Shown here in pieces: positions 1 to 64,000 of a stretch of 64,000 nucleotides of DNA. Source of the DNA: Thermoanaerobaculia bacterium (lineage in GTDB: Bacteria; Acidobacteriota; Thermoanaerobaculia; Multivoradales; J023); assembly GCA_030431255.1 (NCBI GenBank), contig JAUIJL010000019.1, forward strand, positions 124,001 to 188,000, read 5' to 3'. Below the pieces are notes generated by a model that saw only the letters and a list, made by a program, of their open reading frames with translations, ran no database searches and was not told the origin of the DNA. Position 1 is the stretch's first letter; every line of letters begins with the position of its first letter. Position numbers and translations under genes: made by a program.

Positions 1-1
1 C

Positions 2-916
2 AACCCCGTGATCGTCGGCAACAACCTGGAACGGCTGATCAACGGCCACACCGGAGTCGATGTCCTGGGCCAAGGCTGCATGGGCTCGGCCACTGGTGAC
101 AACGTGGCCCGCGGCTTCGTCACCATCGACTCCGCCCGCCGTTGCTCGATCGAATTTCCCAACGAGCTCGGGTATTTCGGCGGAATCGACCCGGTGGCCG
201 ATGATCGCAACGCCCTGTGGGGTGATTTCTATCTGGTGAGCCCCGAATCCGCGACGGCGGTGGGCGCGCCTTTGGTCCATATCGAAGCCGATGGGTCGTT
301 CGACGACAAAGGCTCGCCTTCGGGTTATACCTTCTACGGCAGATTCACCCAGGGCGTCGGCGCCACGGACCACCGTGAGCCCCTGGGCGCGGCTTGGGGA
401 GCGGGTTATTCCATCAACTCGGAAGCCGGAGCCGCCACCGACTGGGTGGTCTGGCGTGACCCTTCCGCGAACGACGTCGACTACTTTTACACCTGCGGTG
501 AGGGGCCTTCTTGGGTCGGCTTGAATACCGATCCCATCCCCTGCTTCGACGAGCAAGAAAACTTCGTCGAGGTCTGCCTGACCGGCGATTGCCTGCCGCT
601 GGCGACCCAACGGACCCCGGTGGGAGACGGCGATTTGGCGACCCCCTTCGACGCCGGGTGGTGCCGAGTGGATTTCACGACCCGGGATCCTGACGGCGGC
701 GACGATGTGGATTTTCCGGTCGGCGATCCGAACGGGGAGCTCGGCCAAGGTTGGGTGGGGTCGCTCTACTCGCTGGACGGAGTCTATTCCGGAGGTCTGA
801 CCGCCGTGCAGCTGAGCAGCGCCTGCGAAACCGCTTTCGGCACCAACCTGCTCGGCCTATTCCGTGACGGATTCGAATCCGGGGACAGCTCTTTCTGGTC
901 GTCTTCGGTTCCCTGA
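2..916 (+). CDS. Secreted protein with C-terminal DGFESG motif, 5'-truncated
   Basis: The reading frame is open from the left edge (codon AAC at base 2). A GTG at base 8 could start it, but no ribosome binding site is visible, so the gene probably begins outside the window. The product is rich in Gly, Asp and aromatic residues and has several Cys (CGEGPSW, CFDEQ, VCLTGDC), as expected for an exported protein. It ends LFRDGFESGDSSFWSSSVP. A DGFESGD.S.W terminus is a recurrent feature of exported proteins in some Acidobacteriota and gammaproteobacteria, and two other proteins in this window carry it. No catalytic family is recognised. It converges with the next gene across a strong bidirectional hairpin. 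Confidence 0.75.
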   Translation, partial: NPVIVGNNLERLINGHTGVDVLGQGCMGSATGDNVARGFVTIDSARRCSIEFPNELGYFGGIDPVADDRNALWGDFYLVSPESATAVGAPLVHIEADGSFDDKGSPSGYTFYGRFTQGVGATDHREPLGAAWGAGYSINSEAGAATDWVVWRDPSANDVDYFYTCGEGPSWVGLNTDPIPCFDEQENFVEVCLTGDCLPLATQRTPVGDGDLATPFDAGWCRVDFTTRDPDGGDDVDFPVGDPNGELGQGWVGSLYSLDGVYSGGLTAVQLSSACETAFGTNLLGLFRDGFESGDSSFWSSSVP

Positions 917-957
917 CCTTTCGGGTCACCATCCCCTGGCCAACAGCCGGGCAGCAA

Positions 958-996
958 AAAAGCCGGGTGGCGAGATTGGCTCGCTTCCCGGCTTTT
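958..996. terminator. Bidirectional Rho-independent terminator
   Basis: AAAAGCCGGG (958-967) pairs with CCCGGCTTTT (987-996), and an inner GCGAG/CTCGC stem extends the hairpin. With an A-run on one side and a T-run on the other it can terminate both convergent genes, 2-916 (+) and 1024-1479 (-). Confidence 0.85.
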
Positions 997-1023
997 CCGT
1001 TCAATCCTCCAGCCGGAGGACGA

Positions 1024-1479
1024 TCACTCTTCCTCGTCGCTCGAGCTCTCGCCGTCGGTCCCCTCGTTCTGCTCCACCGCACCGAGCTCGACGGGTTTGC
1101 TGAAGAAGTAATTCTGCTGGTCTTCACCCGTGCGCACGGTGCCCGCCAGAATTGCCACCAGGCTCGACCCTTCGGAGCCCTTATAGTCGTCAAAAACAGT
1201 CAGGTCGGCGCCCGTGTCTCCCAACGCGCCTTGTCCCTCTTTGGGGGCGAGGGAGTCAGAGGTCGTCGAGCCGAAGAACGAGTGCACCACCATGTGATTC
1301 CTCATCTCGACCACCGAGGCCGAAACCGATGTAATGCTGTTCTTCGGATCCTTCGGTGAAACCCGGTAGTGGATCGAGATATTCTCTCCGGGTATCACGG
1401 CCACGTCCCAAGCGGCCTCCACAAAGTCGTCGGTCGAGGGCTTGGGGGCGGATCCGGCTTCCTGGGCTTCGTCGCTCAC
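1024..1479 (-). CDS. Hypothetical acidic protein (151 aa)
   Basis: I do not recognise this family. The start is GTG at 1479, preceded by a clear AAAGGAG ribosome binding site, so the gene is probably real. No signal peptide or membrane segment is seen, so it is likely cytoplasmic. Residues 20-130 look like one globular beta-rich domain (AAWDVAVIPGENISIHYRV, then VSASVVEMRNHMVVHSFFGS). The last 15 or so residues form a very acidic Ser/Glu/Asp tail. It is divergent from the redoxin gene at 1608 with about 130 bp between them, so they may share a promoter region. Function unknown. Confidence 0.65.
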   Translation of the reverse strand: MSDEAQEAGSAPKPSTDDFVEAAWDVAVIPGENISIHYRVSPKDPKNSITSVSASVVEMRNHMVVHSFFGSTTSDSLAPKEGQGALGDTGADLTVFDDYKGSEGSSLVAILAGTVRTGEDQQNYFFSKPVELGAVEQNEGTDGESSSDEEE

Positions 1480-1607
1480 GGTGAGGTCTCCTTTCCTGCT
1501 CTAGGAATGCTCGAAGAATCGCTAGAGAAGATCGTTTCGGGCTGGGCATGCATCCAAGGAATCGTAGGGATATCATCGCACAGATCAAGATCACCCGGAG
1601 GATCACC

Positions 1608-2312
1608 GTGGGACCAAGACATCGGCGTCTTCGCCACTTGCTCGGAACGACTCGCCTCATACCTGCCTGGCTCGTGCTCTGCCCCACCTTTCTTCTTCTG
1701 GGCTCGACGTTTTTCCCGTGGGTCGGCCGAGCAGCGGCCGCGGAGCCGCCGGCCGTGGGCACGGCCTTGCCCGAAGAGGCGCGGGCGCTCGAGCTCGAAG
1801 CATCGGACGGCAGCTCGGCCACAAGCCTCGGAGATCTGGCCGGTCCCAAAGGTTTGCTGGTGATCTTCACGGCAAACACCTGTGCCTACTCCATCGACTG
1901 GCAGGATCGAATCCCGACGTTGGCCGCCCTCGCCGCCGAGAAAGAAATCGGTTTTGCACTGGTCAACTCGAATGCCCGCAAGCGCAAAACCGACGACTCG
2001 CCGGCCGCCATGTCGGAGCTGGCCAAAGAAGCGTTTCCGAACATCCCCTATTGGGTCGATCGGGAGTCTCGGCTCGCCGATCTTTTGGGGGCTACCCGCA
2101 CTCCGGAAGTGCTGCTTTTCGACGCCGATCTCCGCTTGGTCTACAGCGGGGTGATCGACGATCACTCCGGGCCCGTCTCCGAGGTCGGTCGACATTGGAC
2201 CCGCGACGCCGTGCACGCTTTGATCGACGGATCCCCCATGCCCGAGCCCACCGCCCCCTTGGGCTGTGCCGTCCTCCGACCGCGGAAGCGACGGGCGCCG
2301 AAACAGCCGTAG
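1608..2312 (+). CDS. Exported thioredoxin-like (redoxin, AhpC/TSA-type) protein
   Basis: This is a predicted exported thiol-dependent redox protein. I chose GTG at 1608 because CCCGGAGG lies about 7 bp upstream; the frame stays open to an ATG at 1548, but no ribosome binding site supports that. The N-terminus has a basic stretch, a hydrophobic segment and an Ala-rich cleavage-like end (RAAAAEPP). A thioredoxin fold follows, with FTANTCAYSIDWQDRI around residues 88-103. In this redoxin subgroup the usual motif is ANxCP; here Pro is replaced by Ala, leaving one visible peroxidatic-type Cys. The C-terminal PTAPLGCAVLR resembles the GC.IKR tail of the same subgroup and may supply a resolving Cys. 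The natural partner is not evident from neighbours. Confidence 0.75.
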   Translation: MGPRHRRLRHLLGTTRLIPAWLVLCPTFLLLGSTFFPWVGRAAAAEPPAVGTALPEEARALELEASDGSSATSLGDLAGPKGLLVIFTANTCAYSIDWQDRIPTLAALAAEKEIGFALVNSNARKRKTDDSPAAMSELAKEAFPNIPYWVDRESRLADLLGATRTPEVLLFDADLRLVYSGVIDDHSGPVSEVGRHWTRDAVHALIDGSPMPEPTAPLGCAVLRPRKRRAPKQP

Positions 2313-2550
2313 TCGGCTCCTGTCGCACTGTCCAGCTTTATCGCTCAAGTGTAATGTGATCCGTAAGCTCTGGACCTTAGACTGCCTTCATAGTTGAGAT
2401 TCGGGCCGTCCAGCCCATTTTCTACGGTCTGTGGGCCGTAGCCGTTCCCGTTTGGTGTGATCTTGGTGTCGTCTAAGGATGTTGATAACTCGCTTTGACG
2501 CTGGAGGATGAGAGCCGACCTCTCACCTTCTTTCGGACCGGAGACGACGA
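2313..2550. other. Non-coding stretch, weak hairpins only
   Basis: No convincing gene lies here. A short AGCCG/CGGCT hairpin overlaps the stop of the redoxin gene and CTACGG/CCGTAG pair at 2422-2441, but neither has a T-run. The minus-strand ORFs here lack ribosome binding sites and family features. Confidence 0.5.
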
Positions 2551-2634
2551 ATGAAACCACGTAGCGCGAAGCTCGAGCTGATCCTTTGGGCCATCGCATC
2601 TTTGGCCGCCGTTCTTTATACTTATTTGGTCTGA
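2551..2634 (+). CDS. Candidate 27-aa single-span membrane microprotein
   Basis: ATG at 2551 follows GGAGACGACGA, a good ribosome binding site at proper spacing. The 27-codon frame encodes a basic N-terminus (MKPRSAKLE) and then a hydrophobic segment (LILWAIASLAAVLYTYLV) ending at TGA. This is the layout of a small inner-membrane peptide. It lies 170 bp before the FadL-type porin. There is no homology claim and no known partner. Its length means it could arise by chance, so the call rests on the ribosome binding site plus the membrane pattern. Confidence 0.35.
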   Translation: MKPRSAKLELILWAIASLAAVLYTYLV

Positions 2635-2804
2635 TCCTTTCCTACACCACTTCCTGCCCGAGCCCATCTCGGTTGCACGGATGCTTTTGCTGAGAGAGAA
2701 TTCCTTCGAATTCCGGACATAGTCCTAAGGCCCGCCCAGCGGTCTCGATCGGTTGGATGTCCGATCGAGGAAGCGCGACGCGGGTTCTCCATCCAGGAGC
2801 TCTG

Positions 2805-4256
2805 ATGCAACCTTCGAATTCCCAACCGGTGTCGTCCGGCGTCGTCGCCATCCTTCTGTCGGTCCTGATCTGCATCGGCTTGTCCATGCCTTGCCAGGCG
2901 CAAGATCCTCCCCCACCGGACCCGAATCCCGAGCGGAGCCTGCCGCCTCTGAGCGGATCCTCGGTGATCCCGTTCAGCTTCGGACCACCGGGGGCGAGAT
3001 CTCTCGGCATGGGCGGCACCTTCATCGCCCTCGCCGACGACGCCACCGCTGCCGAGGCCAATCCCGCGGGTCTGACCAAGCTCACCAGGCCGGAGGTCTC
3101 GCTCCACGGCCGTCAAACGGATTTCGAGATCCTCGCCCTGGATCTGAACGCCGTCACCAGCCTGGACGCCTTGAATCGATTCCGCCAGGCTCCGGACTTA
3201 CGACCCAACAGCTCCCTGGGCAACGCCTTTGCCGACGATACACGGGCTCAATTCAACCCTTCCGTCAGCGAGGTCTCCTTCGCCAGTTACGTCAAGCCTT
3301 TCCACGGCTACACTTTCTCCCTCTCCTATCAACGCGCGGCCGACTTCCAGGGCCAAAACGTGTTTCGCGCTTGGGACGACGAGCAGCTCGATTTCTACCA
3401 AGCCCGCCAGATCTTGGGCATCACCGTGGAGAATTTCGGTGTTTCGGCAGCGTTCAAGGCCGGTCCCAAGCTGTCGGTGGGATTCTCCATCCGCTACAGC
3501 TACTTGAATATGCAGTCTTTCCAAGATCTGCGGGTCGATTATCTGAGAGATCTGGAACGGGACTTCGTGGCGTCGGGTGCCTCGCTGGAGGAGGTCCAGG
3601 CCCTGGGTATCCTCGATCAGCAAATCACCCGCCAGAACCTCGACGACACCGACGGGGTGGTGACCTTCAACGCCGGCATCTTGATCAATCCGGAAGGACG
3701 CTTCTCGGTGGGGTTGGTGTACAAGTCCGGCGCCAATTTCTACGTCGAGGCCACCGGCGGCACCTTCGGCTGCTTGGCGCCCGCGGGCTCCGGCGATTCC
3801 TTCTGCCCACCGGCCAACCAGGAGCGCATTCAAGGGGATCCGCTCAAGATTCCCGACGTCTTGGGCATCGGATTGCTGTGGCGGGTCACCGACCGCTTCA
3901 AGATCGCATTCGACGCCAACGCCATCACCTACTCCGACCTCACTATCCCACTGCAAACCGACGCCAATACCGGTCCGGGGGTGGGCAACCAATTCATCCC
4001 CATCGACGACGAGATCGAATTGCATCTCGGTGCCGAATACACCGCGTTCATGGGCGGCAGCAACCATCCCCTGACCTTCCGCGCCGGCGCCTACTCACAA
4101 CCCGATCACGACGGGTATCGCGACATCGATTCCGAGGAAACGGTCTACACCTTCGGCCTGGGCACCGTGTTCATGGAGAAATTCCAGCTCGACCTCGCCG
4201 CCCAGAAGTCCGACCAAAAGGAATCCGCCATCCTTTCGATGGTCTACCGCTTTTGA
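2805..4256 (+). CDS. OmpP1/FadL/TodX-family outer membrane transport protein
   Basis: This is a predicted outer-membrane beta-barrel for uptake of hydrophobic compounds such as long-chain fatty acids. ATG at 2805 is chosen because CAGGAG lies 6 bp upstream; the frame opens earlier, at 2757, without support. A signal peptide spans about residues 1-33 (LLSVLICIGLSMPCQAQ). The mature N-terminus has the family signature GARSLGMGGTFIALADDATA, followed by NPAGL. The rest shows alternating polar and hydrophobic strands and ends with an aromatic residue (MVYRF), typical of barrel proteins recognised for outer-membrane assembly. The length of 483 aa fits the family. It converges with the TonB receptor gene; 63 bp separate them with no obvious terminator. 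Confidence 0.85.
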   Translation: MQPSNSQPVSSGVVAILLSVLICIGLSMPCQAQDPPPPDPNPERSLPPLSGSSVIPFSFGPPGARSLGMGGTFIALADDATAAEANPAGLTKLTRPEVSLHGRQTDFEILALDLNAVTSLDALNRFRQAPDLRPNSSLGNAFADDTRAQFNPSVSEVSFASYVKPFHGYTFSLSYQRAADFQGQNVFRAWDDEQLDFYQARQILGITVENFGVSAAFKAGPKLSVGFSIRYSYLNMQSFQDLRVDYLRDLERDFVASGASLEEVQALGILDQQITRQNLDDTDGVVTFNAGILINPEGRFSVGLVYKSGANFYVEATGGTFGCLAPAGSGDSFCPPANQERIQGDPLKIPDVLGIGLLWRVTDRFKIAFDANAITYSDLTIPLQTDANTGPGVGNQFIPIDDEIELHLGAEYTAFMGGSNHPLTFRAGAYSQPDHDGYRDIDSEETVYTFGLGTVFMEKFQLDLAAQKSDQKESAILSMVYRF

Positions 4257-4319
4257 CGGATTCCCGGTGGGTCGGCGCCCCGAACGGGTCGATCCAAACC
4301 ATACCGACGCCCGCTCCGA

Positions 4320-6461
4320 TCAATAACGCCAAGTGGCCACCAGCCTGGCGGAGCGTTCCGGCAGCGGATGGAAGTGTACGTCCTCGACGCCCTCCAACGG
4401 CTCGCCCGGTAGCCTAGAAGCGTAGTAATACTCGATATCGGAATCTTCCGAATCGAGAAGGTTGAAGATCTCGAGCGTCAGATCCAGGCCGTTGTCGAAT
4501 CGATAGCCGATCCGACCGTTGACCACGGACGACGAATCCCAGGTGGTGGATCCGTCCTCGATCAACGGCACGTCGCCGAAATATCGCCAACGCAGGCTAC
4601 CGAACCAATGTGGCCCGTCGTAGGCCACGCCGGAAGCCACTGTTTCGTGGATCGCCCCGGGAATTTCATGCCCGGCGGGATCCTCGTCGGTGAATTCGGA
4701 ATCGGTCAAGGTGATATCGAGATCGAAGGTCCAGCGATCGCTCAGCTGCCAAAATTGAGTCCATTCCACGCCCCGGCGGCGGCTGGGACGGCCGGCTTCC
4801 GTCGCGCCCCCGTCACCGACGAAGACCAGCTCCGAATCCAGCTCGAGCTGAAAGACCGTGAGGGTCATCTGACTGCCCTCCCGCGGCAGGTAGCGGAAGC
4901 CGATGTCGGCGCCCCAGCCGGGTACCAGGAGATCCACCGCCTCTGCCGGATCGCCGGAAACCGGATCCCGACGCAAGGTCGCGCCCCGAGCATCGTTGGA
5001 GTGATAACCGCGGCCGAGGTTGATGTAGAGCTCGGTCTTGGACCACGGGCCCAGGATGATGCTCAGCTTGGGGCTCGCCAGCACGTCGTCGTCACTGCCC
5101 GAGTTGATCGGCAAATCGCTGTCGACCTCGGCCGTCAAATAGTCGACGCGGGCTCCCAGCCGGGTGCGCAACACGTCGTTCCATCGCACCTGGCTTTGGA
5201 TGAAGACACCCGCCCGAGTCTGCTCGACGTCGTCCCGGCGCACGGTATCGAAACGTCGGAGGGCACGGGTTCGGAACAGCCCGTTCTCAATGCGGTCGTG
5301 GCGCAGCTGAAGGCCCGCGACGTTTTCCAGCTCGCGGGAGCCCCAATGGGCATGCCAATGGTGGCGCAGCTCCCCGCCCGCCACCCAACGATCGTCGAGC
5401 TGCTGGAATTGGTCGCCCCGCTCCGGATCTTCGAGCAAGTAGGTGAAATTCGAGATCAGCTCGAAGTCGTACGACAACAGATAGCCGCGCCAGCGTGTCA
5501 GAGACTCGGCGGTCGAGCGGCGCAGCTCGGCGGACAGGCTGTAACGACCCGTGGAGCCCCGGGGCCCGGGATCGATCAGATCGAACCGGCCGATTTCTCC
5601 CGACTCCACCGCCCGACGGGGGATTTGATCCGTCGAAAGCCAATCGGCATCGTAGGCCATGAAAGTCAGATCGAAACCGTGGGCGCCGGTGCCTTTTCCA
5701 TAGCGGGCCAAGGCCTTGAAACCGTCGTAGTCCTCCCCCCGGGTCCAGGGACCGTTCTCCTGAAAGAGCTCCACGGCGGTGAGCCAACGACCCTCCGCTG
5801 GATCCCCGGTGCGATCTCCGGCACCTCCGCCGTCGGCCCAGAGCAGACGTCCGTAGTCGTCGCTGCCGCCCGCCACTTTCACCAGGCTCTCGGACATGCG
5901 GTCCCGTAGGGTCATCTCGAGGCTCCCGGCCAGAGAGAAATCGCCGACCTCGGCGAAGTAAGGACCTTTGCGATATTCCACCGTCGAGGTCAGCTCCGGA
6001 ATCATGAAGTTGAGATCGATATAGCCCTGGCCGTGACCATGGCTCGGAAAATTGATCGGCACGCCCGCTATTTGCACGCTGAAATCCGTACCGTGGTCCA
6101 AATTGAAACCCCGGAGGAAGAATTGGTTGGCTTTGCCGCCCCCAGAGTGTTGGGTGGCAACCACACCCGGGGCGGTTTCCACCAGCTCGCCCGGCCTCGA
6201 AATAGGCCGCTTTTCCAGCTGAGCCCAGCTGGTGGCGCCTTCATTGGCGGAGCCCACCAGGCCCACCAGATCGGTTCCCCGACCGCGGACCTCGATTTCT
6301 TCATGAACCTCGATGGGATCCGACTCCGACACTTCAGGAGGTGTCGGCGGTGGATCGTCGAGGGCGAAGACGTGACCGGTCCAGCCGGCCATCGACAAAA
6401 GAAGGGTCAGCCCGCAAACGTAAGCAGGGCCGACCGACCGAAAGTCTCGGGCGGATTTCAT
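4320..6461 (-). CDS. TonB-dependent outer membrane receptor
   Basis: This is a predicted energised outer-membrane importer. The start ATG at 6461 follows CAGGAG. The signal peptide covers about residues 1-34 (LTLLLSMAGWTGHVFA). A plug domain follows (RPISRPGELVETAPGVVATQ, then QFFLRGFNLDHGTDFSVQIA), then a 22-strand-type barrel ending in an aromatic residue (LVATWRY). The segment INFPSHGHGQGYIDLNFMIPE is typical of a receptor subgroup with a conserved His/Gly loop. The gene upstream on the same strand encodes a His-rich membrane protein. Together these suggest a transition metal as substrate (zinc, cobalt, nickel or copper), but that is inference. The 219-bp leader may hold a separate promoter. 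Confidence 0.9.
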   Translation of the reverse strand: MKSARDFRSVGPAYVCGLTLLLSMAGWTGHVFALDDPPPTPPEVSESDPIEVHEEIEVRGRGTDLVGLVGSANEGATSWAQLEKRPISRPGELVETAPGVVATQHSGGGKANQFFLRGFNLDHGTDFSVQIAGVPINFPSHGHGQGYIDLNFMIPELTSTVEYRKGPYFAEVGDFSLAGSLEMTLRDRMSESLVKVAGGSDDYGRLLWADGGGAGDRTGDPAEGRWLTAVELFQENGPWTRGEDYDGFKALARYGKGTGAHGFDLTFMAYDADWLSTDQIPRRAVESGEIGRFDLIDPGPRGSTGRYSLSAELRRSTAESLTRWRGYLLSYDFELISNFTYLLEDPERGDQFQQLDDRWVAGGELRHHWHAHWGSRELENVAGLQLRHDRIENGLFRTRALRRFDTVRRDDVEQTRAGVFIQSQVRWNDVLRTRLGARVDYLTAEVDSDLPINSGSDDDVLASPKLSIILGPWSKTELYINLGRGYHSNDARGATLRRDPVSGDPAEAVDLLVPGWGADIGFRYLPREGSQMTLTVFQLELDSELVFVGDGGATEAGRPSRRRGVEWTQFWQLSDRWTFDLDITLTDSEFTDEDPAGHEIPGAIHETVASGVAYDGPHWFGSLRWRYFGDVPLIEDGSTTWDSSSVVNGRIGYRFDNGLDLTLEIFNLLDSEDSDIEYYYASRLPGEPLEGVEDVHFHPLPERSARLVATWRY

Positions 6462-6685
6462 ATCTATCTCCTGGGGAGCACACTGGCTCCCGCCACAACG
6501 GCATCGACGGGCACGGATCTACGACTCTCTTCCCGGGTTGAGAGGCCGTTCGGGCTCGACCACGGGAGAAGCCGGCGCGTCACACCGCTAGCTCAAATTT
6601 CTGATCTGACTGTTTCGCTCTGATGCTTCTACCGCCGGGGTCCATGCCTCGGCGCTGCGGGGAACACCTAGCCTCGTGGGCTAGG
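6462..6685 (-). promoter_or_regulatory. Leader region of the TonB receptor gene with hairpin
   Basis: This 219-bp gap separates the His-rich gene from the receptor. CCTAGCC/GGCTAGG (6667-6685) forms a perfect hairpin overlapping the His-rich gene's stop codon, but no T-run follows. I looked for a cobalamin riboswitch and for Fur- or Zur-like AT-rich palindromes and saw neither clearly. The ribosome binding site CAGGAG sits just before 6461. Confidence 0.4.
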
Positions 6686-7184
6686 CTGGAGCGAGCCGAA
6701 CGGCGGGAGGTCCACGGGGGGTGGCGAGATCGTGGCGAAGCTCGCCGGTCGGCGGATCCTCGACTTGCGGCTCAGCCCATGGGGATTTCCCGAGTGCAAG
6801 CCCCACGGCGATCGGGCAAAAGACATTCTGGGCGAGCACCAGGGTCGAGGCCAGAAACGAATCAGAACCATCGGAGCGCTCGGGCGAGCCCGGATCCTCG
6901 TCTCCCCTACTCTCCTCGGCCGCCGTCGGCAGAGAGGCCCCACGGCGCTCTGAATCACCGGCGCCAAAATGAGTGTGTGGACGGGCTTCCGAATGGCCGT
7001 GAGGATAAGAATGCCGGTGATCACCCGTGTGGCTGTGCTGGTGGTGAACCACACCGAAAGCTCCGAGGTGGCTGTGCCCCTGTTGGGTCCAGTCCACGTT
7101 CAGCACCACCACCGCGCCGAGCGCCGGCAGCAGAGTGAGGGCTTGCAGAATTCGAGGGAGCAGTCGGTTCATCCGGACGCGCAT
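6681..7184 (-). CDS. Histidine-rich membrane-associated protein
   Basis: This encodes 167 aa of unknown family. ATG at 7184 overlaps the preceding stop by one base (TGATG), implying coupled translation; a GTG at 7187 is an alternative. The N-terminus holds one hydrophobic segment (ILQALTLLPALGAVVVLNV). A dense His cluster follows (QGHSHLGAFGVVHHQHSHTG, then further HRHSYPHGHSEARPHTH residues), which resembles metal-chelating loops in zinc, nickel or cobalt trafficking proteins. A second hydrophobic segment (FLASTLVLAQNVFCPIAVGLAL) includes one Cys. It sits directly upstream of a TonB receptor, supporting a metal-handling role, but no enzyme or carrier family is recognised. Confidence 0.7.
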   Translation of the reverse strand: MRVRMNRLLPRILQALTLLPALGAVVVLNVDWTQQGHSHLGAFGVVHHQHSHTGDHRHSYPHGHSEARPHTHFGAGDSERRGASLPTAAEESRGDEDPGSPERSDGSDSFLASTLVLAQNVFCPIAVGLALGKSPWAEPQVEDPPTGELRHDLATPRGPPAVRLAPA

Positions 7185-8851
7185 CACGAGCCTGTATCGG
7201 CGGTCGGGAAAGCCGCGGAGAAAAACGACCGAAAAGCGGGTGAGAAAACGTCCACCGAAGGCTCCAGGTCGGGGTGAATCGTCCGGCTTCGGCGCGCGTC
7301 CTCGGCGGCTCGACGCTCGAGATCGCCCTCCACCTCACCGCCGAGCCGGAAGAGGCTCAAACCCGCAGCGGCGCGGAACAAATACATTTGCGCTCGAATC
7401 GGGTCTCGATCGGACCGCTCGCTCGCATCCTCCCCCGAGCGTGCCGCCTCGGTCAGAAGATCCGAGGTCATCAACGTCAACGCGCGGCGGTGCTCACCGT
7501 CGAGATAGGCCTCGATACCCGCGAGCAAGCGCAAGGCCAACACGGTCTCTTGAATCCTCACGAGCCACGGCTCCGCATCGCCGAGGGTCCGCTCTCTCTC
7601 GTCGAGCAAGGTTCTCAGCCGTGCATGTTGAAGGCCCAGCAACCGGCGATCGCTCGGTGGATCGCCGAGCTCGGCGAGCAGTCGACGTCCGTGATCGGCC
7701 CAAGTGCGTACTCGCGGATCCTCGACGTCCTCGGGATCGGCTGCAGCGACCGCCGGAGGTGACGTCGACGGCCGGGGGGACGCCGGGGCCGAGCCGATGC
7801 CGCGCTCTCGTTGCGCGGGCGGAGCCTGCGCGGGAGCGGAGCGAGGGGCCGGCAGTGTTGCCCGGCGATCCGCGGCGAGCCGGCGACGGGCGCGATCGAA
7901 CGCGGACGAAGCCACCTCGGCCGAGCGTTGGATCTCTTTCAAGGACTCGACATCCCCGGCGGCGGCCAGTCGCTGTCGGGCGGTCGCGAGCTGGGAGATA
8001 TGCTGCGCCAAACCCAGGCGCTCGGAGTCGGCGTCCGGCAGATCCCCCAAGGCCTCGTGGGCGCCCTCGGCGTCGATGATCGCTCTCCGGGTGGACGCCC
8101 GGGCGCTGTCCAACGCTTCGGAGTTGTGGGAGTCCAGGGCATCTTTCAGCTGCGCGAGCCCCTCCTCCATCGACTCGACGGTCGCCAAGGCCCGGCGTAG
8201 AAGGTCCAACCCGGCTCCGGAAGCCGTTGAAGCATCGACCTGCTTCAGCATCTCTCCCGCTCCGGCCAGCTGCGCTTCGAGATCGGAGCGTCGCCGCTCC
8301 AAAGCCGGGCTCGGCATAGAGCTCGGCAGCCCGCGGGCCGTCGACTCGGCCCGGGTCAGGTTCTGCCGCAGGCGACTCTCCAGGCCGGGCAGGACACGTT
8401 TCAAACAATCGTCCCGGCCCTGCTCGAGCTCCTTCAGCTGACGCCGAAATCCTTGCACCACCCCTTGGCGGGCGGACTCTCGCCAAGCGACCAAGGCTTC
8501 CTCACAGTGGGTGTCGCGGTCCAAATGCACCAAGGCATCGCCGAGGTAGAAGTAGGGCAAGTAGGGGCGGGAGAACACGCCGGAAAGAAAAACCTGGTCG
8601 CCGGATTCCTCAGGATCTCCCTCGATCGCGCGACGAAAGTGGGCGACGGCTGCGCGCCATTGACCGAGATCCGCGGAGGCGATCCCCGCCTTGAAGTCGT
8701 CCTTGGGATCCGCCGCCGCGGGCCTTGCCGTGAAAACGGCGAGCACGATCGAGATGAGGAGCCATGGCAGCCCCAAGGCGGTCGACCACCGAGCTCGAAG
8801 CGACGGGAAGGACGGTGCCGAAGCTCTGGCTGCTTGCTGGTCGCCGACCAC
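7184..8851 (-). CDS. Exported coiled-coil/TPR-like protein coupled to kinase gene
   Basis: GTG at 8851 lies 3 bp after the kinase stop codon. A hydrophobic segment at about residues 27-48 (LPWLLISIVLAVFTARPAAA) suggests a signal peptide or membrane anchor. Residues 50-130 look like TPR helices (DLGQWRAAVAHFRRAIEGDP). The middle is an Ala/Arg/Glu-rich helical or coiled-coil region with a Pro/Ala/Ser linker around residues 330-370. The C-terminus is helical again and ends VDVFSPAFRSFFSAAF. That FSP.F..FF ending recurs in kinase-associated helical proteins, in my recollection. It may be an envelope partner or substrate of the adjacent Ser/Thr kinase; that role is inferred from position only. Confidence 0.7.
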   Translation of the reverse strand: MVGDQQAARASAPSFPSLRARWSTALGLPWLLISIVLAVFTARPAAADPKDDFKAGIASADLGQWRAAVAHFRRAIEGDPEESGDQVFLSGVFSRPYLPYFYLGDALVHLDRDTHCEEALVAWRESARQGVVQGFRRQLKELEQGRDDCLKRVLPGLESRLRQNLTRAESTARGLPSSMPSPALERRRSDLEAQLAGAGEMLKQVDASTASGAGLDLLRRALATVESMEEGLAQLKDALDSHNSEALDSARASTRRAIIDAEGAHEALGDLPDADSERLGLAQHISQLATARQRLAAAGDVESLKEIQRSAEVASSAFDRARRRLAADRRATLPAPRSAPAQAPPAQRERGIGSAPASPRPSTSPPAVAAADPEDVEDPRVRTWADHGRRLLAELGDPPSDRRLLGLQHARLRTLLDERERTLGDAEPWLVRIQETVLALRLLAGIEAYLDGEHRRALTLMTSDLLTEAARSGEDASERSDRDPIRAQMYLFRAAAGLSLFRLGGEVEGDLERRAAEDARRSRTIHPDLEPSVDVFSPAFRSFFSAAFPTADTGS

Positions 8852-8854
8852 CGC

Positions 8855-10345
8855 TCAGCTCCCGGCCCCGAGCATGAGGTCCGTCAAACCTTGCTCTTCG
8901 AGGTAGGCATCGGAGGTGGTGGCGCTCAGAGTGGCCGACGCCCGGGCCACCGCCGCCGGGCTCACCCGTGCGGTGAGCTCTTGCTTGCCGGCCGTCGGAT
9001 GCGTCAGCTCGAGACGATAGCTGCCGGCTTCGAGGAAGAGCACCGCAGGGGTGAAGAGCCCCTCCGGATCGAGCGTCACCTCACGGCCCTCCAAATCGAC
9101 GATTCGAGTCACCTGGGCCCAAGGCTCGGCATCGATCACCAAACGGCCCGGGGCCATGCCGCCCGCGATCGGCACCGACGGCTCGTCCGCCAAGCGGGTC
9201 AGCCAGAGCTGCTCGAGAGCTCCGGTCTGTCGGAGCCGGATCGCACCACCGATCAGCACGAGAAATAGAGCCAACACCGCGACCCGGGCTCCGACTCGGA
9301 TCGGTCGACCGCGACGATTCACCGCCGGCTCCCGCAGAGCGTCGAGTCGTTGGGTCGGTTCGAATTCGGTTTCCTCGGAGCTCGGGCGCCGTCGATCGAC
9401 ACCGCCGAATTCCACCACCGTCGCCGCCCGGGTCAATCGGCCGCCGAGCGCGGTGGCGTCGATTTGCCGCTCGATGTCTCGATAGGTCGGCACCTCGGAG
9501 GAGCGCAGCGGCGTCAACCGTGTGAAGACTTGCTCCGCGGTAGCCGGTCGTTTGGCCGGGTCCTTGGCCAACAGCTCGGTCAGCAGCCGACGCAGGGGAT
9601 CGGAAATCCGGCCCTCGGGGTCGGTTTCCGAAAAGTCGGGGATCGGCGACAGCAGATGACCGGCGATCACTTCCTCGAAGCTCGACCCCTGGATTGGGGA
9701 CACTCCGGTCAGCATTTGATAGAGCACGATGCCGAAACAATAGAGATCGCTCGGCGGCCCCAATCGGCGTCGAGGGCGGGCGAATTGCTCGGGGCTGGCA
9801 TATCGCACTTTGCCGACGAACATGCCGCTCGAGGTGAGGTCCAGCTCGTCGGCAAATCGCTTGGCCAAACCCAAATCGATGACTTTGACCATAGGCGCAC
9901 CGTCCAAGCCGGCGGTGACCATGATGTTGTCCGGCGCCACGTCTCGGTGTAAATAACCCTGTTGGTGTAAGTATCCGAGCGCCTGCAACGTTTGGGCCGC
10001 GATCTCGAGAGTGAATGCCTGCGGCGGCGGACCGGATTTCAGAATGTCTTTGAGGGTCAGGCCGTCCACCAGCTCCATGACCGTATAACCGACGTCGTTT
10101 TCGTCGATCACGAAATCGTAGATTTGGGCGATGTGGGGGTGGCGCAGCTTGATCGCCGCTTGCGCCTCGCGATGGAATCGCTCTTTGAGATGGGTTTTTT
10201 CCGCCAGGTGAGGACGAATGATCTTGATCACCCGCAGCTCGTCGAGCAGACGGTGACGCACGACGTACACCGCGCCCATGCCGCCTTCCGCCAGCTTGCG
10301 CAGGATCTCGTACTTCTCCTCGATACCGCCCTGTGGAAAGCTCAT
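8855..10345 (-). CDS. Transmembrane serine/threonine protein kinase (PknB-type)
   Basis: This kinase has 496 aa. The Gly-rich loop is LAEGGMGAVY (residues 18-27), the ATP Lys is K41 (RVIKII), the catalytic loop is HRDVAPDN (133-140) and the metal-binding motif is DLG (157-159). Ser/Thr kinases usually have Lys two residues after the catalytic Asp (RDLKPDN); here it is Ala (RDVAPDN). One membrane span lies near residues 350-370 (VAVLALFLVLIGGAI), followed by an extracytoplasmic beta-rich domain resembling PEGA-type regions (VIDAEPWAQVTRIVDLEG). The start ATG overlaps the stop of the upstream repetitive ORF (ATGA). It is likely co-transcribed with dnaB upstream and an exported partner downstream. 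Confidence 0.9.
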   Translation of the reverse strand: MSFPQGGIEEKYEILRKLAEGGMGAVYVVRHRLLDELRVIKIIRPHLAEKTHLKERFHREAQAAIKLRHPHIAQIYDFVIDENDVGYTVMELVDGLTLKDILKSGPPPQAFTLEIAAQTLQALGYLHQQGYLHRDVAPDNIMVTAGLDGAPMVKVIDLGLAKRFADELDLTSSGMFVGKVRYASPEQFARPRRRLGPPSDLYCFGIVLYQMLTGVSPIQGSSFEEVIAGHLLSPIPDFSETDPEGRISDPLRRLLTELLAKDPAKRPATAEQVFTRLTPLRSSEVPTYRDIERQIDATALGGRLTRAATVVEFGGVDRRRPSSEETEFEPTQRLDALREPAVNRRGRPIRVGARVAVLALFLVLIGGAIRLRQTGALEQLWLTRLADEPSVPIAGGMAPGRLVIDAEPWAQVTRIVDLEGREVTLDPEGLFTPAVLFLEAGSYRLELTHPTAGKQELTARVSPAAVARASATLSATTSDAYLEEQGLTDLMLGAGS

Positions 10346-10611
10346 CGCACCTCGCTCAACAAAGCAGATCCCTTCGCTCCCGTCGCGGAGCGACCCGTCG
10401 GGACTCCCGAGCCGTTACGCTCTCCTGAGCCGTCCCGCTCTCCTGAGCCGTCCCGCTCTCCTGAGCCGTTACGCTCTCCTGAGCCGTCCCGCTCTCCTGA
10501 GCCGTCCCGCTCTCCTGAGCCGTTACGCTCTCCTGAGCCGTCCCGCTCTCCTGAGCCGTCCCGCCGCGATCCGGCCCGTACCGAGCGGTCTATTGCAGTC
10601 GGGGCCGTCAC
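10342..10611 (-). CDS. Candidate 89-aa (D/N)GSGER hexapeptide-repeat protein
   Basis: GTG at 10611 lies three bases after the dnaB stop, and the TGA at 10342-10344 overlaps the kinase ATG (ATGA). The product is mostly eight copies of DGSGER or NGSGER, charged, flexible and presumably disordered. Because the DNA repeat is 18 bp, the frame stays open whatever the copy number. It may be a real coupling or linker peptide, or just a repeat tract that keeps ribosomes moving into the kinase gene. No ribosome binding site is clear. No homolog is recognised. Confidence 0.4.
   Translation of the reverse strand: MTAPTAIDRSVRAGSRRDGSGERDGSGERNGSGERDGSGERDGSGERNGSGERDGSGERDGSGERNGSGVPTGRSATGAKGSALLSEVR
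10409..10563. repeat. 18-bp tandem repeat with 54-bp higher-order period
   Basis: Eight full units of GAGCCGTYMCGCTCTCCT plus a partial ninth lie head to tail. Two variants alternate as TTAC, TCCC, TCCC, giving a 54-bp super-unit repeated nearly three times. There are no spacers, so it is not a CRISPR array. Copy number is likely variable between strains. Confidence 0.95.
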
Positions 10612-10614
10612 GGA

Positions 10615-11976
10615 TCAGCGGTCGAAGCTCGGCAGGGCTTGGGGAGACTCTTCCCGATACAAACCCCGATCCGCCAGGAAGAGCAGCGGAATCTTATCCG
10701 TCGGACCGTGTCGGTGTTTCTTGATCGACAAATGGACCGCCCTCGCCGGCGGCGTGGACCCGCGCTCTTTGTCCTCGGTCAGAAACATCACCACGTCTCC
10801 TCCGAATTCCAGATCACCGCTTTCCTTCAACGAGTCCAGGGAGTCTCTCCCGCCTCCGGAGCCGTAACCTCCGCCGCTCCGGCTTTGGCTGCTCAGCACC
10901 AGGATCGGGGAACCCAAACGTTTGCCCAGGGCGATGAGCTCGCCGGTCAATGTGTCCACTTTACCGCGGACGTCGGAAATCGAGCGAAGCTCCGCTACGG
11001 TTTTCGCCATCAGCTGAACGTAGTCTACAACCAACAGACAGCGACGGCTGGAGCTCTGTTCCATGGATTTCAGCGCCAACGAGCGAAGCTTACCGACGGT
11101 CAGAGCCGGCGATCCGTCGACCAGGGTCAATCGGTTGAGCTGCGGCGCGAGCTCGGCGGCCGCCCGCTCGAGAAGGTCCGGATCCGCGGTACCGCGGAAA
11201 GCGTCGAATGAGCTGATGCCGGCGTGAGAGCAAACCGCTTTCAAGGTCAGGCTCTCACCGCTGTTCTCGAAGCTCACGTAGAGCACCGGGTGGGTCCTGG
11301 CCACATGAAGAGCGATCTGCAGAGCCAACGACGTCTTTCCCATCCCGGGAGCCCCCGCAAGGATGTGTAGGCCTTGATTCAATCCGGACAGCTTCTTGTC
11401 CAGCCGTGGAATGCCGGTGGGCAGACCGAAGACCGTGGTGCCCTCGTCGCGGCGCAGCTGCCAACGCTCCCGCGCCTGATCCAGGACCGAGGAGGTCAGC
11501 GCCGCGCCACTTTGATGCTCCGAGCCTCCGAAACCGCCCTCCAGATCCTCGAGACCGAATCGGGTCTCCCTCACGATCTCCGGGAGCTCACGCTCACCGG
11601 TCAGGGCCTGCTCGATGACCCGCCGCCCCAGCTCGGTCAGTCGGCGCCGGCGAGCCCGATCACGGACGATCCCGGCGTAGGTCGGTGCCCGGCCCAAGTC
11701 CGGTAGGTCGAGGTCCAAGCCGCTCAGGTAGGCCAAGCCGCCGATGCTCTCGAGCTCACCACTCTCTTCCAGGAGGGCCTGAACCGTCCGCAGATCGATC
11801 GGTGAGCGCCGGGAAGCGAGCTCTCGGTAGCAGGCGAAGATCCGTCGGTGGCGATCCGAATAAAACGTCGTCGGCTCCAGATCGAGCTCGTCGAGCAGCT
11901 CCGGCCGCAGCAACACCGCAGCGAGCACGGCGCGCTCGGCCTCGTTGGAATGGGGAAGGCCTCTGGTTTTGGTCAT
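10615..11976 (-). CDS. dnaB: DnaB-family replicative helicase
   Basis: This 453-aa protein has the DnaB layout: an N-terminal helical domain (SNEAERAVLAAVLLRPELLD), a linker, and a RecA-type hexameric ATPase domain. Walker A is GAPGMGKTS, Walker B is LLVVDYVQLM, and a later LVLSSQSRS stretch matches the DnaB Gln/Arg region. It unwinds DNA ahead of replication forks. The start ATG at 11976 has AAGGAG upstream. It borders an iteron-bearing origin-like block and faces away from it, as expected for a replicon-encoded helicase. Similar family proteins run about 450-480 aa, so this is near full length. It is the first gene of a coupled set including a Ser/Thr kinase. Confidence 0.9.
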   Translation of the reverse strand: MTKTRGLPHSNEAERAVLAAVLLRPELLDELDLEPTTFYSDRHRRIFACYRELASRRSPIDLRTVQALLEESGELESIGGLAYLSGLDLDLPDLGRAPTYAGIVRDRARRRRLTELGRRVIEQALTGERELPEIVRETRFGLEDLEGGFGGSEHQSGAALTSSVLDQARERWQLRRDEGTTVFGLPTGIPRLDKKLSGLNQGLHILAGAPGMGKTSLALQIALHVARTHPVLYVSFENSGESLTLKAVCSHAGISSFDAFRGTADPDLLERAAAELAPQLNRLTLVDGSPALTVGKLRSLALKSMEQSSSRRCLLVVDYVQLMAKTVAELRSISDVRGKVDTLTGELIALGKRLGSPILVLSSQSRSGGGYGSGGGRDSLDSLKESGDLEFGGDVVMFLTEDKERGSTPPARAVHLSIKKHRHGPTDKIPLLFLADRGLYREESPQALPSFDR

Positions 11977-12014
11977 CGGATCTCCTTAAGTCGGGCTGTC
12001 GGCTCAGGCTCGAA

Positions 12015-12055
12015 AGCACGGTCGCTCTGGGCTTGAGAGCACGGTCGCTCTGGGC
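12015..12055. repeat. Two exact 18-bp direct repeats upstream of dnaB
   Basis: AGCACGGTCGCTCTGGGC occurs at 12015-12032 and 12038-12055 with a 23-bp period. A decayed third copy may follow at about 12060-12080. They lie 40-80 bp upstream of the dnaB start and could be operators. Confidence 0.85.
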
Positions 12056-12060
12056 CCGAA

Positions 12061-12089
12061 AGCCCCGCGCGCTTTGGCGCGACGGGGCT
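12061..12089. promoter_or_regulatory. GC-rich hairpin in dnaB leader
   Basis: AGCCCCG (12061-12067) pairs with CGGGGCT (12083-12089), and an inner CGCGC/GCGCG stem extends it. It has no T-run in the dnaB direction, so it is more likely a regulatory or origin element than a terminator. Confidence 0.55.
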
Positions 12090-12090
12090 A

Positions 12091-12175
12091 GCTTAAGCCT
12101 TTTAAGGCCTTATCAGCAAAGGGACCGAAACTATAAGTTTCTATATTTCAATGCTTTACAAGGGATGTTCGATTC
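12091..12175. other. AT-rich candidate DNA-unwinding element
   Basis: This tract is clearly richer in A and T than its surroundings. It contains the perfect inverted repeat GAAACT-ATA-AGTTTC (12127-12141) and the run CTATATTTCAATGCTTTACA. It is next to the iteron array, the usual position for a melting site. The dnaB promoter may lie here too. Confidence 0.45.
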
Positions 12176-12225
12176 AGAAGATCACAGCATGGGTGAGATT
12201 TGGTCACACTGCCGGTGGCCTGGGC

Positions 12226-12911
12226 TCACCACCGGGGTGAGTCGGTCCCAGATGAGCCCGGGCTCACACCCGGACTGTGATCATTTGGGCTAAATGTCGA
12301 TCAATATTGGGATCTCCCCATCGAGGATCTCGCGAGGAATTCGATTCGGTCCCAGAAGACCCCGAGCAAGCACCCGGACTGTGATCAAAGCGGGAGCCGA
12401 TCGCCGTCGTAACAAAGATCTTTTTCTTGAGCGTCGTCCCATGGGGCTCGACACCTGGAGTGTGAGCAAATTCGGAGATCCGATACCTTCGACTCGGTCG
12501 AAAACGAGGACACCCAGAGTGTGAGCTTTGTGCGCCGTATCGCTGAACAACATATTCCTGCTCAGTGAGATAGGGGAATTATCTCCCTACACGGAGCGAG
12601 AGTCCCATATGGGACCGGCAACTCTACTGGGGTGTGAGCCGAAACGGTAGCTATCGGTCCCATATGGGACTAGGAGAACACCCGGCGTGTGAGTAAGAGC
12701 GCTCGATTCCGACCGACCGACCGGCAGAGCTGGTAGCGATGGCTCGGTCCCATGAAGGGACCGAGCGGCCACCTGGGCTGTGAGTAGAACCGCTCCGGCT
12801 CCTTGGTGAGCGGCTCTCACCCGGCGGTGCCGCGACGAGGCGGGACCGGAGAGGAACAGATATCGGCGGCGGAGAGGCTCGGGGACCGAGAGCTCACCCG
12901 GAGTGTGAGCA
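12226..12911. repeat. Iteron array, 18-bp consensus ACACCCGGAGTGTGAGCA
   Basis: Eight good copies start at 12266, 12370, 12451, 12510, 12623, 12678, 12769 and 12894. Degenerate copies lie near 12226 and 12817. All have the same orientation, spaced 55-125 bp. The right half GTGTGAG is best conserved, and some copies form an inverted half-site pair (CTCAC...GTGAG). A GGTCCCA-like box begins exactly 22 bp before the copies at 12266, 12370, 12623 and 12678, and 23 bp before 12769. Confidence 0.85.
12602..12763. repeat. GTCCC...GGGAC palindromes within the iteron array
   Basis: GTCCCATATGGGAC occurs at 12602-12615 and 12657-12670. CGGTCCC-ATGAA-GGGACCG lies at 12745-12763. Each directly precedes an iteron, so they may be the second half of a bipartite binding site. 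Confidence 0.8.
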
Positions 12912-12933
12912 CGATCGACGGAAAGGCGCCTGG

Positions 12934-12975
12934 GACCGGTCCCTCGATGGGACCGGTCCCATCGAGGGACCGGTC
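12934..12975. repeat. Perfect 42-bp palindrome (GACCGGTCCC-based)
   Basis: The 21 bases at 12934-12954 are the exact reverse complement of 12955-12975. Within it GGGACCGGTCCC recurs with a 17-bp period. It lies 75 bp beyond the 3' end of the putative initiator gene and 22 bp from the last iteron. It could form a cruciform, or terminate initiator transcription, though no T-run follows. Confidence 0.9.
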
Positions 12976-13008
12976 GGACGATTCTCGAGCGGAGGGGCTC
13001 TGCAGGCC

Positions 13009-13032
13009 GGTGGCCGAGCAGGTGGCCGAGCA
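13009..13032. repeat. Two 12-bp direct repeats GGTGGCCGAGCA
   Basis: Two exact adjacent copies lie just outside the 3' end of the putative initiator gene. Role unknown. Confidence 0.7.
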
Positions 13033-13049
13033 GGTGAGTGGGCCGCGAA

Positions 13050-14915
13050 TCAGGCGAGGCGGCGCCAGAGCTCGAGGATCTTGATCGCAACCTCGGTGGG
13101 CACCGCTCGTTTGCCCTGCTCGTAGCGTCCGACACTTTTGCGAGACAGATCGAGCTTCGAGGCCAGGTCTTCTTGGCGTAGGGAGTATTTGCGTCGGAAT
13201 AGACCGATCAGCAAGGGGTTCTCGACGATCTCTTGCTCGGTGGCGGGAATGCCGAGCGGCAGGACCCGCTGTACCTGTTTGCCTCCGCTGACCACGGGAG
13301 GACGTCGATCCGAGGGCAGCCGGGCTTTTTCACCCGCGCGCATGATCTGCCAAAGATCTCTGCTGAGCGTGACCCGCCGGGGCTCGTCGAGCCAGCTTTG
13401 GAAATAACCCCGTTGGCGTCGCGGCGGCTCGAAGTCGGGGGTGTCTTCGAGCAGACCGATTTCTCGGAGCCGTTGATGGGCTTCGATCATTCGGTCGACC
13501 GTGCGGTTGGGATTCCGCTCGTTGGGTGGCTCGCCGCAGAAGTCGAGGATCGATCTCGCGGTGGCCACCGGGGCCCGACCGCTCTTACCGGCGATGACAC
13601 CGTTGATCGCCCAATAGGTGCCGATTTTTTTGGTGAAGCCCTCCTGGCGAGGATTCAGCTCGAGGAGCGCTCGGGAGTATCGGCCGACCCAACGGAGCGA
13701 GTCGCGTTTCAGAAAATAGGCCAACGCTTGGCCGCAGCGGAAGGAGATGCCTTTGAGCTTGCGCCCGTTGCGCTCGTAGCTGACGTCGACGATGTCGAAA
13801 AGGCGATCGGGTTTCTCTTCACCGAAGCGGATGGTCCCGCCGTCGGCATAGTCTTTCCATTGCATGCTGAGGCGGAGATCCGCGAGCCGGAGCACCTCCT
13901 CGTAAAGCTCCTCCAAGAGCACGGATCGATGCCCTCTGCGTAGGCGCACCGCACGATAGTCGGCAATCTCCTCCAGCCGAATCTGGGCCAAGTCCCGGCT
14001 GGGATCTTGAAGCTCGGCAATGCGGCTCATCAGAATCAGAAAGACGTCGCCGGTCTCGACGGAGAGATCGGAAACCGCCATCATCAAGGCTCCGATCGCG
14101 GTTTCCTCCGGCACTTGCTCGAAGTCGAAATCGAAGAAAACCCTGACCAGCCCGTCCCGGGCCTCATGGGTGAAGAGGGGCCGCCCATAGGCGTCTTGGG
14201 TCCATCGGTGGGCCCGTCCGGCGGAGTAGATGGCCTCGAGGGTCGCTCGGAGCGGTGGATTGACAGGAATGTACATGGATGACGCGGCCGCCGCGCTCAT
14301 CAAACGCTCAGGGGTCAGAATGTGCTGCCCGGTGTCGGGCTCCGACTCCAGATTCCAAACCAAGCCGAGAGTCGGCTCGTCGTCTTGCTCGTCGAGCACC
14401 AGGGCCGAGAGGTGAAAACGGCTCTCGTCCCTGGGATCCAGCTTCAGCTCGTCGCCGCTTTCCATCAAGGGCCTGCGATCCGTTCCATAGCGCTCGAGGC
14501 CGTCGACGGAGGTGAGCTCGAGACGAATCTCCGTGATCTTCCCCCGCTCGAAGAACACCTGGCCCGCTTCGAAAAGCAGCCCGCCGTCGTCCACGGCTCG
14601 CCGTTTCGCTCGGTCGAGGATGCCCGCGTCCACCGCGGACTCCAGCAGATACCGCACCGCGCCCTGGAGGATTCGATCTTCGAGGGGGCCGGATCGGTGC
14701 CCTCGGTGGGCGATCTCCGCGCCGCCCTGCTCGCGCTCCAACAGGATGCCGCCCAGAATCGGGCTCGATCCCGGACCTTGATCGGCGTCGTAGCCTCGGA
14801 GCTCAGCCTGCTCGACGGTGCCCGGAACGTCGTCACCACGGCGGGAATCGTTTCCCGGAGCGCTCCCGACAGGTCGTTCGAGGCTGATGAATTTGGGTCG
14901 ACGGCGCAGGGACAC
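13050..14915 (-). CDS. Putative replication initiator with C-terminal XRE-type HTH
   Basis: This is a large (about 621-aa) DNA-binding protein, likely the replicon's initiator. I favour GTG at 14915, preceded by GAGGAG; an ATG at 14981 in the same frame gives 643 aa. The middle (ISFRCGQALAYFLKRDSLRW, then YSRALLELNPRQ) reads like the winged-helix region of plasmid Rep proteins, but I cannot name a Rep family. The last 60 residues form a clear XRE/HTH_3 domain (LFRRKYSLRQEDLASKLDLS followed by KSVGRYEQGKRAVP). Evidence for the role is the position: its stop faces the iteron block, and ParA and RHH partition genes lie upstream on the same strand. An XRE-type regulator unrelated to replication is the main alternative. 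Confidence 0.65.
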   Translation of the reverse strand: MSLRRRPKFISLERPVGSAPGNDSRRGDDVPGTVEQAELRGYDADQGPGSSPILGGILLEREQGGAEIAHRGHRSGPLEDRILQGAVRYLLESAVDAGILDRAKRRAVDDGGLLFEAGQVFFERGKITEIRLELTSVDGLERYGTDRRPLMESGDELKLDPRDESRFHLSALVLDEQDDEPTLGLVWNLESEPDTGQHILTPERLMSAAAASSMYIPVNPPLRATLEAIYSAGRAHRWTQDAYGRPLFTHEARDGLVRVFFDFDFEQVPEETAIGALMMAVSDLSVETGDVFLILMSRIAELQDPSRDLAQIRLEEIADYRAVRLRRGHRSVLLEELYEEVLRLADLRLSMQWKDYADGGTIRFGEEKPDRLFDIVDVSYERNGRKLKGISFRCGQALAYFLKRDSLRWVGRYSRALLELNPRQEGFTKKIGTYWAINGVIAGKSGRAPVATARSILDFCGEPPNERNPNRTVDRMIEAHQRLREIGLLEDTPDFEPPRRQRGYFQSWLDEPRRVTLSRDLWQIMRAGEKARLPSDRRPPVVSGGKQVQRVLPLGIPATEQEIVENPLLIGLFRRKYSLRQEDLASKLDLSRKSVGRYEQGKRAVPTEVAIKILELWRRLA

Positions 14916-15044
14916 GATGCTCCTCAGATCACGATTGGGGGCAGCGGTCCGGGCGCGGGGGCTGAGAACGTCCGACAGCATGGACCGCCGACGGGTGCCC
15001 CATTGTAGCGGAGCGCCACGAAATTCGAAGACTTAGGGTTTGAA

Positions 15045-15644
15045 TCAGAGGGGAAACTCGGGCCGGCTCTGCCGCTTAGGCAGCTCTTCTCCGGTTCGCT
15101 CGCGGTGGCGCTGCTCGACCTCGTTGACCATGGTCTGTAAGCCGCGGATTACCAGGTCGGAAAACGTCACCCCGGAGTAAGCGGCGAGAATATCCTCCAA
15201 TCGCTCCCGCAGATCGATCGGTACCCGAACGGACATGATGACGGTCGGGGCGGCTTCGCCGGGAACGGTTCGTGCGCGACGCTCGCCGGATTCGTGTTGG
15301 GTTTCGGTGGTTTCGATCATGGCAGCGGGGGCCTTTCGGGGATTCTTGGGTCGGTTCGCGGGGCGACGATTCGAAGCGCGATCGGAGCCGCGGTCGGTGG
15401 TCGTTTTCGTCGGAGACGAGGTCGCACGGCTGCTGCTCTTTTTTTTCTCGGCTTTACGATCGGCCGGCTCGGCGCCGGATTTTCGAGCCGGCTCGCTCGC
15501 GACCTTCTTCTCGGCAGCGGGTTCGACGTTCGGGGTTTCGGATACCGTTCGACCTTCGTTGTCGCCACTTTCGGGACGGTCGGCGGTGATGGCTCCTTCT
15601 CCACCATTTAAGAAGTCGTCTAGGTTGGCAGGGGGTCTGCGCAC
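15045..15644 (-). CDS. Ribbon-helix-helix partition partner (ParB/ParG-like)
   Basis: This 199-aa protein starts at GTG 15644, which has AGGAG upstream; the longer frame would overlap parA without a ribosome binding site. It begins MRRPPANLDDFLNGG, followed by a long disordered Lys/Ser/Pro/Glu-rich region. The C-terminus has a ribbon-helix-helix: a strand (TVIMSVRVPIDLRERLED) and helices (TFSDLVIRGLQTMVNEV). In type Ib partition systems a small RHH protein binds the centromere and stimulates ParA. The gene follows parA by 49 bp on the same strand, which fits. The RHH is at the C-terminus with an unusually long N-terminal tail. A CopG-like repressor is the alternative. Confidence 0.75.
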   Translation of the reverse strand: MRRPPANLDDFLNGGEGAITADRPESGDNEGRTVSETPNVEPAAEKKVASEPARKSGAEPADRKAEKKKSSSRATSSPTKTTTDRGSDRASNRRPANRPKNPRKAPAAMIETTETQHESGERRARTVPGEAAPTVIMSVRVPIDLRERLEDILAAYSGVTFSDLVIRGLQTMVNEVEQRHRERTGEELPKRQSRPEFPL

Positions 15645-15693
15645 GGCGATTCTCCTGGTTCGGGGCTGTGGATTCTCCGGATTTCGGCTCGAT

Positions 15694-16413
15694 TCAGCTC
15701 GGTAGCTCGAGACCGAGCACGTTCTCGGCCACGTCACGGAAGGCGGCGATCATCTCATCGATCGCCTTCTGATCCCTGGCCCGACCGGTCTGCTCGAGCA
15801 CACTGAGCCCGACCTCCGCTCCCCTTCGGAAAGCCTTGCGGGAGTGAATGACCCTATCGATGGCTTTGAAGCCGTCCTCGGCCAAGAACTCGCGAGCCTC
15901 CTTCGCTTCCTTCACCCCACCGGTCACACCGACCTGATTGAGCAGCACCCACGAGGGCAGGTCACCGTCGCTCACTCGAAATCCGTTGGCCTGCTCGATC
16001 AGCTCCTGCATGCGTCCGAATTCCCACATTTCAAAAGCCGACACATTGGCGGGCATGAGCAGGGCATCGGCGACGACCAGAAGACCCCGGAGCGCCACGG
16101 AATCGAAGCCACCGGCGTCGGCGACGATCAGGTCGTAGTCCTCCCCCACTTCCAAAAGATCCCGATGTACTCCTTTGCCTTCCATGCCCACGCAGCGAAT
16201 CGACAGCAAATCTCTACCCGAATCCTGAAGCTGGCGTCTGACGCCCGCCCATTTGCTGGAGGAACGCTGTACCGGGTCGAGATCGGCGAGAAGAACTTTC
16301 AAATCGAGGCTGGCGGCGACGACCGCAAAATTTACTGCGATGGTGCTCTTTCCGACCCCGCCTTTGGTGTGTCCGACGCCGAGAATTTTGGAAAGACGCT
16401 TTTTCTTAGACAT
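15694..16413 (-). CDS. parA: ParA-family partition ATPase
   Basis: This 239-aa protein has a deviant Walker A motif HTKGGVGKST (residues 15-24) with the signature Lys K17, a second motif VLLADLDPVQRSSSKW and a Walker B-like DLIVADAGG. This is the MinD/ParA fold that positions DNA cargo by ATP-driven binding to the nucleoid. The short length, without an N-terminal HTH, matches type Ib plasmid ParA proteins, which pair with RHH partners. The start ATG at 16413 has CGGAG upstream. A 16-bp inverted repeat (16434-16449) just upstream is a plausible operator. It shares its strand with the RHH gene and the putative initiator, and the three may form one operon. Confidence 0.9.
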   Translation of the reverse strand: MSKKKRLSKILGVGHTKGGVGKSTIAVNFAVVAASLDLKVLLADLDPVQRSSSKWAGVRRQLQDSGRDLLSIRCVGMEGKGVHRDLLEVGEDYDLIVADAGGFDSVALRGLLVVADALLMPANVSAFEMWEFGRMQELIEQANGFRVSDGDLPSWVLLNQVGVTGGVKEAKEAREFLAEDGFKAIDRVIHSRKAFRRGAEVGLSVLEQTGRARDQKAIDEMIAAFRDVAENVLGLELPS

Positions 16414-16777
16414 CGATAACTCCGTGAGAGCCTATCCACCTTAGTGGATGGGAAAACGTGCATTTGTGAAATACGAAACGCATGCGAGCCAATACGGATC
16501 CTTACATAAAAGTTGAATGCGGGCCGTTCGGAAAACGAGTTTACTGGAAAGAAAAGAAGCAAGTCCAGAAGTAACCACATGGAGCTTCCCTTAAAAGGTA
16601 CATACAGAAACGATACAAGCAAATGAGCGGGCACGCCAATTACAAACGCAGAAGGCAAAGTAGAAAACTGGCTGAAAGAGTACTGTGCAACGCAGATCAG
16701 CGGAGGGTCGGCAAAGTGTCTTGTATTACAGTCATACGTATTGCAATACGTAATATGTATTACACACTCGTAAAAGA
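16414..16777 (-). promoter_or_regulatory. AT-rich leader of the par genes
   Basis: This 364-bp stretch is visibly more AT-rich than its surroundings. Close to parA lies the inverted repeat ATCCAC-CTTA-GTGGAT (16434-16449). At the far end lies the repeat cluster 16722-16764, listed separately. A 108-codon minus-strand ORF crosses it but overlaps parA and has no family features. No promoter boxes could be assigned confidently. Confidence 0.6.
16722..16764. promoter_or_regulatory. Candidate centromere (parS) or operator
   Basis: A perfect 18-bp palindrome TACGTATTGCAATACGTA (16735-16752) is flanked by two copies of TGTATTACA (16722-16730 and 16756-16764). All four half-sites share a YGTATTRC core. 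Such clustered half-sites suit an RHH protein. It lies about 310 bp upstream of parA and just beyond the 3' end of the giant kinase gene. Confidence 0.55.
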
Positions 16778-19700
16778 CTAGGGACCCGAGCTCGCCTCCA
16801 TCAAGCTACTCGGATCCGATCGGAGGGTAAAGCAGAAGGTCGAGCCATGTCCAGGGCCTTCCGATTCTACCCACACTCTGCCGCCGTGTACCTCGACGAT
16901 CCGCCGCACCAAGGTCAATCCCACTCCGGTGCCTTCGATGCTTTGATTGAGTTGTTGAAAGAGCCCGAAGATCACTTTCTGATGCTCGCCCTCGATACCG
17001 CAACCGTTGTCGCGGACGAAGATCACGGTAGCCCCTTCACCGTCTTCGAAGGTGCCGATCTCGATCCTGGGATTGGGTTGGTCGCCCATGAATTTGGCCG
17101 CATTCTCCACCAGATTCTGCAACACCTCGCGCAGACGAACTCGGTCACCGTGGATCACGGGGAAGGGAGGAGACATCTGGATCTCGATGCCGGCTTTCGC
17201 CAAAGGAATCGTCAACAGCTCCAGGGTCTCTTGAATGAGATCGAGCAGTGGAATCGCGGTCGGTGGCCCCGCAAGGTGACCGACCCGGGAGAGATCCAGG
17301 AGATCCTCCAGCAGCTCGGACATGTGATTGCTGGCCTTGTGAATCCGCGCGATGTCCTCGCGCATGGACTCCCAACGACCTGCCTCGGCGTCTTCCTCGA
17401 GCAACCCGAGAAAACCCTTGATGGTCACCAGCGGGCTTCGCAGATCGTGGGATACGGTATAGGCGAAGCGCTCGAGCTCCGCGTTTTTCGATTCCAGCTC
17501 GGTGTTGTGGTCCCTGAGCTGGTCCTCGATTTGCTTTCGCTCCTGGATCTCGTGAGCGAGGTCCTGGTAGAGGTGAGCGTTTTCGAGCGAGATGGCCGCC
17601 TGCGCCAAGAGTGTGTGCAGGAGCGCCACGCGCTCGGCGGTGAAGACGTGGGCGGTCAAGCGGTTCTCGAGGTAGAGCATGCCCGCGAGCTCACCGTGGC
17701 GACGCATGGGCAGGCACAGCACCGAAGGGATTCGCATGCCGGCCCACCGTGGATCGGAGCTGAACCTGGCGCTGGCCGAGGTGTCGCCGATGACCACCTC
17801 TTCTTCCGTGCGGCTGACGAAGTGGATGACGGAGTGGGCGATATCCGGATAGTCGTCGAGCTCGATGCTGCCGACATGGACCTCAGGGGCGGACTGTGAG
17901 CCCAGGCTGACGGTCACTTCGACGGTGAGCTGCTCATCACGCTTCAAAAGCAGGCAGCCGCGCCGTGCCCCGGCGATTTCGATCACGCTGAGCATCAGGG
18001 CTTGGAGCAGCTCGTCGGGACGGATCTCGCTGGAGATGGCGCGCGACGCGCGCAGAGCGTGGCCCAAGTCGAGCTCGGCGTCGAGCCCCACACCCAAAGT
18101 TTGAGACGGTGCTCGGCCCCCAGGTCCGATCGCGAGCAGCTCGGCGTGTGAAGCGTGCATCTGGTCGACTTTGGCCTGGGCTCCCCATCGGGCGTAGAGA
18201 TCCCGTGCCCGCAGCCAATAACCGAGGGCCGCGGTCGGTTCTCCGCTGAGCTTCCAGAAGTTGCCGAAGAGCTCGTTGCCGAGGGCTTCGTATTGCACCC
18301 ATCCCGTGGAAGCGGCGACATCGACCGCTTGGCGATAGTTGCGCACGGCCCGCTCGAAATCTCCCGAGATTCTGGCCCGCTCCGCGTGGAGCAGGAAATA
18401 GCGATGTTGACAGTTTTCAGGGCACAGCTCCGACCAGAGTCGAAAGCGTTGCTCGTAGTCGTCGAGCAGTTCGAGGTAGAGCTGCTGATCCTCGGGGACC
18501 ACGGCATCGAAGGCGGCGGTCAGGGTGAGGGCCACGAAGAGCAAGTATTCCGGCAGCTGGGCTTGGGCGTAGAGATTTTCCTCGATCGACTCCCGTTCGT
18601 CGATCAGCTCCAAGGCTTCGGGGATTCTTTGCATCCAATAGAGGCCGCGGATCTTCGCCCCCAGGAAGAGGGCGCGGAAATAGGGGGCCTGTCCCGGGCC
18701 TTCCAGGAAAGCCTGCTCGTTGAATTCGTGGTTGTCGAACGAAGCGGGTCCCCGCGTTTGGCCCAAGAGGTGGGCGATCGGTTGCAGCAGCGCGGGGCGG
18801 AAGGCGCCTTCCAGATTGTTGCGATAGGAGCGGTTGAGGAAGGTGAGCTGCCTTCGCGCCTCACGGTCGAGATCGGCGAGCTGAGATCCGGCCTGAAAGC
18901 GAGTGACGAAGAGGAACCAGATCGCGTAACTGGCGAAGATCAGATCTCCGCTTTCGAGGGCATAGCGAAGGGCTTTGCGGAAGTGGGGTAGGGTTTCTCC
19001 CAGTGGCTCACACCAATGCTGAATGCTGCCGGCGAACATGACCAGCCCTCGCGCCCTGGCGGACAGGCTCGGGGAATCTTCCACCACCTCGATCGCCAGT
19101 CGACCGTAGCGATAGGCGGAGTCGTAGTCGCCCTGAATATGGATCAGGGTCGAGTAAGCGAAACCGGCGAAGGCTAATGCATCGCCGGGCTGAAGACCGT
19201 GGCGCAGGATGATGTGAACCCGTCGGCATCCCGCCCAAGCGACGAGCATGGGTCGGCCCGAGGGAAAAGCGCTGGTGGCCACGTCACCGAGAGCTTTGAG
19301 CAACCGGCCCTGGGCCGCGTCGGTCAGAGGGGGAGAATGCCTCAGATCCTCGATGCTGCGACCGGCGAGCAGCTCCGGAAGCTCGAGCAAATCCTGTTTC
19401 AGCTCCTCCTCCGCGGCCTTCTCGTCCGTGGGCAGATGGGAGCCGAGCAGCTCGAGGGCTTCGCCGCTCAGGTCGAGAGCATCGGCATAGAGGCCGCGGG
19501 TGGTGAGCTGCTCCAATCGAATGCGGCAGATGGTGAACCGCTCCTCACGGCTCAGCTCCCGGCGGCTCAGACGGGCAAAGAGGGCGTCCGCCTGATCGAA
19601 ACGGGTGGCCATGCCGAGGCTTTGCAAGTAGGTCTTGTGGAGCTCGAAGGCGAGAGTCCTCTCCCGGCTCCAGAGTCTGTCGTCCGCCTTGGACAAACCG

Positions 19701-22219
19701 CTCTGCAGGTAGTCGGCCGCGGTGGGATAAGCGGCCGACGCCAGGGCCTTTTCGCTGGCGGCCAGGGTCAGCTCGAGGATCCGGATCCGTTCCGACGGAT
19801 CGGTCACCTTGGGCTCCGCCCGCAGATAGTGGCTGAGGGTTTCGAAGAGCAGATTCCGGCTCAGGGCGTCGTCGAGCTCGTGCAGGCGGCGGGCGATTTG
19901 CAGATGCTTCTCTTGTTGCTCGGCGGGGTCCAAACCGGCGTAGGCTGCCTGTTGAACCCGATCGTGGGAAAAACGAAACCACCGATGCTCATCCTCGTCC
20001 GGCTTGCCGGCGGGCCGAGTTGACGGGGAACCCTGAGGTGGGGAGGTGACGGTGATGACCAGATGTCGTTTCAGGCACGGTCCGAGCTGTCTGAGGGTCG
20101 CACCCCGCCCTTGTCCGGCGGCGGTCGCCAAGGCCCCGAGCTCGAAAGAGGCTCCTAAACACGCCGCCAGCCGCAACGCATCTCGGCTCTTTTCAGGAAG
20201 CTCGTCGATTTTGTGATTCAGAAGCTCGACGACGTTGTCGGTAATGCTGAGAGCCCGCACGCCTTCCAGATCCCAGACCCAACGACTTTCGATGATCCGT
20301 GGCCTGGGGGCCTCGGGTGCGGGCTCCTCAGAGCCCGCGGGCTCTGAATCCGGGATCTTTTCGGAGGTCTCCAGGGTCAGCAGCCCTTGATCGTGCAAGG
20401 AGCCCAGGAATTGGCGCACGAAATGGGGGTTGCCGTTGGTTTTGGTATGCACCAGATCCGCCAGAGGGCGGCAATCCGACGGCTCGCAGCCGAAGGCTTC
20501 GGCGATCAGCTGGGCGACGTCACCTCGCTCCAAATTTCCCAGTCGGATCAGCTCGGGGGTGCCGGTGGCGGCCTCGATTCGCGTCAGGGCCTGCTCCAGG
20601 GGATGGCCCTCGACGACCTCGGGGCGATTGAAGGTGGCGACGACGAGGCAATGGGGAATCGGCTCCCCGAGGGCTAGCTCCTCGAAGAGCTGGAGGGACG
20701 CGCGGTCGGCACAATGGAGGTTGTCCAGGAAGATGACCAAGGGTCGGCTCGGGGTGGCGAAGGCCGCGATCAAGTGGCGAAAAGCGGAAAGCAGGCGAGC
20801 GGCGGATTCGGGAGGCAGAGCTTCCGCGGCAGCGGGTCGCTCCGGCCCGAGCACCGAGAACAGGCGTGGGATCAGCTCCAACAGGCCGGGTAGGTTGCTC
20901 TCGCCCACGGTGCTGCGGATCCTTTGCCTCCAGGCTTCGAGGGCATGGGCGGGCTCGGTCAAGATGTGCCGACACAGCTCCGAGCAGGCTCGCACCCAAC
21001 CGGAGTAGGGAATCTCGCGGCGAAAGGGATCGAATCGACCTCTGACCAAATGGCCTCGATCTCGGCTGATGGGTTTGTACAGCTCGAGGGGCAGCGAGGA
21101 TTTGCCGGTGCCGGGGAGACCCTCGACCAACAGCAGCTCGATGCCGACCGCCGGTTGGGCGCGGGAGCGATCGAAAGCTCGTTCCAGCTGCTCGATGTGT
21201 GTCGCGCGCCCGTAGAGTTTTTGCGGTAGCTCGAAGTGTTGGGTCTTTTCCCCTCCGGCGAGGGAAAAATTCGGGATCTTGCCGCTCAGCTGAAAATGTC
21301 CCGAGCATTGATGGAGATCCGACAACAATCCCGATGCGCTCTGATAGCGATCTTCCGCGTTTTTCGCCATCAGACGCCGCAGCATGTCCGCGACGACCAC
21401 CGGCAACGAGGGCCGGAGCTCGAGGGGGGAGGGTGGCTCCTTGGCCAAATGGCTGTGGACCAAATCGGCCACATCGGTGGTTTGGAACGGCAGCCGACCG
21501 GTGAGCAGCTGATACAAGGTGACCCCGAGTGAGTAGAAATCGCTGCGGTAGTCGACGGGTCGATTCATACGCCCGGTCTGCTCGGGGGAGAGGTAGGCGA
21601 GGCTGGATTCGAGCTGCCTTGGGGGTACTGCTCGGGCGTGCTCTCGGTGGCTTTTGGAGCTTTGTCCGAGACCGATCCAACGGAGTCGATCGTCCTCTCC
21701 CAGGATCATGTGAGCGGGCTGGATTTGTTTGTGAATCAAATGCTGCCGGTGCAGGCCTCGGAGCAAGGTGGCGGCTTGGATGGCGAGCTCCAGCCAGCGC
21801 TCGAGGGAAAGGCCTTGCGGGGGCAAATCCAGGTCCAGGCTTCGGCCGCCCACGTCCTCCATCACCAGCACCGGTCGTGATTCGAGGGCCAGTCGGTGGG
21901 AAAGCACCAGGTCGTAGTAGCGCAATCGGTGGGGTTTCAGCCGAGCATCTCGATCGAAGGCATCGGCCAGCTCTCGTCCCCGATCCAGCTCGTTGCGCAA
22001 TCGTTGACGGGCCCCCGGGACGTCGCCGAGAGCCATCTTGAGCACGACCTTCAGGCCGTCGGAATCCTCGGCGCGAACGATTCGGTAGCGGGAGCTGTTG
22101 AAGATCGTTTCCACCGCGGTGTACTGGGGCGGCAGGACGATCGATCCCACGGTGTCGCGCGGATCGCTATGAGACGACTCGGACGTTCCTTCGGGATCGC
22201 TGGGCAGGGATTCTGACAC
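16778..22219 (-). CDS. Multidomain sensor: kinase-like, AAA ATPase, GAF, histidine kinase
   Basis: At 1813 aa this matches the trifunctional Ser/Thr kinase-like/ATPase/sensor histidine kinase family. Domains in order: kinase-like (about 30-310), AAA_16-type ATPase with Walker A VEGLPGTGKSSL (about 360), long TPR-like helical region (about 750-1350), GAF (about 1370-1530), HisKA with phospho-acceptor His in YTVSHDLRSP (about 1588), and HATPase with DNGCGI and GTGVGLTLV. The kinase-like domain is degenerate. The catalytic HRD is HKQ (LIHKQIQPAHMIL) and the metal-binding DFG is IGLG, so it is likely a pseudokinase. It has no receiver domain; a CheY-like protein at 23712 is a candidate partner. 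It is cytoplasmic, as no membrane span is seen. Its stop is 364 bp upstream of parA. Confidence 0.9.
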   Translation of the reverse strand: MSESLPSDPEGTSESSHSDPRDTVGSIVLPPQYTAVETIFNSSRYRIVRAEDSDGLKVVLKMALGDVPGARQRLRNELDRGRELADAFDRDARLKPHRLRYYDLVLSHRLALESRPVLVMEDVGGRSLDLDLPPQGLSLERWLELAIQAATLLRGLHRQHLIHKQIQPAHMILGEDDRLRWIGLGQSSKSHREHARAVPPRQLESSLAYLSPEQTGRMNRPVDYRSDFYSLGVTLYQLLTGRLPFQTTDVADLVHSHLAKEPPSPLELRPSLPVVVADMLRRLMAKNAEDRYQSASGLLSDLHQCSGHFQLSGKIPNFSLAGGEKTQHFELPQKLYGRATHIEQLERAFDRSRAQPAVGIELLLVEGLPGTGKSSLPLELYKPISRDRGHLVRGRFDPFRREIPYSGWVRACSELCRHILTEPAHALEAWRQRIRSTVGESNLPGLLELIPRLFSVLGPERPAAAEALPPESAARLLSAFRHLIAAFATPSRPLVIFLDNLHCADRASLQLFEELALGEPIPHCLVVATFNRPEVVEGHPLEQALTRIEAATGTPELIRLGNLERGDVAQLIAEAFGCEPSDCRPLADLVHTKTNGNPHFVRQFLGSLHDQGLLTLETSEKIPDSEPAGSEEPAPEAPRPRIIESRWVWDLEGVRALSITDNVVELLNHKIDELPEKSRDALRLAACLGASFELGALATAAGQGRGATLRQLGPCLKRHLVITVTSPPQGSPSTRPAGKPDEDEHRWFRFSHDRVQQAAYAGLDPAEQQEKHLQIARRLHELDDALSRNLLFETLSHYLRAEPKVTDPSERIRILELTLAASEKALASAAYPTAADYLQSGLSKADDRLWSRERTLAFELHKTYLQSLGMATRFDQADALFARLSRRELSREERFTICRIRLEQLTTRGLYADALDLSGEALELLGSHLPTDEKAAEEELKQDLLELPELLAGRSIEDLRHSPPLTDAAQGRLLKALGDVATSAFPSGRPMLVAWAGCRRVHIILRHGLQPGDALAFAGFAYSTLIHIQGDYDSAYRYGRLAIEVVEDSPSLSARARGLVMFAGSIQHWCEPLGETLPHFRKALRYALESGDLIFASYAIWFLFVTRFQAGSQLADLDREARRQLTFLNRSYRNNLEGAFRPALLQPIAHLLGQTRGPASFDNHEFNEQAFLEGPGQAPYFRALFLGAKIRGLYWMQRIPEALELIDERESIEENLYAQAQLPEYLLFVALTLTAAFDAVVPEDQQLYLELLDDYEQRFRLWSELCPENCQHRYFLLHAERARISGDFERAVRNYRQAVDVAASTGWVQYEALGNELFGNFWKLSGEPTAALGYWLRARDLYARWGAQAKVDQMHASHAELLAIGPGGRAPSQTLGVGLDAELDLGHALRASRAISSEIRPDELLQALMLSVIEIAGARRGCLLLKRDEQLTVEVTVSLGSQSAPEVHVGSIELDDYPDIAHSVIHFVSRTEEEVVIGDTSASARFSSDPRWAGMRIPSVLCLPMRRHGELAGMLYLENRLTAHVFTAERVALLHTLLAQAAISLENAHLYQDLAHEIQERKQIEDQLRDHNTELESKNAELERFAYTVSHDLRSPLVTIKGFLGLLEEDAEAGRWESMREDIARIHKASNHMSELLEDLLDLSRVGHLAGPPTAIPLLDLIQETLELLTIPLAKAGIEIQMSPPFPVIHGDRVRLREVLQNLVENAAKFMGDQPNPRIEIGTFEDGEGATVIFVRDNGCGIEGEHQKVIFGLFQQLNQSIEGTGVGLTLVRRIVEVHGGRVWVESEGPGHGSTFCFTLRSDPSSLMEASSGP

Positions 22220-22268
22220 GCTCCGATTCTATCCGGGATGGGATCGGGTTTCTATCTCGTCCGGCCTC

Positions 22269-22321
22269 TGGGGGAGTCCCCCGAAGCGGGCTGGAAACCC
22301 TGGCTCGAGACTTTGAGTCTC
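22269..22321. promoter_or_regulatory. Hairpins in the divergent promoter region
   Basis: The 226-bp gap between divergent genes (16778-22219 minus and 22446 plus) holds GGGGGAGTCCCCC (about 22270-22282) and the perfect inverted repeat GAGACT-TTG-AGTCTC (22307-22321). No clear -35/-10 pair is seen. An AGGAGG lies 10 bp before the methyltransferase ATG. Confidence 0.4.
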
Positions 22322-22445
22322 AAAAGCCGACGGCATGGCTAGGCCTGCTAAGATCCTTTCACCAGATCCGATCCTTGTTGATTGCCGTTGGGTCCAGCCG
22401 ACCCGTCGATCCAGTGTCGACTAAAGGTTAGGAGGATGTTGAGCC

Positions 22446-23117
22446 ATGGCCGAAATCGGAGCCAATCCCCTTGAAGGCTCGGAAACCGCATTGCGTTTCG
22501 AATATTTCGATCGCTATCTGGCCCATTGGCGCGATCTCGAGGTGCTCGACGTGGGCTGTGGCCAAGGCTCCGTCAGCACCTTCTTATCGGGCCGGGGTTG
22601 CCATGTTTTCGGTGTGGATCCGGACCCCGAGAACGTGAAGCTGGCCGCCGAACGCGCGATCCGTGAGGGCCGGGGTATCGACTATCGGGTGGGCACCGCG
22701 GAGCGATTGCCCTATGAGGATCACCAATTCGATGTGGTCATCTGTCTCGATGTGCTGGAGCACGCTTCGAACGTGTCTCAGGCGATCGGTGAGATGTCGC
22801 GGGTCCTTCAACCCGGTGGTTACTTTCTTTTCGACTCGATCAACCGCACCTGGACCTCGAGGGTCGTCTCCGTGTGGCTGACGGAGAGCTTGCTCAGACG
22901 CCGGCAGTCGAAGAGAGCTCGTGATTGGCGAAAGTTCATCCGACCCACCGAGCTCGAGAAGCATCTGCGGGCTCACGGCTTTTTGGATATCTCCATGGCC
23001 GGCTTGACCATCAGGGGCCGAGGCCAAGGGAAGGCGATGCGGTCGGAGGTGGGAAGCGATATGCGCATGAGCTACCTCGGGATCGGCCGGACCCCTCCGG
23101 GCCCACCCGCGGTGTGA
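22446..23117 (+). CDS. SAM-dependent methyltransferase (UbiG-like, class I)
   Basis: This 223-aa protein has the class I Rossmann pattern. Motif I is VLDVGCGQG (residues 33-41), the acidic end of strand 2 is VFGVDPDPENVKLA, and FDVVICLDVLEHASN is the motif-IV region with the VLEH signature of UbiG-type enzymes. LQPGGYFLFDSINRT follows. UbiG itself O-methylates quinone precursors, and the FLFDSINRTW segment matches that group. The rest of a quinone pathway is not present here, so the true substrate is open. AGGAGG precedes the ATG by 10 bp. It stands alone, convergent with the gene at 23174. Confidence 0.8.
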   Translation: MAEIGANPLEGSETALRFEYFDRYLAHWRDLEVLDVGCGQGSVSTFLSGRGCHVFGVDPDPENVKLAAERAIREGRGIDYRVGTAERLPYEDHQFDVVICLDVLEHASNVSQAIGEMSRVLQPGGYFLFDSINRTWTSRVVSVWLTESLLRRRQSKRARDWRKFIRPTELEKHLRAHGFLDISMAGLTIRGRGQGKAMRSEVGSDMRMSYLGIGRTPPGPPAV

Positions 23118-23173
23118 GGCTCCCACTCGCTCTTGCGGCGGGATTTTGGAGCCGCGCGTTGGAGCCGCGCGCG

Positions 23174-23524
23174 TCAAACCGGTGAGACGACCGCCAATGC
23201 GGAGAAGCACTCCGTATCTTCCTCGTTCCCGCGATGCCGGATGACCGCACCGGTCAGCATGTGCAAATGCTCCATTGGGGAGGAGCCCATGGGATCCGCC
23301 TGGGAGAAGAATTGCAGCTCGAAGCGACCGTTGGAGGAATAGGCCGAGAATCGACCGGAGAAGTCGGTTTGGAGCTCGAACTCGACCCGTTGAGCGGGCT
23401 GCCCGGGTGCGGCTTCAAGCTCCAGGTAGACCTCGCCCGTCAACGGCAGCGGCCAATCCAAATGTCGAGACGCGATGAATCCCTGGCCCTCCAGGGCGCA
23501 GGTAGAGATCTTCCAATGGGTCAT
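23174..23524 (-). CDS. Hypothetical protein (116 aa)
   Basis: I do not recognise this family. ATG at 23524 is favoured because AAAGGAAG lies just upstream. The open frame extends further, to 23629, but that extension only translates the 17-bp tandem repeat array. The product lacks a signal peptide and reads as a compact beta-rich domain (GEVYLELEAAPGQPAQRVEF, then GRFELQFFSQADPMG). It may be a single-domain cytoplasmic protein. It converges with the methyltransferase gene, separated by a short gap holding two copies of TTGGAGCCGCGCG. Confidence 0.55.
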   Translation of the reverse strand: MTHWKISTCALEGQGFIASRHLDWPLPLTGEVYLELEAAPGQPAQRVEFELQTDFSGRFSAYSSNGRFELQFFSQADPMGSSPMEHLHMLTGAVIRHRGNEEDTECFSALAVVSPV

Positions 23525-23536
23525 TGGCTTCCTTTC

Positions 23537-23671
23537 CGAAGACAAGGCTTTTCGAAGACAAGGGCATTTCGAAGACAAGGGCATTTCGAAGACAAGGGCA
23601 TTTCGAAGACAAGGGCATTTCGAAGACAAGAGCTTTCCGCAGACACAGAGGTTCCGAAGATTCAGGGGTTC
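23537..23671. repeat. 17-bp intergenic tandem repeat array
   Basis: Eight units are based on CGAAGACAAGGGCATTT. Four central copies (23553-23620) are identical; the first is 16 bp and the last three drift progressively. It lies between the 116-aa gene and the response regulator, in the leader of the former. There are no spacers, so it is a VNTR-like array and not CRISPR. Confidence 0.95.
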
Positions 23672-23711
23672 CGACCGGCTCGGGGGATTTTCGGGAATCC
23701 GGCGGAATGGG

Positions 23712-24101
23712 TCAAGGCGAGACTGCCGTCTCCAGAGCCTCCGCGATGATCGCGGGAAGCTCTCGCAGGTAGGTGCATTGGGAATCTTTGTGCACGAATT
23801 TCTTCGCGCCGGCTTTCAAGACCTGTCGGGCGAGCTCGGGATCGTCGTATCCGGTGACGACGATGATCGGCATCGTGATCTCGAGCGTGGTCAAGGCGTT
23901 GATGACTTGCACACCGTTCATATCGGGCAGGTAGAAATCCAAGACTGCCAAGTCCGGCTCTCGGCTCTTCATGGTCTCCAGCGCCTTCTCTCCGTCTTCG
24001 GCTTCGCGCACATGATAGCCGGACTCCTGAAGCAACGATCGCATGATCATGCGGGTCATGGGATCGTCCTCGATCAATAGGATGTCCGCTGGTGGGGGCA
24101 T
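23712..24101 (-). CDS. Single-domain response regulator (CheY-like)
   Basis: This 129-aa receiver domain has the acidic pocket E11-D12-D13, phospho-acceptor D55 (AVLDFYLPD), the switch Thr in VVTGYDD and the conserved Lys in FVHKD. It has no output domain, so it acts by protein contact or as a phosphorelay shuttle. ATG at 24101 is chosen because GAGGA precedes it; the longer frame to 24206 adds residues without receiver similarity. It could accept phosphate from one of the orphan histidine kinases in this window (16778-22219 or 46758-50144), which lack their own receiver. That pairing is inferred. Confidence 0.85.
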   Translation of the reverse strand: MPPPADILLIEDDPMTRMIMRSLLQESGYHVREAEDGEKALETMKSREPDLAVLDFYLPDMNGVQVINALTTLEITMPIIVVTGYDDPELARQVLKAGAKKFVHKDSQCTYLRELPAIIAEALETAVSP

Positions 24102-24460
24102 GAGAGTCCTCGGGAGATTCGCTGAGCAGGGGATAGCGGTCACATTGTATCCCTCGTCCCGTCGAGAGGGTAGCCAATGGTCCCCGCAGTATAACCCACA
24201 GTGCAAGGGTTGCAGCGCGGGAGATCGCTGAGCCGAGAAAAAGTGAACCTACTACATCGTTGAAAACAATAGGTTTAGAAGACGATAGCCAAAAACTCAC
24301 GGGATTTTTTGCTCGCGAGTATATTTTTTCGGCCGCCCGCCCACACCATAAGAATACGTGTTGATGAACGCTGTGCCTTGAACGGACCTACTCCGGTCGG
24401 CTCAGCAAAGAATGATGGTGGCCCTCCTTCCCGAGGGCTCTATCCCTGAAAGGGTCTCTT
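24102..24460. promoter_or_regulatory. Intergenic region upstream of the M4 protease
   Basis: This 359-bp divergent gap has an AT-rich section at about 24240-24335 with AACCTA and TAGGTT arms around 24246-24275, and T- and A-rich runs. It probably contains the protease promoter. The ribosome binding site AAAGGG lies about 7 bp before the ATG. I cannot define -35/-10 boxes with confidence. Confidence 0.4.
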
Positions 24461-26299
24461 ATGACTAAGCATCGTGGCGTAGCTCTATTTCTCGCCGTGC
24501 TTCTCGTCCCCAGTCTCGCCTTCGCCGGCAACAACGTCTTCATTGAAGGCAACTTCGGCAGCCTGAACGCCAAAGCCGGCTTCGACGTCTCCGCCAAAGC
24601 CGCCCTCCAAAGCGTTCTGATGTCCGAGCTCGGCGCCATGGGCGACGAGGATCTCTTCGTGGTTCGCTCCCACGTGGATGCCCGGGGCGCCACTCACGTC
24701 CGCTTCAGCCAGAATTACAACGGCCTGCGCGTGGTCGGCGCCGACATGTACGTGCACGCCGACAAAGCCGGCAATATCGTTGCGATCAACGGCTCCTTCA
24801 TGCGCGGTGGCGACGTGGCTTTCTCGCCCGCCATCGCCGCTCCGAAAGCTCTCTCCATGGCCCTCGGCAAAGCCGGTATCGCCGGTGAGCGTCTCGATCG
24901 CGGCGCCGAGCTCGTCTACGTCCTCGACGCCGACGGCCAAGGCCACCTCGCTTGGCAAGCCACCGTTTCCTACGTCAACGCCGAAGGCCCGCAGGTCGAC
25001 CGCGTGTTCGCCAGCGCCACCACCGGCAAGATGGTCGTCCGTCACCCGCAACACCACTACGCTCGTTCGCTGCTGACCTACGACTGCAACAACGGCACCT
25101 CCTGCGGTTCCTTGGCCAGCAGCTCCAGCAACCCGATCAACACCGGTGACGCTGCCATCGACGCCGCGCACAACTACGCGATCGCCACCTACGACTACTA
25201 CGACAACAACCACGGTCGTGACTCCATCGACAACGCGGGCATGACCCTGCGCTCGCGGGTGCACTACTCGAACAACTACAACAACGCGTTCTGGAACGGC
25301 TCCGAGATGACTTATGGTGACGGCGACGGCACCACCTTCATCGCCCTTTCCCGCGACGCCGACGTGGTGGCCCACGAGCTGACCCACGGTGTGACCGAGC
25401 GTGAGTCCAACCTCATATACTCCAACGAGTCCGGTGCTCTCAACGAAGCGTTGTCCGACATCTTCGGCGCCATGGTGGATCGCCAAGAGGGTGCCAGCGT
25501 CACCGACACCTGGTTGCTCGGTGAGGACATCTACACCCCCGGTACCCCCGGTGACGGTCTCCGCGTGATGGACGATCCCCAAGCCGCCGGTGACTACGAC
25601 TACTACCCGACCCGTTACACCGGCTCCCAGGACAACGGTGGTGTGCACTGGAACTCCGGTATCGCCAACCTGGCCTTCGTGCTCTTGGTCGAGGGCGGCA
25701 CCCATCCCCGCGGCGCCACCTCGGTGAACGTGCCGGCGCTCAACGGCAACTTCGACACCGCCATGGGCATGGCTGCTGACATCTTCTACGAGGCCAACAC
25801 CAACTGCTTGACCGCTTCCTCCAACTTTGAAGCTGCCCGGAATTGCACCGAGGCTGCCGCGCTCTCCATCTACGGCGCGACCGCTGAAGCTGCCGTGACC
25901 GCTGCTTGGGACGCCGTCGGCGTGCCCGGTGGTGGCGGTGGTGGCGGCGGTGGCGGTGGCGGTGGTGGCGGCGGTAGCAGCTGCTCCGACACCAACATTT
26001 GGGTCGGCACCGCTTCCACTAGCACCCCGAACTTGACCACCCCGAATTGCTCCGCTTCCGGCACCTTCAACGGCGTGCTCGACTGCGACAACGGTTCCGC
26101 CGATCTCGACCTCTACCTCGAGAAGGAGAGCTGCTCCGGATGGTTCGGTTGCTCCTTCGGCTCCGTGGCCAGCTCCACGAGCGCCGGTTGCGACGAGTCT
26201 GTGAGCGGCTACAGCGGCTCCAGCGGTACCTACCGCTGGCGGATCAACCACTACAGTGGTCCGGCCGAGCCCTTCCACCTCTGCACCAACAAGTGCTAA
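24461..26299 (+). CDS. Secreted M4-family (thermolysin-type) zinc metalloprotease
   Basis: This is a secreted endopeptidase precursor of 612 aa. The signal peptide is residues 1-22 (LFLAVLLVPSLAFA). An FTP/PepSY-type propeptide follows (FSQNYNGLRVVGADMYVHAD). The catalytic domain has HELTH at 305-309, the third zinc ligand E329 in GALNEALSDIFG, and the transition-state His H396 in GGVHWNSGIANLAF. A run of 16 Gly (490-505) links to a C-terminal domain with several Cys resembling pre-peptidase C-terminal domains, which are often cleaved after secretion. It lacks the DGFESG tail. A strong terminator follows at 26327, so it is monocistronic. Strong use of C-ending codons hints at high expression. 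Confidence 0.95.
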   Translation: MTKHRGVALFLAVLLVPSLAFAGNNVFIEGNFGSLNAKAGFDVSAKAALQSVLMSELGAMGDEDLFVVRSHVDARGATHVRFSQNYNGLRVVGADMYVHADKAGNIVAINGSFMRGGDVAFSPAIAAPKALSMALGKAGIAGERLDRGAELVYVLDADGQGHLAWQATVSYVNAEGPQVDRVFASATTGKMVVRHPQHHYARSLLTYDCNNGTSCGSLASSSSNPINTGDAAIDAAHNYAIATYDYYDNNHGRDSIDNAGMTLRSRVHYSNNYNNAFWNGSEMTYGDGDGTTFIALSRDADVVAHELTHGVTERESNLIYSNESGALNEALSDIFGAMVDRQEGASVTDTWLLGEDIYTPGTPGDGLRVMDDPQAAGDYDYYPTRYTGSQDNGGVHWNSGIANLAFVLLVEGGTHPRGATSVNVPALNGNFDTAMGMAADIFYEANTNCLTASSNFEAARNCTEAAALSIYGATAEAAVTAAWDAVGVPGGGGGGGGGGGGGGGGSSCSDTNIWVGTASTSTPNLTTPNCSASGTFNGVLDCDNGSADLDLYLEKESCSGWFGCSFGSVASSTSAGCDESVSGYSGSSGTYRWRINHYSGPAEPFHLCTNKC

Positions 26300-26326
26300 T
26301 CTGAGAGCGGTTTAGGCCGCTTTGAA

Positions 26327-26357
26327 GAGCCCGCGGCGAGAGTCGCGGGCTCTTTTT
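26327..26357 (+). terminator. Rho-independent terminator of the protease gene
   Basis: GAGCCCGCG (26327-26335) pairs with CGCGGGCTC (26344-26352) and is followed by TTTTT. It lies 27 bp past the protease stop. Confidence 0.95.
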
Positions 26358-26459
26358 CATAGGCGAGCCATGCGGCTCGAAGGACTCTCGCTCAGCTTTC
26401 TCGGTAAGAAGGATTCGTTGCCGCGTGCCAGAATCTCGAATCGATCTCAAGAGGTGATC

Positions 26460-27338
26460 ATGTTGGGCCCGTTTTTCGATAAGGCCGGAATCCGCGTCGG
26501 GTTTCTGCTGGTGTCGTCGATCTCGCTCGTGTCTATCCCCGGTCTCTCCGTCCACGCTCAAGAGCCGTCGCAGCAAAGAGAGCTGCAGCCCGAATCCGGG
26601 GAAGCGTCCGGTCAGGACGCTCAAACCGACGCAGCCACAACCTCGGTGGATCGCGCAGCAGTGGTCGCCGCGGTCACCGCCGCCGACCAGGCCTATGTGA
26701 AGAGCGCGCGGGAACGGGACCAAGCCGCGTTTCGGGATCTCCTGGCCAAGGACGTCATCTTCTTGGCGGACGAGGCGCGCAAGGGCCGGCTCAGTGTGCT
26801 GACCCTGTGGCAGCCACTTTTCGACGGCAAATACGATTTCCGCTACGAAGGGGAGCATCTGGAAACCCACGTGGCCGATTCCGGAGATCTGGCTTGGACC
26901 CTCGGCTCGGCGACCACCCGATTCACCCGTCCGGGCGGTGGCGAGGAGGAGGTCACGGAAAGCTTCTATCTGAATATTTGGCAGCCCGACACCGACGGCA
27001 AATGGTTGCTCAAGGTGATTTCCTCCCTCGTCGTGCATCCCACCTACGGCTCGGCGAGAGATCCACGGAGCGGTTTGATGACCGCTTGGCCTGAGCTGGC
27101 GGACCAAATCGGAGCCGAGATCGACCTCCACTGGGCTCCCTCCACCACGGTGCGGGCCGCGTCTGGAGAGCTGGCCTATTCCCTGGGCGAGTACGAGGCG
27201 TCCTTCAGATCCGACGAAAGCTCGACCGTGTCCGGTGCCGGTCATTTCGTCGCGGTTTGGCGGAAAGACGGAAAGGGTGCCTGGCAGCTCGCCGCCGAAG
27301 GTTTTACGCCGCCGGGAATCTACGGCGGTGGTGAGTGA
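26460..27338 (+). CDS. Exported protein with two SnoaL/DUF4440-like domains
   Basis: ATG at 26460 follows AGAGGTG; the frame extends back to 26322, but that part overlaps the protease terminator. The 292-aa product has a signal peptide (VGFLLVSSISLVSIPGLSVHA). Two NTF2-like domains follow. The first is at about residues 65-180 (VTAADQAYVKSARERDQAAF, then SFYLNIWQPDTDGKWLLKVI) and the second at about 195-292 (GELAYSLGEYEASFRSD, then GHFVAVWRKDGKGAWQLAAE). DUF4440 domains often bind small ligands, and no catalytic residues are evident. The stop lies 1 bp before the TPR gene start, so it heads a three-gene operon. Confidence 0.75.
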   Translation: MLGPFFDKAGIRVGFLLVSSISLVSIPGLSVHAQEPSQQRELQPESGEASGQDAQTDAATTSVDRAAVVAAVTAADQAYVKSARERDQAAFRDLLAKDVIFLADEARKGRLSVLTLWQPLFDGKYDFRYEGEHLETHVADSGDLAWTLGSATTRFTRPGGGEEEVTESFYLNIWQPDTDGKWLLKVISSLVVHPTYGSARDPRSGLMTAWPELADQIGAEIDLHWAPSTTVRAASGELAYSLGEYEASFRSDESSTVSGAGHFVAVWRKDGKGAWQLAAEGFTPPGIYGGGE

Positions 27339-27339
27339 G

Positions 27340-29352
27340 ATGAAGCGAACGGCTCGGAGCATCCTCCTACTCGTGCTGGTCGGCTGCCTAAGTGGCATCG
27401 GGCCGATCCGAGCCGACCCACAAGACTCACCGACGAAGGCCTTGGAGTGGCAGCTGGTGGAGGCGGAATCGGCCCTCGATCAAGGGGAGCCGCGCATCGC
27501 CGAGAGCTACTATCGAGGTGCGCTCCGGGAGCTGTGGGCGCTCCGGGGCGAGCTGGCGGCCGGTGCGGGAGATCTAGAGACCGCGGAACAGGCTCTGCTC
27601 AAAGCCCGAGCGGCGTCGGCGGTCGGTGTGGATTCCGTTCGCATTGAGCTGGCTGAGATTCAGCTGCACCTCGGAAAGCTCGACGAGCCGCTGAAGGAGC
27701 TCCGGCTGCTGGCCCATCAGCGGACCGAGGATCCGGAGCTGCTGGAGAGCTTCATCCGCGGTTTGATTCAAGCCGAGAAAACCGACGAGCTGTCGGTGGA
27801 GCTGGAGCAAATGGCGAGGTTGGACCCGGATCGGGCACATGCGCTCCGGCAGCTCGATGCCGGGGGCGCTTTGCGGCCGATCTCCGGCAACTTGGGTCTG
27901 GATGCCGATGGGCAACCGGTAGCCGGGGCTGGGCACGGAGCCCTGGGCCCTCGGCTGATCGCGACCTTGCACCGAGTCGAGCACAATCTCGGGGTCCTTC
28001 AAGCGTGGACTGGATTCGAAAACACTCCTGTGGCCGAAGCCGATGCACCGCCGCCGCGTCCGACCGATGGCGCGGAGCCATTCGGCACGGTGGAGCTGCG
28101 AGCAGACGTCGGTTCCGAGAGAGTGGCTCTGCCGACCATGGATCCCGTCGGCCTCACGCCCCTATTTCCGGATACGTTTCTCGAGATCTTCGTGGCATTG
28201 GATGCCGGTGATACGGCGACCGCCCTCGCTGATCTCGAGCGTCGGGTGGACGAAGGCGACGCCGACGCGATGACCCTTTCCGGTTGGATCGCAGCCTCGG
28301 AGGGCCGCGCCGCCGACGCCGAAAGAACACTCCTCGAGGCAGTGGCTTCCCATCCGAAACCGCTGCTCGCTCGACAGGTGCTGGCCCGCATGTACTGGCA
28401 CACCGATCGGCGGGCCGCAGCCAAGGAGCACGTGTTGCAGGCCGCGGAGCTGGGCGCCTTGGACCGCGATCTCAGCCTTTGGCTGGCGGATGTGGAGATC
28501 GCGGACGGTCGAATTCCCGCGGCGAATCGCCAGCTTCGCTCCCTCGACCGTCGATTCGAGTCGGTGGAAGCGCTGGTGCGGCTGGCCGACATCTTCGTCG
28601 GTCTCAACAATTCCAAGGCGGCGATGGACTATCTGGAGAAAGCCCGGGGGCTTGCCCCGAGCTCCGAGGAAGTGCTGGTTTTGCATGCGGAGCTGGCCCT
28701 GGATATCGGGGTGATCCCCGTGGCCGCGGCATCCGTCGAGCCCTTGGCTCGGATGCGGCCGGATGTGGCGAGGTATCAGCTGTATTTGGGCCGAGTCTGG
28801 GCCGGCTTGGGCAAGATGGGAGAGGCGTCGGAGGCCTTGTTGCGATCGGTTGCGCTCGATCCGGAGCTGAAAGAAGCCTTTTTGCCCCTGGGTTTGGCCT
28901 TGAATCACGAGAGCCGATTCGAGCAGGCCGGCGACTATCTGAGGCGATATTTGGAGTCTTTCCCGGACGATCTCGAAGCGACCGCCGGTTTGGCGGAGGC
29001 CGAGCAGAGGCTCGGCGAGTCGGAATCCGCGGAATCGCGGGTTCGGTGGGTCCTGGAGCGGGATCCCGAGCACGGCAGAGCAAATCTGGTGCTCGGGCTG
29101 TTGCTGCTCGGCCGCGAAGAGCTGACGGAAGCGCGGACGGCCTTCGAGCGGGCGGTGTCCGCGGATCCGCTTTCCGCCAAAGCTCACTATCAGCTGAGCT
29201 TGGTGTGCACCCGGCTCAGGGATCGAGCTTGCGCAAGCGAGCACCTCAAGAAGTACAAAAACGCCTTAAAAGGTCCCGAATCGACTTTTCAAACCATGGA
29301 ATCGAAGGCCGTCGAGCTCGAGCTGCAGAAGCAGGAGGATCCCCGGCCGTGA
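27340..29352 (+). CDS. TPR-repeat exported protein, probable lipoprotein
   Basis: ATG at 27340 lies one base after the upstream stop. The N-terminus is KRTARSILLLVLVGCLSG. LVGC fits a lipobox, so the protein may be anchored at the periplasmic face. The remaining 640 residues are TPR helices with repeated A..LLRSVALDPEL-type units (for example GKMGEASEALLRSVALDPEL). Partner-binding or scaffold activity is expected. It overlaps the CRTAC1 gene by 4 bp (GTGA). TPR plus CRTAC1/UnbV pairs recur in Acidobacteriota, suggesting a shared surface or secretion role whose substrate is unknown. Confidence 0.8.
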   Translation: MKRTARSILLLVLVGCLSGIGPIRADPQDSPTKALEWQLVEAESALDQGEPRIAESYYRGALRELWALRGELAAGAGDLETAEQALLKARAASAVGVDSVRIELAEIQLHLGKLDEPLKELRLLAHQRTEDPELLESFIRGLIQAEKTDELSVELEQMARLDPDRAHALRQLDAGGALRPISGNLGLDADGQPVAGAGHGALGPRLIATLHRVEHNLGVLQAWTGFENTPVAEADAPPPRPTDGAEPFGTVELRADVGSERVALPTMDPVGLTPLFPDTFLEIFVALDAGDTATALADLERRVDEGDADAMTLSGWIAASEGRAADAERTLLEAVASHPKPLLARQVLARMYWHTDRRAAAKEHVLQAAELGALDRDLSLWLADVEIADGRIPAANRQLRSLDRRFESVEALVRLADIFVGLNNSKAAMDYLEKARGLAPSSEEVLVLHAELALDIGVIPVAAASVEPLARMRPDVARYQLYLGRVWAGLGKMGEASEALLRSVALDPELKEAFLPLGLALNHESRFEQAGDYLRRYLESFPDDLEATAGLAEAEQRLGESESAESRVRWVLERDPEHGRANLVLGLLLLGREELTEARTAFERAVSADPLSAKAHYQLSLVCTRLRDRACASEHLKKYKNALKGPESTFQTMESKAVELELQKQEDPRP

Positions 29353-31085
29353 GAGCTCGGCTCCTGCTCCTTCTCCTGCTCTCGTGGGCATGGAGCCCGC
29401 CCGCGCCCTCCGCGGCACAGACCGAGACCGGGGTTTCGGAGCCGACACCGAAAGTGGATCCAAAACCGCGGAGCACCCCGGTTTTCGTCGATGTGACGGC
29501 GGGCAGCGGGATCGATTTCAAAGGTCCCCGCTCCGAGGAAAAGAAGTACATCCTGGAGTCCGTGAGCGGTGGTGTGGCCTTGTTGGACTACGATCTCGAC
29601 GGGCTGGTGGACATCTACTTCGTCGACTCGCTGACGGTCGATCGCGCCACCGCCAAAGCTTCCGATGCGAAGCCCGGGGCCCGTAGCCGCCTCTATCGCA
29701 ACCAAGGGGGCCTGAAGTTCAAGGAAGTGGGGCGTGCGGCCGGTGTCGACGCTACCGGCTGGGGCGTCGGAGTCTGTGCCGCCGACGTCGACGGCAACGG
29801 CTATTCGGATCTCTACGTCACCGGAGTCGAGAGCAATAAGCTCTTCCTCAACCAGGGTGACGGATCCTTTCGCGATGCCACCGGCAAAGCCGGCGTGACG
29901 GGGGGAGGTTGGTCCACGGGTTGTGGATTCGCCGATGTCGACCGCGACGGGGACCTGGATCTTTTTGTCGCCCGATACTTGGATTTGGATCTCCACGACC
30001 TGCCGGAATTCGGGCGCGGGGAGCTGTGCAAATACCGAGATATTCCGGTGCAATGCGGTCCTCGCGGCCTCAAGGGTTTGGGCGACCTCTTCTTTCGCAA
30101 CCGAGGTGACGGGACCTTTGAGGAAGTGGGCTCCAAGGTAGGCCTCGGCGACGAGGAGGCCATGTTCGGCTTGGGGGTCACCTGGCTCGACGCCGATGGC
30201 GACGGTTGGCAGGACCTCTATGTGGCCAACGACACGACGCCGAATTTCCTCTACCTCAACAAGAAGGACGGCACCTTCGAGGAAATGTCCTACCTATTAG
30301 GCGTGGCGGTGAGCGAGGACGGCAAGGAGCAGGGCTCCATGGGCATCGCCGTGGGCGACTACCGCAACGAGGGTTGGCTCAGCCTTTTCGTGACCAACTT
30401 TTCCGAGGAATACAACACCTTCTACCACAACCACGAAGGGGCCTTTTTCAGCGATGCCTCCTTCCGTACCAAAACCGCGGCGGTGAGCGTTCGCTACGTG
30501 GGGTGGGGCACGTCGTTCCTCGATGTGGACAACGACGGCTGGCTGGATCTTTTCTTGGTCAACGGCCACGTCTACCCCCAGATCGACCAGATCCAGCTCG
30601 AAGCGTCCGCTCCCTATCGCCAGCGGCGCATGCTCTTTCACAACCGTGGGGACGGCACCTTCGAGGAAGTGGTCGGCGGTCCGAAACATCCGTTGAGCCT
30701 GGAGACCGTCAGCCGGGGCACCGCGGTGGGAGATCTCGACAATGACGGCAGGCTCGATGTGGTCATCAGCGATCTCGACGGCGCAGCCCAAGTGCTGCGG
30801 AACGAAACCCGGGGGGCGGGCCATTGGCTGCAGATCGACCTGGAAGGAAAGGGCCTCAATCGAGAAGCTGTCGGCGCTCTGATCAAAATCCGAGTGGCCA
30901 AGACCACCATGATCCGCCCCGTACGCAGCGGCACCGGTTATCTATCCCAAGACGACTTACGCCAACACTTCGGCCTCGGAGCCGCGAAGAGAGTGGATGA
31001 GATCGAGGTCCTCTGGCCGGACGGCTCGGCTTCGAAGCGGAAAAACGTCGACGCGGATCAGATCCTAACGATCCGTCAGCCCTGA
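29349..31085 (+). CDS. CRTAC1-family FG-GAP/VCBS protein with ASPIC/UnbV C-terminus
   Basis: GTG at 29349 overlaps the TPR stop (GTGA); the much longer open frame upstream is a shadow of that gene. The 578-aa product has a signal peptide (ARLLLLLLLSWAWSPPAPSA). FG-GAP/VCBS repeats with calcium-binding Asp loops follow: DYDLDGLVD, DVDGNGYSD, DVDRDGDLD, DADGDGWQD, DVDNDGWLD and DLDNDGRLD. These build an integrin-type beta-propeller. The C-terminus is an ASPIC/UnbV domain (VGALIKIRVAKTTMIRPVRS, then EIEVLWPDGS). It is likely extracellular or surface-attached and Ca-stabilised. Together with the DUF4440 and TPR genes it forms one operon. Confidence 0.9.
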   Translation: MRARLLLLLLLSWAWSPPAPSAAQTETGVSEPTPKVDPKPRSTPVFVDVTAGSGIDFKGPRSEEKKYILESVSGGVALLDYDLDGLVDIYFVDSLTVDRATAKASDAKPGARSRLYRNQGGLKFKEVGRAAGVDATGWGVGVCAADVDGNGYSDLYVTGVESNKLFLNQGDGSFRDATGKAGVTGGGWSTGCGFADVDRDGDLDLFVARYLDLDLHDLPEFGRGELCKYRDIPVQCGPRGLKGLGDLFFRNRGDGTFEEVGSKVGLGDEEAMFGLGVTWLDADGDGWQDLYVANDTTPNFLYLNKKDGTFEEMSYLLGVAVSEDGKEQGSMGIAVGDYRNEGWLSLFVTNFSEEYNTFYHNHEGAFFSDASFRTKTAAVSVRYVGWGTSFLDVDNDGWLDLFLVNGHVYPQIDQIQLEASAPYRQRRMLFHNRGDGTFEEVVGGPKHPLSLETVSRGTAVGDLDNDGRLDVVISDLDGAAQVLRNETRGAGHWLQIDLEGKGLNREAVGALIKIRVAKTTMIRPVRSGTGYLSQDDLRQHFGLGAAKRVDEIEVLWPDGSASKRKNVDADQILTIRQP

Positions 31086-31142
31086 GCATCGCTCGCCGGC
31101 TCCGGGTTTCGTCCCGCCTTTTGAACGTCTTCGCTCCACGAA

Positions 31143-31156
31143 TGCACGAATGTGCA
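31143..31156. promoter_or_regulatory. Inverted repeat upstream of the PilZ gene
   Basis: TGCAC-GAAT-GTGCA lies in the 206-bp gap before the PilZ gene and may be an operator. No other strong structure is seen in 31086-31291. Confidence 0.35.
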
Positions 31157-31291
31157 ATTCTGGATATGATGACCCATCAAATCGAATTCCTGAGACTCCC
31201 CGTGGGTAGAGCCATTGCGCTCAGTGGGTGGGCGTTCGTCTCGGGTGTGTGTTCTTCCCGATGATATGCGCTTGAGCGAGCGAGGAAGCAG

Positions 31292-32113
31292 ATGGAACGA
31301 AGAGACGATAAGCGACGTGCGCGCCGGGTTCCGGTGCGCTTTTGGAAGAAGGGGGAGGACAAACCCCGCAGCGGTTTCACCACCAACATCTCCGATGGAG
31401 GTATGTTCATCGGCAGCAATCTGGTGCACGGGCGCGGCACGCGACTGCGGATCGAGGTGCTCGATCCATTGAACGGATTCGTCGTCGAAGGTGTGGTGGC
31501 TCGGGCGAATCGGTCCCAGCCCCACATGCAAAGGATCCGCGCCTCGGGAATGGGCATCCGTTTTCTACAGGTCCCCGACTTGGTCGCCGAGCTTTTTCCG
31601 ACCTCAGCGCCGGTCAAACCGCAGCCGGCTCCGGTGCCGGACATGTCCTCCACCCCGGTTGGAGATAACCCTCCGACGGGCCTCACCCAAGCTCCCCCCG
31701 GCCCCGGAGCCCCCAAGCCTGAGATCCCCGGCCTCGGTGTCTCCAACGCCGGAAGCCCCAGCTCCGAAACGCCCGGCCCCGGAAGTCCCAGCCCCGAAAC
31801 ACCCCTCGGGTTGGCCCCCTATTCTTATGCTCTCCAATATCGCAGCCTGGAAGAGCTCCGGGTTTCCTACGAGCGGGACATCAGCCAAGGCGGATTGTTC
31901 ATCAATACCTCGAGCCCGGCTCCCCTACAGGAAGTCGTGATGATCGAAATCCATGTGAACGGCTTGCAGGGGCCGCCGGTGAGGTTGCGGGCGAGGGTCG
32001 TGCATCGGGTGGCTTCGCAAACTGACGGTGAGACCAACCTTTTGGCGGGCATGGGGCTCGAGCTGCTGGATCCGGTGCTGGCCCAGCAGGCCCTATTGCC
32101 GCTCGTCAGCTGA
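31292..32113 (+). CDS. Double PilZ-domain protein
   Basis: This 273-aa protein has two PilZ-type domains joined by a Pro-rich linker (about residues 108-172, with PETPGPGSPSPETP). The first starts ERRDDKRRARRVPVRFW, matching the RxxxR c-di-GMP-binding motif, followed by NISDGGMFI in place of the usual (D/N)xSxxG. The second has a weaker arginine part (EELRVSYERDISQGGLFINT) but keeps DISQGG. It is probably a c-di-GMP or envelope-related effector. The second domain may have lost ligand binding. GAGGAAG precedes the ATG. It stands alone, convergent with the regulator at 32150. Confidence 0.85.
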   Translation: MERRDDKRRARRVPVRFWKKGEDKPRSGFTTNISDGGMFIGSNLVHGRGTRLRIEVLDPLNGFVVEGVVARANRSQPHMQRIRASGMGIRFLQVPDLVAELFPTSAPVKPQPAPVPDMSSTPVGDNPPTGLTQAPPGPGAPKPEIPGLGVSNAGSPSSETPGPGSPSPETPLGLAPYSYALQYRSLEELRVSYERDISQGGLFINTSSPAPLQEVVMIEIHVNGLQGPPVRLRARVVHRVASQTDGETNLLAGMGLELLDPVLAQQALLPLVS

Positions 32114-32149
32114 GCCGTTCCGTATCCAACCCTCGGAAGGGCTTCGTGT

Positions 32150-33622
32150 TTACATCAACGGGCGTCGGCTCGGCGCCGAGCTCGGCTGCCACCGTCCGGC
32201 CTCGTCCCATTCGCCGAGCTGGTAGAGGAGAAAAGCGGTGTTGTGGATGGCTTCGTCGTAATCGGGCCGAAGCTCGATCGCTTTGCGGTAAGCGTGCAAG
32301 GCCTGTCTAGGGCGTCCCAGCTGACTGAGAGCCAAGCCCAAGGCTTTGTGGGCTTCCGGTAGATTCGGATCCGCGTTGAGGGCATCCCGGGCCAGCTGCT
32401 CGGCTTTCTCGGCGAGCTGCGGATCGCCGCCGAAGTTGGCGACCTCAAGGGCGTAGGCATTGGCAAGCGCGGCGACGGCCAAGGGAAATCGCTCCCTTCC
32501 GACGTCCTGGGCGAGGGCCGTTTCCAAAAGCTCGACCGCCCGTGCGTTGTCCACGGGATTGAATTGACGATAATGCCCTCGGGCGCGGACATAGAGGGAG
32601 TAGGAGGAGGGTTGCCCCACGACCGGTCCCGACGGCGCGGTCTTCTCCTCCTCGAATGAAGCCAAGAGGGCGGATCCCACCTCGCGAGCCATCTCGCCTT
32701 GGGCGCTGAACAGCTCGTGCCCTTCGAGGACCCATTTTTTGGCCCAGGTTTGCCGATCCTGACGACCGTCCACCAGTCGGAGGTGAATGATCAACCGACG
32801 GTCCCGCCGTTGAAGGCTGCCTTCGAGCAAGTGCTGGACATCCAATTGCTCGGCGATTTCGGGAATCGGCAAGGAGCTGTCACGGTAATGATTCGAGGTG
32901 GTCCCGGAGACCACGCGCAGCTGGGTGACCACCGCCAATCGGCTGCGGATCTCCTCGGCGAGGCCGTCGGCGAGATAGGTCAGCTCGGGGTCGCTTCCCA
33001 AGACCCTCAGGGGCAGAACCGAGATCGATTCGGCGCCTTCGTCTCTTGAGGCCATCAGCCAAAGGGCGGCGACGAGGCCCAGGGCCACCACCCACACCGG
33101 CATGATCCCGCCCCGTCGCTGAGCAAGCCGCTGGGCGAGGGTGGCTCGGTCATGGGGCTTGTCGACGTTCCCCGTGGGTTCTTCCGCAAGGTCTTGCAGG
33201 CCGTGGCTTTCCGGGCCGCGGTCCAGGGAGGTACGGTCTTGGGAGGTACGGTCTCGGGGACCGACGGTCGACCCACTGCTCACTTCCAGCTCGGAGACCG
33301 TGCCGATCAGGCGATAACCCCTCTTGGGAATGGTTTCGATCAACCGTGGAGCGCGGGCGTCGTCCCCGAGCTCCCGTCGGATGGCGGAAATGCCCCGGGA
33401 AAGCGCCACCTCTTTGACGAAAGCGTCCGGCCAGACCCGGGAGAGCAAGTCATCCTTCGACAGCACCTCACCCGGATGGCGGCACAGCTCCACTAACAGA
33501 TCCATCACTTTTGGCTCGAGCCGCCGGCCGGCGTGCTCAGAGGTCACCGTGCAGTCGTCGGGACGAATCGTCCACTCTTCCAGCCGGAAGGCCGAAGATT
33601 CGGAGCGGAGCGTCGATTTCAC
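32150..33622 (-). CDS. CadC-like membrane regulator: winged helix, TolB-like, TPR
   Basis: This 490-aa one-component regulator begins with an OmpR-type winged helix (about 15-110; VMDLLVELCRHPGEVLSKDD, then LIETIPKRGYRLIG). A single membrane span follows at about 175-195 (MPVWVVALGLVAALWLM). A periplasmic TolB/FlgO-like domain comes next (ISVLPLRVLGSDPELTYLAD, then LDVQHLLEGSLQRR). TPR helices end the protein (AHKALGLALSQLGRPRQALH). This layout is abundant in Acidobacteriota. It is likely a membrane-bound transcription factor sensing an envelope state. The start GTG at 33622 has only weak ribosome binding site support. It is divergent from the POT transporter across a repeat-rich gap. Confidence 0.85.
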   Translation of the reverse strand: MKSTLRSESSAFRLEEWTIRPDDCTVTSEHAGRRLEPKVMDLLVELCRHPGEVLSKDDLLSRVWPDAFVKEVALSRGISAIRRELGDDARAPRLIETIPKRGYRLIGTVSELEVSSGSTVGPRDRTSQDRTSLDRGPESHGLQDLAEEPTGNVDKPHDRATLAQRLAQRRGGIMPVWVVALGLVAALWLMASRDEGAESISVLPLRVLGSDPELTYLADGLAEEIRSRLAVVTQLRVVSGTTSNHYRDSSLPIPEIAEQLDVQHLLEGSLQRRDRRLIIHLRLVDGRQDRQTWAKKWVLEGHELFSAQGEMAREVGSALLASFEEEKTAPSGPVVGQPSSYSLYVRARGHYRQFNPVDNARAVELLETALAQDVGRERFPLAVAALANAYALEVANFGGDPQLAEKAEQLARDALNADPNLPEAHKALGLALSQLGRPRQALHAYRKAIELRPDYDEAIHNTAFLLYQLGEWDEAGRWQPSSAPSRRPLM

Positions 33623-33718
33623 AGGCTAGGACCAGCTCCATCAAAGAAAACGAAAGGTTTCATCAAGGTATCTCTCGAAGGTCCGGCTATTTTGGGGACT
33701 GTCTCTGAAGTGTTGCTT

Positions 33719-33830
33719 CTAAGTCGCATAGGTCTTAAGTCGCATAGGTCTTAAGTCGCATAGGTCTTAAGTCGCACAGGTCCTCAATCGAACAGGTCTT
33801 CAATCGAACAGGTCTTCAATCGCCACAGCC
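33719..33830. repeat. 16-bp intergenic tandem repeat array before the POT gene
   Basis: Seven head-to-tail units are based on TTAAGTCGCATAGGTC. The first four are near-identical; the next three change to TTCAATCGAACAGGTC and then decay. The array ends 10 bp before the transporter ATG, so copy number could affect its promoter or leader. Confidence 0.95.
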
Positions 33831-33840
33831 GGGAGCTGAT

Positions 33841-35394
33841 ATGCCGTCCACACCGTCCCAAGATTCCTCGTTTCTCGGCCATCCGAGAGGGCTCGCCACA
33901 CTCTTCTTCACCGAGATGTGGGAGCGCTTCAGCTTCTACGGCATGAAAGCTCTGCTGATCCTCTTCATGACCGGAGCCACGGTCCAAGGGGGCTTGGGAT
34001 TCGATACCCCCACCGCGGCCGCGATCTTTGGGCTCTACACCGCCGGGGTGTATTTGTCGGCCCTACCCGGAGGATATCTGGCGGACCGGCTCTGGGGCCA
34101 GGAGCGGGCGGTGCTCTACGGTGGAATCTTGATCGCGGCGGGTCATTTTTCCCTCGCCGTGCCGTCAAAGGCGACGTTCTTCGCCGGTTTGGTGCTGATC
34201 GTGTTGGGCACGGGATTGCTCAAACCGAATATCAGCATCCTGGTAGGGCGTCTCTACGCCTCCCAGGACGAACGACGCGAGGCGGGTTTTTCGCTGTTTT
34301 ATATGGGCATCAACTTGGGGGGATTCCTGGCGCCGTTGATCTGCGGCACCCTGGGAGAGAAAGTCGACTGGCATTGGGGATTCGGAGCGGCGGGGGTCGG
34401 CATGGTGCTCGGTCTGGTGCAATTCGTGTTGGGAAAAAAGAAGCTGGAGGGTCCCGGCATGCAGGCACACCGACCGCCGACCGAGCCGTTGGCGCGCAAG
34501 ATCCGAGGGCAGATCTTCGTCGGACTGGGTTTGGGGGCTTGCCTCGCGGTGGGATTGGGGATCGGTTGGATTCCGCTGACGGCCGTGCAGCTGGCCAACT
34601 TCGCGGCGATCGCCATCGTGTCCATGGCCATCGGTTTCTTCGCCTACTTATTGGTCATGGGCGGGTTGGACTCGATGGAAAAAAAGAAGGTGGCGGCGAT
34701 CGCCATGTTGTTTATTTTCGCGTCTATTTTCTGGGCGGGCTTCGAGCAAGGCGGCTCGTCCCTGAGTATCTTTGCTCGCGACATGACCGATCGGGTGGTG
34801 GGGGGTTGGGAGTTTCCCGCCAGCTGGTTCCAATTCGTGAACTCGTTCTACGTGATGCTCTTGGTTCCGGTCTTTGCCGTCCTTTGGACCCGGCTGGGGT
34901 CTCGACAGCCCTCCGTGCCGGTGAAATTCGCCGTCGGCCTCACTTTGCTCGGCGCCGGTTTCCTGGTGCTGACCCGCGCGGCCCAGCTGGCGGAGACGGG
35001 CGCGAAAGTCGGATTGGGCTGGCTGGTGGTCGCCTACTTCTTGCACACCTGCGGTGAGCTCTGCCTGTCCCCGGTGGGTTTGAGCATGGTGACGCGGCTG
35101 GCACCGGAACGTTTCGCCGGCCAGATGATGGGGGTGTGGTTCATCTCCATGTCCCTGGGCAACCTTTTGGCGGGTCTGGTGGCGGGAAAAATCGTCCAGT
35201 GGTCCATGTCGGGGGTGTTCTTCGGGGTGGCGGCGGTTTGTATGGTGGCGGGAGTGCTCATGGCGGGTCTCGCGGGGCCGGTGAAAGGGCTCATGGGGCA
35301 GGGCAACCGAGCGGACGCGGAGATGGATTCCACGTCCGCGAGCTCCGCGGCGGGTCCCGCGACAGAGCCGGTGGGTAGCTCCAGCAGCCCGTGA
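33841..35394 (+). CDS. POT/PTR2-family proton-coupled peptide transporter
   Basis: This 517-aa inner-membrane symporter carries the POT signature EMWERFSFYG (residues 26-35), the ExxERFxxYG motif involved in proton coupling. The next signature region is TGLLKPNISILVGRLY. At least 12 hydrophobic spans are seen. It imports di- and tripeptides with protons. The C-terminal tail is polar (EMDSTSASSAAGPATEPVG). Its neighbour, convergent at 35433, is a peptidase of the prolyl oligopeptidase family, and a secreted M4 protease lies 8 kb upstream, so a peptide-scavenging theme is plausible. The GGGAG ribosome binding site lies 7 bp before the ATG. Confidence 0.95.
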   Translation: MPSTPSQDSSFLGHPRGLATLFFTEMWERFSFYGMKALLILFMTGATVQGGLGFDTPTAAAIFGLYTAGVYLSALPGGYLADRLWGQERAVLYGGILIAAGHFSLAVPSKATFFAGLVLIVLGTGLLKPNISILVGRLYASQDERREAGFSLFYMGINLGGFLAPLICGTLGEKVDWHWGFGAAGVGMVLGLVQFVLGKKKLEGPGMQAHRPPTEPLARKIRGQIFVGLGLGACLAVGLGIGWIPLTAVQLANFAAIAIVSMAIGFFAYLLVMGGLDSMEKKKVAAIAMLFIFASIFWAGFEQGGSSLSIFARDMTDRVVGGWEFPASWFQFVNSFYVMLLVPVFAVLWTRLGSRQPSVPVKFAVGLTLLGAGFLVLTRAAQLAETGAKVGLGWLVVAYFLHTCGELCLSPVGLSMVTRLAPERFAGQMMGVWFISMSLGNLLAGLVAGKIVQWSMSGVFFGVAAVCMVAGVLMAGLAGPVKGLMGQGNRADAEMDSTSASSAAGPATEPVGSSSSP

Positions 35395-35432
35395 GACGAA
35401 TCCCGGGGTGCATCTAGATCGTGGACCGTGGG

Positions 35433-37469
35433 TCACTTCCGGTAGCGTTCGAACCAGGCCAAGATATGTAGGACCTTCGAGATCAGGTGGCTGGGTCGTC
35501 CGGCGATGCCGTGGGAGGCCTCGGGGATGCGGACCATGGCGGTGTCGACCTCTCGCAATTTGAGGGCCTGGTAGTACTGCTCGGTTTCCGAGATCGGGGT
35601 GCGGTAATCGGCTTCTCCCGTCAGCAACATGGTCGGAGTCGATACGTTTCCGACCAAGGAGAGTGGAGAGCGTTCCATGTAGTGGGCGGCGTGCTCCCAG
35701 GGCGGCCCGGGAAACCAATAGCGATAGAAGAAATTGTAGGAATCCGCGGTGAGCGCGAAGCTGTACCAATTGATCACCGGCTTGGCCGACACCGCGGCCG
35801 CAAAGCGATCGGTTTTGCCGACGATCCAAGCGGTCAGCACCCCGCCGCCGCTGCCACCGGTGACGAAGAGCTGCTCCGGATCCACGTAGCCCAGCTCGAC
35901 CATCGCATCGATGCCGGACATCAAATCGTCATAGTCCTGGCCGGGGTAATTGTGGTGGATGAGGTTTCCGAATTCCTCGCCGTAGCTGGTGCTGCCCCGG
36001 GGGTTCATGTAGAGCACCACGTAGCCGGCGGCGGCGAAGAGCTGAACCTCCGTCGACCAACGATCGCCGTAGTTGGCGAAGGGCCCACCGTGGATCTCCA
36101 GGATCAGGGGATAGGTCTTCGACGGGTCGAAGCCCGGTGGCTTGGCGATCCACCCCTGAATGCGCCGCTGGTCGTAGCTTGAGGTCACCCAGATTTCCTC
36201 CACCTGGGCGAGCTCTTTGTGGCCCAAAAGATCCTCGTTGAGGTGGGTGGAGCGGACGGTTTGGCCTCCTGCTGAAACGGCGATGTCGGCGGGGGCTTGG
36301 GTTTCAGCCCAGGTATAGGCGATATCACCCGATTGCGACACGGAGAACGAGCCGCTGGAGTAGGGGCGTCCGAGTGAGGTGCCGCCCAGGTTTTCGGCCA
36401 GGCGGGTGATCTCACCGTCGAGGGAAATGAAAGCGATCTTGCCGTTGCCCTCGTCGTTGAACGACACGAAAAGGCCGCTGCCGTCGGACTTCCAGAGTGG
36501 CGACGACACCGCGCGATCCAAGGCCCCTGAAATCAGGCGGCTCTCGCCGGATCGTCGGTCGAGCACGTAGAGCCGAATCGGCTGGTAGCCCTGGAATTTG
36601 TCGTCGACACCCAAATACGCGATCAAGTGCCCGTCCGGGGAAACCACTGGCGAGAGATCGGGTCCGAAGCGATCGGTCCATTGGCGAAGCTCGCCGTTGG
36701 ACAGCTCGAGCTCGAAGAGCTCGCTGTTGTTCGGCGTCTTGAGTCGATCTTCGTGACGGTTGGCGGAGAAAACCAGGCCCTTCTGGTCGCCGGTCCAGGA
36801 GATCGTGCTGCCATGATCGTAGTCGCCGTGGGTCACCTGGCGAGGGGTGCCACCTTCCGCGGGCAGCACGAAGATGTGTTGGAAGCCGGGCTCCACATAT
36901 CCCGAGCCGTCCCGGCGATAGATCAGATCGTCGATCACTTTGGCTTTGGGCGCCCACTCGGCCCCTTCGGGTTTCTCCGGCAGCTTGATGAAGTCCTCTT
37001 TCTTCACCGGCACTCGCATGGAAAACGCGATCGTGTCACCACGGGGAGACCAGCTCAGGCTCGACGGGCTCTGTAGGAGCCGGGTCAGCTGCACGGTGTC
37101 GCCGGAGTCCATCCATCGGACAAAGATCTGGGAGCCGTTGTCCGTGCCCGAGAGAAAGAGCAGCCGGTCCCCGTCGGGAGACCAGCGCGGAGAGCTGGAA
37201 TCTCCGTCTTGGGTTACGGGTCGATGTCGTCCCGTTTTTCGATCCAGCAACCAGATGTCCGACTTCGAACGGTCCGTCATGATGTCCATAAAACGGCGGG
37301 CGTAGGCGATCGTCCGACCGTCCGGAGACATCTGGGGGTCGGTGGCCCATTCGAGCTCAAAGACATCACGGGGAGAAAAGTTCTGGGGATCCGCGGAGGC
37401 GGTATCGACCAGGATCGAGCCCAGAGTCAGCAGGTAGAGGACGGCGGAGATTCGGAGGATCGTTTTCAT
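35433..37469 (-). CDS. S9-family serine peptidase (prolyl oligopeptidase fold), exported
   Basis: This 678-aa protein has a signal peptide (LRISAVLYLLTLGSILVDTA SA region, residues 4-26). A beta-propeller of WD40-like PD40/TolB repeats follows (TDPQMSPDGRTIAYARR; SSPRWSPDGDRLLFLSG). The C-terminus is an alpha/beta hydrolase. Catalytic Ser lies in TGGSGGGVLTAW, Asp in LLTGEADYRTP and His in EASHGIAGRP. The nucleophile elbow is GGSGGG, where S9C enzymes usually have GGSYGG. Predicted periplasmic oligopeptidase or aminoacyl-peptidase. It is convergent with the peptide transporter, with a 38-bp gap. Confidence 0.9.
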   Translation of the reverse strand: MKTILRISAVLYLLTLGSILVDTASADPQNFSPRDVFELEWATDPQMSPDGRTIAYARRFMDIMTDRSKSDIWLLDRKTGRHRPVTQDGDSSSPRWSPDGDRLLFLSGTDNGSQIFVRWMDSGDTVQLTRLLQSPSSLSWSPRGDTIAFSMRVPVKKEDFIKLPEKPEGAEWAPKAKVIDDLIYRRDGSGYVEPGFQHIFVLPAEGGTPRQVTHGDYDHGSTISWTGDQKGLVFSANRHEDRLKTPNNSELFELELSNGELRQWTDRFGPDLSPVVSPDGHLIAYLGVDDKFQGYQPIRLYVLDRRSGESRLISGALDRAVSSPLWKSDGSGLFVSFNDEGNGKIAFISLDGEITRLAENLGGTSLGRPYSSGSFSVSQSGDIAYTWAETQAPADIAVSAGGQTVRSTHLNEDLLGHKELAQVEEIWVTSSYDQRRIQGWIAKPPGFDPSKTYPLILEIHGGPFANYGDRWSTEVQLFAAAGYVVLYMNPRGSTSYGEEFGNLIHHNYPGQDYDDLMSGIDAMVELGYVDPEQLFVTGGSGGGVLTAWIVGKTDRFAAAVSAKPVINWYSFALTADSYNFFYRYWFPGPPWEHAAHYMERSPLSLVGNVSTPTMLLTGEADYRTPISETEQYYQALKLREVDTAMVRIPEASHGIAGRPSHLISKVLHILAWFERYRK

Positions 37470-37649
37470 GACATGGCTCCGGGGCAGGGGATCGCGGGTC
37501 AGCCTGTGGGGTCCGATTCATATTGGGTCGGATCACTGAGATCTTGCGGCCCTGAGTCTAATGGTCCATCTGTCCGTCGTCGAGGGAGGTCGCTCAAGGC
37601 CGTCGATCCCATGCTTCCGCGGGATTTCAGCCCCTAAGCGAAGGCTGCC

Positions 37650-38249
37650 GTGTATACTTTTCGAGCCGAGCATGGAGAGAGGAACTGCAGTTTGAGCGAC
37701 GATATTCTGCCGAGATTGGCCGGGGGAGACCCGGGCGCTGCCGAAGAGTGCATGGACCGATACGGCGCTTTGGTTTGGTCTTTAGCCCGCCGTCATACGC
37801 GTCTGGCGGCAGAGGCGGAGGACGCCGTGCAGGAGGTCTTCCTTTCCCTGTGGAAGAACGCCGATCGATTCGACCCGTCAAAGGCCTCGGAAGCGGCGTT
37901 CATCACCATGATCGCCCGCCGTCGTCTGATCGATCTCCATCGCCGCAAAGAACGCCGTCCGGAAGGCTCGACCGTGGAGTCGGAGCTCGAGCGGATGCCG
38001 GATTTCAAATCCAGTGTCATCGAGTATCGAGCGGAGGCGAGCCTCGCGGCTCGGGCCCTGCGCAAGTTGCAGCCGAAAGAACGAGAAGCGGTGATTCTTT
38101 CCGTTTATCAAGGCATGTCCCACAGCGAGATCTCGAGCTACCTCGGCCTCCCCCTGGGCACGGTCAAAACCCATATTCGTCGGGGCTTGAAACGGGTCCG
38201 CGAGACCCTGGCCGGGGACGACTTGGCCCTTCAGCGAGCGGCGAAATGA
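37650..38249 (+). CDS. ECF-type RNA polymerase sigma factor
   Basis: This 199-aa protein has sigma-2 (ALVWSLARRHTRLAAEAEDA, then VQEVFLSLWKNADRFDP) and sigma-4 (LQPKEREAVILSVYQGMSHS, then YLGLPLGTVKTHIRRGLKRV). It lacks sigma-1.1 and region 3, as ECF factors do. The start may be GTG at 37650 or TTG at 37692, the latter with AGAGGAA upstream and removing an unlikely N-terminal stretch. It overlaps the next gene by 4 bp (ATGA), the usual arrangement for an ECF and its anti-sigma. The region 37470-37649 is divergent from the S9 peptidase and holds their promoters. Confidence 0.9.
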   Translation: MYTFRAEHGERNCSLSDDILPRLAGGDPGAAEECMDRYGALVWSLARRHTRLAAEAEDAVQEVFLSLWKNADRFDPSKASEAAFITMIARRRLIDLHRRKERRPEGSTVESELERMPDFKSSVIEYRAEASLAARALRKLQPKEREAVILSVYQGMSHSEISSYLGLPLGTVKTHIRRGLKRVRETLAGDDLALQRAAK

Positions 38250-38515
38250 GCGGCCGAAAGCATCGATGGGGTGAAGCTTCTGCTCGTCGGGCCGAAGAGC
38301 TGTTGGTGACCCGCCTGACCGAAGGCCTCGACGAACCCACCGCTCATGAGCTGGACTATCTCCTGCGGGATCTACCGGAGCTGGATGTGGAATCCTTCGA
38401 GCTGGCGGCGGCCGCGGTCGAGCTGGCTTGTTGGCAGGGTCTCGAGTCGGAGTCGGAGTCGGAGCCGATGCCCTTGGTTTTGCGCGATCGTGTGATCGCC
38501 GGTCTCGGCTCGTAG
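38246..38515 (+). CDS. Short anti-sigma-like partner (89 aa)
   Basis: ATG at 38246 overlaps the sigma factor stop (ATGA). The product is acidic and helical (EELLVTRLTEGLDEPTAHEL, then YLLRDLPELDVESFELAAAA), like the N-terminal sigma-binding part of RskA/ChrR-type anti-sigma factors. No zinc-binding HxxxCxxC and no membrane segment are seen, and typical anti-sigma factors of this kind run about 200-270 aa. It may be a soluble mini anti-sigma, or a truncated gene that lost its membrane part next to the convergent photolyase gene 6 bp away. The role comes from its position. Confidence 0.6.
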   Translation: MSGRKHRWGEASARRAEELLVTRLTEGLDEPTAHELDYLLRDLPELDVESFELAAAAVELACWQGLESESESEPMPLVLRDRVIAGLGS

Positions 38516-38521
38516 GTCGGC

Positions 38522-40021
38522 TCAGAAAGCCAGGGTTTTCTGCCGGGGCTCACCGGAAAACTCGGCGATGTAGGCTTTGGCGTCGAGCTTGCGGCGGGTG
38601 CTGTCCGAGCTCATGAATCGCACCTTGCCGAAGATCTCCCGTTCCGGACCCCAGGCTCGGTCGTAGCGACCCAAGCACCAAAAGATGCCGCTGTAGCTGT
38701 TCGGATTCCGACCGTCGACAGCGTATTTGTTGTTCAGCTCGATCATCACCTCGAGGGCCTCTCGCGGGGAGGCTGTCCATTCGAGGATCTTCTTGCCCCA
38801 CAACATCCGCAGGTAATTGTGGATTCTGCCGTCGCGGACCAGCTCCCGCTGAGCTGCGTTCCACAGCTCGTCGTGGGTGGCGGCGCGCTCGAATTCCTCC
38901 AAGCTGTAGATTGCCGGGCGCGGGTCCGAACGGTGCTGCTCCAGGGTGTCCCGGGCCCACTCCGGAAGCGATTCGTATTGCTCGTAGTCGTCGCGCAAGG
39001 CGCACATGTTGTAGCCGAGCTCCCGCCAGGTCACCAGCTCGTCGAGAAAGGCCTCCGCGGGCTCGCTCAAGCCCCACCAGCCGTGTCGTGCCGCTGTGGC
39101 CTTGTGGAAAAGCTTGCTCGGATTCCAATCCTCCCAGGCGGCGACGGCGGCGAAGACCTCGTGGGCGGAGAGATGCCCGAAATGCAAATAGGGCGAGAGC
39201 TCACTGGTGGCTCTTCGTCCAACGTCTCGACGATCGTCGACGTATCGGGACAGACGCTCTTGAATGAAAAGGTCCAGGTGTTTTTCGGCGGTCTCCGACC
39301 CGCCGGAATATTCCACCGGCGCGACGGAATGATCGACAGGCAGCCGGTCGAGCGCATGGCCCGGGCCGAGCAGAGCCTGGAGATCGGCCGTGGGCCAGCG
39401 ACGGGTCACGTCTTCGGGCAAGCCCGCCAAGTGGGGCAGGTCGGAGCCCAACGGATTCGAACGGGGAAAGTCGCCGATGTGGGACGGCAACGTCTTTTGC
39501 ATGTATCGGCGGAAGTCCACGGCGCGCAGGAAGACCCGATCGGTGGCGCGGATCGGCAACAAGCCGTTGGAGTCGACCCGCTCCAATCGGACGTCGAGCC
39601 GTCCGGCGGCGGCGCTCACCATGCGCGGCAGGAAGAACGACGGAAAGTCGTCGGTGACCACCGAGCAAGCCCGCTTGGCCAGGGCTTCCAGCAGACCTCG
39701 ACCTTGTCCCGGCTCCGGCTCGACGTAGGGGTAGTAGGCCACCCCATGGTCGTCGCATCGCCGTTGGTTGACCTCCATCCCTTCGATCACGAAGCGATGG
39801 AGGCGATCCGACGCCCAGCGATATCCGGAGCGCAAAGGCTCGAAAACCAATAACGGCTTGCCCAAAGCGCGAGCCCGATCGGCGGCCAGCTCGAGCGCGA
39901 AATTATGACGGGTTCTGCGGGCGGCGATCATCCAATAGAGCACGTAATCGCGCTGCTCCCGGATCGGAGCGGAATTGCAGGCTTCGAGCCGGACGTCGGG
40001 AATATCTGAGGATTCGCTCAC
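38522..40021 (-). CDS. Class II-type deoxyribodipyrimidine photolyase
   Basis: This 499-aa FAD enzyme repairs UV cyclobutane dimers with blue light. The N-terminal alpha/beta domain begins YVLYWMIAARRTRHNFALEL. The C-terminal FAD domain has the class II marks LYGYNMCALRDDYEQYE-like ELGYNMCALRDD, WGKKILEWTASPREAL, NNKYAVDGRNPNSYSGIFW and CLGRYDRAWG, then EIFGKVRFMSSDSTRRKLD. Class II enzymes use the WGKKILEW and DGRNPN segments, so the class is clear. The start GTG at 40021 lacks a strong ribosome binding site. It lies 31 bp downstream of the SRPBCC gene, and the two likely form an operon. Such pairs occur in light-responsive loci. Confidence 0.9.
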   Translation of the reverse strand: MSESSDIPDVRLEACNSAPIREQRDYVLYWMIAARRTRHNFALELAADRARALGKPLLVFEPLRSGYRWASDRLHRFVIEGMEVNQRRCDDHGVAYYPYVEPEPGQGRGLLEALAKRACSVVTDDFPSFFLPRMVSAAAGRLDVRLERVDSNGLLPIRATDRVFLRAVDFRRYMQKTLPSHIGDFPRSNPLGSDLPHLAGLPEDVTRRWPTADLQALLGPGHALDRLPVDHSVAPVEYSGGSETAEKHLDLFIQERLSRYVDDRRDVGRRATSELSPYLHFGHLSAHEVFAAVAAWEDWNPSKLFHKATAARHGWWGLSEPAEAFLDELVTWRELGYNMCALRDDYEQYESLPEWARDTLEQHRSDPRPAIYSLEEFERAATHDELWNAAQRELVRDGRIHNYLRMLWGKKILEWTASPREALEVMIELNNKYAVDGRNPNSYSGIFWCLGRYDRAWGPEREIFGKVRFMSSDSTRRKLDAKAYIAEFSGEPRQKTLAF

Positions 40022-40052
40022 GTCGAAAAATTCAGGGTCGGCGGTCGGGAAA

Positions 40053-40589
40053 TCAGCTAGAGACCAGCTGGGGCTCGGTGGTTGCTTTGGGCTGCTCGGT
40101 AGGCTGGTCCGCGTCGCGCAGGCCGGCGTTGCGCCGGTCGACGTTACTCGGGTCGAAGAGCTCCAGCAGGCGTTCTTGGCGGTATTTGAAGATGCGAGTG
40201 AGATCCGGCGCCACGAAGAGCTTTTCGATCAGCGCGCCTCCCCACACCGCATAGCGGACTCGATCTTCCACCAACGTCCCCCCTTCGACCTCGGTGAAGC
40301 GGTGCTCGTGGTGCCACATTCGGTACGGACCTCGCACCTGCACATCGACAAATCGATGGGGAGGCTCCCAAACCGTGATTTCGCTGCGCCAGCGGAGGGG
40401 AATCCCGTGCAATTTGAGCTTGTAGTCGATCAAAGCTCCTTCGCGCATATCGAGCTTTTCGGGCTCGACGATATGAAAGCTGAGCCAAGGTGGGGTCAGC
40501 AGCTCCAGATTTTCCGCCCGGGAGAAGAAATCGAAGACGGTTTCCAGGGGAAATTCCAGGGTGGTGGAGCGATGCAGGTCGAACGTTTT
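40053..40589 (-). CDS. SRPBCC-family (START-like) protein
   Basis: ATG at 40589 is favoured because GAGAGGTG precedes it; the frame upstream, to 40691, runs into the 19-bp repeats. The 178-aa product has the START/SRPBCC pattern: FDLHRSTTLEFPLETVFDFF, then LLTPPWLSFHI, then a GIPLRWRSEITVWEPPHRFV core and a terminal helix. These proteins bind hydrophobic ligands in a helix-grip pocket. It lies just upstream of the photolyase gene. Relatives annotated as cell-division inhibitors are often paired with photolyases. A light- or DNA-damage-linked role is inferred. Confidence 0.8.
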   Translation of the reverse strand, partial: KTFDLHRSTTLEFPLETVFDFFSRAENLELLTPPWLSFHIVEPEKLDMREGALIDYKLKLHGIPLRWRSEITVWEPPHRFVDVQVRGPYRMWHHEHRFTEVEGGTLVEDRVRYAVWGGALIEKLFVAPDLTRIFKYRQERLLELFDPSNVDRRNAGLRDADQPTEQPKATTEPQLVSS

Positions 40590-40668
40590 CATGGACACCT
40601 CTCGGAAGCGGGCTTTAAAGAGGGGCGTTGCCCATCCGCAACGCCCTTTGAGAGGTCCTTCGCCTGGA

Positions 40669-40744
40669 GCATCCGTTTGGATGCCGTGCATCCGTTTGGA
40701 TGCCGCGCACCCGTTTGGATGTCGCGCACCCGTTTGGATGTCGA
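40669..40744. repeat. 19-bp tandem repeat array with CATCC-GTTT-GGATG hairpin
   Basis: Four units of GCAYCCGTTTGGATGYCGY lie head to tail, each containing a small hairpin in the first two copies. It ends 4 bp from the permease stop and lies in the leader of the SRPBCC gene. Confidence 0.9.
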
Positions 40745-40748
40745 GGAT

Positions 40749-43241
40749 TTATTCGTCCCGCAGCACCTCCACGGGCTGGGCTTGGGAAGCCCGATGGGCC
40801 GGCACGAATCCGGCACTGAACGACACCGCCGCGAGGACTAGGATCGCGGCCAGGAAGACCACGGGATCATGGGCCTCCAGCTCGAAGAGCAGGGATTCCG
40901 CGAGCTTGGAAAAACCCAACGCGGCCACCGCACCGATCACCGTGCCGACCCCGACCATAACCGTGACCTTGCCGAGAATCCAGGCGCGGACCCGCGCCGC
41001 GTCCGCGCCGAGGGCCATGCGCAACCCGATCTCTCGATTTCGTTGCACGACCGTGTAAGCCAGCACACCGTAGAGGCCGATGGCGGCGAGCAGGGTCGCC
41101 AGGATCGCGAACGCGGAAGACAGCAGGCTCAGGGTGCGATCGAGGTAGATATTTTCCTCTACCTGGACCTCGAACGGACGCAGGTCGTCGATCGGCAGGT
41201 TGGGATCCAACCGTTTGACGGTGTTGCGGATGGCCGGGATCGAGGCTCGCGCGTCGCCGGAGGTGCGGACGTAGAAGCTCACCGAGCCGACCTGATCTTC
41301 CTGCCGGTAGGGTAGGACGAAGACCGGGGGTATTTGTCCCTTGACCTCGCTGTATTTGGCGTCTTCCACCAACCCGACGATCTCGATGTCCATCTCACCA
41401 CCGGAGCCCATTTGCATCCATGTTCCGATGGCCTTGTCCCCCAGGTTGAATTTACGGGCAAAGGTCTCGTTGACCACCGCGACCTTGCCGCTTGTGGCGA
41501 CGTCGCTCGCTTGAATATCGCGACCGGCGATCAACGGGATGCCCAGGGTTTTGAAAAAGCCCGGGCCGACCGCGTTGAAGCGGGAGTTGGTGTCCGTATC
41601 GGGTCCGGCTTCGAATCCCTGAACCGAGACATTGTTGCCCCAATTGCTGCCGGAGATCAGCGGGACCATCGACGCGCAAGCTCCTTCGACTCCGGGCAGG
41701 GCCCCGATCTCTTGCTCCACGCGCGTGAAAAGCTCACGGCTTTGTTCCGGGCTATAACCGTTGAGCTCCGGAGACAGTGAGAAGGTCACGATTTCGGCGA
41801 CATCCAAGCCGAGATCGACCTTCGACACGTTGCTGAGACTCTTGATCAACAGACCGGCGGAGATGAGAAGCATCATCGAAAGCGCGATTTGGGCGGTGGC
41901 CATGGCGGCCCGAAAACGATTCGCCGCCCGCGACGAGGCGTTGCGACCCCCTTGAATTTTCAGGGTCACGGCGTAAGTCTCGCGGGTGGTATGCAATGCC
42001 GGGAACAGACCCACCATGCCGATCAGAAACGACAGGATCGCCACGAAGAGCCACGCGGATGGGCCGAGCTCGAAAGCGATCCCGAGGCTATCGGCGCCGG
42101 GGATCAAGGAGGCGAGCACCTTGAGGGTGGCTTGAGCGACAAAGAAACCCGCCGTGGCTCCGAAGAGAGCGAGCACAAACGACTCGGTCAGCAGCTGGGC
42201 AACTACTTGGCCTCGCCGCGCGCCGATGGACATCCGTACGGCAATTTCACCGGCCCGTTGAGCCGCTCGGATCAGCAGCAAATTGGCCAGGTTGGCGCAG
42301 GCGATCAAGAGCACGAAAGCGGTGACCCCGAAGAGCAGCAGCAGCGGCGCGCGAACCTCTTCGTGAACCGTGCTTTGGCCTCGCGAGCCGTCGCTCAAGT
42401 CCAAGGAGCGGGCTTTGAAAAGGGCTAGGGTGGGCTCGCTCATGCCCTCTTGCAGGGGAGCGTCCACCTGCTCGAGGATCCGCTGATAGACCACCTGCAC
42501 CGAGGCCTGGGCGCGATCCAAGTCGACCCCGTCTTTGAGGCGCGCGAACATGTACACCCAATAGCTGCGTCGATTGTCGAAGCCCTTCCAGCCCGGCACC
42601 ATCGTCTCTCTCATGGTGATGGGAACGTAGATGCTGGGTAAGTTGCCGAGGGTGGTGCCGTGGAAGCCTTTGGGCGCCACGCCGATGATGCTCATGGGAT
42701 TGCCGTTGACGATCAGGTTTTGACCGATGGCGGAGTCGGATCCGCTGAAACGGTCGATCCAATAGGAGTGGCTGAGCACCACCACTGGGTGGCCGCCGAA
42801 GCTCTGGTCGTCGCTGGGTTGGATCAATCGTCCAGCAGCGGGTTGCAGCCCGAGGATCTTGAAATAGCTGCCCGAGACCAAAACGCCTTCGGCACTGGCG
42901 GTGGAGCCCTCAAAAGCCAAATTGGCGGAGAACTCGCGATGGGCGGCCACCCCTGAAAGGGGAGTTTCCGCTTGTTGCAGGTCCCGGAACATGGGGTAGC
43001 TGAAGACCGATTCCGAGTTGCCGGAGGTGGTGCTGGAAATGCTCCCCGATTTGGGACCGGGAGAAGAAAGGCTCACCAGCTGGGCGGGCTCACGCACCGG
43101 CAGCGGGCGCAGCAGCATTTGCTCGAAAAGGGAAAAGATCGCGGCGTTGGCACCAATGCCGAGCGCCAACGACAAGACGGCGACCAACGCCACCATCGGT
43201 GATTTGAGCAGCGAACGAACAGCAAGCTTAGGATTGATCAC
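40749..43241 (-). CDS. ADOP-type ABC transporter permease (MacB/FtsX domains)
   Basis: This 830-aa protein has two MacB periplasmic-core and FtsX halves. Span 1 (ALVAVLSLALGIGANAAIFSLF) is the hallmark of acidobacterial duplicated orphan permeases. Further spans include LLLLFGVTAFVLLIACANLAN and, in the second half, LLSSAFAILATLLAAIGLYGVL followed by AYTVVQRNREIGLRMALGAD. There is no ATP-binding subunit nearby, hence the orphan name. It is likely an efflux or lipoprotein-type mechanotransducer, substrate unknown. The start GTG at 43241 has TGGAG upstream. Downstream lies the 19-bp repeat array. Confidence 0.9.
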   Translation of the reverse strand: MINPKLAVRSLLKSPMVALVAVLSLALGIGANAAIFSLFEQMLLRPLPVREPAQLVSLSSPGPKSGSISSTTSGNSESVFSYPMFRDLQQAETPLSGVAAHREFSANLAFEGSTASAEGVLVSGSYFKILGLQPAAGRLIQPSDDQSFGGHPVVVLSHSYWIDRFSGSDSAIGQNLIVNGNPMSIIGVAPKGFHGTTLGNLPSIYVPITMRETMVPGWKGFDNRRSYWVYMFARLKDGVDLDRAQASVQVVYQRILEQVDAPLQEGMSEPTLALFKARSLDLSDGSRGQSTVHEEVRAPLLLLFGVTAFVLLIACANLANLLLIRAAQRAGEIAVRMSIGARRGQVVAQLLTESFVLALFGATAGFFVAQATLKVLASLIPGADSLGIAFELGPSAWLFVAILSFLIGMVGLFPALHTTRETYAVTLKIQGGRNASSRAANRFRAAMATAQIALSMMLLISAGLLIKSLSNVSKVDLGLDVAEIVTFSLSPELNGYSPEQSRELFTRVEQEIGALPGVEGACASMVPLISGSNWGNNVSVQGFEAGPDTDTNSRFNAVGPGFFKTLGIPLIAGRDIQASDVATSGKVAVVNETFARKFNLGDKAIGTWMQMGSGGEMDIEIVGLVEDAKYSEVKGQIPPVFVLPYRQEDQVGSVSFYVRTSGDARASIPAIRNTVKRLDPNLPIDDLRPFEVQVEENIYLDRTLSLLSSAFAILATLLAAIGLYGVLAYTVVQRNREIGLRMALGADAARVRAWILGKVTVMVGVGTVIGAVAALGFSKLAESLLFELEAHDPVVFLAAILVLAAVSFSAGFVPAHRASQAQPVEVLRDE

Positions 43242-43341
43242 GTAGGCTCTCCACGGGACTCAGGAATAAAAACGACGTCACACCTATCCATACGAACGAA
43301 TAGGCATTCAGTTCCCCGTTTTGAGATTTTGCAGAAGCCGA

Positions 43342-45774
43342 TCAGGAATTGGAGGGGCCTGTGGTGAGCACGGATTGAATGGCCGATCGCAGCTTTTCGG
43401 TGGTGAAGGGTTTGGCGATGTAAGTGTTCATGCCCGCTTCCAGGCATTTTTCTCGATCCCCGGACATGGCATGCGCGGTGGACGCGATAATGGGGATCGG
43501 ACGGGTCTCCCGACGCATCCGTTCGTCCCGTCGGATTCGCCGGGTGGTCTCGTAGCCGTCCAGCTCGGGCATCTGGCAGTCCATCAAGATCAGATCGAAG
43601 GATTTTCGATCCAGCAGCCCCAAAGCTTCCAAGCCGTTTTCGGCGGTCTCGACGACCTCGAAGCCCATATCCTTCAACTGCTCGCAAATCACAATTTGAT
43701 TGATCGGGTTGTCCTCGGCGACCAGGACGCTGAGCCCCTTCGGCGTGCTCGAGGCGAGGTCGGAAAGGTAGAGCTTCTGGGAGTCCATGAACGAATCCTG
43801 GACGGCCGCCAAGGATAGGCTCAGCCAAAAGGTCGACCCCTTGCCGTGCTCGCTCTCGAACTCCAGGCTGCCGTCCATGAGCTCGGCCAATCTCCGGCTG
43901 ATGGCCAATCCCAAACCACTGCCGCCGAATTTTCGCGAGCTGCTGCTGTCCGCTTGGGTGAAGGGCTCGAAGAGGCCGGCTTGGGCGTGCTCGGGAATGC
44001 CGGAGCCGGTGTCGCGCACGGTGATGCGAAAGGGCACCTGATTCGAAGAGCCCGACGGGCTCGTGCCCGGCGGTGAGGTGCTCGACGAGGTACTCGACGA
44101 GGTGCTCGACAGTGGCTCGTCGATTCGCCGGGCGCTGAGCCTCACCTCGCCCTCCGAGGTGAATTTGATCGCGTTGCTCAGCAGATTGACCAAAATCTGT
44201 CGAATTCTGGCTTCGTCGCCGAGAAATTGCTCCGGCAATCTCGGATCAACATCCACGCTGAGGGTGAGATGTTGCAGATCCGCCCGGTGCTGGACCAAAC
44301 CGACCGCTCCGTTCAGCAAGGAGCGGATGCGGAAAGGTTTGATCTCCAAGCTCATCTTGCCGGCCTCGGCTTTGGAGAAGTCGAGGATGTCGTCGATGAT
44401 GCCCAACAGCATCTCGCTCGAGCTGTGGATGATTTCGAGATGCCGTCGATCCAGCTCCTCTGACGCCTCGCGGCTCAACAACAAACCCGAAAGACCGATG
44501 ATGCCGACCATGGGTGTGCGCAGCTCGTGGCTCATATTGGCGAGCAGCAGGCTCTTCGCCTGATTTGCTTGCTCGGCGGCTTCCTTGGCCACCCGCAGCT
44601 GGCTGGCTCGACGCTCGTCGGTGACGTCTCGGTTCATGGAGAGCACCGCGGTTCGACCCTGGTATTCGATCGGAATGGAGTGGATCTCGAGAATCATCTC
44701 GGTGCCGTCGGCCCGTCGCTGGATGGTTTCGAAACGCACCAACCGGTCCGACGCGGCGGTCGATCCATCCGCAGGGTCGCCCTCTGCAGAATCTCTCGGC
44801 TTGAGGAGCTGCTCGAGAGCCTTGCGACCGCGGGATTGGTTGACGGAGATGTCGAGCAAAGATCGGCCGATGAATTGCTCGCGCTCAAAACCGTAAATCT
44901 CACAGGCCCGGCGATTGACGTTCAAAACCCGCTCACCGTCGGGATCGAAAATCAGAATGGCGTCGTGGGCGTTCTCGAAAATCGATCGATAGTCCCGCTC
45001 CTGCTGTTTCAGCTCGTCGGCGATCCGAGCGTTGTCACCGACCCGTTCCGCGATTTCATCTTCCAGTCGATCCGCCATGGCAGCCAGGGAGTCTTTGGCC
45101 GCTTGAAGGTCTTCGGCACGCTGCCGTAGGAGGTGGTCGTTGATCAGGGAGCGCCAGTGCTTTTGGTGCAAGGATTGGCCGGAGGAATAGCTGTAGAAGC
45201 AGTAGGCGAGCGCTGCCACGGCGGCCCACCAGCCGGAGCCGCCGATCAAGGTGGCGCCGACGATCAAGGGTACGGCCATCCAGGCGATGTAAGCGAGCAC
45301 GAGCTTCGAGCTGTGGGCGTACATGATCAAGGCCTGTGCGATCAGGGCGGTCGAGATTAGAAGGCAGAAGAAGGCGTGGAACGACAGCCCTTGGCGAAAG
45401 ATCACCAGAAAGCCGAGAAAGCTCCACGCCGCCACGGAAGTCAAGAGGGAGATGCCGAAAAAACGCGACCATTGGTATGGCGCTCGGCGGAATGTCTGCT
45501 CGAATCGGATCACCCAATAGGCCCGGAAGAGGGTGCCGAGCATCGAGACGAGCAGCAGACCGAAATAGGCCGGATCGCCCTCCGTCAGCCACGACGTCGA
45601 AACCCCGACGAGCACCATGGCCAAAGGAAAGGCGAGCAGACCCCGCCGGGAGTGAGCCGCGAGGTCTTCGCAGGAGCTTTTGAGCAGAGACATCCGCTCG
45701 CCCTGGCTGAGACCTGGTGTGCCCCGGAGAGGCTTTGGAAGGGATTCTGGGGGGATGGTGGTTTGGCTGTCCAT
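43342..45774 (-). CDS. Membrane hybrid histidine kinase with PAS and receiver domain
   Basis: This 810-aa sensor kinase has six or so membrane spans (about 45-215), a PAS domain (about 265-385; FENAHDAILIFDPDGERVLN), HisKA with His in LANMSHELRTPM (about 420), a HATPase with DTGSGI and GSGLGLAISRRL, and a C-terminal receiver (about 685-805; VLVAEDNPINQ with acceptor Asp in LILMDCQMPELDG). It autophosphorylates and relays to its own receiver. A 12-bp in-frame repeat gives SSTSSSTSSSTS in the HATPase, between strands, at about residue 565. The start ATG at 45774 lacks a ribosome binding site; ATG at residue 28 is possible. Confidence 0.9.
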   Translation of the reverse strand: MDSQTTIPPESLPKPLRGTPGLSQGERMSLLKSSCEDLAAHSRRGLLAFPLAMVLVGVSTSWLTEGDPAYFGLLLVSMLGTLFRAYWVIRFEQTFRRAPYQWSRFFGISLLTSVAAWSFLGFLVIFRQGLSFHAFFCLLISTALIAQALIMYAHSSKLVLAYIAWMAVPLIVGATLIGGSGWWAAVAALAYCFYSYSSGQSLHQKHWRSLINDHLLRQRAEDLQAAKDSLAAMADRLEDEIAERVGDNARIADELKQQERDYRSIFENAHDAILIFDPDGERVLNVNRRACEIYGFEREQFIGRSLLDISVNQSRGRKALEQLLKPRDSAEGDPADGSTAASDRLVRFETIQRRADGTEMILEIHSIPIEYQGRTAVLSMNRDVTDERRASQLRVAKEAAEQANQAKSLLLANMSHELRTPMVGIIGLSGLLLSREASEELDRRHLEIIHSSSEMLLGIIDDILDFSKAEAGKMSLEIKPFRIRSLLNGAVGLVQHRADLQHLTLSVDVDPRLPEQFLGDEARIRQILVNLLSNAIKFTSEGEVRLSARRIDEPLSSTSSSTSSSTSPPGTSPSGSSNQVPFRITVRDTGSGIPEHAQAGLFEPFTQADSSSSRKFGGSGLGLAISRRLAELMDGSLEFESEHGKGSTFWLSLSLAAVQDSFMDSQKLYLSDLASSTPKGLSVLVAEDNPINQIVICEQLKDMGFEVVETAENGLEALGLLDRKSFDLILMDCQMPELDGYETTRRIRRDERMRRETRPIPIIASTAHAMSGDREKCLEAGMNTYIAKPFTTEKLRSAIQSVLTTGPSNS

Positions 45775-45892
45775 GGATCGGGATAAGAAGCTTACACCAG
45801 CAGGGGGTCCCGTGCGGAAACCCTATGCTCGGCCCCACCTCTTCGGGCTCCGCCGCTTGCGGAAGCGCTCCGCGGGATGACCGCCACCGCCC

Positions 45893-46648
45893 TCACGGAG
45901 AGGAGCTGCTCCAGGCCGTGACGTCACCGGATTCGAAACCGTCGCCGAAGACGCCGAAAGCGGTTTCAAAATCGAAAGTCGATGACGCTTCTACGGTATC
46001 GACCACCAAGCCGTCCGCAAAGCCGTTGAACCCGCCCGCCCAGGGGCCGCCGGCCTTGAGCAGAACGGCTCCGAGCTCGGCGTGCACACCGGCGTTGGGG
46101 AAAGCGCTAAGGACCTCCTGCCAGGTGCAAGGGTCGTTTTGCGGGCAGGTTCCGTTTCCGGGTGAGCCGGAAGACCACCAAGATCCCGCCATGGCATCCC
46201 AGGTTTGCCATTGATGGGCCATCACCGTGCCGGTGAGGTAGGGCTCGTAGACCAAGCGTCCCTGCCAGGTTTGATCTCCATCGGTGAGATCGTAATCGAT
46301 GTTGATCTGCAGGCTGAGCTGGATGACCCCATCGACGGGATGGACCCGGAAGGTGCTGTAGCCGAGGGCGGTGAATTGAGACAAAGGCACGGCGTTGAAG
46401 CGGTCGGTGCCGAGCAGCTGACGACCCGTATCGTCGACCCGGAAGAAGGCCGCACCCTCTCCGAGCACGCTGGAGGCCCCCGGTCCGTAGTTGTAGCTAC
46501 CGAAGCCGTTGGGGACTTCTTCGCCGAATCCCCAATCTGCGGTGTTCTCATCGACCACCTCCGCGCCACCGGCTAGGACGGGTCCGATGCCGAGGGAAGG
46601 GAAGGTGAAGGAAATGGCTACGACCGAAACGGCAACGAAATAACGCAT
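45893..46648 (-). CDS. Secreted protein with C-terminal DGFESG motif
   Basis: ATG at 46648 gives 251 aa with a signal peptide (RYFVAVSVVAISFTFPSLGI). A TTG at 46666 in the same frame is an alternative. The body reads as beta-rich (YSTFRVHPVDGVIQLSLQIN; QTWQGRLVYEPYLTG), and the C-terminus is GDGFESGDVTAWSSSSP, as in the protein at 2-916. No enzyme motif is seen. The body is unlike the 2-916 protein apart from this tail, so the tail behaves as a shared element. The gap 45775-45892 has no clear feature. Confidence 0.75.
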   Translation of the reverse strand: MRYFVAVSVVAISFTFPSLGIGPVLAGGAEVVDENTADWGFGEEVPNGFGSYNYGPGASSVLGEGAAFFRVDDTGRQLLGTDRFNAVPLSQFTALGYSTFRVHPVDGVIQLSLQINIDYDLTDGDQTWQGRLVYEPYLTGTVMAHQWQTWDAMAGSWWSSGSPGNGTCPQNDPCTWQEVLSAFPNAGVHAELGAVLLKAGGPWAGGFNGFADGLVVDTVEASSTFDFETAFGVFGDGFESGDVTAWSSSSP

Positions 46649-46757
46649 GATGACACTCACTTTCAAATGATTTCTTCGATGGCTCGCATGATTTAGATGC
46701 GTGACCTCATACTCAAGCTTCTTATCTAGAAATGCGCAGAAATCAAGAGATTCGCGG

Positions 46758-49700
46758 CTAGCCCCAATCTGATTCGTCCACGTCGCCTTTCAGCCGGGCT
46801 TTCGCCGAGCTCCGTTGGCGATGGACCCGACCTTCGGAAGTCCCCATGGCCGCGTCAGCGCCATCCTGGGTTGCCGGTTCCTCAGGCTCGGGCTTGCGGC
46901 CGAGGGTGAAACGGAAAGTGGTGCCCAAATCCTCGCCGTCGGATTCCGCCCAAATCTCGCCTCCGTGCGTCTCGATGGTGCGTTTTGCCAAGGCGAGGCC
47001 CAATCCGGTTCCGTCGTCGTCCGGGTGGAGCCGCTTGAACAGCTCGAAGATTTGCTCCTTGTGCCGGCCGGCCAAGCCTCGGCCGTTGTCTCGAACGAAA
47101 AAGACGGCTTTGCCGTCGATGATATCGCAGCCGATATGTACCTGGGGCACTCGGCCTTTCGATCCGTGCTTCAAGGCGTTTTCGATCAGGTTTTGCAGCA
47201 CTTCCGTCAGCCGGGACCGATCGGCATAGACCCTGGGCATGTCTTCTTGGACTTCGATGCTCGCCCCCGTGCGCAATCGATAGCCCGCGGTCAACGAGAC
47301 CGCCTCCGCCGCCACCTCGGTCATGGCCAACCATTCCGGATCGTCGCTTACCAGACCCAATCGGGTCAGCTTGAGCAGCTCGCCCAAGAGCAGCTCCATG
47401 CGCTTCGAGGCCTTCAAGATCAAATCGATGTCTTGGTCGATTACCTCGGGAGCCCCGGCCTGGATGTCGTCCCGGAGAGCGCCGGCGAATCCTCGGATCG
47501 TCACCAAGGGGCTTTTCAGGTCGTGGGACACGGTGTAAGTGAAACGCTCGAGCTCTTGATTCTTGGCTTCCAGCTCGCTGATCAGCCGACGGTTTTCCCG
47601 ATCGGTCCGTTCTTGTCGACCGACGATCTCTTCGAGCTCGGCGTTTCGTCGGCGCACAATCCGAACTCGCCACAGGAAGATGCGCTGCAACAGCACCAGA
47701 AGGCCGATCGCCATACCGGCGATGAAAAGGGGAGTTTCGTGAACCCGGGGCTTGAGCCGGAAAGCCAAGGCGTCCCCCTGCGGATTGGCGATGCCGTCGT
47801 TGTTGGTGCCGACGACTCGAAACCGGTAAAGACCCGGCCCGAGGTTGGTGTAGAGCGCCTGTCGAGTGGATTCCGCCTCGATCCATCTGTCATCGAAACC
47901 TTCGAGCCGGAACCAAACCCGATTCTTTTGGGGCTGTTGCAAGCTGAGATTGGAAAAACGGAAGTTGAACCGCCGTCCTCCGGCCTCCAGCTCCAGAGGA
48001 CCCTCTCCGGTCGACACGGCCTCCACGCCGTCGACCTCCATACTACGGATGTGGATCGGGGGCGGCACGGGATTGTGAGAGATGTCGGCGGGGTCGAGGA
48101 TGGAAAGCCCACCCAGGGTGGGGAACATCAGGAGGCCGTCGCTGGATCGGGTGAAGGGCGTAGCCGCCGTGCATTGGCGATGGGAGAGACCGTCGCGGTC
48201 ATCGAAGAGGGTCAAGGCGAGCGGCGGAACGTCGTCGGGATCCGCGCCGTCTCGGCGAGCGGCGAAGTGGTCGAGCACCGACTGTCGGTCCATTCGAATC
48301 ACCCCCATCGAGCTGGTCAGCCAAAGATGACCCCGCTCGTCGGGCTTGACGTCGAAGACCGTGTTCATGGGTAAGCCGTCGTCTTGGTCGATGCTCTGGA
48401 GACCTTCTTCGGTGAGCAGCACCAGGCCACCGTCGGTGGCGATCCAAATCCGATCCCGCTCGGGAAAAGTGTTGAACACCACCGCCCCCGGCAACCCCTG
48501 CTGCTCCGTGTAGGTCGCGGTGATTTCCACCGGAGGATCGCCGTCGGAGGTGGGTTTGAGAATCGCCATGCCCCCGCGCAGACCGACGATCAGCCGACCG
48601 TCCGGGGCCTCGTCCAAGGAGAGCACGAAATTCGAGGGCAAGCCCTGGGCCTCGCCGATGACTCGATAGCCGTCGTCTCGCTCCAGCACCAAGCCGCCGT
48701 TTCGGGTGCCGATCCACAGCAAGCCTCGGCTGTCCTCGAAGACGAAACGTATTTGGTTGGTCGGCAAGCCGTCGTGGACCCCGAGGAGCTCTTCCTCGCC
48801 GTTTTGTCGACGCAACAGGCCGGCGTAGGAGGAAATCCACCTCCGACCCTTCGAGTCTTCGAAGATATTTCGCATGCGAGCTTCCGGTAGCTCGAGGATC
48901 GGATAGTCGTCGATTTTCCCCGGCCCGTTCTCGCGCTTGAGAGATTGCAAAGTGCCGTCGTCGAGACCCAATAGAAAGCTACCCGGCCCGGTCTCGTAGA
49001 CGGTGTTGACCCGGGCGGTGTGAAGACCGTCGGCTTGGGTATAAGTTTCGAAGTCGGCTCGCCGTAGCTGAAAAAGACCGGAGAGGGCGCTGGTCAGCCA
49101 GACGCTTCCCTCGTTGTCGAATGCGATGCCGGACAAAGCCCGCAGGGAGTGCCCACCCAGCTCTTGGACGAGCTCCACGACCTCGGTCTTCGGGTCGAAA
49201 CGGACCAAACCGGACGCGGTGCTGAACCAGAGGTGGCCGAAGTCGTCGGCGTAGAGGCGGTTGATGTCGATGCCTTTGAGGCTGTCGATGCCGCGGATCG
49301 TGCCGTTTTCAAACACCGACAAGCCATCGAGGCTACCGATCCACCATCGATCGTCGATGCGGATCAGACCGGTCAAAGCCTGGCTGACCAAGCCGTCCTC
49401 CATGGTCCACCAGGTGGCCTTGCCGTCGCGGACCCGGGCCAAGCCGTGGCCCTCGGAGGCCACCCACAGGGTCCCGTCCGGCTCGATTTCGACATCGCGG
49501 ATGCGGGCCTTGCCGAAGCCCGGAAGGATCAACGGCTCGAATCGATTCGCCTCGCGTCGAAAGAGCCCGGTATCCATCCCGAGCCAAAATCCGTGCTCCG
49601 GCGATTTGTGGATGGCGAAGGCGACCACCCCGAGCCGCTCCGTGTCGTAGGGCTCCAGGCGGCCCTTCCGAACGCGCCAGATACCACTCCCTTGCGTCCC

Positions 49701-50144
49701 GATCCACAGGGTTCCGTCCTCCTCCTCGAGGAATTGAACGAAAGAGTTGGTGTCCAGCTGCGGGTGGGTCTTCCGGTCGAAGATTTCGAAATTTATCCCG
49801 TCGAAGCGCGCCAAGCCCGAGTAGGAGGCAATCCATAGATATCCTTCCGCCGACCGATGAATATTCATCAGGGTGTTGGTGGGCAGGCCGTCGTCAACGG
49901 TCCATTGGGAAATCAAAAGCTTCGAGAGGGGTTCCTTCGGCGATGGGGGCAGCACTCGATCGGACTGGGTCGACGGCTTCGCCCGGGTGATCACCTCCGG
50001 CAGGGGTGAGAGGTTCTGGGCAAAAACGGCGGAGTCGGCGACGAGGCAGAAAGAAAACAGAGAAAGAAAGATGAGGCGGTGCGCGCGCCATCCGCCGGTC
50101 GGGTGGGCGGTCGAGCGAAGGGTAGGTCTAGGATCCTCGTGCAT
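46758..50144 (-). CDS. Two-component-regulator-propeller histidine kinase (Y_Y_Y)
   Basis: This 1128-aa sensor kinase has a signal-like hydrophobic N-terminus (LIFLSLFSFCLVADSAVFAQ). Reg_prop repeats (about 75-690; WTVDDGLPTNTLMNIHRSAE; GHLWFSTASGLVRFDP) form two seven-bladed propellers. A Y_Y_Y domain follows (about 720-800; YTNLGPGLYRFRVVGTNNDG), then a membrane span (LFIAGMAIGLLVLLQRIFLW), HisKA (FTYTVSHDLKSPLVTIRGFA) and HATPase (DNGRGL, GTGLGLALAKRT). Propeller-Y_Y_Y sensors usually detect polysaccharides or other extracellular ligands. It has no receiver domain, unlike Bacteroidetes HTCS proteins, so a separate regulator is needed. The start ATG 50144 has no clear ribosome binding site. 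Confidence 0.95.
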   Translation of the reverse strand: MHEDPRPTLRSTAHPTGGWRAHRLIFLSLFSFCLVADSAVFAQNLSPLPEVITRAKPSTQSDRVLPPSPKEPLSKLLISQWTVDDGLPTNTLMNIHRSAEGYLWIASYSGLARFDGINFEIFDRKTHPQLDTNSFVQFLEEEDGTLWIGTQGSGIWRVRKGRLEPYDTERLGVVAFAIHKSPEHGFWLGMDTGLFRREANRFEPLILPGFGKARIRDVEIEPDGTLWVASEGHGLARVRDGKATWWTMEDGLVSQALTGLIRIDDRWWIGSLDGLSVFENGTIRGIDSLKGIDINRLYADDFGHLWFSTASGLVRFDPKTEVVELVQELGGHSLRALSGIAFDNEGSVWLTSALSGLFQLRRADFETYTQADGLHTARVNTVYETGPGSFLLGLDDGTLQSLKRENGPGKIDDYPILELPEARMRNIFEDSKGRRWISSYAGLLRRQNGEEELLGVHDGLPTNQIRFVFEDSRGLLWIGTRNGGLVLERDDGYRVIGEAQGLPSNFVLSLDEAPDGRLIVGLRGGMAILKPTSDGDPPVEITATYTEQQGLPGAVVFNTFPERDRIWIATDGGLVLLTEEGLQSIDQDDGLPMNTVFDVKPDERGHLWLTSSMGVIRMDRQSVLDHFAARRDGADPDDVPPLALTLFDDRDGLSHRQCTAATPFTRSSDGLLMFPTLGGLSILDPADISHNPVPPPIHIRSMEVDGVEAVSTGEGPLELEAGGRRFNFRFSNLSLQQPQKNRVWFRLEGFDDRWIEAESTRQALYTNLGPGLYRFRVVGTNNDGIANPQGDALAFRLKPRVHETPLFIAGMAIGLLVLLQRIFLWRVRIVRRRNAELEEIVGRQERTDRENRRLISELEAKNQELERFTYTVSHDLKSPLVTIRGFAGALRDDIQAGAPEVIDQDIDLILKASKRMELLLGELLKLTRLGLVSDDPEWLAMTEVAAEAVSLTAGYRLRTGASIEVQEDMPRVYADRSRLTEVLQNLIENALKHGSKGRVPQVHIGCDIIDGKAVFFVRDNGRGLAGRHKEQIFELFKRLHPDDDGTGLGLALAKRTIETHGGEIWAESDGEDLGTTFRFTLGRKPEPEEPATQDGADAAMGTSEGRVHRQRSSAKARLKGDVDESDWG

Positions 50145-50280
50145 TTATGGCATGAATCGAGGTGTCTCTGTGCGCTGCGGCGGCTGTTTGTCGAGCGAGT
50201 GCTCAATGATTATAGTCCACAGGAAATGCTCGATGCCGGTGATCGTTGGCCTCTCCGTGAGATTAGTTCATAATCTCCTC

Positions 50281-51288
50281 ATGACTCTGTCGACAACTCC
50301 ATCCCATAGCCCGCCCCAGGACGCCCCGTGGCCGATAAGCATTGAAAGGTTTCTGAACGGAGGCGGACGTTTTTCAGCCGCGACGATTCAAACCTATCGT
50401 CCGGCTCTTCGTCGATTTGCCGACGTCGCCATCGAACGAGGTTATGACAAACCCGCGGCCGTGGATGCGCATTTGTTGGAGCTCTACGGCCAAGCGTTGC
50501 GGGAGTGGAACCCAGCGGCAAGGACCCTGAGCTTGCACGTCGTCTGTGTTCGACGATTCATCGGCTGGCTGCAAGCTCACGGTGCTGAAGGCCTGCCGCA
50601 GGTCTGGCAGATCAAAGACATCCTGCGTTTCGAGGCGGCGCCCAAGCCGTCCATGACCGCCACCGCCCGTCCCGACCTCAAACGTCTGCTGGTCGCCCGC
50701 GACGCCTCGCCGAGAGACCGGGCGATTTGGGCCCTAGCCGCCTTCGCTGGTTTGAAAGCCACGGAGATCGCCCGCCTCAAGCTGGAATCGTTCCGACACG
50801 ACGGAACGGGATGGACCGTCGAGGTGGTGCGCAGCTCTCGCAAGGTGCCCCGCAGCGTTCCGCTGGTGGACGAGGTCAGCCGCGCCCTCACCGCCTACCT
50901 GCGGGATACCGGTCGGCGGCTCGGGCGATCCAAAGGTTTCGTCTTCGAGGCGGAAGATCCATACGCGGAAAAACGGGCCACCCAAGGCCTTTCCCGCCAA
51001 ACCGTCTACAACGTCATCCGCAAAACCGCCGATGCCCTCGGCATCGAAAGCTGCAACCCCCGCCAGCTGCGCAACGCCTTCGGCGTGCTCTTCCTGCGCG
51101 CCGGCGGCGAGCTGTCCCAGCTCCAGGAGCTCCTGGGCCACGAATCCGCCGCCGCCACCTCCGTCTACCTCCAAGCCGAGCAACGATCCGTTGCCCGAGA
51201 GACCCTCGAGCGACAGATCGCCCTGGTGGAAAGCACCGACGAAACCTTGATGAAAGCGGGGGAACGGGAGAAAGGCCTGCGGGAATAG
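50281..51288 (+). CDS. Tyrosine recombinase/integrase with altered catalytic residues
   Basis: ATG at 50281 gives 335 aa; an ATG at 50233 with AGGA upstream is a possible alternative, and the longer frame overlaps the kinase gene on the other strand. A core-binding (SAM-like) domain spans about residues 17-110 (SIERFLNGGGRFSAATIQTY). The catalytic domain has R264 (NPRQLRNAF), H287 (LLGHESAAAT) and nucleophile Y296 (SVYLQ). The first catalytic Arg is Lys at K159 (FAGLKATEIARL), where GLR is expected, and the His of HxLR is Arg (R261). So only part of the R-K-H-R-H/W-Y set is conserved. It may be inactive or may have become a DNA-binding or accessory recombinase. Confidence 0.85.
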   Translation: MTLSTTPSHSPPQDAPWPISIERFLNGGGRFSAATIQTYRPALRRFADVAIERGYDKPAAVDAHLLELYGQALREWNPAARTLSLHVVCVRRFIGWLQAHGAEGLPQVWQIKDILRFEAAPKPSMTATARPDLKRLLVARDASPRDRAIWALAAFAGLKATEIARLKLESFRHDGTGWTVEVVRSSRKVPRSVPLVDEVSRALTAYLRDTGRRLGRSKGFVFEAEDPYAEKRATQGLSRQTVYNVIRKTADALGIESCNPRQLRNAFGVLFLRAGGELSQLQELLGHESAAATSVYLQAEQRSVARETLERQIALVESTDETLMKAGEREKGLRE

Positions 51289-51321
51289 CTGCTTAATCCC
51301 GGGATCGTCGGTCACCCTTTC

Positions 51322-53109
51322 TCAGGGCACGCTTACCGACACATCGTCGATCATCAATCCGTCGCCGTTGAAATCGGCATAACCGTATTGTTGGAAGCGA
51401 ATCACGAATTGGTCGGTGAGCGAGATACCTAGGCCGGCGGCCAGGGAGTCGACGTCGAGCACCACTTCCTCGTAGGTATCGTTCGGTCGGCTGCCCGGGG
51501 TGAGCAAGTAGACCTGGCGGAAATTCTCTCCGCCGTTGCTGCTGAAGTAGATCGCATCCTGATTGTGAGATTCGTCTTGCCGATCCTTCAGCCAAAAACG
51601 CAGCTCGACTTGGCTCTGTCCCTGCAAATTGAGATGTAGGTCGAGGGCGTTGGTGGTCCAATTGCCGGTAACCCGTCGACCTAGGGCCACACCGTAGTTG
51701 CCGAAATGGGCTATCTCGTATCCCTGGATGCTGGAGGCTACTTCCACCAGACCTCCTGGCAAGACGGTGTCGTCGAGGCTAGTGGAGGCGGGGTAGAGGG
51801 GGTTGGCCCATGCCCAGGCCGGGCCTAGGCTCGCGGTCTCGAAACCGTCGGCAAACGGCAGAGCGGCGTAGGTCGTGGGTTTGGATTCGACGGCGATATC
51901 GTCGATCACTAGACCGTCGCTGCCCAAATTGGCGTAACCGTATTGTTGGAATCGGATGACGAATTGATCATTCAGGGTCAGACCGTGGTCCGACGCTAGG
52001 CGGTCGACGGGAAGGGGTGGAAGCCGACCGTAGGAGAAGCTGGACCAATCGCTGGGGGCGAAATCGAAGACCTTGGTGAAGCTAGTGCCCCCATCGTTGC
52101 TGAAATAGAGACCGTCCACTGTGTGGGTTTCGTCATTCAGGTCTTTGCTCCAAAACGAGAGCTGGACCTCGGAGGCACCATTCAAATCCAGGTGTAGATC
52201 GAGAGCGTTGGTGGTCCAGTCACCGGTGTTGCGTCGGCCCAACGCCGCGCCGTAGAAACCGCCGTGGGCCAGCTCGATGCCTTGTAGGTTCGAGCCCACC
52301 TCTACCAAGCCGCCGGGTCTCATGGTGTTCGCAAAGGTGGTCGACCGTGGATCCCCCCAATGCCAAGCGCTGCCCAGAGCCCCTGATTCGAAACCGTCGG
52401 AAAAGGGTAAAGTCGCCGGCTGGGTATGAGGTTCCATGACTTTCACATCGTCGAGCACGAAACCGTCGCTGCCGAGGGATTGATATCCGTATTGTTGAAA
52501 TCGCAGCACAAAGGAATCGGTGAATTCGAGACCGAGGTTTGCGGCCGCACGATCAAGGTCGAAAGGCGGAAGACTTCCCCATGCGTCGACCCAATTGCTG
52601 GGATCGAAATCCAGGGCCTTTTGGAACGTAACGCCGCCGTCGTCGCTTAGATAGAGACCATCTGCGGCGTGGGTGGAGTCGCCGGTATCGTGGAGCCAGA
52701 AAGACAGGTCGAGCTGAGCGGCGGAGGAAAGATCTAGGTGCAGCTCCAATGCGTTGGTTTCGAAGTCGCTAGAAGCAGACTTTCCGATCGCCGCTCCGTA
52801 AGTGCCGCCGTGGGAGAGGTCGATTCCAGAAATAATCGAGCCGACCTCCACCAAACCATCAGGATCGGACGGGAGGGGGATCCACTCCGGTTCGAATGCT
52901 CCGGTTTCGAAGTCTTGGCAGTAGTTGAAGGCCGTGGTGATCGGTGGGCTGGTCAAATCCCAAGCTGAGGTGTCACCGGATTCGAACCCATCATTGAAGA
53001 TTTCGTCGGGTCCGGTGGCCGAAGCCGGGCTTGTGGCTAGGATCCAGAACAGGATCAATAGTTTTGGTAGTTTTGATAGCGAAAGCTGGGTTCGGCGAAT
53101 CGATTCCAT
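51322..53109 (-). CDS. Secreted protein with three ~180-aa repeats and DGFESG motifs
   Basis: This 595-aa protein has a signal peptide (LPKLLILFWILATSPASA) and an early DGFESGDTSAW (residues 40-50). Three similar repeats of about 180 aa follow. Repeats open CQDFETGAFEPEW, SDGFESGALGSAW and ADGFETASLGPAW. Each continues with GLVEVGS...G, NALDLHLDL, then DGLYFSNDGG-like loops and RFQQYGY. This looks like a jellyroll or MAM/laminin-G-type beta-sandwich. The repeats suggest the DGFESG..W motif is the opening of such a domain, not only a sorting tail. No enzyme motif is seen. The product is likely a surface or secreted adhesin. Confidence 0.8.
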   Translation of the reverse strand: MESIRRTQLSLSKLPKLLILFWILATSPASATGPDEIFNDGFESGDTSAWDLTSPPITTAFNYCQDFETGAFEPEWIPLPSDPDGLVEVGSIISGIDLSHGGTYGAAIGKSASSDFETNALELHLDLSSAAQLDLSFWLHDTGDSTHAADGLYLSDDGGVTFQKALDFDPSNWVDAWGSLPPFDLDRAAANLGLEFTDSFVLRFQQYGYQSLGSDGFVLDDVKVMEPHTQPATLPFSDGFESGALGSAWHWGDPRSTTFANTMRPGGLVEVGSNLQGIELAHGGFYGAALGRRNTGDWTTNALDLHLDLNGASEVQLSFWSKDLNDETHTVDGLYFSNDGGTSFTKVFDFAPSDWSSFSYGRLPPLPVDRLASDHGLTLNDQFVIRFQQYGYANLGSDGLVIDDIAVESKPTTYAALPFADGFETASLGPAWAWANPLYPASTSLDDTVLPGGLVEVASSIQGYEIAHFGNYGVALGRRVTGNWTTNALDLHLNLQGQSQVELRFWLKDRQDESHNQDAIYFSSNGGENFRQVYLLTPGSRPNDTYEEVVLDVDSLAAGLGISLTDQFVIRFQQYGYADFNGDGLMIDDVSVSVP

Positions 53110-53301
53110 GGCTCATCTCCCAATAGTCGAGGATCACGTGTTCGGATCGAAACAAGACAAAAGGGTAGAAACCGAAGCTAGGAAAAAGTTCACTGGATCG
53201 CAATGTTCGTCCGCGTCGCGATCGATCGTTGAGTCTTTTGTGAAGCCTGGTGGATATCAGTGGGTGGATATCAGTGGCATAGCAGGCGTGGTCCTACGGG
53301 C
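53110..53301. other. Non-coding stretch upstream of the repeat-protein gene
   Basis: It holds the promoter for the minus-strand gene ending at 51322. TGGTGGATATCAG and TGGGTGGATATCAG repeat near 53248-53275. No gene is seen; the longest plus-strand ORF has no family features and overlaps the helicase remnant. Confidence 0.4.
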
Positions 53302-53540
53302 CTACACCACCCCGGACCGCTCCAAGGGCCCTCCCAAAAGCAGCTCCAAGTCCTCGGCGGTCATGGCGCTCAAAACGCCGCGGTCTTGGGTGATGACCGC
53401 ATCGGCCAACGCTCGCTTGGAGGCCTGCAGCTCGAGAATCTTTTCTTCCACCGTGTCACGACCGATGAGCCGATAGGCGAAGACGGGTTTTTACTGTCCG
53501 ATGCGATGGGCTCGATCGATGGCATGGAGTCGGGCTCAAA
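53302..53540 (-). pseudogene. SNF2-family helicase C-terminal remnant
   Basis: Reading the minus strand gives ARLHAIDRAHRIGQ, then a TAA stop, then KPVFAYRLIGRDTVEEKILE and on to LLLGG. DRAHRIGQ is helicase motif VI of the SNF2/Swi2 family, and PVFAYRLI..DTVEEKI is its usual continuation. The TAA replaces the residue between Q and K, and another in-frame TGA lies just upstream, so the gene is dead. Only the last 75 or so codons remain; the ATPase core is missing. It ends at TAG (53302-53304). It points to past gene exchange in this region. Confidence 0.85.
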
Positions 53541-53684
53541 GCTCGGATGCTAGCGGACCCAGGGACCACTTGGGTATCCTTCGGCAGAGAAATCTTCAAG
53601 CAAGAGAGATCTTGCCGTTCATTAGGATCGCTTCGGTCGGAGGCAGGACGGCATTAGGCCGGGATAGCAGGTGGAAATACCGAT

Positions 53685-53930
53685 ATGAAAAAGGAACTTC
53701 AAGATGTGCTTCCATCAGCCCTCGCGCTAGCCACTGCGGAGCGCGCAGAGCAGGCCGCGGAGTTGCATGCTAGTTTGGACGGTGAGCCCGAAGGGAAGGT
53801 CGAAGCTACTTGGGCCGTCGAAATTGAGAGAAGGGCTGGGCAGGTTCGAGCCGGCGAAGCAGCAGGTAGGTCTTGGACTGAGGTCCGGTCAGATCTTCGG
53901 CATCGGCGCTGGCGAAATCCTCAAGGATGA
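53685..53930 (+). CDS. Addiction-module antitoxin (Unstab_antitox family)
   Basis: This 81-aa protein reads ATAERAEQAAELHASLDGEP, then VEATWAVEIERRAGQVRAGE, then SWTEVRSDLR. This matches the putative addiction-module component family (LAEELLASL...W..EI..R...), whose members neutralise RelE/ParE-type toxins. An acidic, helical C-terminus fits toxin binding. The ATG at 53685 has AGGTGG about 10 bp upstream. Directly downstream, after 3 bp, lies a short open frame that looks like a truncated toxin. The module therefore appears broken, leaving a lone antitoxin. Confidence 0.75.
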   Translation: MKKELQDVLPSALALATAERAEQAAELHASLDGEPEGKVEATWAVEIERRAGQVRAGEAAGRSWTEVRSDLRHRRWRNPQG

Positions 53931-53933
53931 GGA

Positions 53934-54014
53934 GTGATCGAAAGATCTACATCCGAGGCGGGAGAAGAGCTTTTTGAAGGCGAGCAATGGTACGAGCGAC
54001 AGGGGTCTTGTTGA
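53934..54014 (+). pseudogene. Truncated RelE/ParE-like toxin remnant (26 codons)
   Basis: GTG at 53934 lies three bases after the antitoxin stop, with GGA from GATGAGGAG in front. The frame reads GEELFEGEQWYERQG then SC-stop. Full toxins of this class begin with an AxxELxEAxxWYExQ pattern and run about 95 aa; here the chain ends after 26. The rest of the toxin is absent. Confidence 0.6.
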
Positions 54015-54032
54015 GCAAAGCGATTGAGCCTT

Positions 54033-54054
54033 GGGCCCGACCAGGGTCGGGCCC
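54033..54054 (-). terminator. Hairpin terminator of the Cys-rich peptide gene
   Basis: GGGCCCGAC (54033-54041) pairs with GTCGGGCCC (54046-54054), loop CAGG. It lies 19 bp past the stop of the Cys-rich gene at 54073. No long T-run is present. Confidence 0.6.
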
Positions 54055-54072
54055 GCAGGGAGAAGGTCGGCC

Positions 54073-54420
54073 TCAGAACGCGCAGGCGCAGCAGCCGTTC
54101 TCGCAGGCACCTGCTCCCGCGCCACCGCAGAAGCTGTCACATTGGCTGTCACGTCGGCAGTAGATGGTTGTAGGAGGGCAGCTGTAGCCGGCAGCGGCTT
54201 CTTCGGTAGCGATCTCGATCGCGGTGACCGGCAGAACGTCGACGGCCGAATCGGGGGTTTGCGGAGCCACCGATTTCGCCTCTTCTTGGGCGGGAGCGTC
54301 GGTGTTGACGGCGGCAGTCGCTGCGGCGTCGGTCGACGCTTCGAGGGCTGGGGCGTCTTCAGCGAAAGCAGCAGGGGTCAGCATCAGGACGAGAGCGAGG
54401 ATCAGGAGCATCTTCTTCAT
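54073..54420 (-). CDS. Small secreted Cys-rich protein
   Basis: ATG at 54420 follows AAGGAAT; an earlier start at 54435 is less supported. The 115-aa precursor has a signal peptide (KKMLLILALVLMLTPAAFA), an Ala/Glu-rich spacer (residues 25-80), and a compact tail with eight Cys: SCPPTTIYCRRDSQCDSFCG, then CENGCCACAF. Eight Cys in 35 residues fits a disulfide-rich or metal-binding peptide. The spacer could be a leader that is cleaved, but no maturase or protease gene is adjacent. Function unknown; it is followed by a hairpin terminator. Confidence 0.75.
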   Translation of the reverse strand: MKKMLLILALVLMLTPAAFAEDAPALEASTDAAATAAVNTDAPAQEEAKSVAPQTPDSAVDVLPVTAIEIATEEAAAGYSCPPTTIYCRRDSQCDSFCGGAGAGACENGCCACAF

Positions 54421-54480
54421 CAGGATTCCTTCCAAGAGTAGCGTCCTCGGATTTCCGCCGAGGCTCCATTTCTGAGATTC

Positions 54481-54518
54481 AGCCGGCCGCCGGCTTCGAT
54501 CCTCCGAGAAGACTCGGA
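54481..54518. terminator. Hairpins downstream of the giant ORF
   Basis: AGCCGG-CCG-CCGGCT (54481-54495) and TCCGAG-AAGA-CTCGGA (54503-54518) lie in the 248-bp gap between the giant ORF and the Cys-rich gene. CCTCGG/CCGAGG (54445-54463) adds a third. They may end transcription of the giant gene or regulate the next one. No T-run is seen. Confidence 0.45.
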
Positions 54519-54668
54519 TCGAGCCACGTGCTCTCGCTGAAGGTTAGGGATTGACAGGCATAATACGCTCGCGTTCCGAATCGGACAACTCTTTTGCCGA
54601 AACGGAAGAAGGGGACGGCGGTGGACCCAGGCCAGCTCGGGTATCCGGGGTAGGCCTGGGTCCGAAGC

Positions 54669-57600
54669 TCACTCGGCCCGTACGGGCACCATCAATCGCC
54701 GCAGCCGCAGAATGGGCCGTCCTGAGCTTTCTCCGCTGCCGTAGAGGCGCAGATCGAGCACGAAGTGGCTGCCTCTGCCTTCCCGGGGCAGGGGATGCTC
54801 GGCGAGCCAATCCCGCAGTAGACGTGCGGCGCCGGCGGCGGCTTGGGCGGGCGTAAAGAGGGCTCCCCTCGAGCCGACGGCCCCCGTGCCGGACCCAACG
54901 GCGTCGCTCAGGTCCATCGGCGGCATGAGACCGATCGGATGCGCCGCACGCACGGGTTTGGTGCGACCCAAGGCGCGGTCCAACTTACCGCTTTCGAATC
55001 CCCACCGCAGCTCCACGGTCGTCGGTGTTTCGCGGTGTTTCAACGCCGGGCCGACCACCGCTCGCAGCAGCAGCTCGATGTCACCCTCCAGATTTTCCGC
55101 TTCGTTGGGTTTCATGGGTCTGGGGACCGGAATGTCTTCAACGATGTCGATGAAGGGGTGGAAGGGCTCGCCGAAACGCACTTGGGGCGTCCGGTAGATG
55201 AAGTCGGGGTCCACCGGTCGATCCTCGCCCTGATCGTCGGTGCCGAGCTTGAGGTTGCGCCGCAGCTCGACCCCGGCCCACGCCATCTGACGCTCGGCGA
55301 CGTCCAGATCGAGACGGCGCAGGCGGCGATAGAGTCGCGTTTGATCCGCTTGGGGCTCATACTCGAGACTCACGCAACGGTCCGCCACTGAGTTAGAGAC
55401 CGCGGTGCTGGAGACCGAGGTGCTGGAGACCGCGGTGCTGGAGACCGCAGTGCTGGAGACCGCGGTGCCGACGACCAGGGATTCACCCCGGCTGTTCAGC
55501 ACATGTAGCTCGAACGGCCCACCGTCCGCGGGTTTAGTGCGGCAGGCTTGAAGCCTGCGGCGGCCTTCGGCGTTCTGATCTTCGATCGGATCGTCGTCGA
55601 TCTGGTACCGCTCCCGATCCTCGCCGTCGAGCGCTGTTCGTCTCAAGGCACCGCTCGCCAGGCTCGACGTCACCGCCGTCGCCAGCTGCACCAATGCCGA
55701 CATGGCGTTTTTGGCTTCGGTTTCCGAAGCGGTGCCCTTGGGGAATCGTTGGATGACGTCCCACAGGCCTTCGCGGTGGTGTTGATAGGCCACCAAAGCG
55801 GCGAATAGGGATTCCGTGACGGACAGCAACCGGCTTCGATCACCGTTCTTCTGACCGTAGGTGATGTCGAGCAGGACCGTGTCTTGGCCCACGAATCGTT
55901 GATTGAAATCCACCTCGTACGGCCATCGACGCAATTTGCGAATTCGCTCCTCGAAGCTGTCGCCGTTTCCAGAGAAGGGCTCTGTCGTGAGGTCCTGCTC
56001 TTCTTTCGGCAATCCGTGCCGATCGAGCACCGGGGCTTCGGGATAGCGGCGAATGGGAATCGGCACCTCGACCGTGGTGTCGGGCCCGATCTCGAGCACC
56101 TCCTTGTCCACCAGCTGGAGCCATTCCACGTCGTCGCGACCGTCGGTTTGACCGCCGGTGTGGCGACCGATGTGGGTGAGCTCGTATTTCAGGTCCGCGA
56201 ACCAAAGCCGCTCGTTCTGCGCCTCCAGGCGCGCGTCCACCAGCACCGAAAGCACCATGGGCGCTGCGGTCAGCTCCAGGTTGCCGGGGAAGAGACGACC
56301 CCGATCGTTGGCAGTGCTCAGCCGACCGAAAGCTACGGCGCCGCCCCGGCCGCCGGCGTCCTTGCGTTTCAAAGGCAGGGCAAAGGCGGCGTCGAGGTCG
56401 TAGCCGTTGCGCAGGTCCGCGGCCAGGCGATCCCTGAGCAGACGACGGGTGCTCTCAAGGCCGACGGTCGGTGGGCCGTCGGTGAAGACCGGGCGCAAAG
56501 CCGCGCTCAGATGTTCTGACAGGCTGTTTTTCCGCCGGACCAGCTCGTCGAAGTCGTCCGACGCAACGGGCCGTAGGAACTTCGCATATTCGGGCGCCAA
56601 GCCCAGCTCGAGATCGCGCAGGAAGGCGCGGGTATTGACGTCGAGGTCGAAGTCGGCGATTCGTACCGCGGTGCCGTCTCGACCCGGCACCGCCGGCACC
56701 GCGACTTGGCCGGATTGCAGATCCGTGGACAAGGGCGGCAGGGCGAAGGCGTGGGCACGTCCGTCGACCTCGAGCTCCACCAGTCGATCGTGCACGGCCC
56801 ATAGGGCTTTGGCGTCCACGGCTCGGTCTTGAGTGGCGCCCAAGCCGGTGGCCAGGCGTTGACCGGGGAATGCTCGGGCAAAGATGCGGGCGAATTCCTT
56901 CAGACCCCGATCACCCTCAGACCCTGTGGCACCTTCAGACCCTGTGGCACCTTCAGACCCTGTGACGCCCTCGTCGACGGCGCCCTCGTCAGTGATGGTG
57001 CGGGCGATGATCGGCGTCAACGGCACGTCGACGCGCCAAATTCGCGTCAGCCCTTGGGCGACCGCTCGCTCATGGGCCAGATCCCGGGGTCGCGTGAGCA
57101 ACAGCCGGAAATCGAGCTCCACCAGGTTTTGGTCCTCGGGCAGGGTGATGGGGAAGCTCACCGACCATTGATCGAGGCTCGGTGGGGTTGGGCCTTCCGG
57201 AGGCACGTTTTCCAAACCGACGAGGAACTCCTCGATGGCTTGGATCAGCTGGATCAACGGCAGGTCGGGACGGCTCGAGCCGGCGGTTTTGAGCACCACG
57301 GCGCCAGTGCCGCCCGTGAAGCTCACCGCCAGCTCCACGTGGGCGTCCAAGAGCTGTTGTTTCGCCCGTTGGTAGAGCTCCCGCACATCGTCGATGCGCT
57401 CACGATCCTCGGGATCGCTGCGATCGAGCCATTTTTCGGGCTCAGTGTCGGTGGCGCGGGTTTTGAGGAAACCCCTGGGGTCGAAGGAGAACACCGCCTC
57501 CACCTGCCCGGGTCGATCCTCGACGAAGCGATAGCCCACGGTGCACGACGGCCACTCGGTCACGGGTAGGAGGGCGTCGAAATAGCGCACCGGCAGGGTC

Positions 57601-60600
57601 ACGGCATCGTCGGCGAGCTCGAAGCGGTTGCCGTAGAGGTCGCGCAAACCGAGCTCGACGGGCAGATCGAGACCGATGCCGTCGTAAGGGGAACGCTCGG
57701 CGGGCTCTTTACCGGTCAGCTGATGGACCGGCAACACGTGCTCGTAACACCAATCACCGACCTCCACAGCGGCGGGAATTTGCCGGGGCTCCGACGACGC
57801 CGACGGCGCCTCCACCTCCGAGGGCGCGATCGGCAGCACGTCCTCGGCGTCGAGCTCGCGCACCGGGCCTGTCTCGTCCAGCTGGTAGTCGAGCAGGTGG
57901 AAACGGGTCGAGAGCTCCACGCCGTCTGAACCTGCTTCGAGCAGCAGGGCATCCGCCAAGGGGTTGTCCTCGGTGAGTGCCGCCGCGTTGAGGATTTGCT
58001 GCCGGGTGAGACCAAACTCGGGCAGGCCGGAGCCGGCCAGGGCCGCCGGCCGCCGCAGGGTCTTTTCCGGTGCCCGTCGATAGGCTCGGAAACCCACACA
58101 GCCGAGGGGCAGGGCGGTTTCGAAGTCGTCCTTGGGGGAGCGTGCGTAAAAGACGTCCGAAGGCTCCGGCGGAGCCCCCGGGGTCCACAAGGACTCGATC
58201 GGCGGTCCGATCTCGGCCGGTGTGGCGACGGCGGCGCCGGACACCGTGGCCTCGAATTGGGCCAAGAGGGTCAGCTGGGCCGCGCTCGACGTGGAATTGG
58301 CATCAGAGCCGTCGGTTTTGAATAGCCGATCCGGCAGCTCGTTGTTGCCGTCTTTGTAGGACAGGAAATAGCCTCGGCTGCGCACGATCGACGACCGCCG
58401 CAGCAGCTCGAGGAAGTCGGCCGCCTCGCCCAAGGACGCGGATACCCGCAGCTCCTCGGCGCCTTCCCGAGCTCCTTGCAAGGCGAAGCCTTCTGGCCGA
58501 GGCTCGGTGGAAAGGTCCGTACGCCAGAGATGCACATCGGGGCTTTCGGCGCTTTCGAGACCCGCACCGTCTTGCTCGGCCTCGGCGGAGTAGAGCAGAT
58601 GCAGACGGCATTGGCCGACCACGTTGGAATCGAGGGCGGTGGAATCGAGAATGGCTTCCACCACCCGGCGCCCCTCGTCGGGCAAAGGCAGCAGACGATA
58701 AACGCCCGGCACCGTCGATGTGCCCTGGGGCACCCGCTCTAGACGCAGCTCCACCCGGGCCGACCACACCACGTCCAGAATCGGCCCGTCGGCGTTGCCC
58801 AGGGATTCTTCCTTGGCAGTGCGGTGCACGGTCAGCGCCTCCGAGGCTTTCATCAGCCGAGCGAGGGTCTCCGGCGCCAACGACCACAGGGTGCCGTGGG
58901 CGGAGCCGCCGCGTGTCCACGCCGTGGGTCGACGCAGGGCGTCGCGTCGTGGGCGTGGACGGATCGGCGATCGCGCTTCGACGACTGAGAGATCCGCCGG
59001 AATCGGGGTATCGGCCAGCCGACGGAGGCCGTCCACGGACACCTCGATCGGCGCCACCGACGTCTCCAGCCAGGGCAAGCTGTCCGGCTTTTTGAACAGG
59101 CCGATGGCATAGGTATCGGGCGAGCCTTGGGGTGGAATCTGGTCGAAGAAGCGCCGCTGCTGACCGGCGAACGACAAGAGGGCGTGGCTGGTGCCGCTGC
59201 CGTCGGCGTCGGGCACCCGCAGCCCGTGTAGGAAGAACCGTCCCACCCCGGCCGCCAGCTCGCTCCAACGACCGCGCTCGGAGAGGAGCTCGTAACGCTC
59301 CGCCAGGGTGAGTGTGGGGTTCGTCGGCTCTTGGGCCGCGCTGCCGTCGGGCCAGGAGGTCTCGGTCAGCGCCCCGGCGGCGGAACGCACCAAGAGCTGG
59401 AAATAATCCTCGAAAAGCAGCTCGGACACGGGCCGAGCTTGTCGACGCAGACCCGCGGGTCGCGCGTCCGGCTGGGCCTGCTCGATCAACACCCGGAGCT
59501 TCTCGAAATGTTGGTCGAGCTCGCGCTCGTAGTCCTCGGACACCGGTCGATGCTCCCAGAGCTTCACCTCGGTGCTTTGGCCGTCGTAGGTGAACGACAG
59601 GCCGAGCTCCGGGAACATGGGGAAGACGGCGCCGTCGAGGGTCTCGCCTTCTTCGGGATCACGCAAGGTGAAGCGGAATCGTTGGCCCAGGAATTCGAGC
59701 AAACGAGCGTAGTCCAAGGGCTGGTGGTCGGCGGAATCGGCCCGTGCCAAGGATTTCGGTAAAGCCAGGCATGCTTCCAGATCGTCCAGCTGCTCGGGCG
59801 ACAGCTGCCAGCCTTCCGGTGGGCCCTCCCCATGGCGTTCCGGGAAGCACACCCACACCGCCCACGACGTCAACGCTTGGGCCAGCAGGGTGAAGGGCGT
59901 GGGATGGGCCGGGTCTTCGCGGGTCTCGCCTTCCCTGGACTCGTGGTCGCCGGTCCCGGGATCGCCGTTCCCGGGATCGCCGGTCCCGGGATCGCCGTCC
60001 TTGGGGCCACCCGCCACGCTGAGCAGCAGAACCGCCTCGGGATGGCCGTCCACCAGGGTGATGTCGGGGCTGAGCAACAGCTCGAGCACCGGCGTCTCGG
60101 CCGCTCGCCTCACCTCGGGAGCGTCCGCCCAGCTGAGTATCCGCGGCTCCGGCCGCTCCCCGGGCTCCAGGCGCAGGGACGAAACCGGCAGACGACGCCC
60201 GTCTTTGCGCTCGAAGGTATCATTCCAAAGAACCGTCTTGTCCTTGCTCACCTTCCATTCAAAGCGCAAGCGGGTGCTGAAGCGGAAGGTGATCTTGATC
60301 TCGATCTTCTTGCCGAAGACTTTGAAGCTGCCGATCACCACCCGCACCCGCACCCGCACCCCGGCTTCGACGAACACCACCACGGGTTGGTAGGTTTCGA
60401 GCACCCAGCCGAAGGCGACCCAAATGCGCACGTCGACCCCTGCCTTTACGATGCCGAAGTCCACATAACCGTAGACCTCACCGAGCACCCCGGTGGTGCC
60501 GGCCAAGTAGAAATAGTCGTCCTTGGGCGCGGGAGGTAGAGAGCGGTTGTCGTCCGGCTCTTCGGACAGCTGCCGAAGCCGACCCCAGGCTCCTTCGAGG

Positions 60601-63600
60601 GTGGCAAAAACCGTGACCGACACGCCGGCGCGCAAGGGTCCTTTGCGGAATTCCTTGCCCAGGCCGAAGCGGGCGGCGAAACCCGATTGAATCACCGGAT
60701 CGAAGGTCCAATGCGGATTCTTCGGCACGGGCACCAACGAGCTGGACGCCGCGTTGAGCTGGGCGTAGTAGAGACCGGCGGAGCCGAGGAAGGGCAGCAT
60801 CTGGAACGAGCAGGACCGAGAAAAATCCAGATTCCACGGATAACCCACGTCGATTTGGAAGTCGCCGTTGGTGTAGATATCCAGGCCGATCACCGGCAGG
60901 GTGAGGGAAGCTGCGCCGAATTCCAGCTGGCGCCAGGCATCGGGCAGGGTCAGCTCGATGCTGTAGACCCCGAGCTCGTCGGTGATGCGGCGATAGAGCA
61001 CGTCGAGCTCGAAGAGCCGGGTATCGCCGGCGGGCACTTTGAGCCGAATGCCGTAGATGTCGGGATCGAGGAAGACCAAATCCAGCTCGGCCAAGCTCCA
61101 AAGCACCGTGCGCAAAGCCACGGTCCATTCCCGGGAGGGATCGAATTCCAGCGCCTCGGTATCGACGAGCTTTTTGAGATCACCGACCTCGTCGAGGGCA
61201 CCAATCTCGTCTTTGATGTGGTCGATGATCTCTTGGGTGCTGGGCACACCTCCCCGAGGATAGGCGTTGACCCGCTGCCCCAGGGCCACCAGGGGAACCT
61301 CCAAGTCGCCACTGCCGGTGGTGCCTTGGTCTTCGGTGCCGAGCTTGCCGAACCAACCGATTTTGCCCAGACGACCGGAGACCACGTCCTTGGGATCGAC
61401 GAAGAAGAAGAGCTGGAGCTCGCTGTCGGCCGGGAAGGTGTGATTGAAGACCTTTAGGCGACAATCTTTGGCCTGAAGCACGTAGAGGGTGCGTTCATTG
61501 TTGGAGTTGTCGATGGTCGCGGGTAGGGTCAGCTTTTCGATGCGATATTGCTCCACCAACACCTTGAGCACCCCTTCGATGCCCAGGTCGAGCTCGCCGG
61601 TGCCGTTGCCGGCCATCTTGAAGCCGAAGGCAAAGCCCCCGCCGTCGCCCTTGGGCAGCCATCCCATGAGGATCTCCAACACCCAGCCTTCCAGCTGCTT
61701 GGCCAGGGTGCCCAGGGAGCCGAGGTCGAGGTGGAAACCCAATCCGAATTTGAACGAGCCGTCTTTGTTGCTGCCGGTGGGATTGCCGAAGGAGAAATAT
61801 CCCAGGTCCGGCAGCTTAAGAGAGGTTTCTCCCGGGGCGAATTGGAAGAATTTGAGGTCGAAGGGCAAGAAGTCGAGCAAGCCGCTGCCGAGGTTTTTAT
61901 CTTCAAGCTCTAGGCGTAGGGCCCCCGGATCGAAGCTAAAGTCGCGCTTCTTCGGTTTTTCGTCCAGGTCGAATTCGATTCGAATCCCGAGATCGGCGAA
62001 ATCCAGCCTTGTGATACCGAAGAGGCCGAGATCCACGGTGGTGTGGAATGAGAGGTAACCCCAGAAGCCGAGGCGGGTCACCCCGCGTTTGCCGTGGGCT
62101 TCGAGGGTGGTCAGCTGAAGCCGCGAGATCCGCAGCTCTTGAAGAATTCCGCTGTCGAATTGGAAACGATAATCGCCCTCGTGGGCAAAGGTATAGGTTT
62201 CGATTTTTGTGTCGTTCTCGCCGAGGCGCGATTCGTAGACGCCGTCGAAGAGAATGGAATTGTCGTCGGCGGGTTGACCGGAGATCGGGTCCAATTGCTC
62301 GACCTCGTCACCAAAGACCACGTCCAACCAGACCTTGACCTGGCAATCGAAACGTCGCACCTCGGACTTTTCGAATTGCAATCGAAGGGTTTGTACTTGA
62401 AGATCGGCGATGCCCGTCGACGGCTCCCGCGGCAGCTCGCCGGGCGGTGACGGATAGTCTATGACCCCGAAGAGGGAGCTTTCCTCGACCTCGAATCCCT
62501 CCTGACCCACTCGGCTGAGCTCGATGCCGAAGTGGTGGCTGCGAAAGCGCTCGGTATCGATTCCCGGGAGCAATCCTTGGATCGATTCCGGTAGGTTGTC
62601 GAGCACCAAATCCGGATGCACCACCACCACTCCGTTCCAACCGGCATCGTCGATGCGCTGGAGGAACGGGCCATAGGGCGAGCTGCCCGGGCTTTCGGTT
62701 TCCAGCTCCACGTGGCGGTCACGGGTGATCCGGAGAAATTCCTTGAGGCGTCGCGCCAGATCCGAGGGATCCTGATTGAAGGTTTCTGCCTCATTCCAGG
62801 TGGTCGGGTCGACCATCAGCTCACTGAGTTTGCGATCCTGATATTTGAGGATCATGGTGGTGGGAGGTAGACCATCGTCGGGAGGATCTGGCTCGTTGTC
62901 GGTGGGCTCGGGCTGGAAGCTCTTCTTGACCGACATGCCCCAGCCGGCCAATTTGAGGTCCTCGAGCAGGGTGCCCAACTCTTTAGGCAAGCGGCTGATC
63001 ACCAAACACACCCGATCCCGGGCCAGGGAGCGGGTGAAGACGGGATCCACGTTGTCGAAACCAAAGTCCCCCAGGGGCGTCTTGGCCATGACCAATCGAC
63101 GCCACTGGCCGTCTTCCAGCTCCACGGGGAAGCCCTGGGGAGTGAAGCGCCGCTCACGATCGGTTCGAGCCGCCCGGATCTCCTCGGCGGGAGCGCTCGC
63201 CGGTGACGGCAAGCGTTGCTGTCGGGCGGCGGAGATCAGCTCCGCTTCCAGCTCCAGGGTGTCGTCGATATTCTCCGCGAGGCGGGTCAATCCCAGGAAC
63301 GGTGCCATGGGAAAGGGTCGACCTTCGATGCCCGGTCGGCTTTGGGAGGCGAAGGGCATGCGCCGGGGCTCGGCGGCTTGTTGCCCGTCCGCATCACCGT
63401 AGAGGGTCATGTCCTCGGGCTGGCTGTGCAACTCGTGGGATTCAGTGCGAGCTTCCGGCTCGGTTTCCGTCGGCGCGGAGATTGAGACCCAGGCGGTGGT
63501 GGCGAGATCGTGCAGCTCTAGGGTCGACGTCGCGCTCTGCCGCGACGCAGCTCCGGGGGGCGTCAGGCCCCGGGGGTCCGTGGCGGGCTGCTTGGCATGA

Positions 63601-63998
63601 AAGGTCAGGCGGTCGCCGACGCGAAACGGCACGAATTCAGACGTCGAGATGCCGGTCACCAGCTGTTGGACCGGGCTCGCCTCGTCGGTTCTGCCGGCGG
63701 TTTCGATCTCGGGCTCCAGGCCCATCGTAAAGTCCCCGTTGGGAGTCAAATAGGTGAGCCCAGACAAGACCGAGAGACTCTGGGAGATGTGCTCCACACC
63801 GTGATCGAGCACCAGGGCCGCGCAGCCCAGGGGTTTCAGGGTCAAGCCGTGGCCGGAGACGGTTTCAAATTCCGATCCCAGGGCTTTGTCTGTCGGGAAG
63901 CCCAGCCGAGTGCGCTCGGGATCCAGTGGTGACAAGGGATCGAAACGCACCTGAAACGGGATCTTGTCGGTGTCGGCTCGAAACACCGGGAAACGATG
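54669..63998 (-). CDS. Giant protein (at least 3105 aa), 5'-truncated, unknown family
   Basis: The frame is open from the right edge to a stop at 54669. A GTG at 63986 is the first start codon, but no ribosome binding site precedes it and the frame stays open upstream (HRFPVFRADTDK), so the gene likely begins outside. No signal peptide is visible. The central third (about residues 560-1300) is strongly beta-rich and amphipathic, with repeated GLFGITRLDFADLGIRIEF- and FGLGFHLDLGSLGTL-like stretches, reminiscent of DUF6603-type giant beta proteins. The last 1500 residues hold Asp- and Arg-rich globular segments with TGSEGA, SSTAV and GDPGTGD linker repeats. No catalytic motif is recognised. The tentative DUF6603 likeness is from memory and unverified. 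Confidence 0.7.
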   Translation of the reverse strand, partial: HRFPVFRADTDKIPFQVRFDPLSPLDPERTRLGFPTDKALGSEFETVSGHGLTLKPLGCAALVLDHGVEHISQSLSVLSGLTYLTPNGDFTMGLEPEIETAGRTDEASPVQQLVTGISTSEFVPFRVGDRLTFHAKQPATDPRGLTPPGAASRQSATSTLELHDLATTAWVSISAPTETEPEARTESHELHSQPEDMTLYGDADGQQAAEPRRMPFASQSRPGIEGRPFPMAPFLGLTRLAENIDDTLELEAELISAARQQRLPSPASAPAEEIRAARTDRERRFTPQGFPVELEDGQWRRLVMAKTPLGDFGFDNVDPVFTRSLARDRVCLVISRLPKELGTLLEDLKLAGWGMSVKKSFQPEPTDNEPDPPDDGLPPTTMILKYQDRKLSELMVDPTTWNEAETFNQDPSDLARRLKEFLRITRDRHVELETESPGSSPYGPFLQRIDDAGWNGVVVVHPDLVLDNLPESIQGLLPGIDTERFRSHHFGIELSRVGQEGFEVEESSLFGVIDYPSPPGELPREPSTGIADLQVQTLRLQFEKSEVRRFDCQVKVWLDVVFGDEVEQLDPISGQPADDNSILFDGVYESRLGENDTKIETYTFAHEGDYRFQFDSGILQELRISRLQLTTLEAHGKRGVTRLGFWGYLSFHTTVDLGLFGITRLDFADLGIRIEFDLDEKPKKRDFSFDPGALRLELEDKNLGSGLLDFLPFDLKFFQFAPGETSLKLPDLGYFSFGNPTGSNKDGSFKFGLGFHLDLGSLGTLAKQLEGWVLEILMGWLPKGDGGGFAFGFKMAGNGTGELDLGIEGVLKVLVEQYRIEKLTLPATIDNSNNERTLYVLQAKDCRLKVFNHTFPADSELQLFFFVDPKDVVSGRLGKIGWFGKLGTEDQGTTGSGDLEVPLVALGQRVNAYPRGGVPSTQEIIDHIKDEIGALDEVGDLKKLVDTEALEFDPSREWTVALRTVLWSLAELDLVFLDPDIYGIRLKVPAGDTRLFELDVLYRRITDELGVYSIELTLPDAWRQLEFGAASLTLPVIGLDIYTNGDFQIDVGYPWNLDFSRSCSFQMLPFLGSAGLYYAQLNAASSSLVPVPKNPHWTFDPVIQSGFAARFGLGKEFRKGPLRAGVSVTVFATLEGAWGRLRQLSEEPDDNRSLPPAPKDDYFYLAGTTGVLGEVYGYVDFGIVKAGVDVRIWVAFGWVLETYQPVVVFVEAGVRVRVRVVIGSFKVFGKKIEIKITFRFSTRLRFEWKVSKDKTVLWNDTFERKDGRRLPVSSLRLEPGERPEPRILSWADAPEVRRAAETPVLELLLSPDITLVDGHPEAVLLLSVAGGPKDGDPGTGDPGNGDPGTGDHESREGETREDPAHPTPFTLLAQALTSWAVWVCFPERHGEGPPEGWQLSPEQLDDLEACLALPKSLARADSADHQPLDYARLLEFLGQRFRFTLRDPEEGETLDGAVFPMFPELGLSFTYDGQSTEVKLWEHRPVSEDYERELDQHFEKLRVLIEQAQPDARPAGLRRQARPVSELLFEDYFQLLVRSAAGALTETSWPDGSAAQEPTNPTLTLAERYELLSERGRWSELAAGVGRFFLHGLRVPDADGSGTSHALLSFAGQQRRFFDQIPPQGSPDTYAIGLFKKPDSLPWLETSVAPIEVSVDGLRRLADTPIPADLSVVEARSPIRPRPRRDALRRPTAWTRGGSAHGTLWSLAPETLARLMKASEALTVHRTAKEESLGNADGPILDVVWSARVELRLERVPQGTSTVPGVYRLLPLPDEGRRVVEAILDSTALDSNVVGQCRLHLLYSAEAEQDGAGLESAESPDVHLWRTDLSTEPRPEGFALQGAREGAEELRVSASLGEAADFLELLRRSSIVRSRGYFLSYKDGNNELPDRLFKTDGSDANSTSSAAQLTLLAQFEATVSGAAVATPAEIGPPIESLWTPGAPPEPSDVFYARSPKDDFETALPLGCVGFRAYRRAPEKTLRRPAALAGSGLPEFGLTRQQILNAAALTEDNPLADALLLEAGSDGVELSTRFHLLDYQLDETGPVRELDAEDVLPIAPSEVEAPSASSEPRQIPAAVEVGDWCYEHVLPVHQLTGKEPAERSPYDGIGLDLPVELGLRDLYGNRFELADDAVTLPVRYFDALLPVTEWPSCTVGYRFVEDRPGQVEAVFSFDPRGFLKTRATDTEPEKWLDRSDPEDRERIDDVRELYQRAKQQLLDAHVELAVSFTGGTGAVVLKTAGSSRPDLPLIQLIQAIEEFLVGLENVPPEGPTPPSLDQWSVSFPITLPEDQNLVELDFRLLLTRPRDLAHERAVAQGLTRIWRVDVPLTPIIARTITDEGAVDEGVTGSEGATGSEGATGSEGDRGLKEFARIFARAFPGQRLATGLGATQDRAVDAKALWAVHDRLVELEVDGRAHAFALPPLSTDLQSGQVAVPAVPGRDGTAVRIADFDLDVNTRAFLRDLELGLAPEYAKFLRPVASDDFDELVRRKNSLSEHLSAALRPVFTDGPPTVGLESTRRLLRDRLAADLRNGYDLDAAFALPLKRKDAGGRGGAVAFGRLSTANDRGRLFPGNLELTAAPMVLSVLVDARLEAQNERLWFADLKYELTHIGRHTGGQTDGRDDVEWLQLVDKEVLEIGPDTTVEVPIPIRRYPEAPVLDRHGLPKEEQDLTTEPFSGNGDSFEERIRKLRRWPYEVDFNQRFVGQDTVLLDITYGQKNGDRSRLLSVTESLFAALVAYQHHREGLWDVIQRFPKGTASETEAKNAMSALVQLATAVTSSLASGALRRTALDGEDRERYQIDDDPIEDQNAEGRRRLQACRTKPADGGPFELHVLNSRGESLVVGTAVSSTAVSSTAVSSTSVSSTAVSNSVADRCVSLEYEPQADQTRLYRRLRRLDLDVAERQMAWAGVELRRNLKLGTDDQGEDRPVDPDFIYRTPQVRFGEPFHPFIDIVEDIPVPRPMKPNEAENLEGDIELLLRAVVGPALKHRETPTTVELRWGFESGKLDRALGRTKPVRAAHPIGLMPPMDLSDAVGSGTGAVGSRGALFTPAQAAAGAARLLRDWLAEHPLPREGRGSHFVLDLRLYGSGESSGRPILRLRRLMVPVRAE
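55396..55470. repeat. 15-bp in-frame tandem repeat inside the giant ORF
   Basis: Five units of GAGACCGCGGTGCTG code, on the minus strand, for SSTAV repeats. The period is a multiple of three, so copy-number changes keep the frame. Likely a flexible linker. Confidence 0.9.
56913..56968. repeat. 18-bp in-frame repeat inside the giant ORF
   Basis: About three units of CCTTCAGACCCTGTGGCA code for TGSEGA repeats on the minus strand. A similar 15-bp repeat (CGGTCCCGGGATCGC) at about 59951-60000 codes for GDPGT/GDPGN. Confidence 0.85.
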
Positions 63999-64000
63999 GC

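Follow-up and report, generated by a model that had tools for sequence, protein, structure and literature searches.

A perfect 42-bp palindrome beside an iteron-like origin in a Thermoanaerobaculia bacterium is a plausible control site for the replicon's own initiator

A perfect 42-bp palindrome was found next to an apparent iteron-type replication origin in a Thermoanaerobaculia bacterium. Our preferred reading, which is plausible and was derived from the sequence, is that the palindrome is a handcuffing or control site. The replicon's own initiator (gene 13050-14981) would bind it as a regulatory site that limits replication, and we give this close to, though slightly below, an even chance of being correct. 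All positions refer to the window, the whole stretch of 64,000 nucleotides that was analysed, unless the prefix C44 marks a position in the 198,281-bp contig that holds it. The features on which the argument is built are listed in Table 1.

Table 1. Features of the replication region, in window coordinates.
Feature	Position	Strand	Remarks
DnaB helicase	10615..11976	-	
Candidate unwinding element, 65% AT	12120..12179	.	most AT-rich of the tabulated 60-bp stretches
Eight iteron-like boxes CACCCGGNNTGTGAG	12267..12909	all +	starts 12267, 12371, 12452, 12511, 12624, 12679, 12770, 12895
Dyad GTCCCATATGGGAC	12602..12615	.	5' of TGTGAG box
Dyad GTCCCATATGGGAC	12657..12670	.	5' of TGTGAG box
Dyad GGTCCCATGAAGGGACC	12746..12762	.	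5' of TGTGAG box
17-bp tandem unit, 2.6 copies	12931..12975	.	contains the palindrome; GGGACCGGTC at 12932, 12949, 12966
Perfect 42-bp palindrome	12934..12975	.	own reverse complement across all 42 bp
Dyad 1, GGTCCC-N5-GGGACC	12938..12954	-	reads GGTCCCATCGAGGGACC on the - strand
Dyad 2, GGTCCCATCGAGGGACC	12955..12971	+	head-to-head with dyad 1
Initiator-like protein, 643 aa	13050..14981	-	
C-terminal Cro/C1-type HTH of initiator, residues 596-637	13071..13196	-	HTH_3, E 6.7e-8
Small protein, candidate ParB partner	15045..15737	-	weak C-terminal ribbon-helix-helix (RHH) match below family cutoff
ParA partition ATPase	15694..16413	-	

The initial annotation had described the site as a perfect palindrome that was very unlikely to have arisen by chance, and both points were confirmed. 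The sequence equals its own reverse complement and the mirror symmetry stops at 12934 and 12975, where the first flanking pair is mismatched and 4 of the next 12 flanking pairs match. With the base composition of C44, 1.3e-7 palindromes of 42 bp are expected by chance in the contig. It is the sole perfect palindrome longer than 20 bp in the readable part of C44 (198,281 bp minus 10,040 masked bases), and the longest other perfect palindrome in 356,774 bp of loci, including other stretches of C44, is 22 bp. All matches of the palindrome to Rfam, on both strands, were far below the family threshold. Cruciform extrusion seems unlikely because the centre of the palindrome is GC-rich.

The palindrome is composed of two head-to-head GGTCCC-N5-GGGACC dyads with the common junction GGGACCGGTCCC. 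This junction had previously been taken for the unit of the origin boxes, which is wrong: the boxes have half-sites in the form GGTCCC-N4/5-GGGACC, and GGGACCGGTCCC is where the two dyads abut. It occurs at two places only in the 10.19-Mb genome, 12932-12943 and 12949-12960, which overlap or lie within the palindrome. The junction is a palindrome in its own right, so that the tandem by itself accounts for most of the 42-bp symmetry. Given the three-copy 17-bp GGGACCGGTC tandem, what is left to explain is that the 5-bp spacers, TCGAT and ATCGA, are reverse complements of each other, the chance of which is about 1.3e-3.

The earlier proposal that the palindrome adjoins an origin was supported by the iteron-like boxes, the initiator-like gene, DnaB, ParA and the GC skew. 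The origin region (11977-13049) sits between the initiator-like gene and the DnaB gene, and the genes for ParA and the protein with the weak RHH match are ahead of the initiator gene in its direction of transcription. A second DnaB gene of the genome is on another contig (C15). Cumulative GC skew along C44 is lowest at C44:135770, which is window position 11770, inside dnaB and 1.2 kb from the palindrome. No tRNA genes were found on C44 and no overlap was found between its ends. We infer that C44 is a plasmid.

Three other repeats were observed on this replicon. Nine 18-bp tandem units (CTCCTGAGCCGTCCCGCT, with a 54-bp higher order) occupy 10404-10564, between the DnaB stop and a kinase gene, and could be a second repeat locus. 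Upstream of parA, at 16722-16764, an 18-bp palindrome, TACGTATTGCAATACGTA, lies between two TGTATTACA direct repeats and is a candidate partition site or operator. Outside the window, C44:104619-104655 is a hairpin with 17-bp arms and a 3-nt loop, without a T-run; it is flanked by two small Cys-rich LDDVSGG-type precursor-like genes, and an ORF near it presumably resembles DUF692.

Two characteristics of an iteron-type origin were found beside the palindrome. Eight putative iterons, recognized by their sequence and all in direct orientation on the + strand, lie beside the initiator-like gene, and an AT-rich stretch lies beside these boxes (65% AT, compared to 40% over the whole region). The AT-rich stretch is at the opposite end of the box array from the palindrome. 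The spacing of the boxes is irregular, 55-125 bp. They are the best eight matches in C44 (scores 16.9-22.6) to a motif built from the same eight, and the ninth-best match, at 23104, scores 16.6, without clear separation from the weakest box at 16.9. One 9-mer is present four times in the intergenic region whether the palindrome is included or excluded, a number that 0 of 200 simulations reached. In a scan for DnaA boxes, exact TTATNCACA was absent and one single-mismatch site was found at 12688, overlapping an iteron box.

The half-sites of the palindrome are concentrated in the same region. GTCCC/GGGAC occurs 17 times in the 1,073-bp intergenic region, including 5 times inside the palindrome tandem, compared to 2.0 expected by length. 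A full GTCCC-N4/5-GGGAC dyad is found 5' of only three of the eight CACCCGGNNTGTGAG boxes, and by hand count GGGAC is 22 bp ahead of TGTGA at four of the eight. All five GTCCC-N3-6-GGGAC dyads of C44 fall within 12602-12970. Since five was also the maximum among 30 Markov simulations (mean 1.4), the weight of this observation rests on the clustering of the dyads and not on their number. Every full dyad outside the palindrome is followed by a TGTGAG box; the two within it are not. They are also two of the three GGTCCC-N3-6-GGGACC dyads in C44 with full six-base arms.

The initiator-like protein had no family matches outside its C-terminal HTH in Pfam, PHROGs or NCBIfam, and no known winged-helix Rep family was recognized in these libraries, where its matches were confined to the HTH_3-type region. 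Outside the HTH, a structure model built from the single sequence was of poor quality. No close relatives were found in GTDB contigs, viral contigs or phages. Among 59 related genomes, the one match was the genome itself. A phylum sample of 396 gave two, its own genome and a 46-residue HTH match, and a search of the class at E 0.01 gave 4 of 148, namely its own genome, two C-terminal-HTH matches and one short match (residues 217-292). The first search of plasmids returned a single HTH-only match. A second match in the own genome, on contig C1, was taken as chance; it is inside an apparent sigma-factor gene, which we named from its sequence. The literature searched, judged on titles and the starts of abstracts, contained no description of this initiator family or of such a palindrome.

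The origin intergenic DNA matched itself and one 25-bp sequence among the 59 genomes, and gave four short matches (E up to 1) among plasmids. With ParA, 4 of 72 genomes matched at E 1e-15, its own and three others. Two of the matching contigs, from the same family, had no initiator-like ORF and no palindrome longer than 16 bp, and in the examined part of the third (4.2 kb) the palindromes reached 14 bp at most. A DnaB match with 49% identity in another genome (G108) is on an 8.5-kb contig with no palindrome longer than 12 bp and no initiator-like ORF. When the dyad-array pattern was used as the query, there was no match in viral contigs, and three stretches were found in GTDB contigs (L059, L060 and L061), all from Actinobacteria. 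In L059 and L061, the GGTCCC/GGGACC arrangement coincides with an ORF end or follows closely after one, and no initiator-like ORF was seen among the ORFs of these two loci. L059, from Actinobacteria bacterium OV450, has at 327-360 a 34-bp palindrome with this arrangement at the ORF end. The three actinobacterial stretches are taken as unrelated.

More distant relatives of the initiator were reached through DnaB, whose closest plasmid match is on pPfer1 of Paludibaculum fermentans, another member of the Acidobacteriota. An ORF near that match is 25% identical to the initiator over 241 aa (E 3e-10, for a comparison with one sequence only and uncorrected for composition). This ORF is in two frames and spans the record start (L052:8771-10291 and L051:9-353), and the PLSDB gene table does not list its longer piece. 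Nearby are genes for DnaB, toprim and ParA. With the longer piece as the query, 25 other plasmids were matched, of which 23 carry Bacillaceae names. The Bacillaceae relatives are 551-619 aa long; a C-terminal HTH model was above cutoff in five of the six that were scanned, and no Pfam model was above cutoff outside the HTH in these six or in pPfer1. In a single hhalign comparison, the initiator matched the family profile with a probability of 93.9 and E 1.5e-7 over 244 columns, which include the HTH. Without the HTH, the initiator core scored 9.1 bits against the family, the best of a set of 5,002 (the core, its reverse and 5,000 shuffles), with E 0.12 for the set. These sequence comparisons suggest that the initiator is likely related, distantly, to the pPfer1 and Bacillaceae proteins.

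The origin-side regions of 14 of the 25 matched plasmids, all 14 from Bacillaceae, and of pPfer1 were sampled. A primase gene adjoins the relative in 8 of the 14 Bacillaceae loci. In 12 of the 15 regions, one 9-mer occurs 4-9 times, which 0 of 200 simulations reached for each. The regions of Metabacillus pB218, C. kochii and pPfer1 have no clear repeated 9-mer array, their top 9-mers having 1, 3 and 2 copies, counts that were attained in 200, 3 and 70 of 200 simulations, respectively. In five regions, no more than 3 of 60 simulations gave an inverted repeat as long as the longest one observed; in the other ten, at least 9 of 60 did so and the repeat was unremarkable. For three of the five (C. 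kochii, P. frigoritolerans CK6 and L. capsici), the longest inverted repeat consists of two inverted copies of the iteron word TGGTGCA, located 73-148 bp ahead of the gene. Iteron words are found in both orientations in these three, and the inverted pairs may therefore be incidental. None of the 15 regions contains a perfect 42-bp palindrome. The plasmid of Bacillus arachidis has an inverted repeat with 20-bp arms and a 6-nt loop (L069:3619-3664) amid iteron copies upstream of its initiator-like gene. The position of the GC-skew minimum was compared with that of the gene in three relatives: the two positions agree in pPfer1, in P. psychrosaccharolyticus only once the skew is detrended (the raw minimum being elsewhere), and not in P. 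asahii KF4.

Three known systems were compared with this origin. The Bacillaceae and pPfer1 HTH proteins, themselves uncharacterised, share a C-terminal HTH (five of six Bacillaceae proteins scanned) and repeat arrays (12 of 15 regions) with it, but the sequence similarity is only distant and their iteron words are unlike those here. The F plasmid oriS/repE region is similar in having direct repeats beside the initiator gene, inverted copies of a related sequence and ParA nearby. However, the boxes here are two-part and irregularly spaced, 55-125 bp apart, and the initiator does not match a Rep family model. The inverted repeats to which RepE dimers bind in F separate the repE promoter from the reading frame (PMC13028717), whereas the palindrome here is beyond the end of the initiator gene. 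In Vibrio cholerae Chr2, RctB binds 12-mers that promote and 39-mers that inhibit replication (PMC5395669). The likeness is that two kinds of sites are in one origin and one of them may inhibit; it is a functional comparison only. The site sequences differ.

The preferred reading starts from the observation that the palindrome carries the dyad half of an iteron without the second element, CACCCGGNNTGTGAG, and that a form of this dyad recurs 5' of boxes. Cro/C1-type domains bind dyads as dimers, which makes the C-terminal HTH the natural reader of GGTCCC-N5-GGGACC. We infer that initiator dimers read the dyad, probably through this domain. Full iterons, with both the dyad and the TGTGAG box, would assemble an initiation complex that would melt the AT-rich stretch at 12120-12179 and take in the replicon's DnaB. 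The dyad-only palindrome would hold two to three initiator dimers that are unable to start replication and that do not have the second contact offered by a full iteron. They could restrain replication by pairing with initiator-bound iterons, through handcuffing or looping, or by titrating the initiator. The palindrome itself probably arose by an inverted duplication of one dyad box inside the 17-bp tandem. The clustered half-sites and dyads, the origin-like setting, and the repeat arrays and inverted iteron pairs of the distant relatives speak for this reading. Several points stand against a control site. The palindrome follows the initiator stop codon by about 75 bp and is not at the gene start, where the Rep-dimer operators of iteron plasmids are usually found, and this position argues against the palindrome repressing rep. 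Also, once the HTH is left out, the initiator is only weakly linked to its family (9.1 bits, E 0.12). The ORF-end position of the half-site arrangement in L059 and L061, the unremarkable inverted repeats of ten of the 15 relative regions, the two orientations of the iteron words in the relatives checked, the number of dyads on C44, the full dyad at only three of eight boxes, the divided GC-skew result and the poor structure model count against it as well. The restraining role is suggested by analogy with RepE of F (PMC13028717) and RctB of V. cholerae Chr2 (PMC5395669).

The same dyads could be read as promoting replication. Initiator dimers might load the palindrome first with high affinity, with the complex then spreading to the weaker iterons, and the location of two of the three full six-base-arm dyads of C44 at one end of the box array is consistent with such a nucleation site. 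However, the palindrome does not have the TGTGAG box that all eight iterons have and is at the end of the array far from the AT-rich stretch, and we consider nucleation unlikely. Another possible explanation involves RNA. Transcription of the initiator gene is directed toward the origin, and in the transcript the palindrome, which follows the stop codon by about 75 bp on the transcribed strand, would fold as a very stable hairpin (-51.3 kcal/mol, z -5.8) that might act as a transcriptional insulator, a terminator or a 3'-end protector. The GGTCCC/GGGACC arrangement at or just past ORF ends in L059 and L061 would fit this role. On the other hand, the palindrome hairpin is without the T-run of an intrinsic terminator on both strands (at most 2 T in 8), and a terminator scan found none. 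The absence of a T-run weighs moderately, as only 2 of 21 other C44 hairpins with arms of at least 9 have at least 5 T in 8. The hairpin is also an automatic consequence of the dyads, which recur among the boxes away from gene ends, and a role in the transcript is, in our judgement, about as unlikely as nucleation.

A protein other than the initiator might read the dyads, either the RHH protein, with the dyads as its operator or centromere, or a Cro/C1-type regulator of the host. ParA and the protein with the weak RHH match are encoded nearby, but the repeat-flanked palindrome directly upstream of parA is a better partition candidate and the dyads interleave with the iteron boxes, which leaves this explanation very unlikely. 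An artefact of assembly, or a neutral remnant of tandem duplication, would account for a core that is a short tandem of a self-complementary unit, from which most of the palindrome is automatic. This is highly improbable, as the flanks are not mirrored, unlike those of fold-back chimeras, 42 bp is below common read length and the spacers are complementary as well. Recombination is the most improbable of these explanations. Protelomerase sites are long palindromes, and C44 encodes one match each to the serine recombinases (PF00239; C44:14105-14524) and the tyrosine recombinases (PF00589; window 50680-51180), so that a target for multimer resolution or telomere resolution was considered. These matches are about 122 kb (about 76 kb if the contig is circular) and 38 kb from the palindrome along C44, a search of the own genome with the telomere-resolvase family PF16684 found nothing, and the palindrome is internal to the contig with parts that recur in iterons. 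The suggestion in the initial annotation that the site is a dimer-resolution target thus found no support, there being no adjacent recombinase. Its suggestion of a replication termination site was not supported either, because the palindrome is at the GC-skew minimum.

If the control-site reading is true, the palindrome naturally separates the dyad half of the iteron from the other half, and one could test directly what each half contributes to starting replication and to restraining it. A broader proposal, which we regard as somewhat unlikely, is that large Bacillaceae plasmids, the Acidobacteriota plasmid pPfer1 and this replicon share an undescribed class of plasmid initiators, which would read two-part iterons with the C-terminal Cro/C1-type domain on the dyad and the core on the second box. 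The off-switch of such a replicon would be an inverted duplication of the dyad alone, which here would have grown to a perfect 42-bp palindrome. The finding would also point to a family of initiators on large plasmids, given that outside the HTH the protein here matches no model in the three libraries, and six Bacillaceae relatives and pPfer1 none in Pfam above cutoff.
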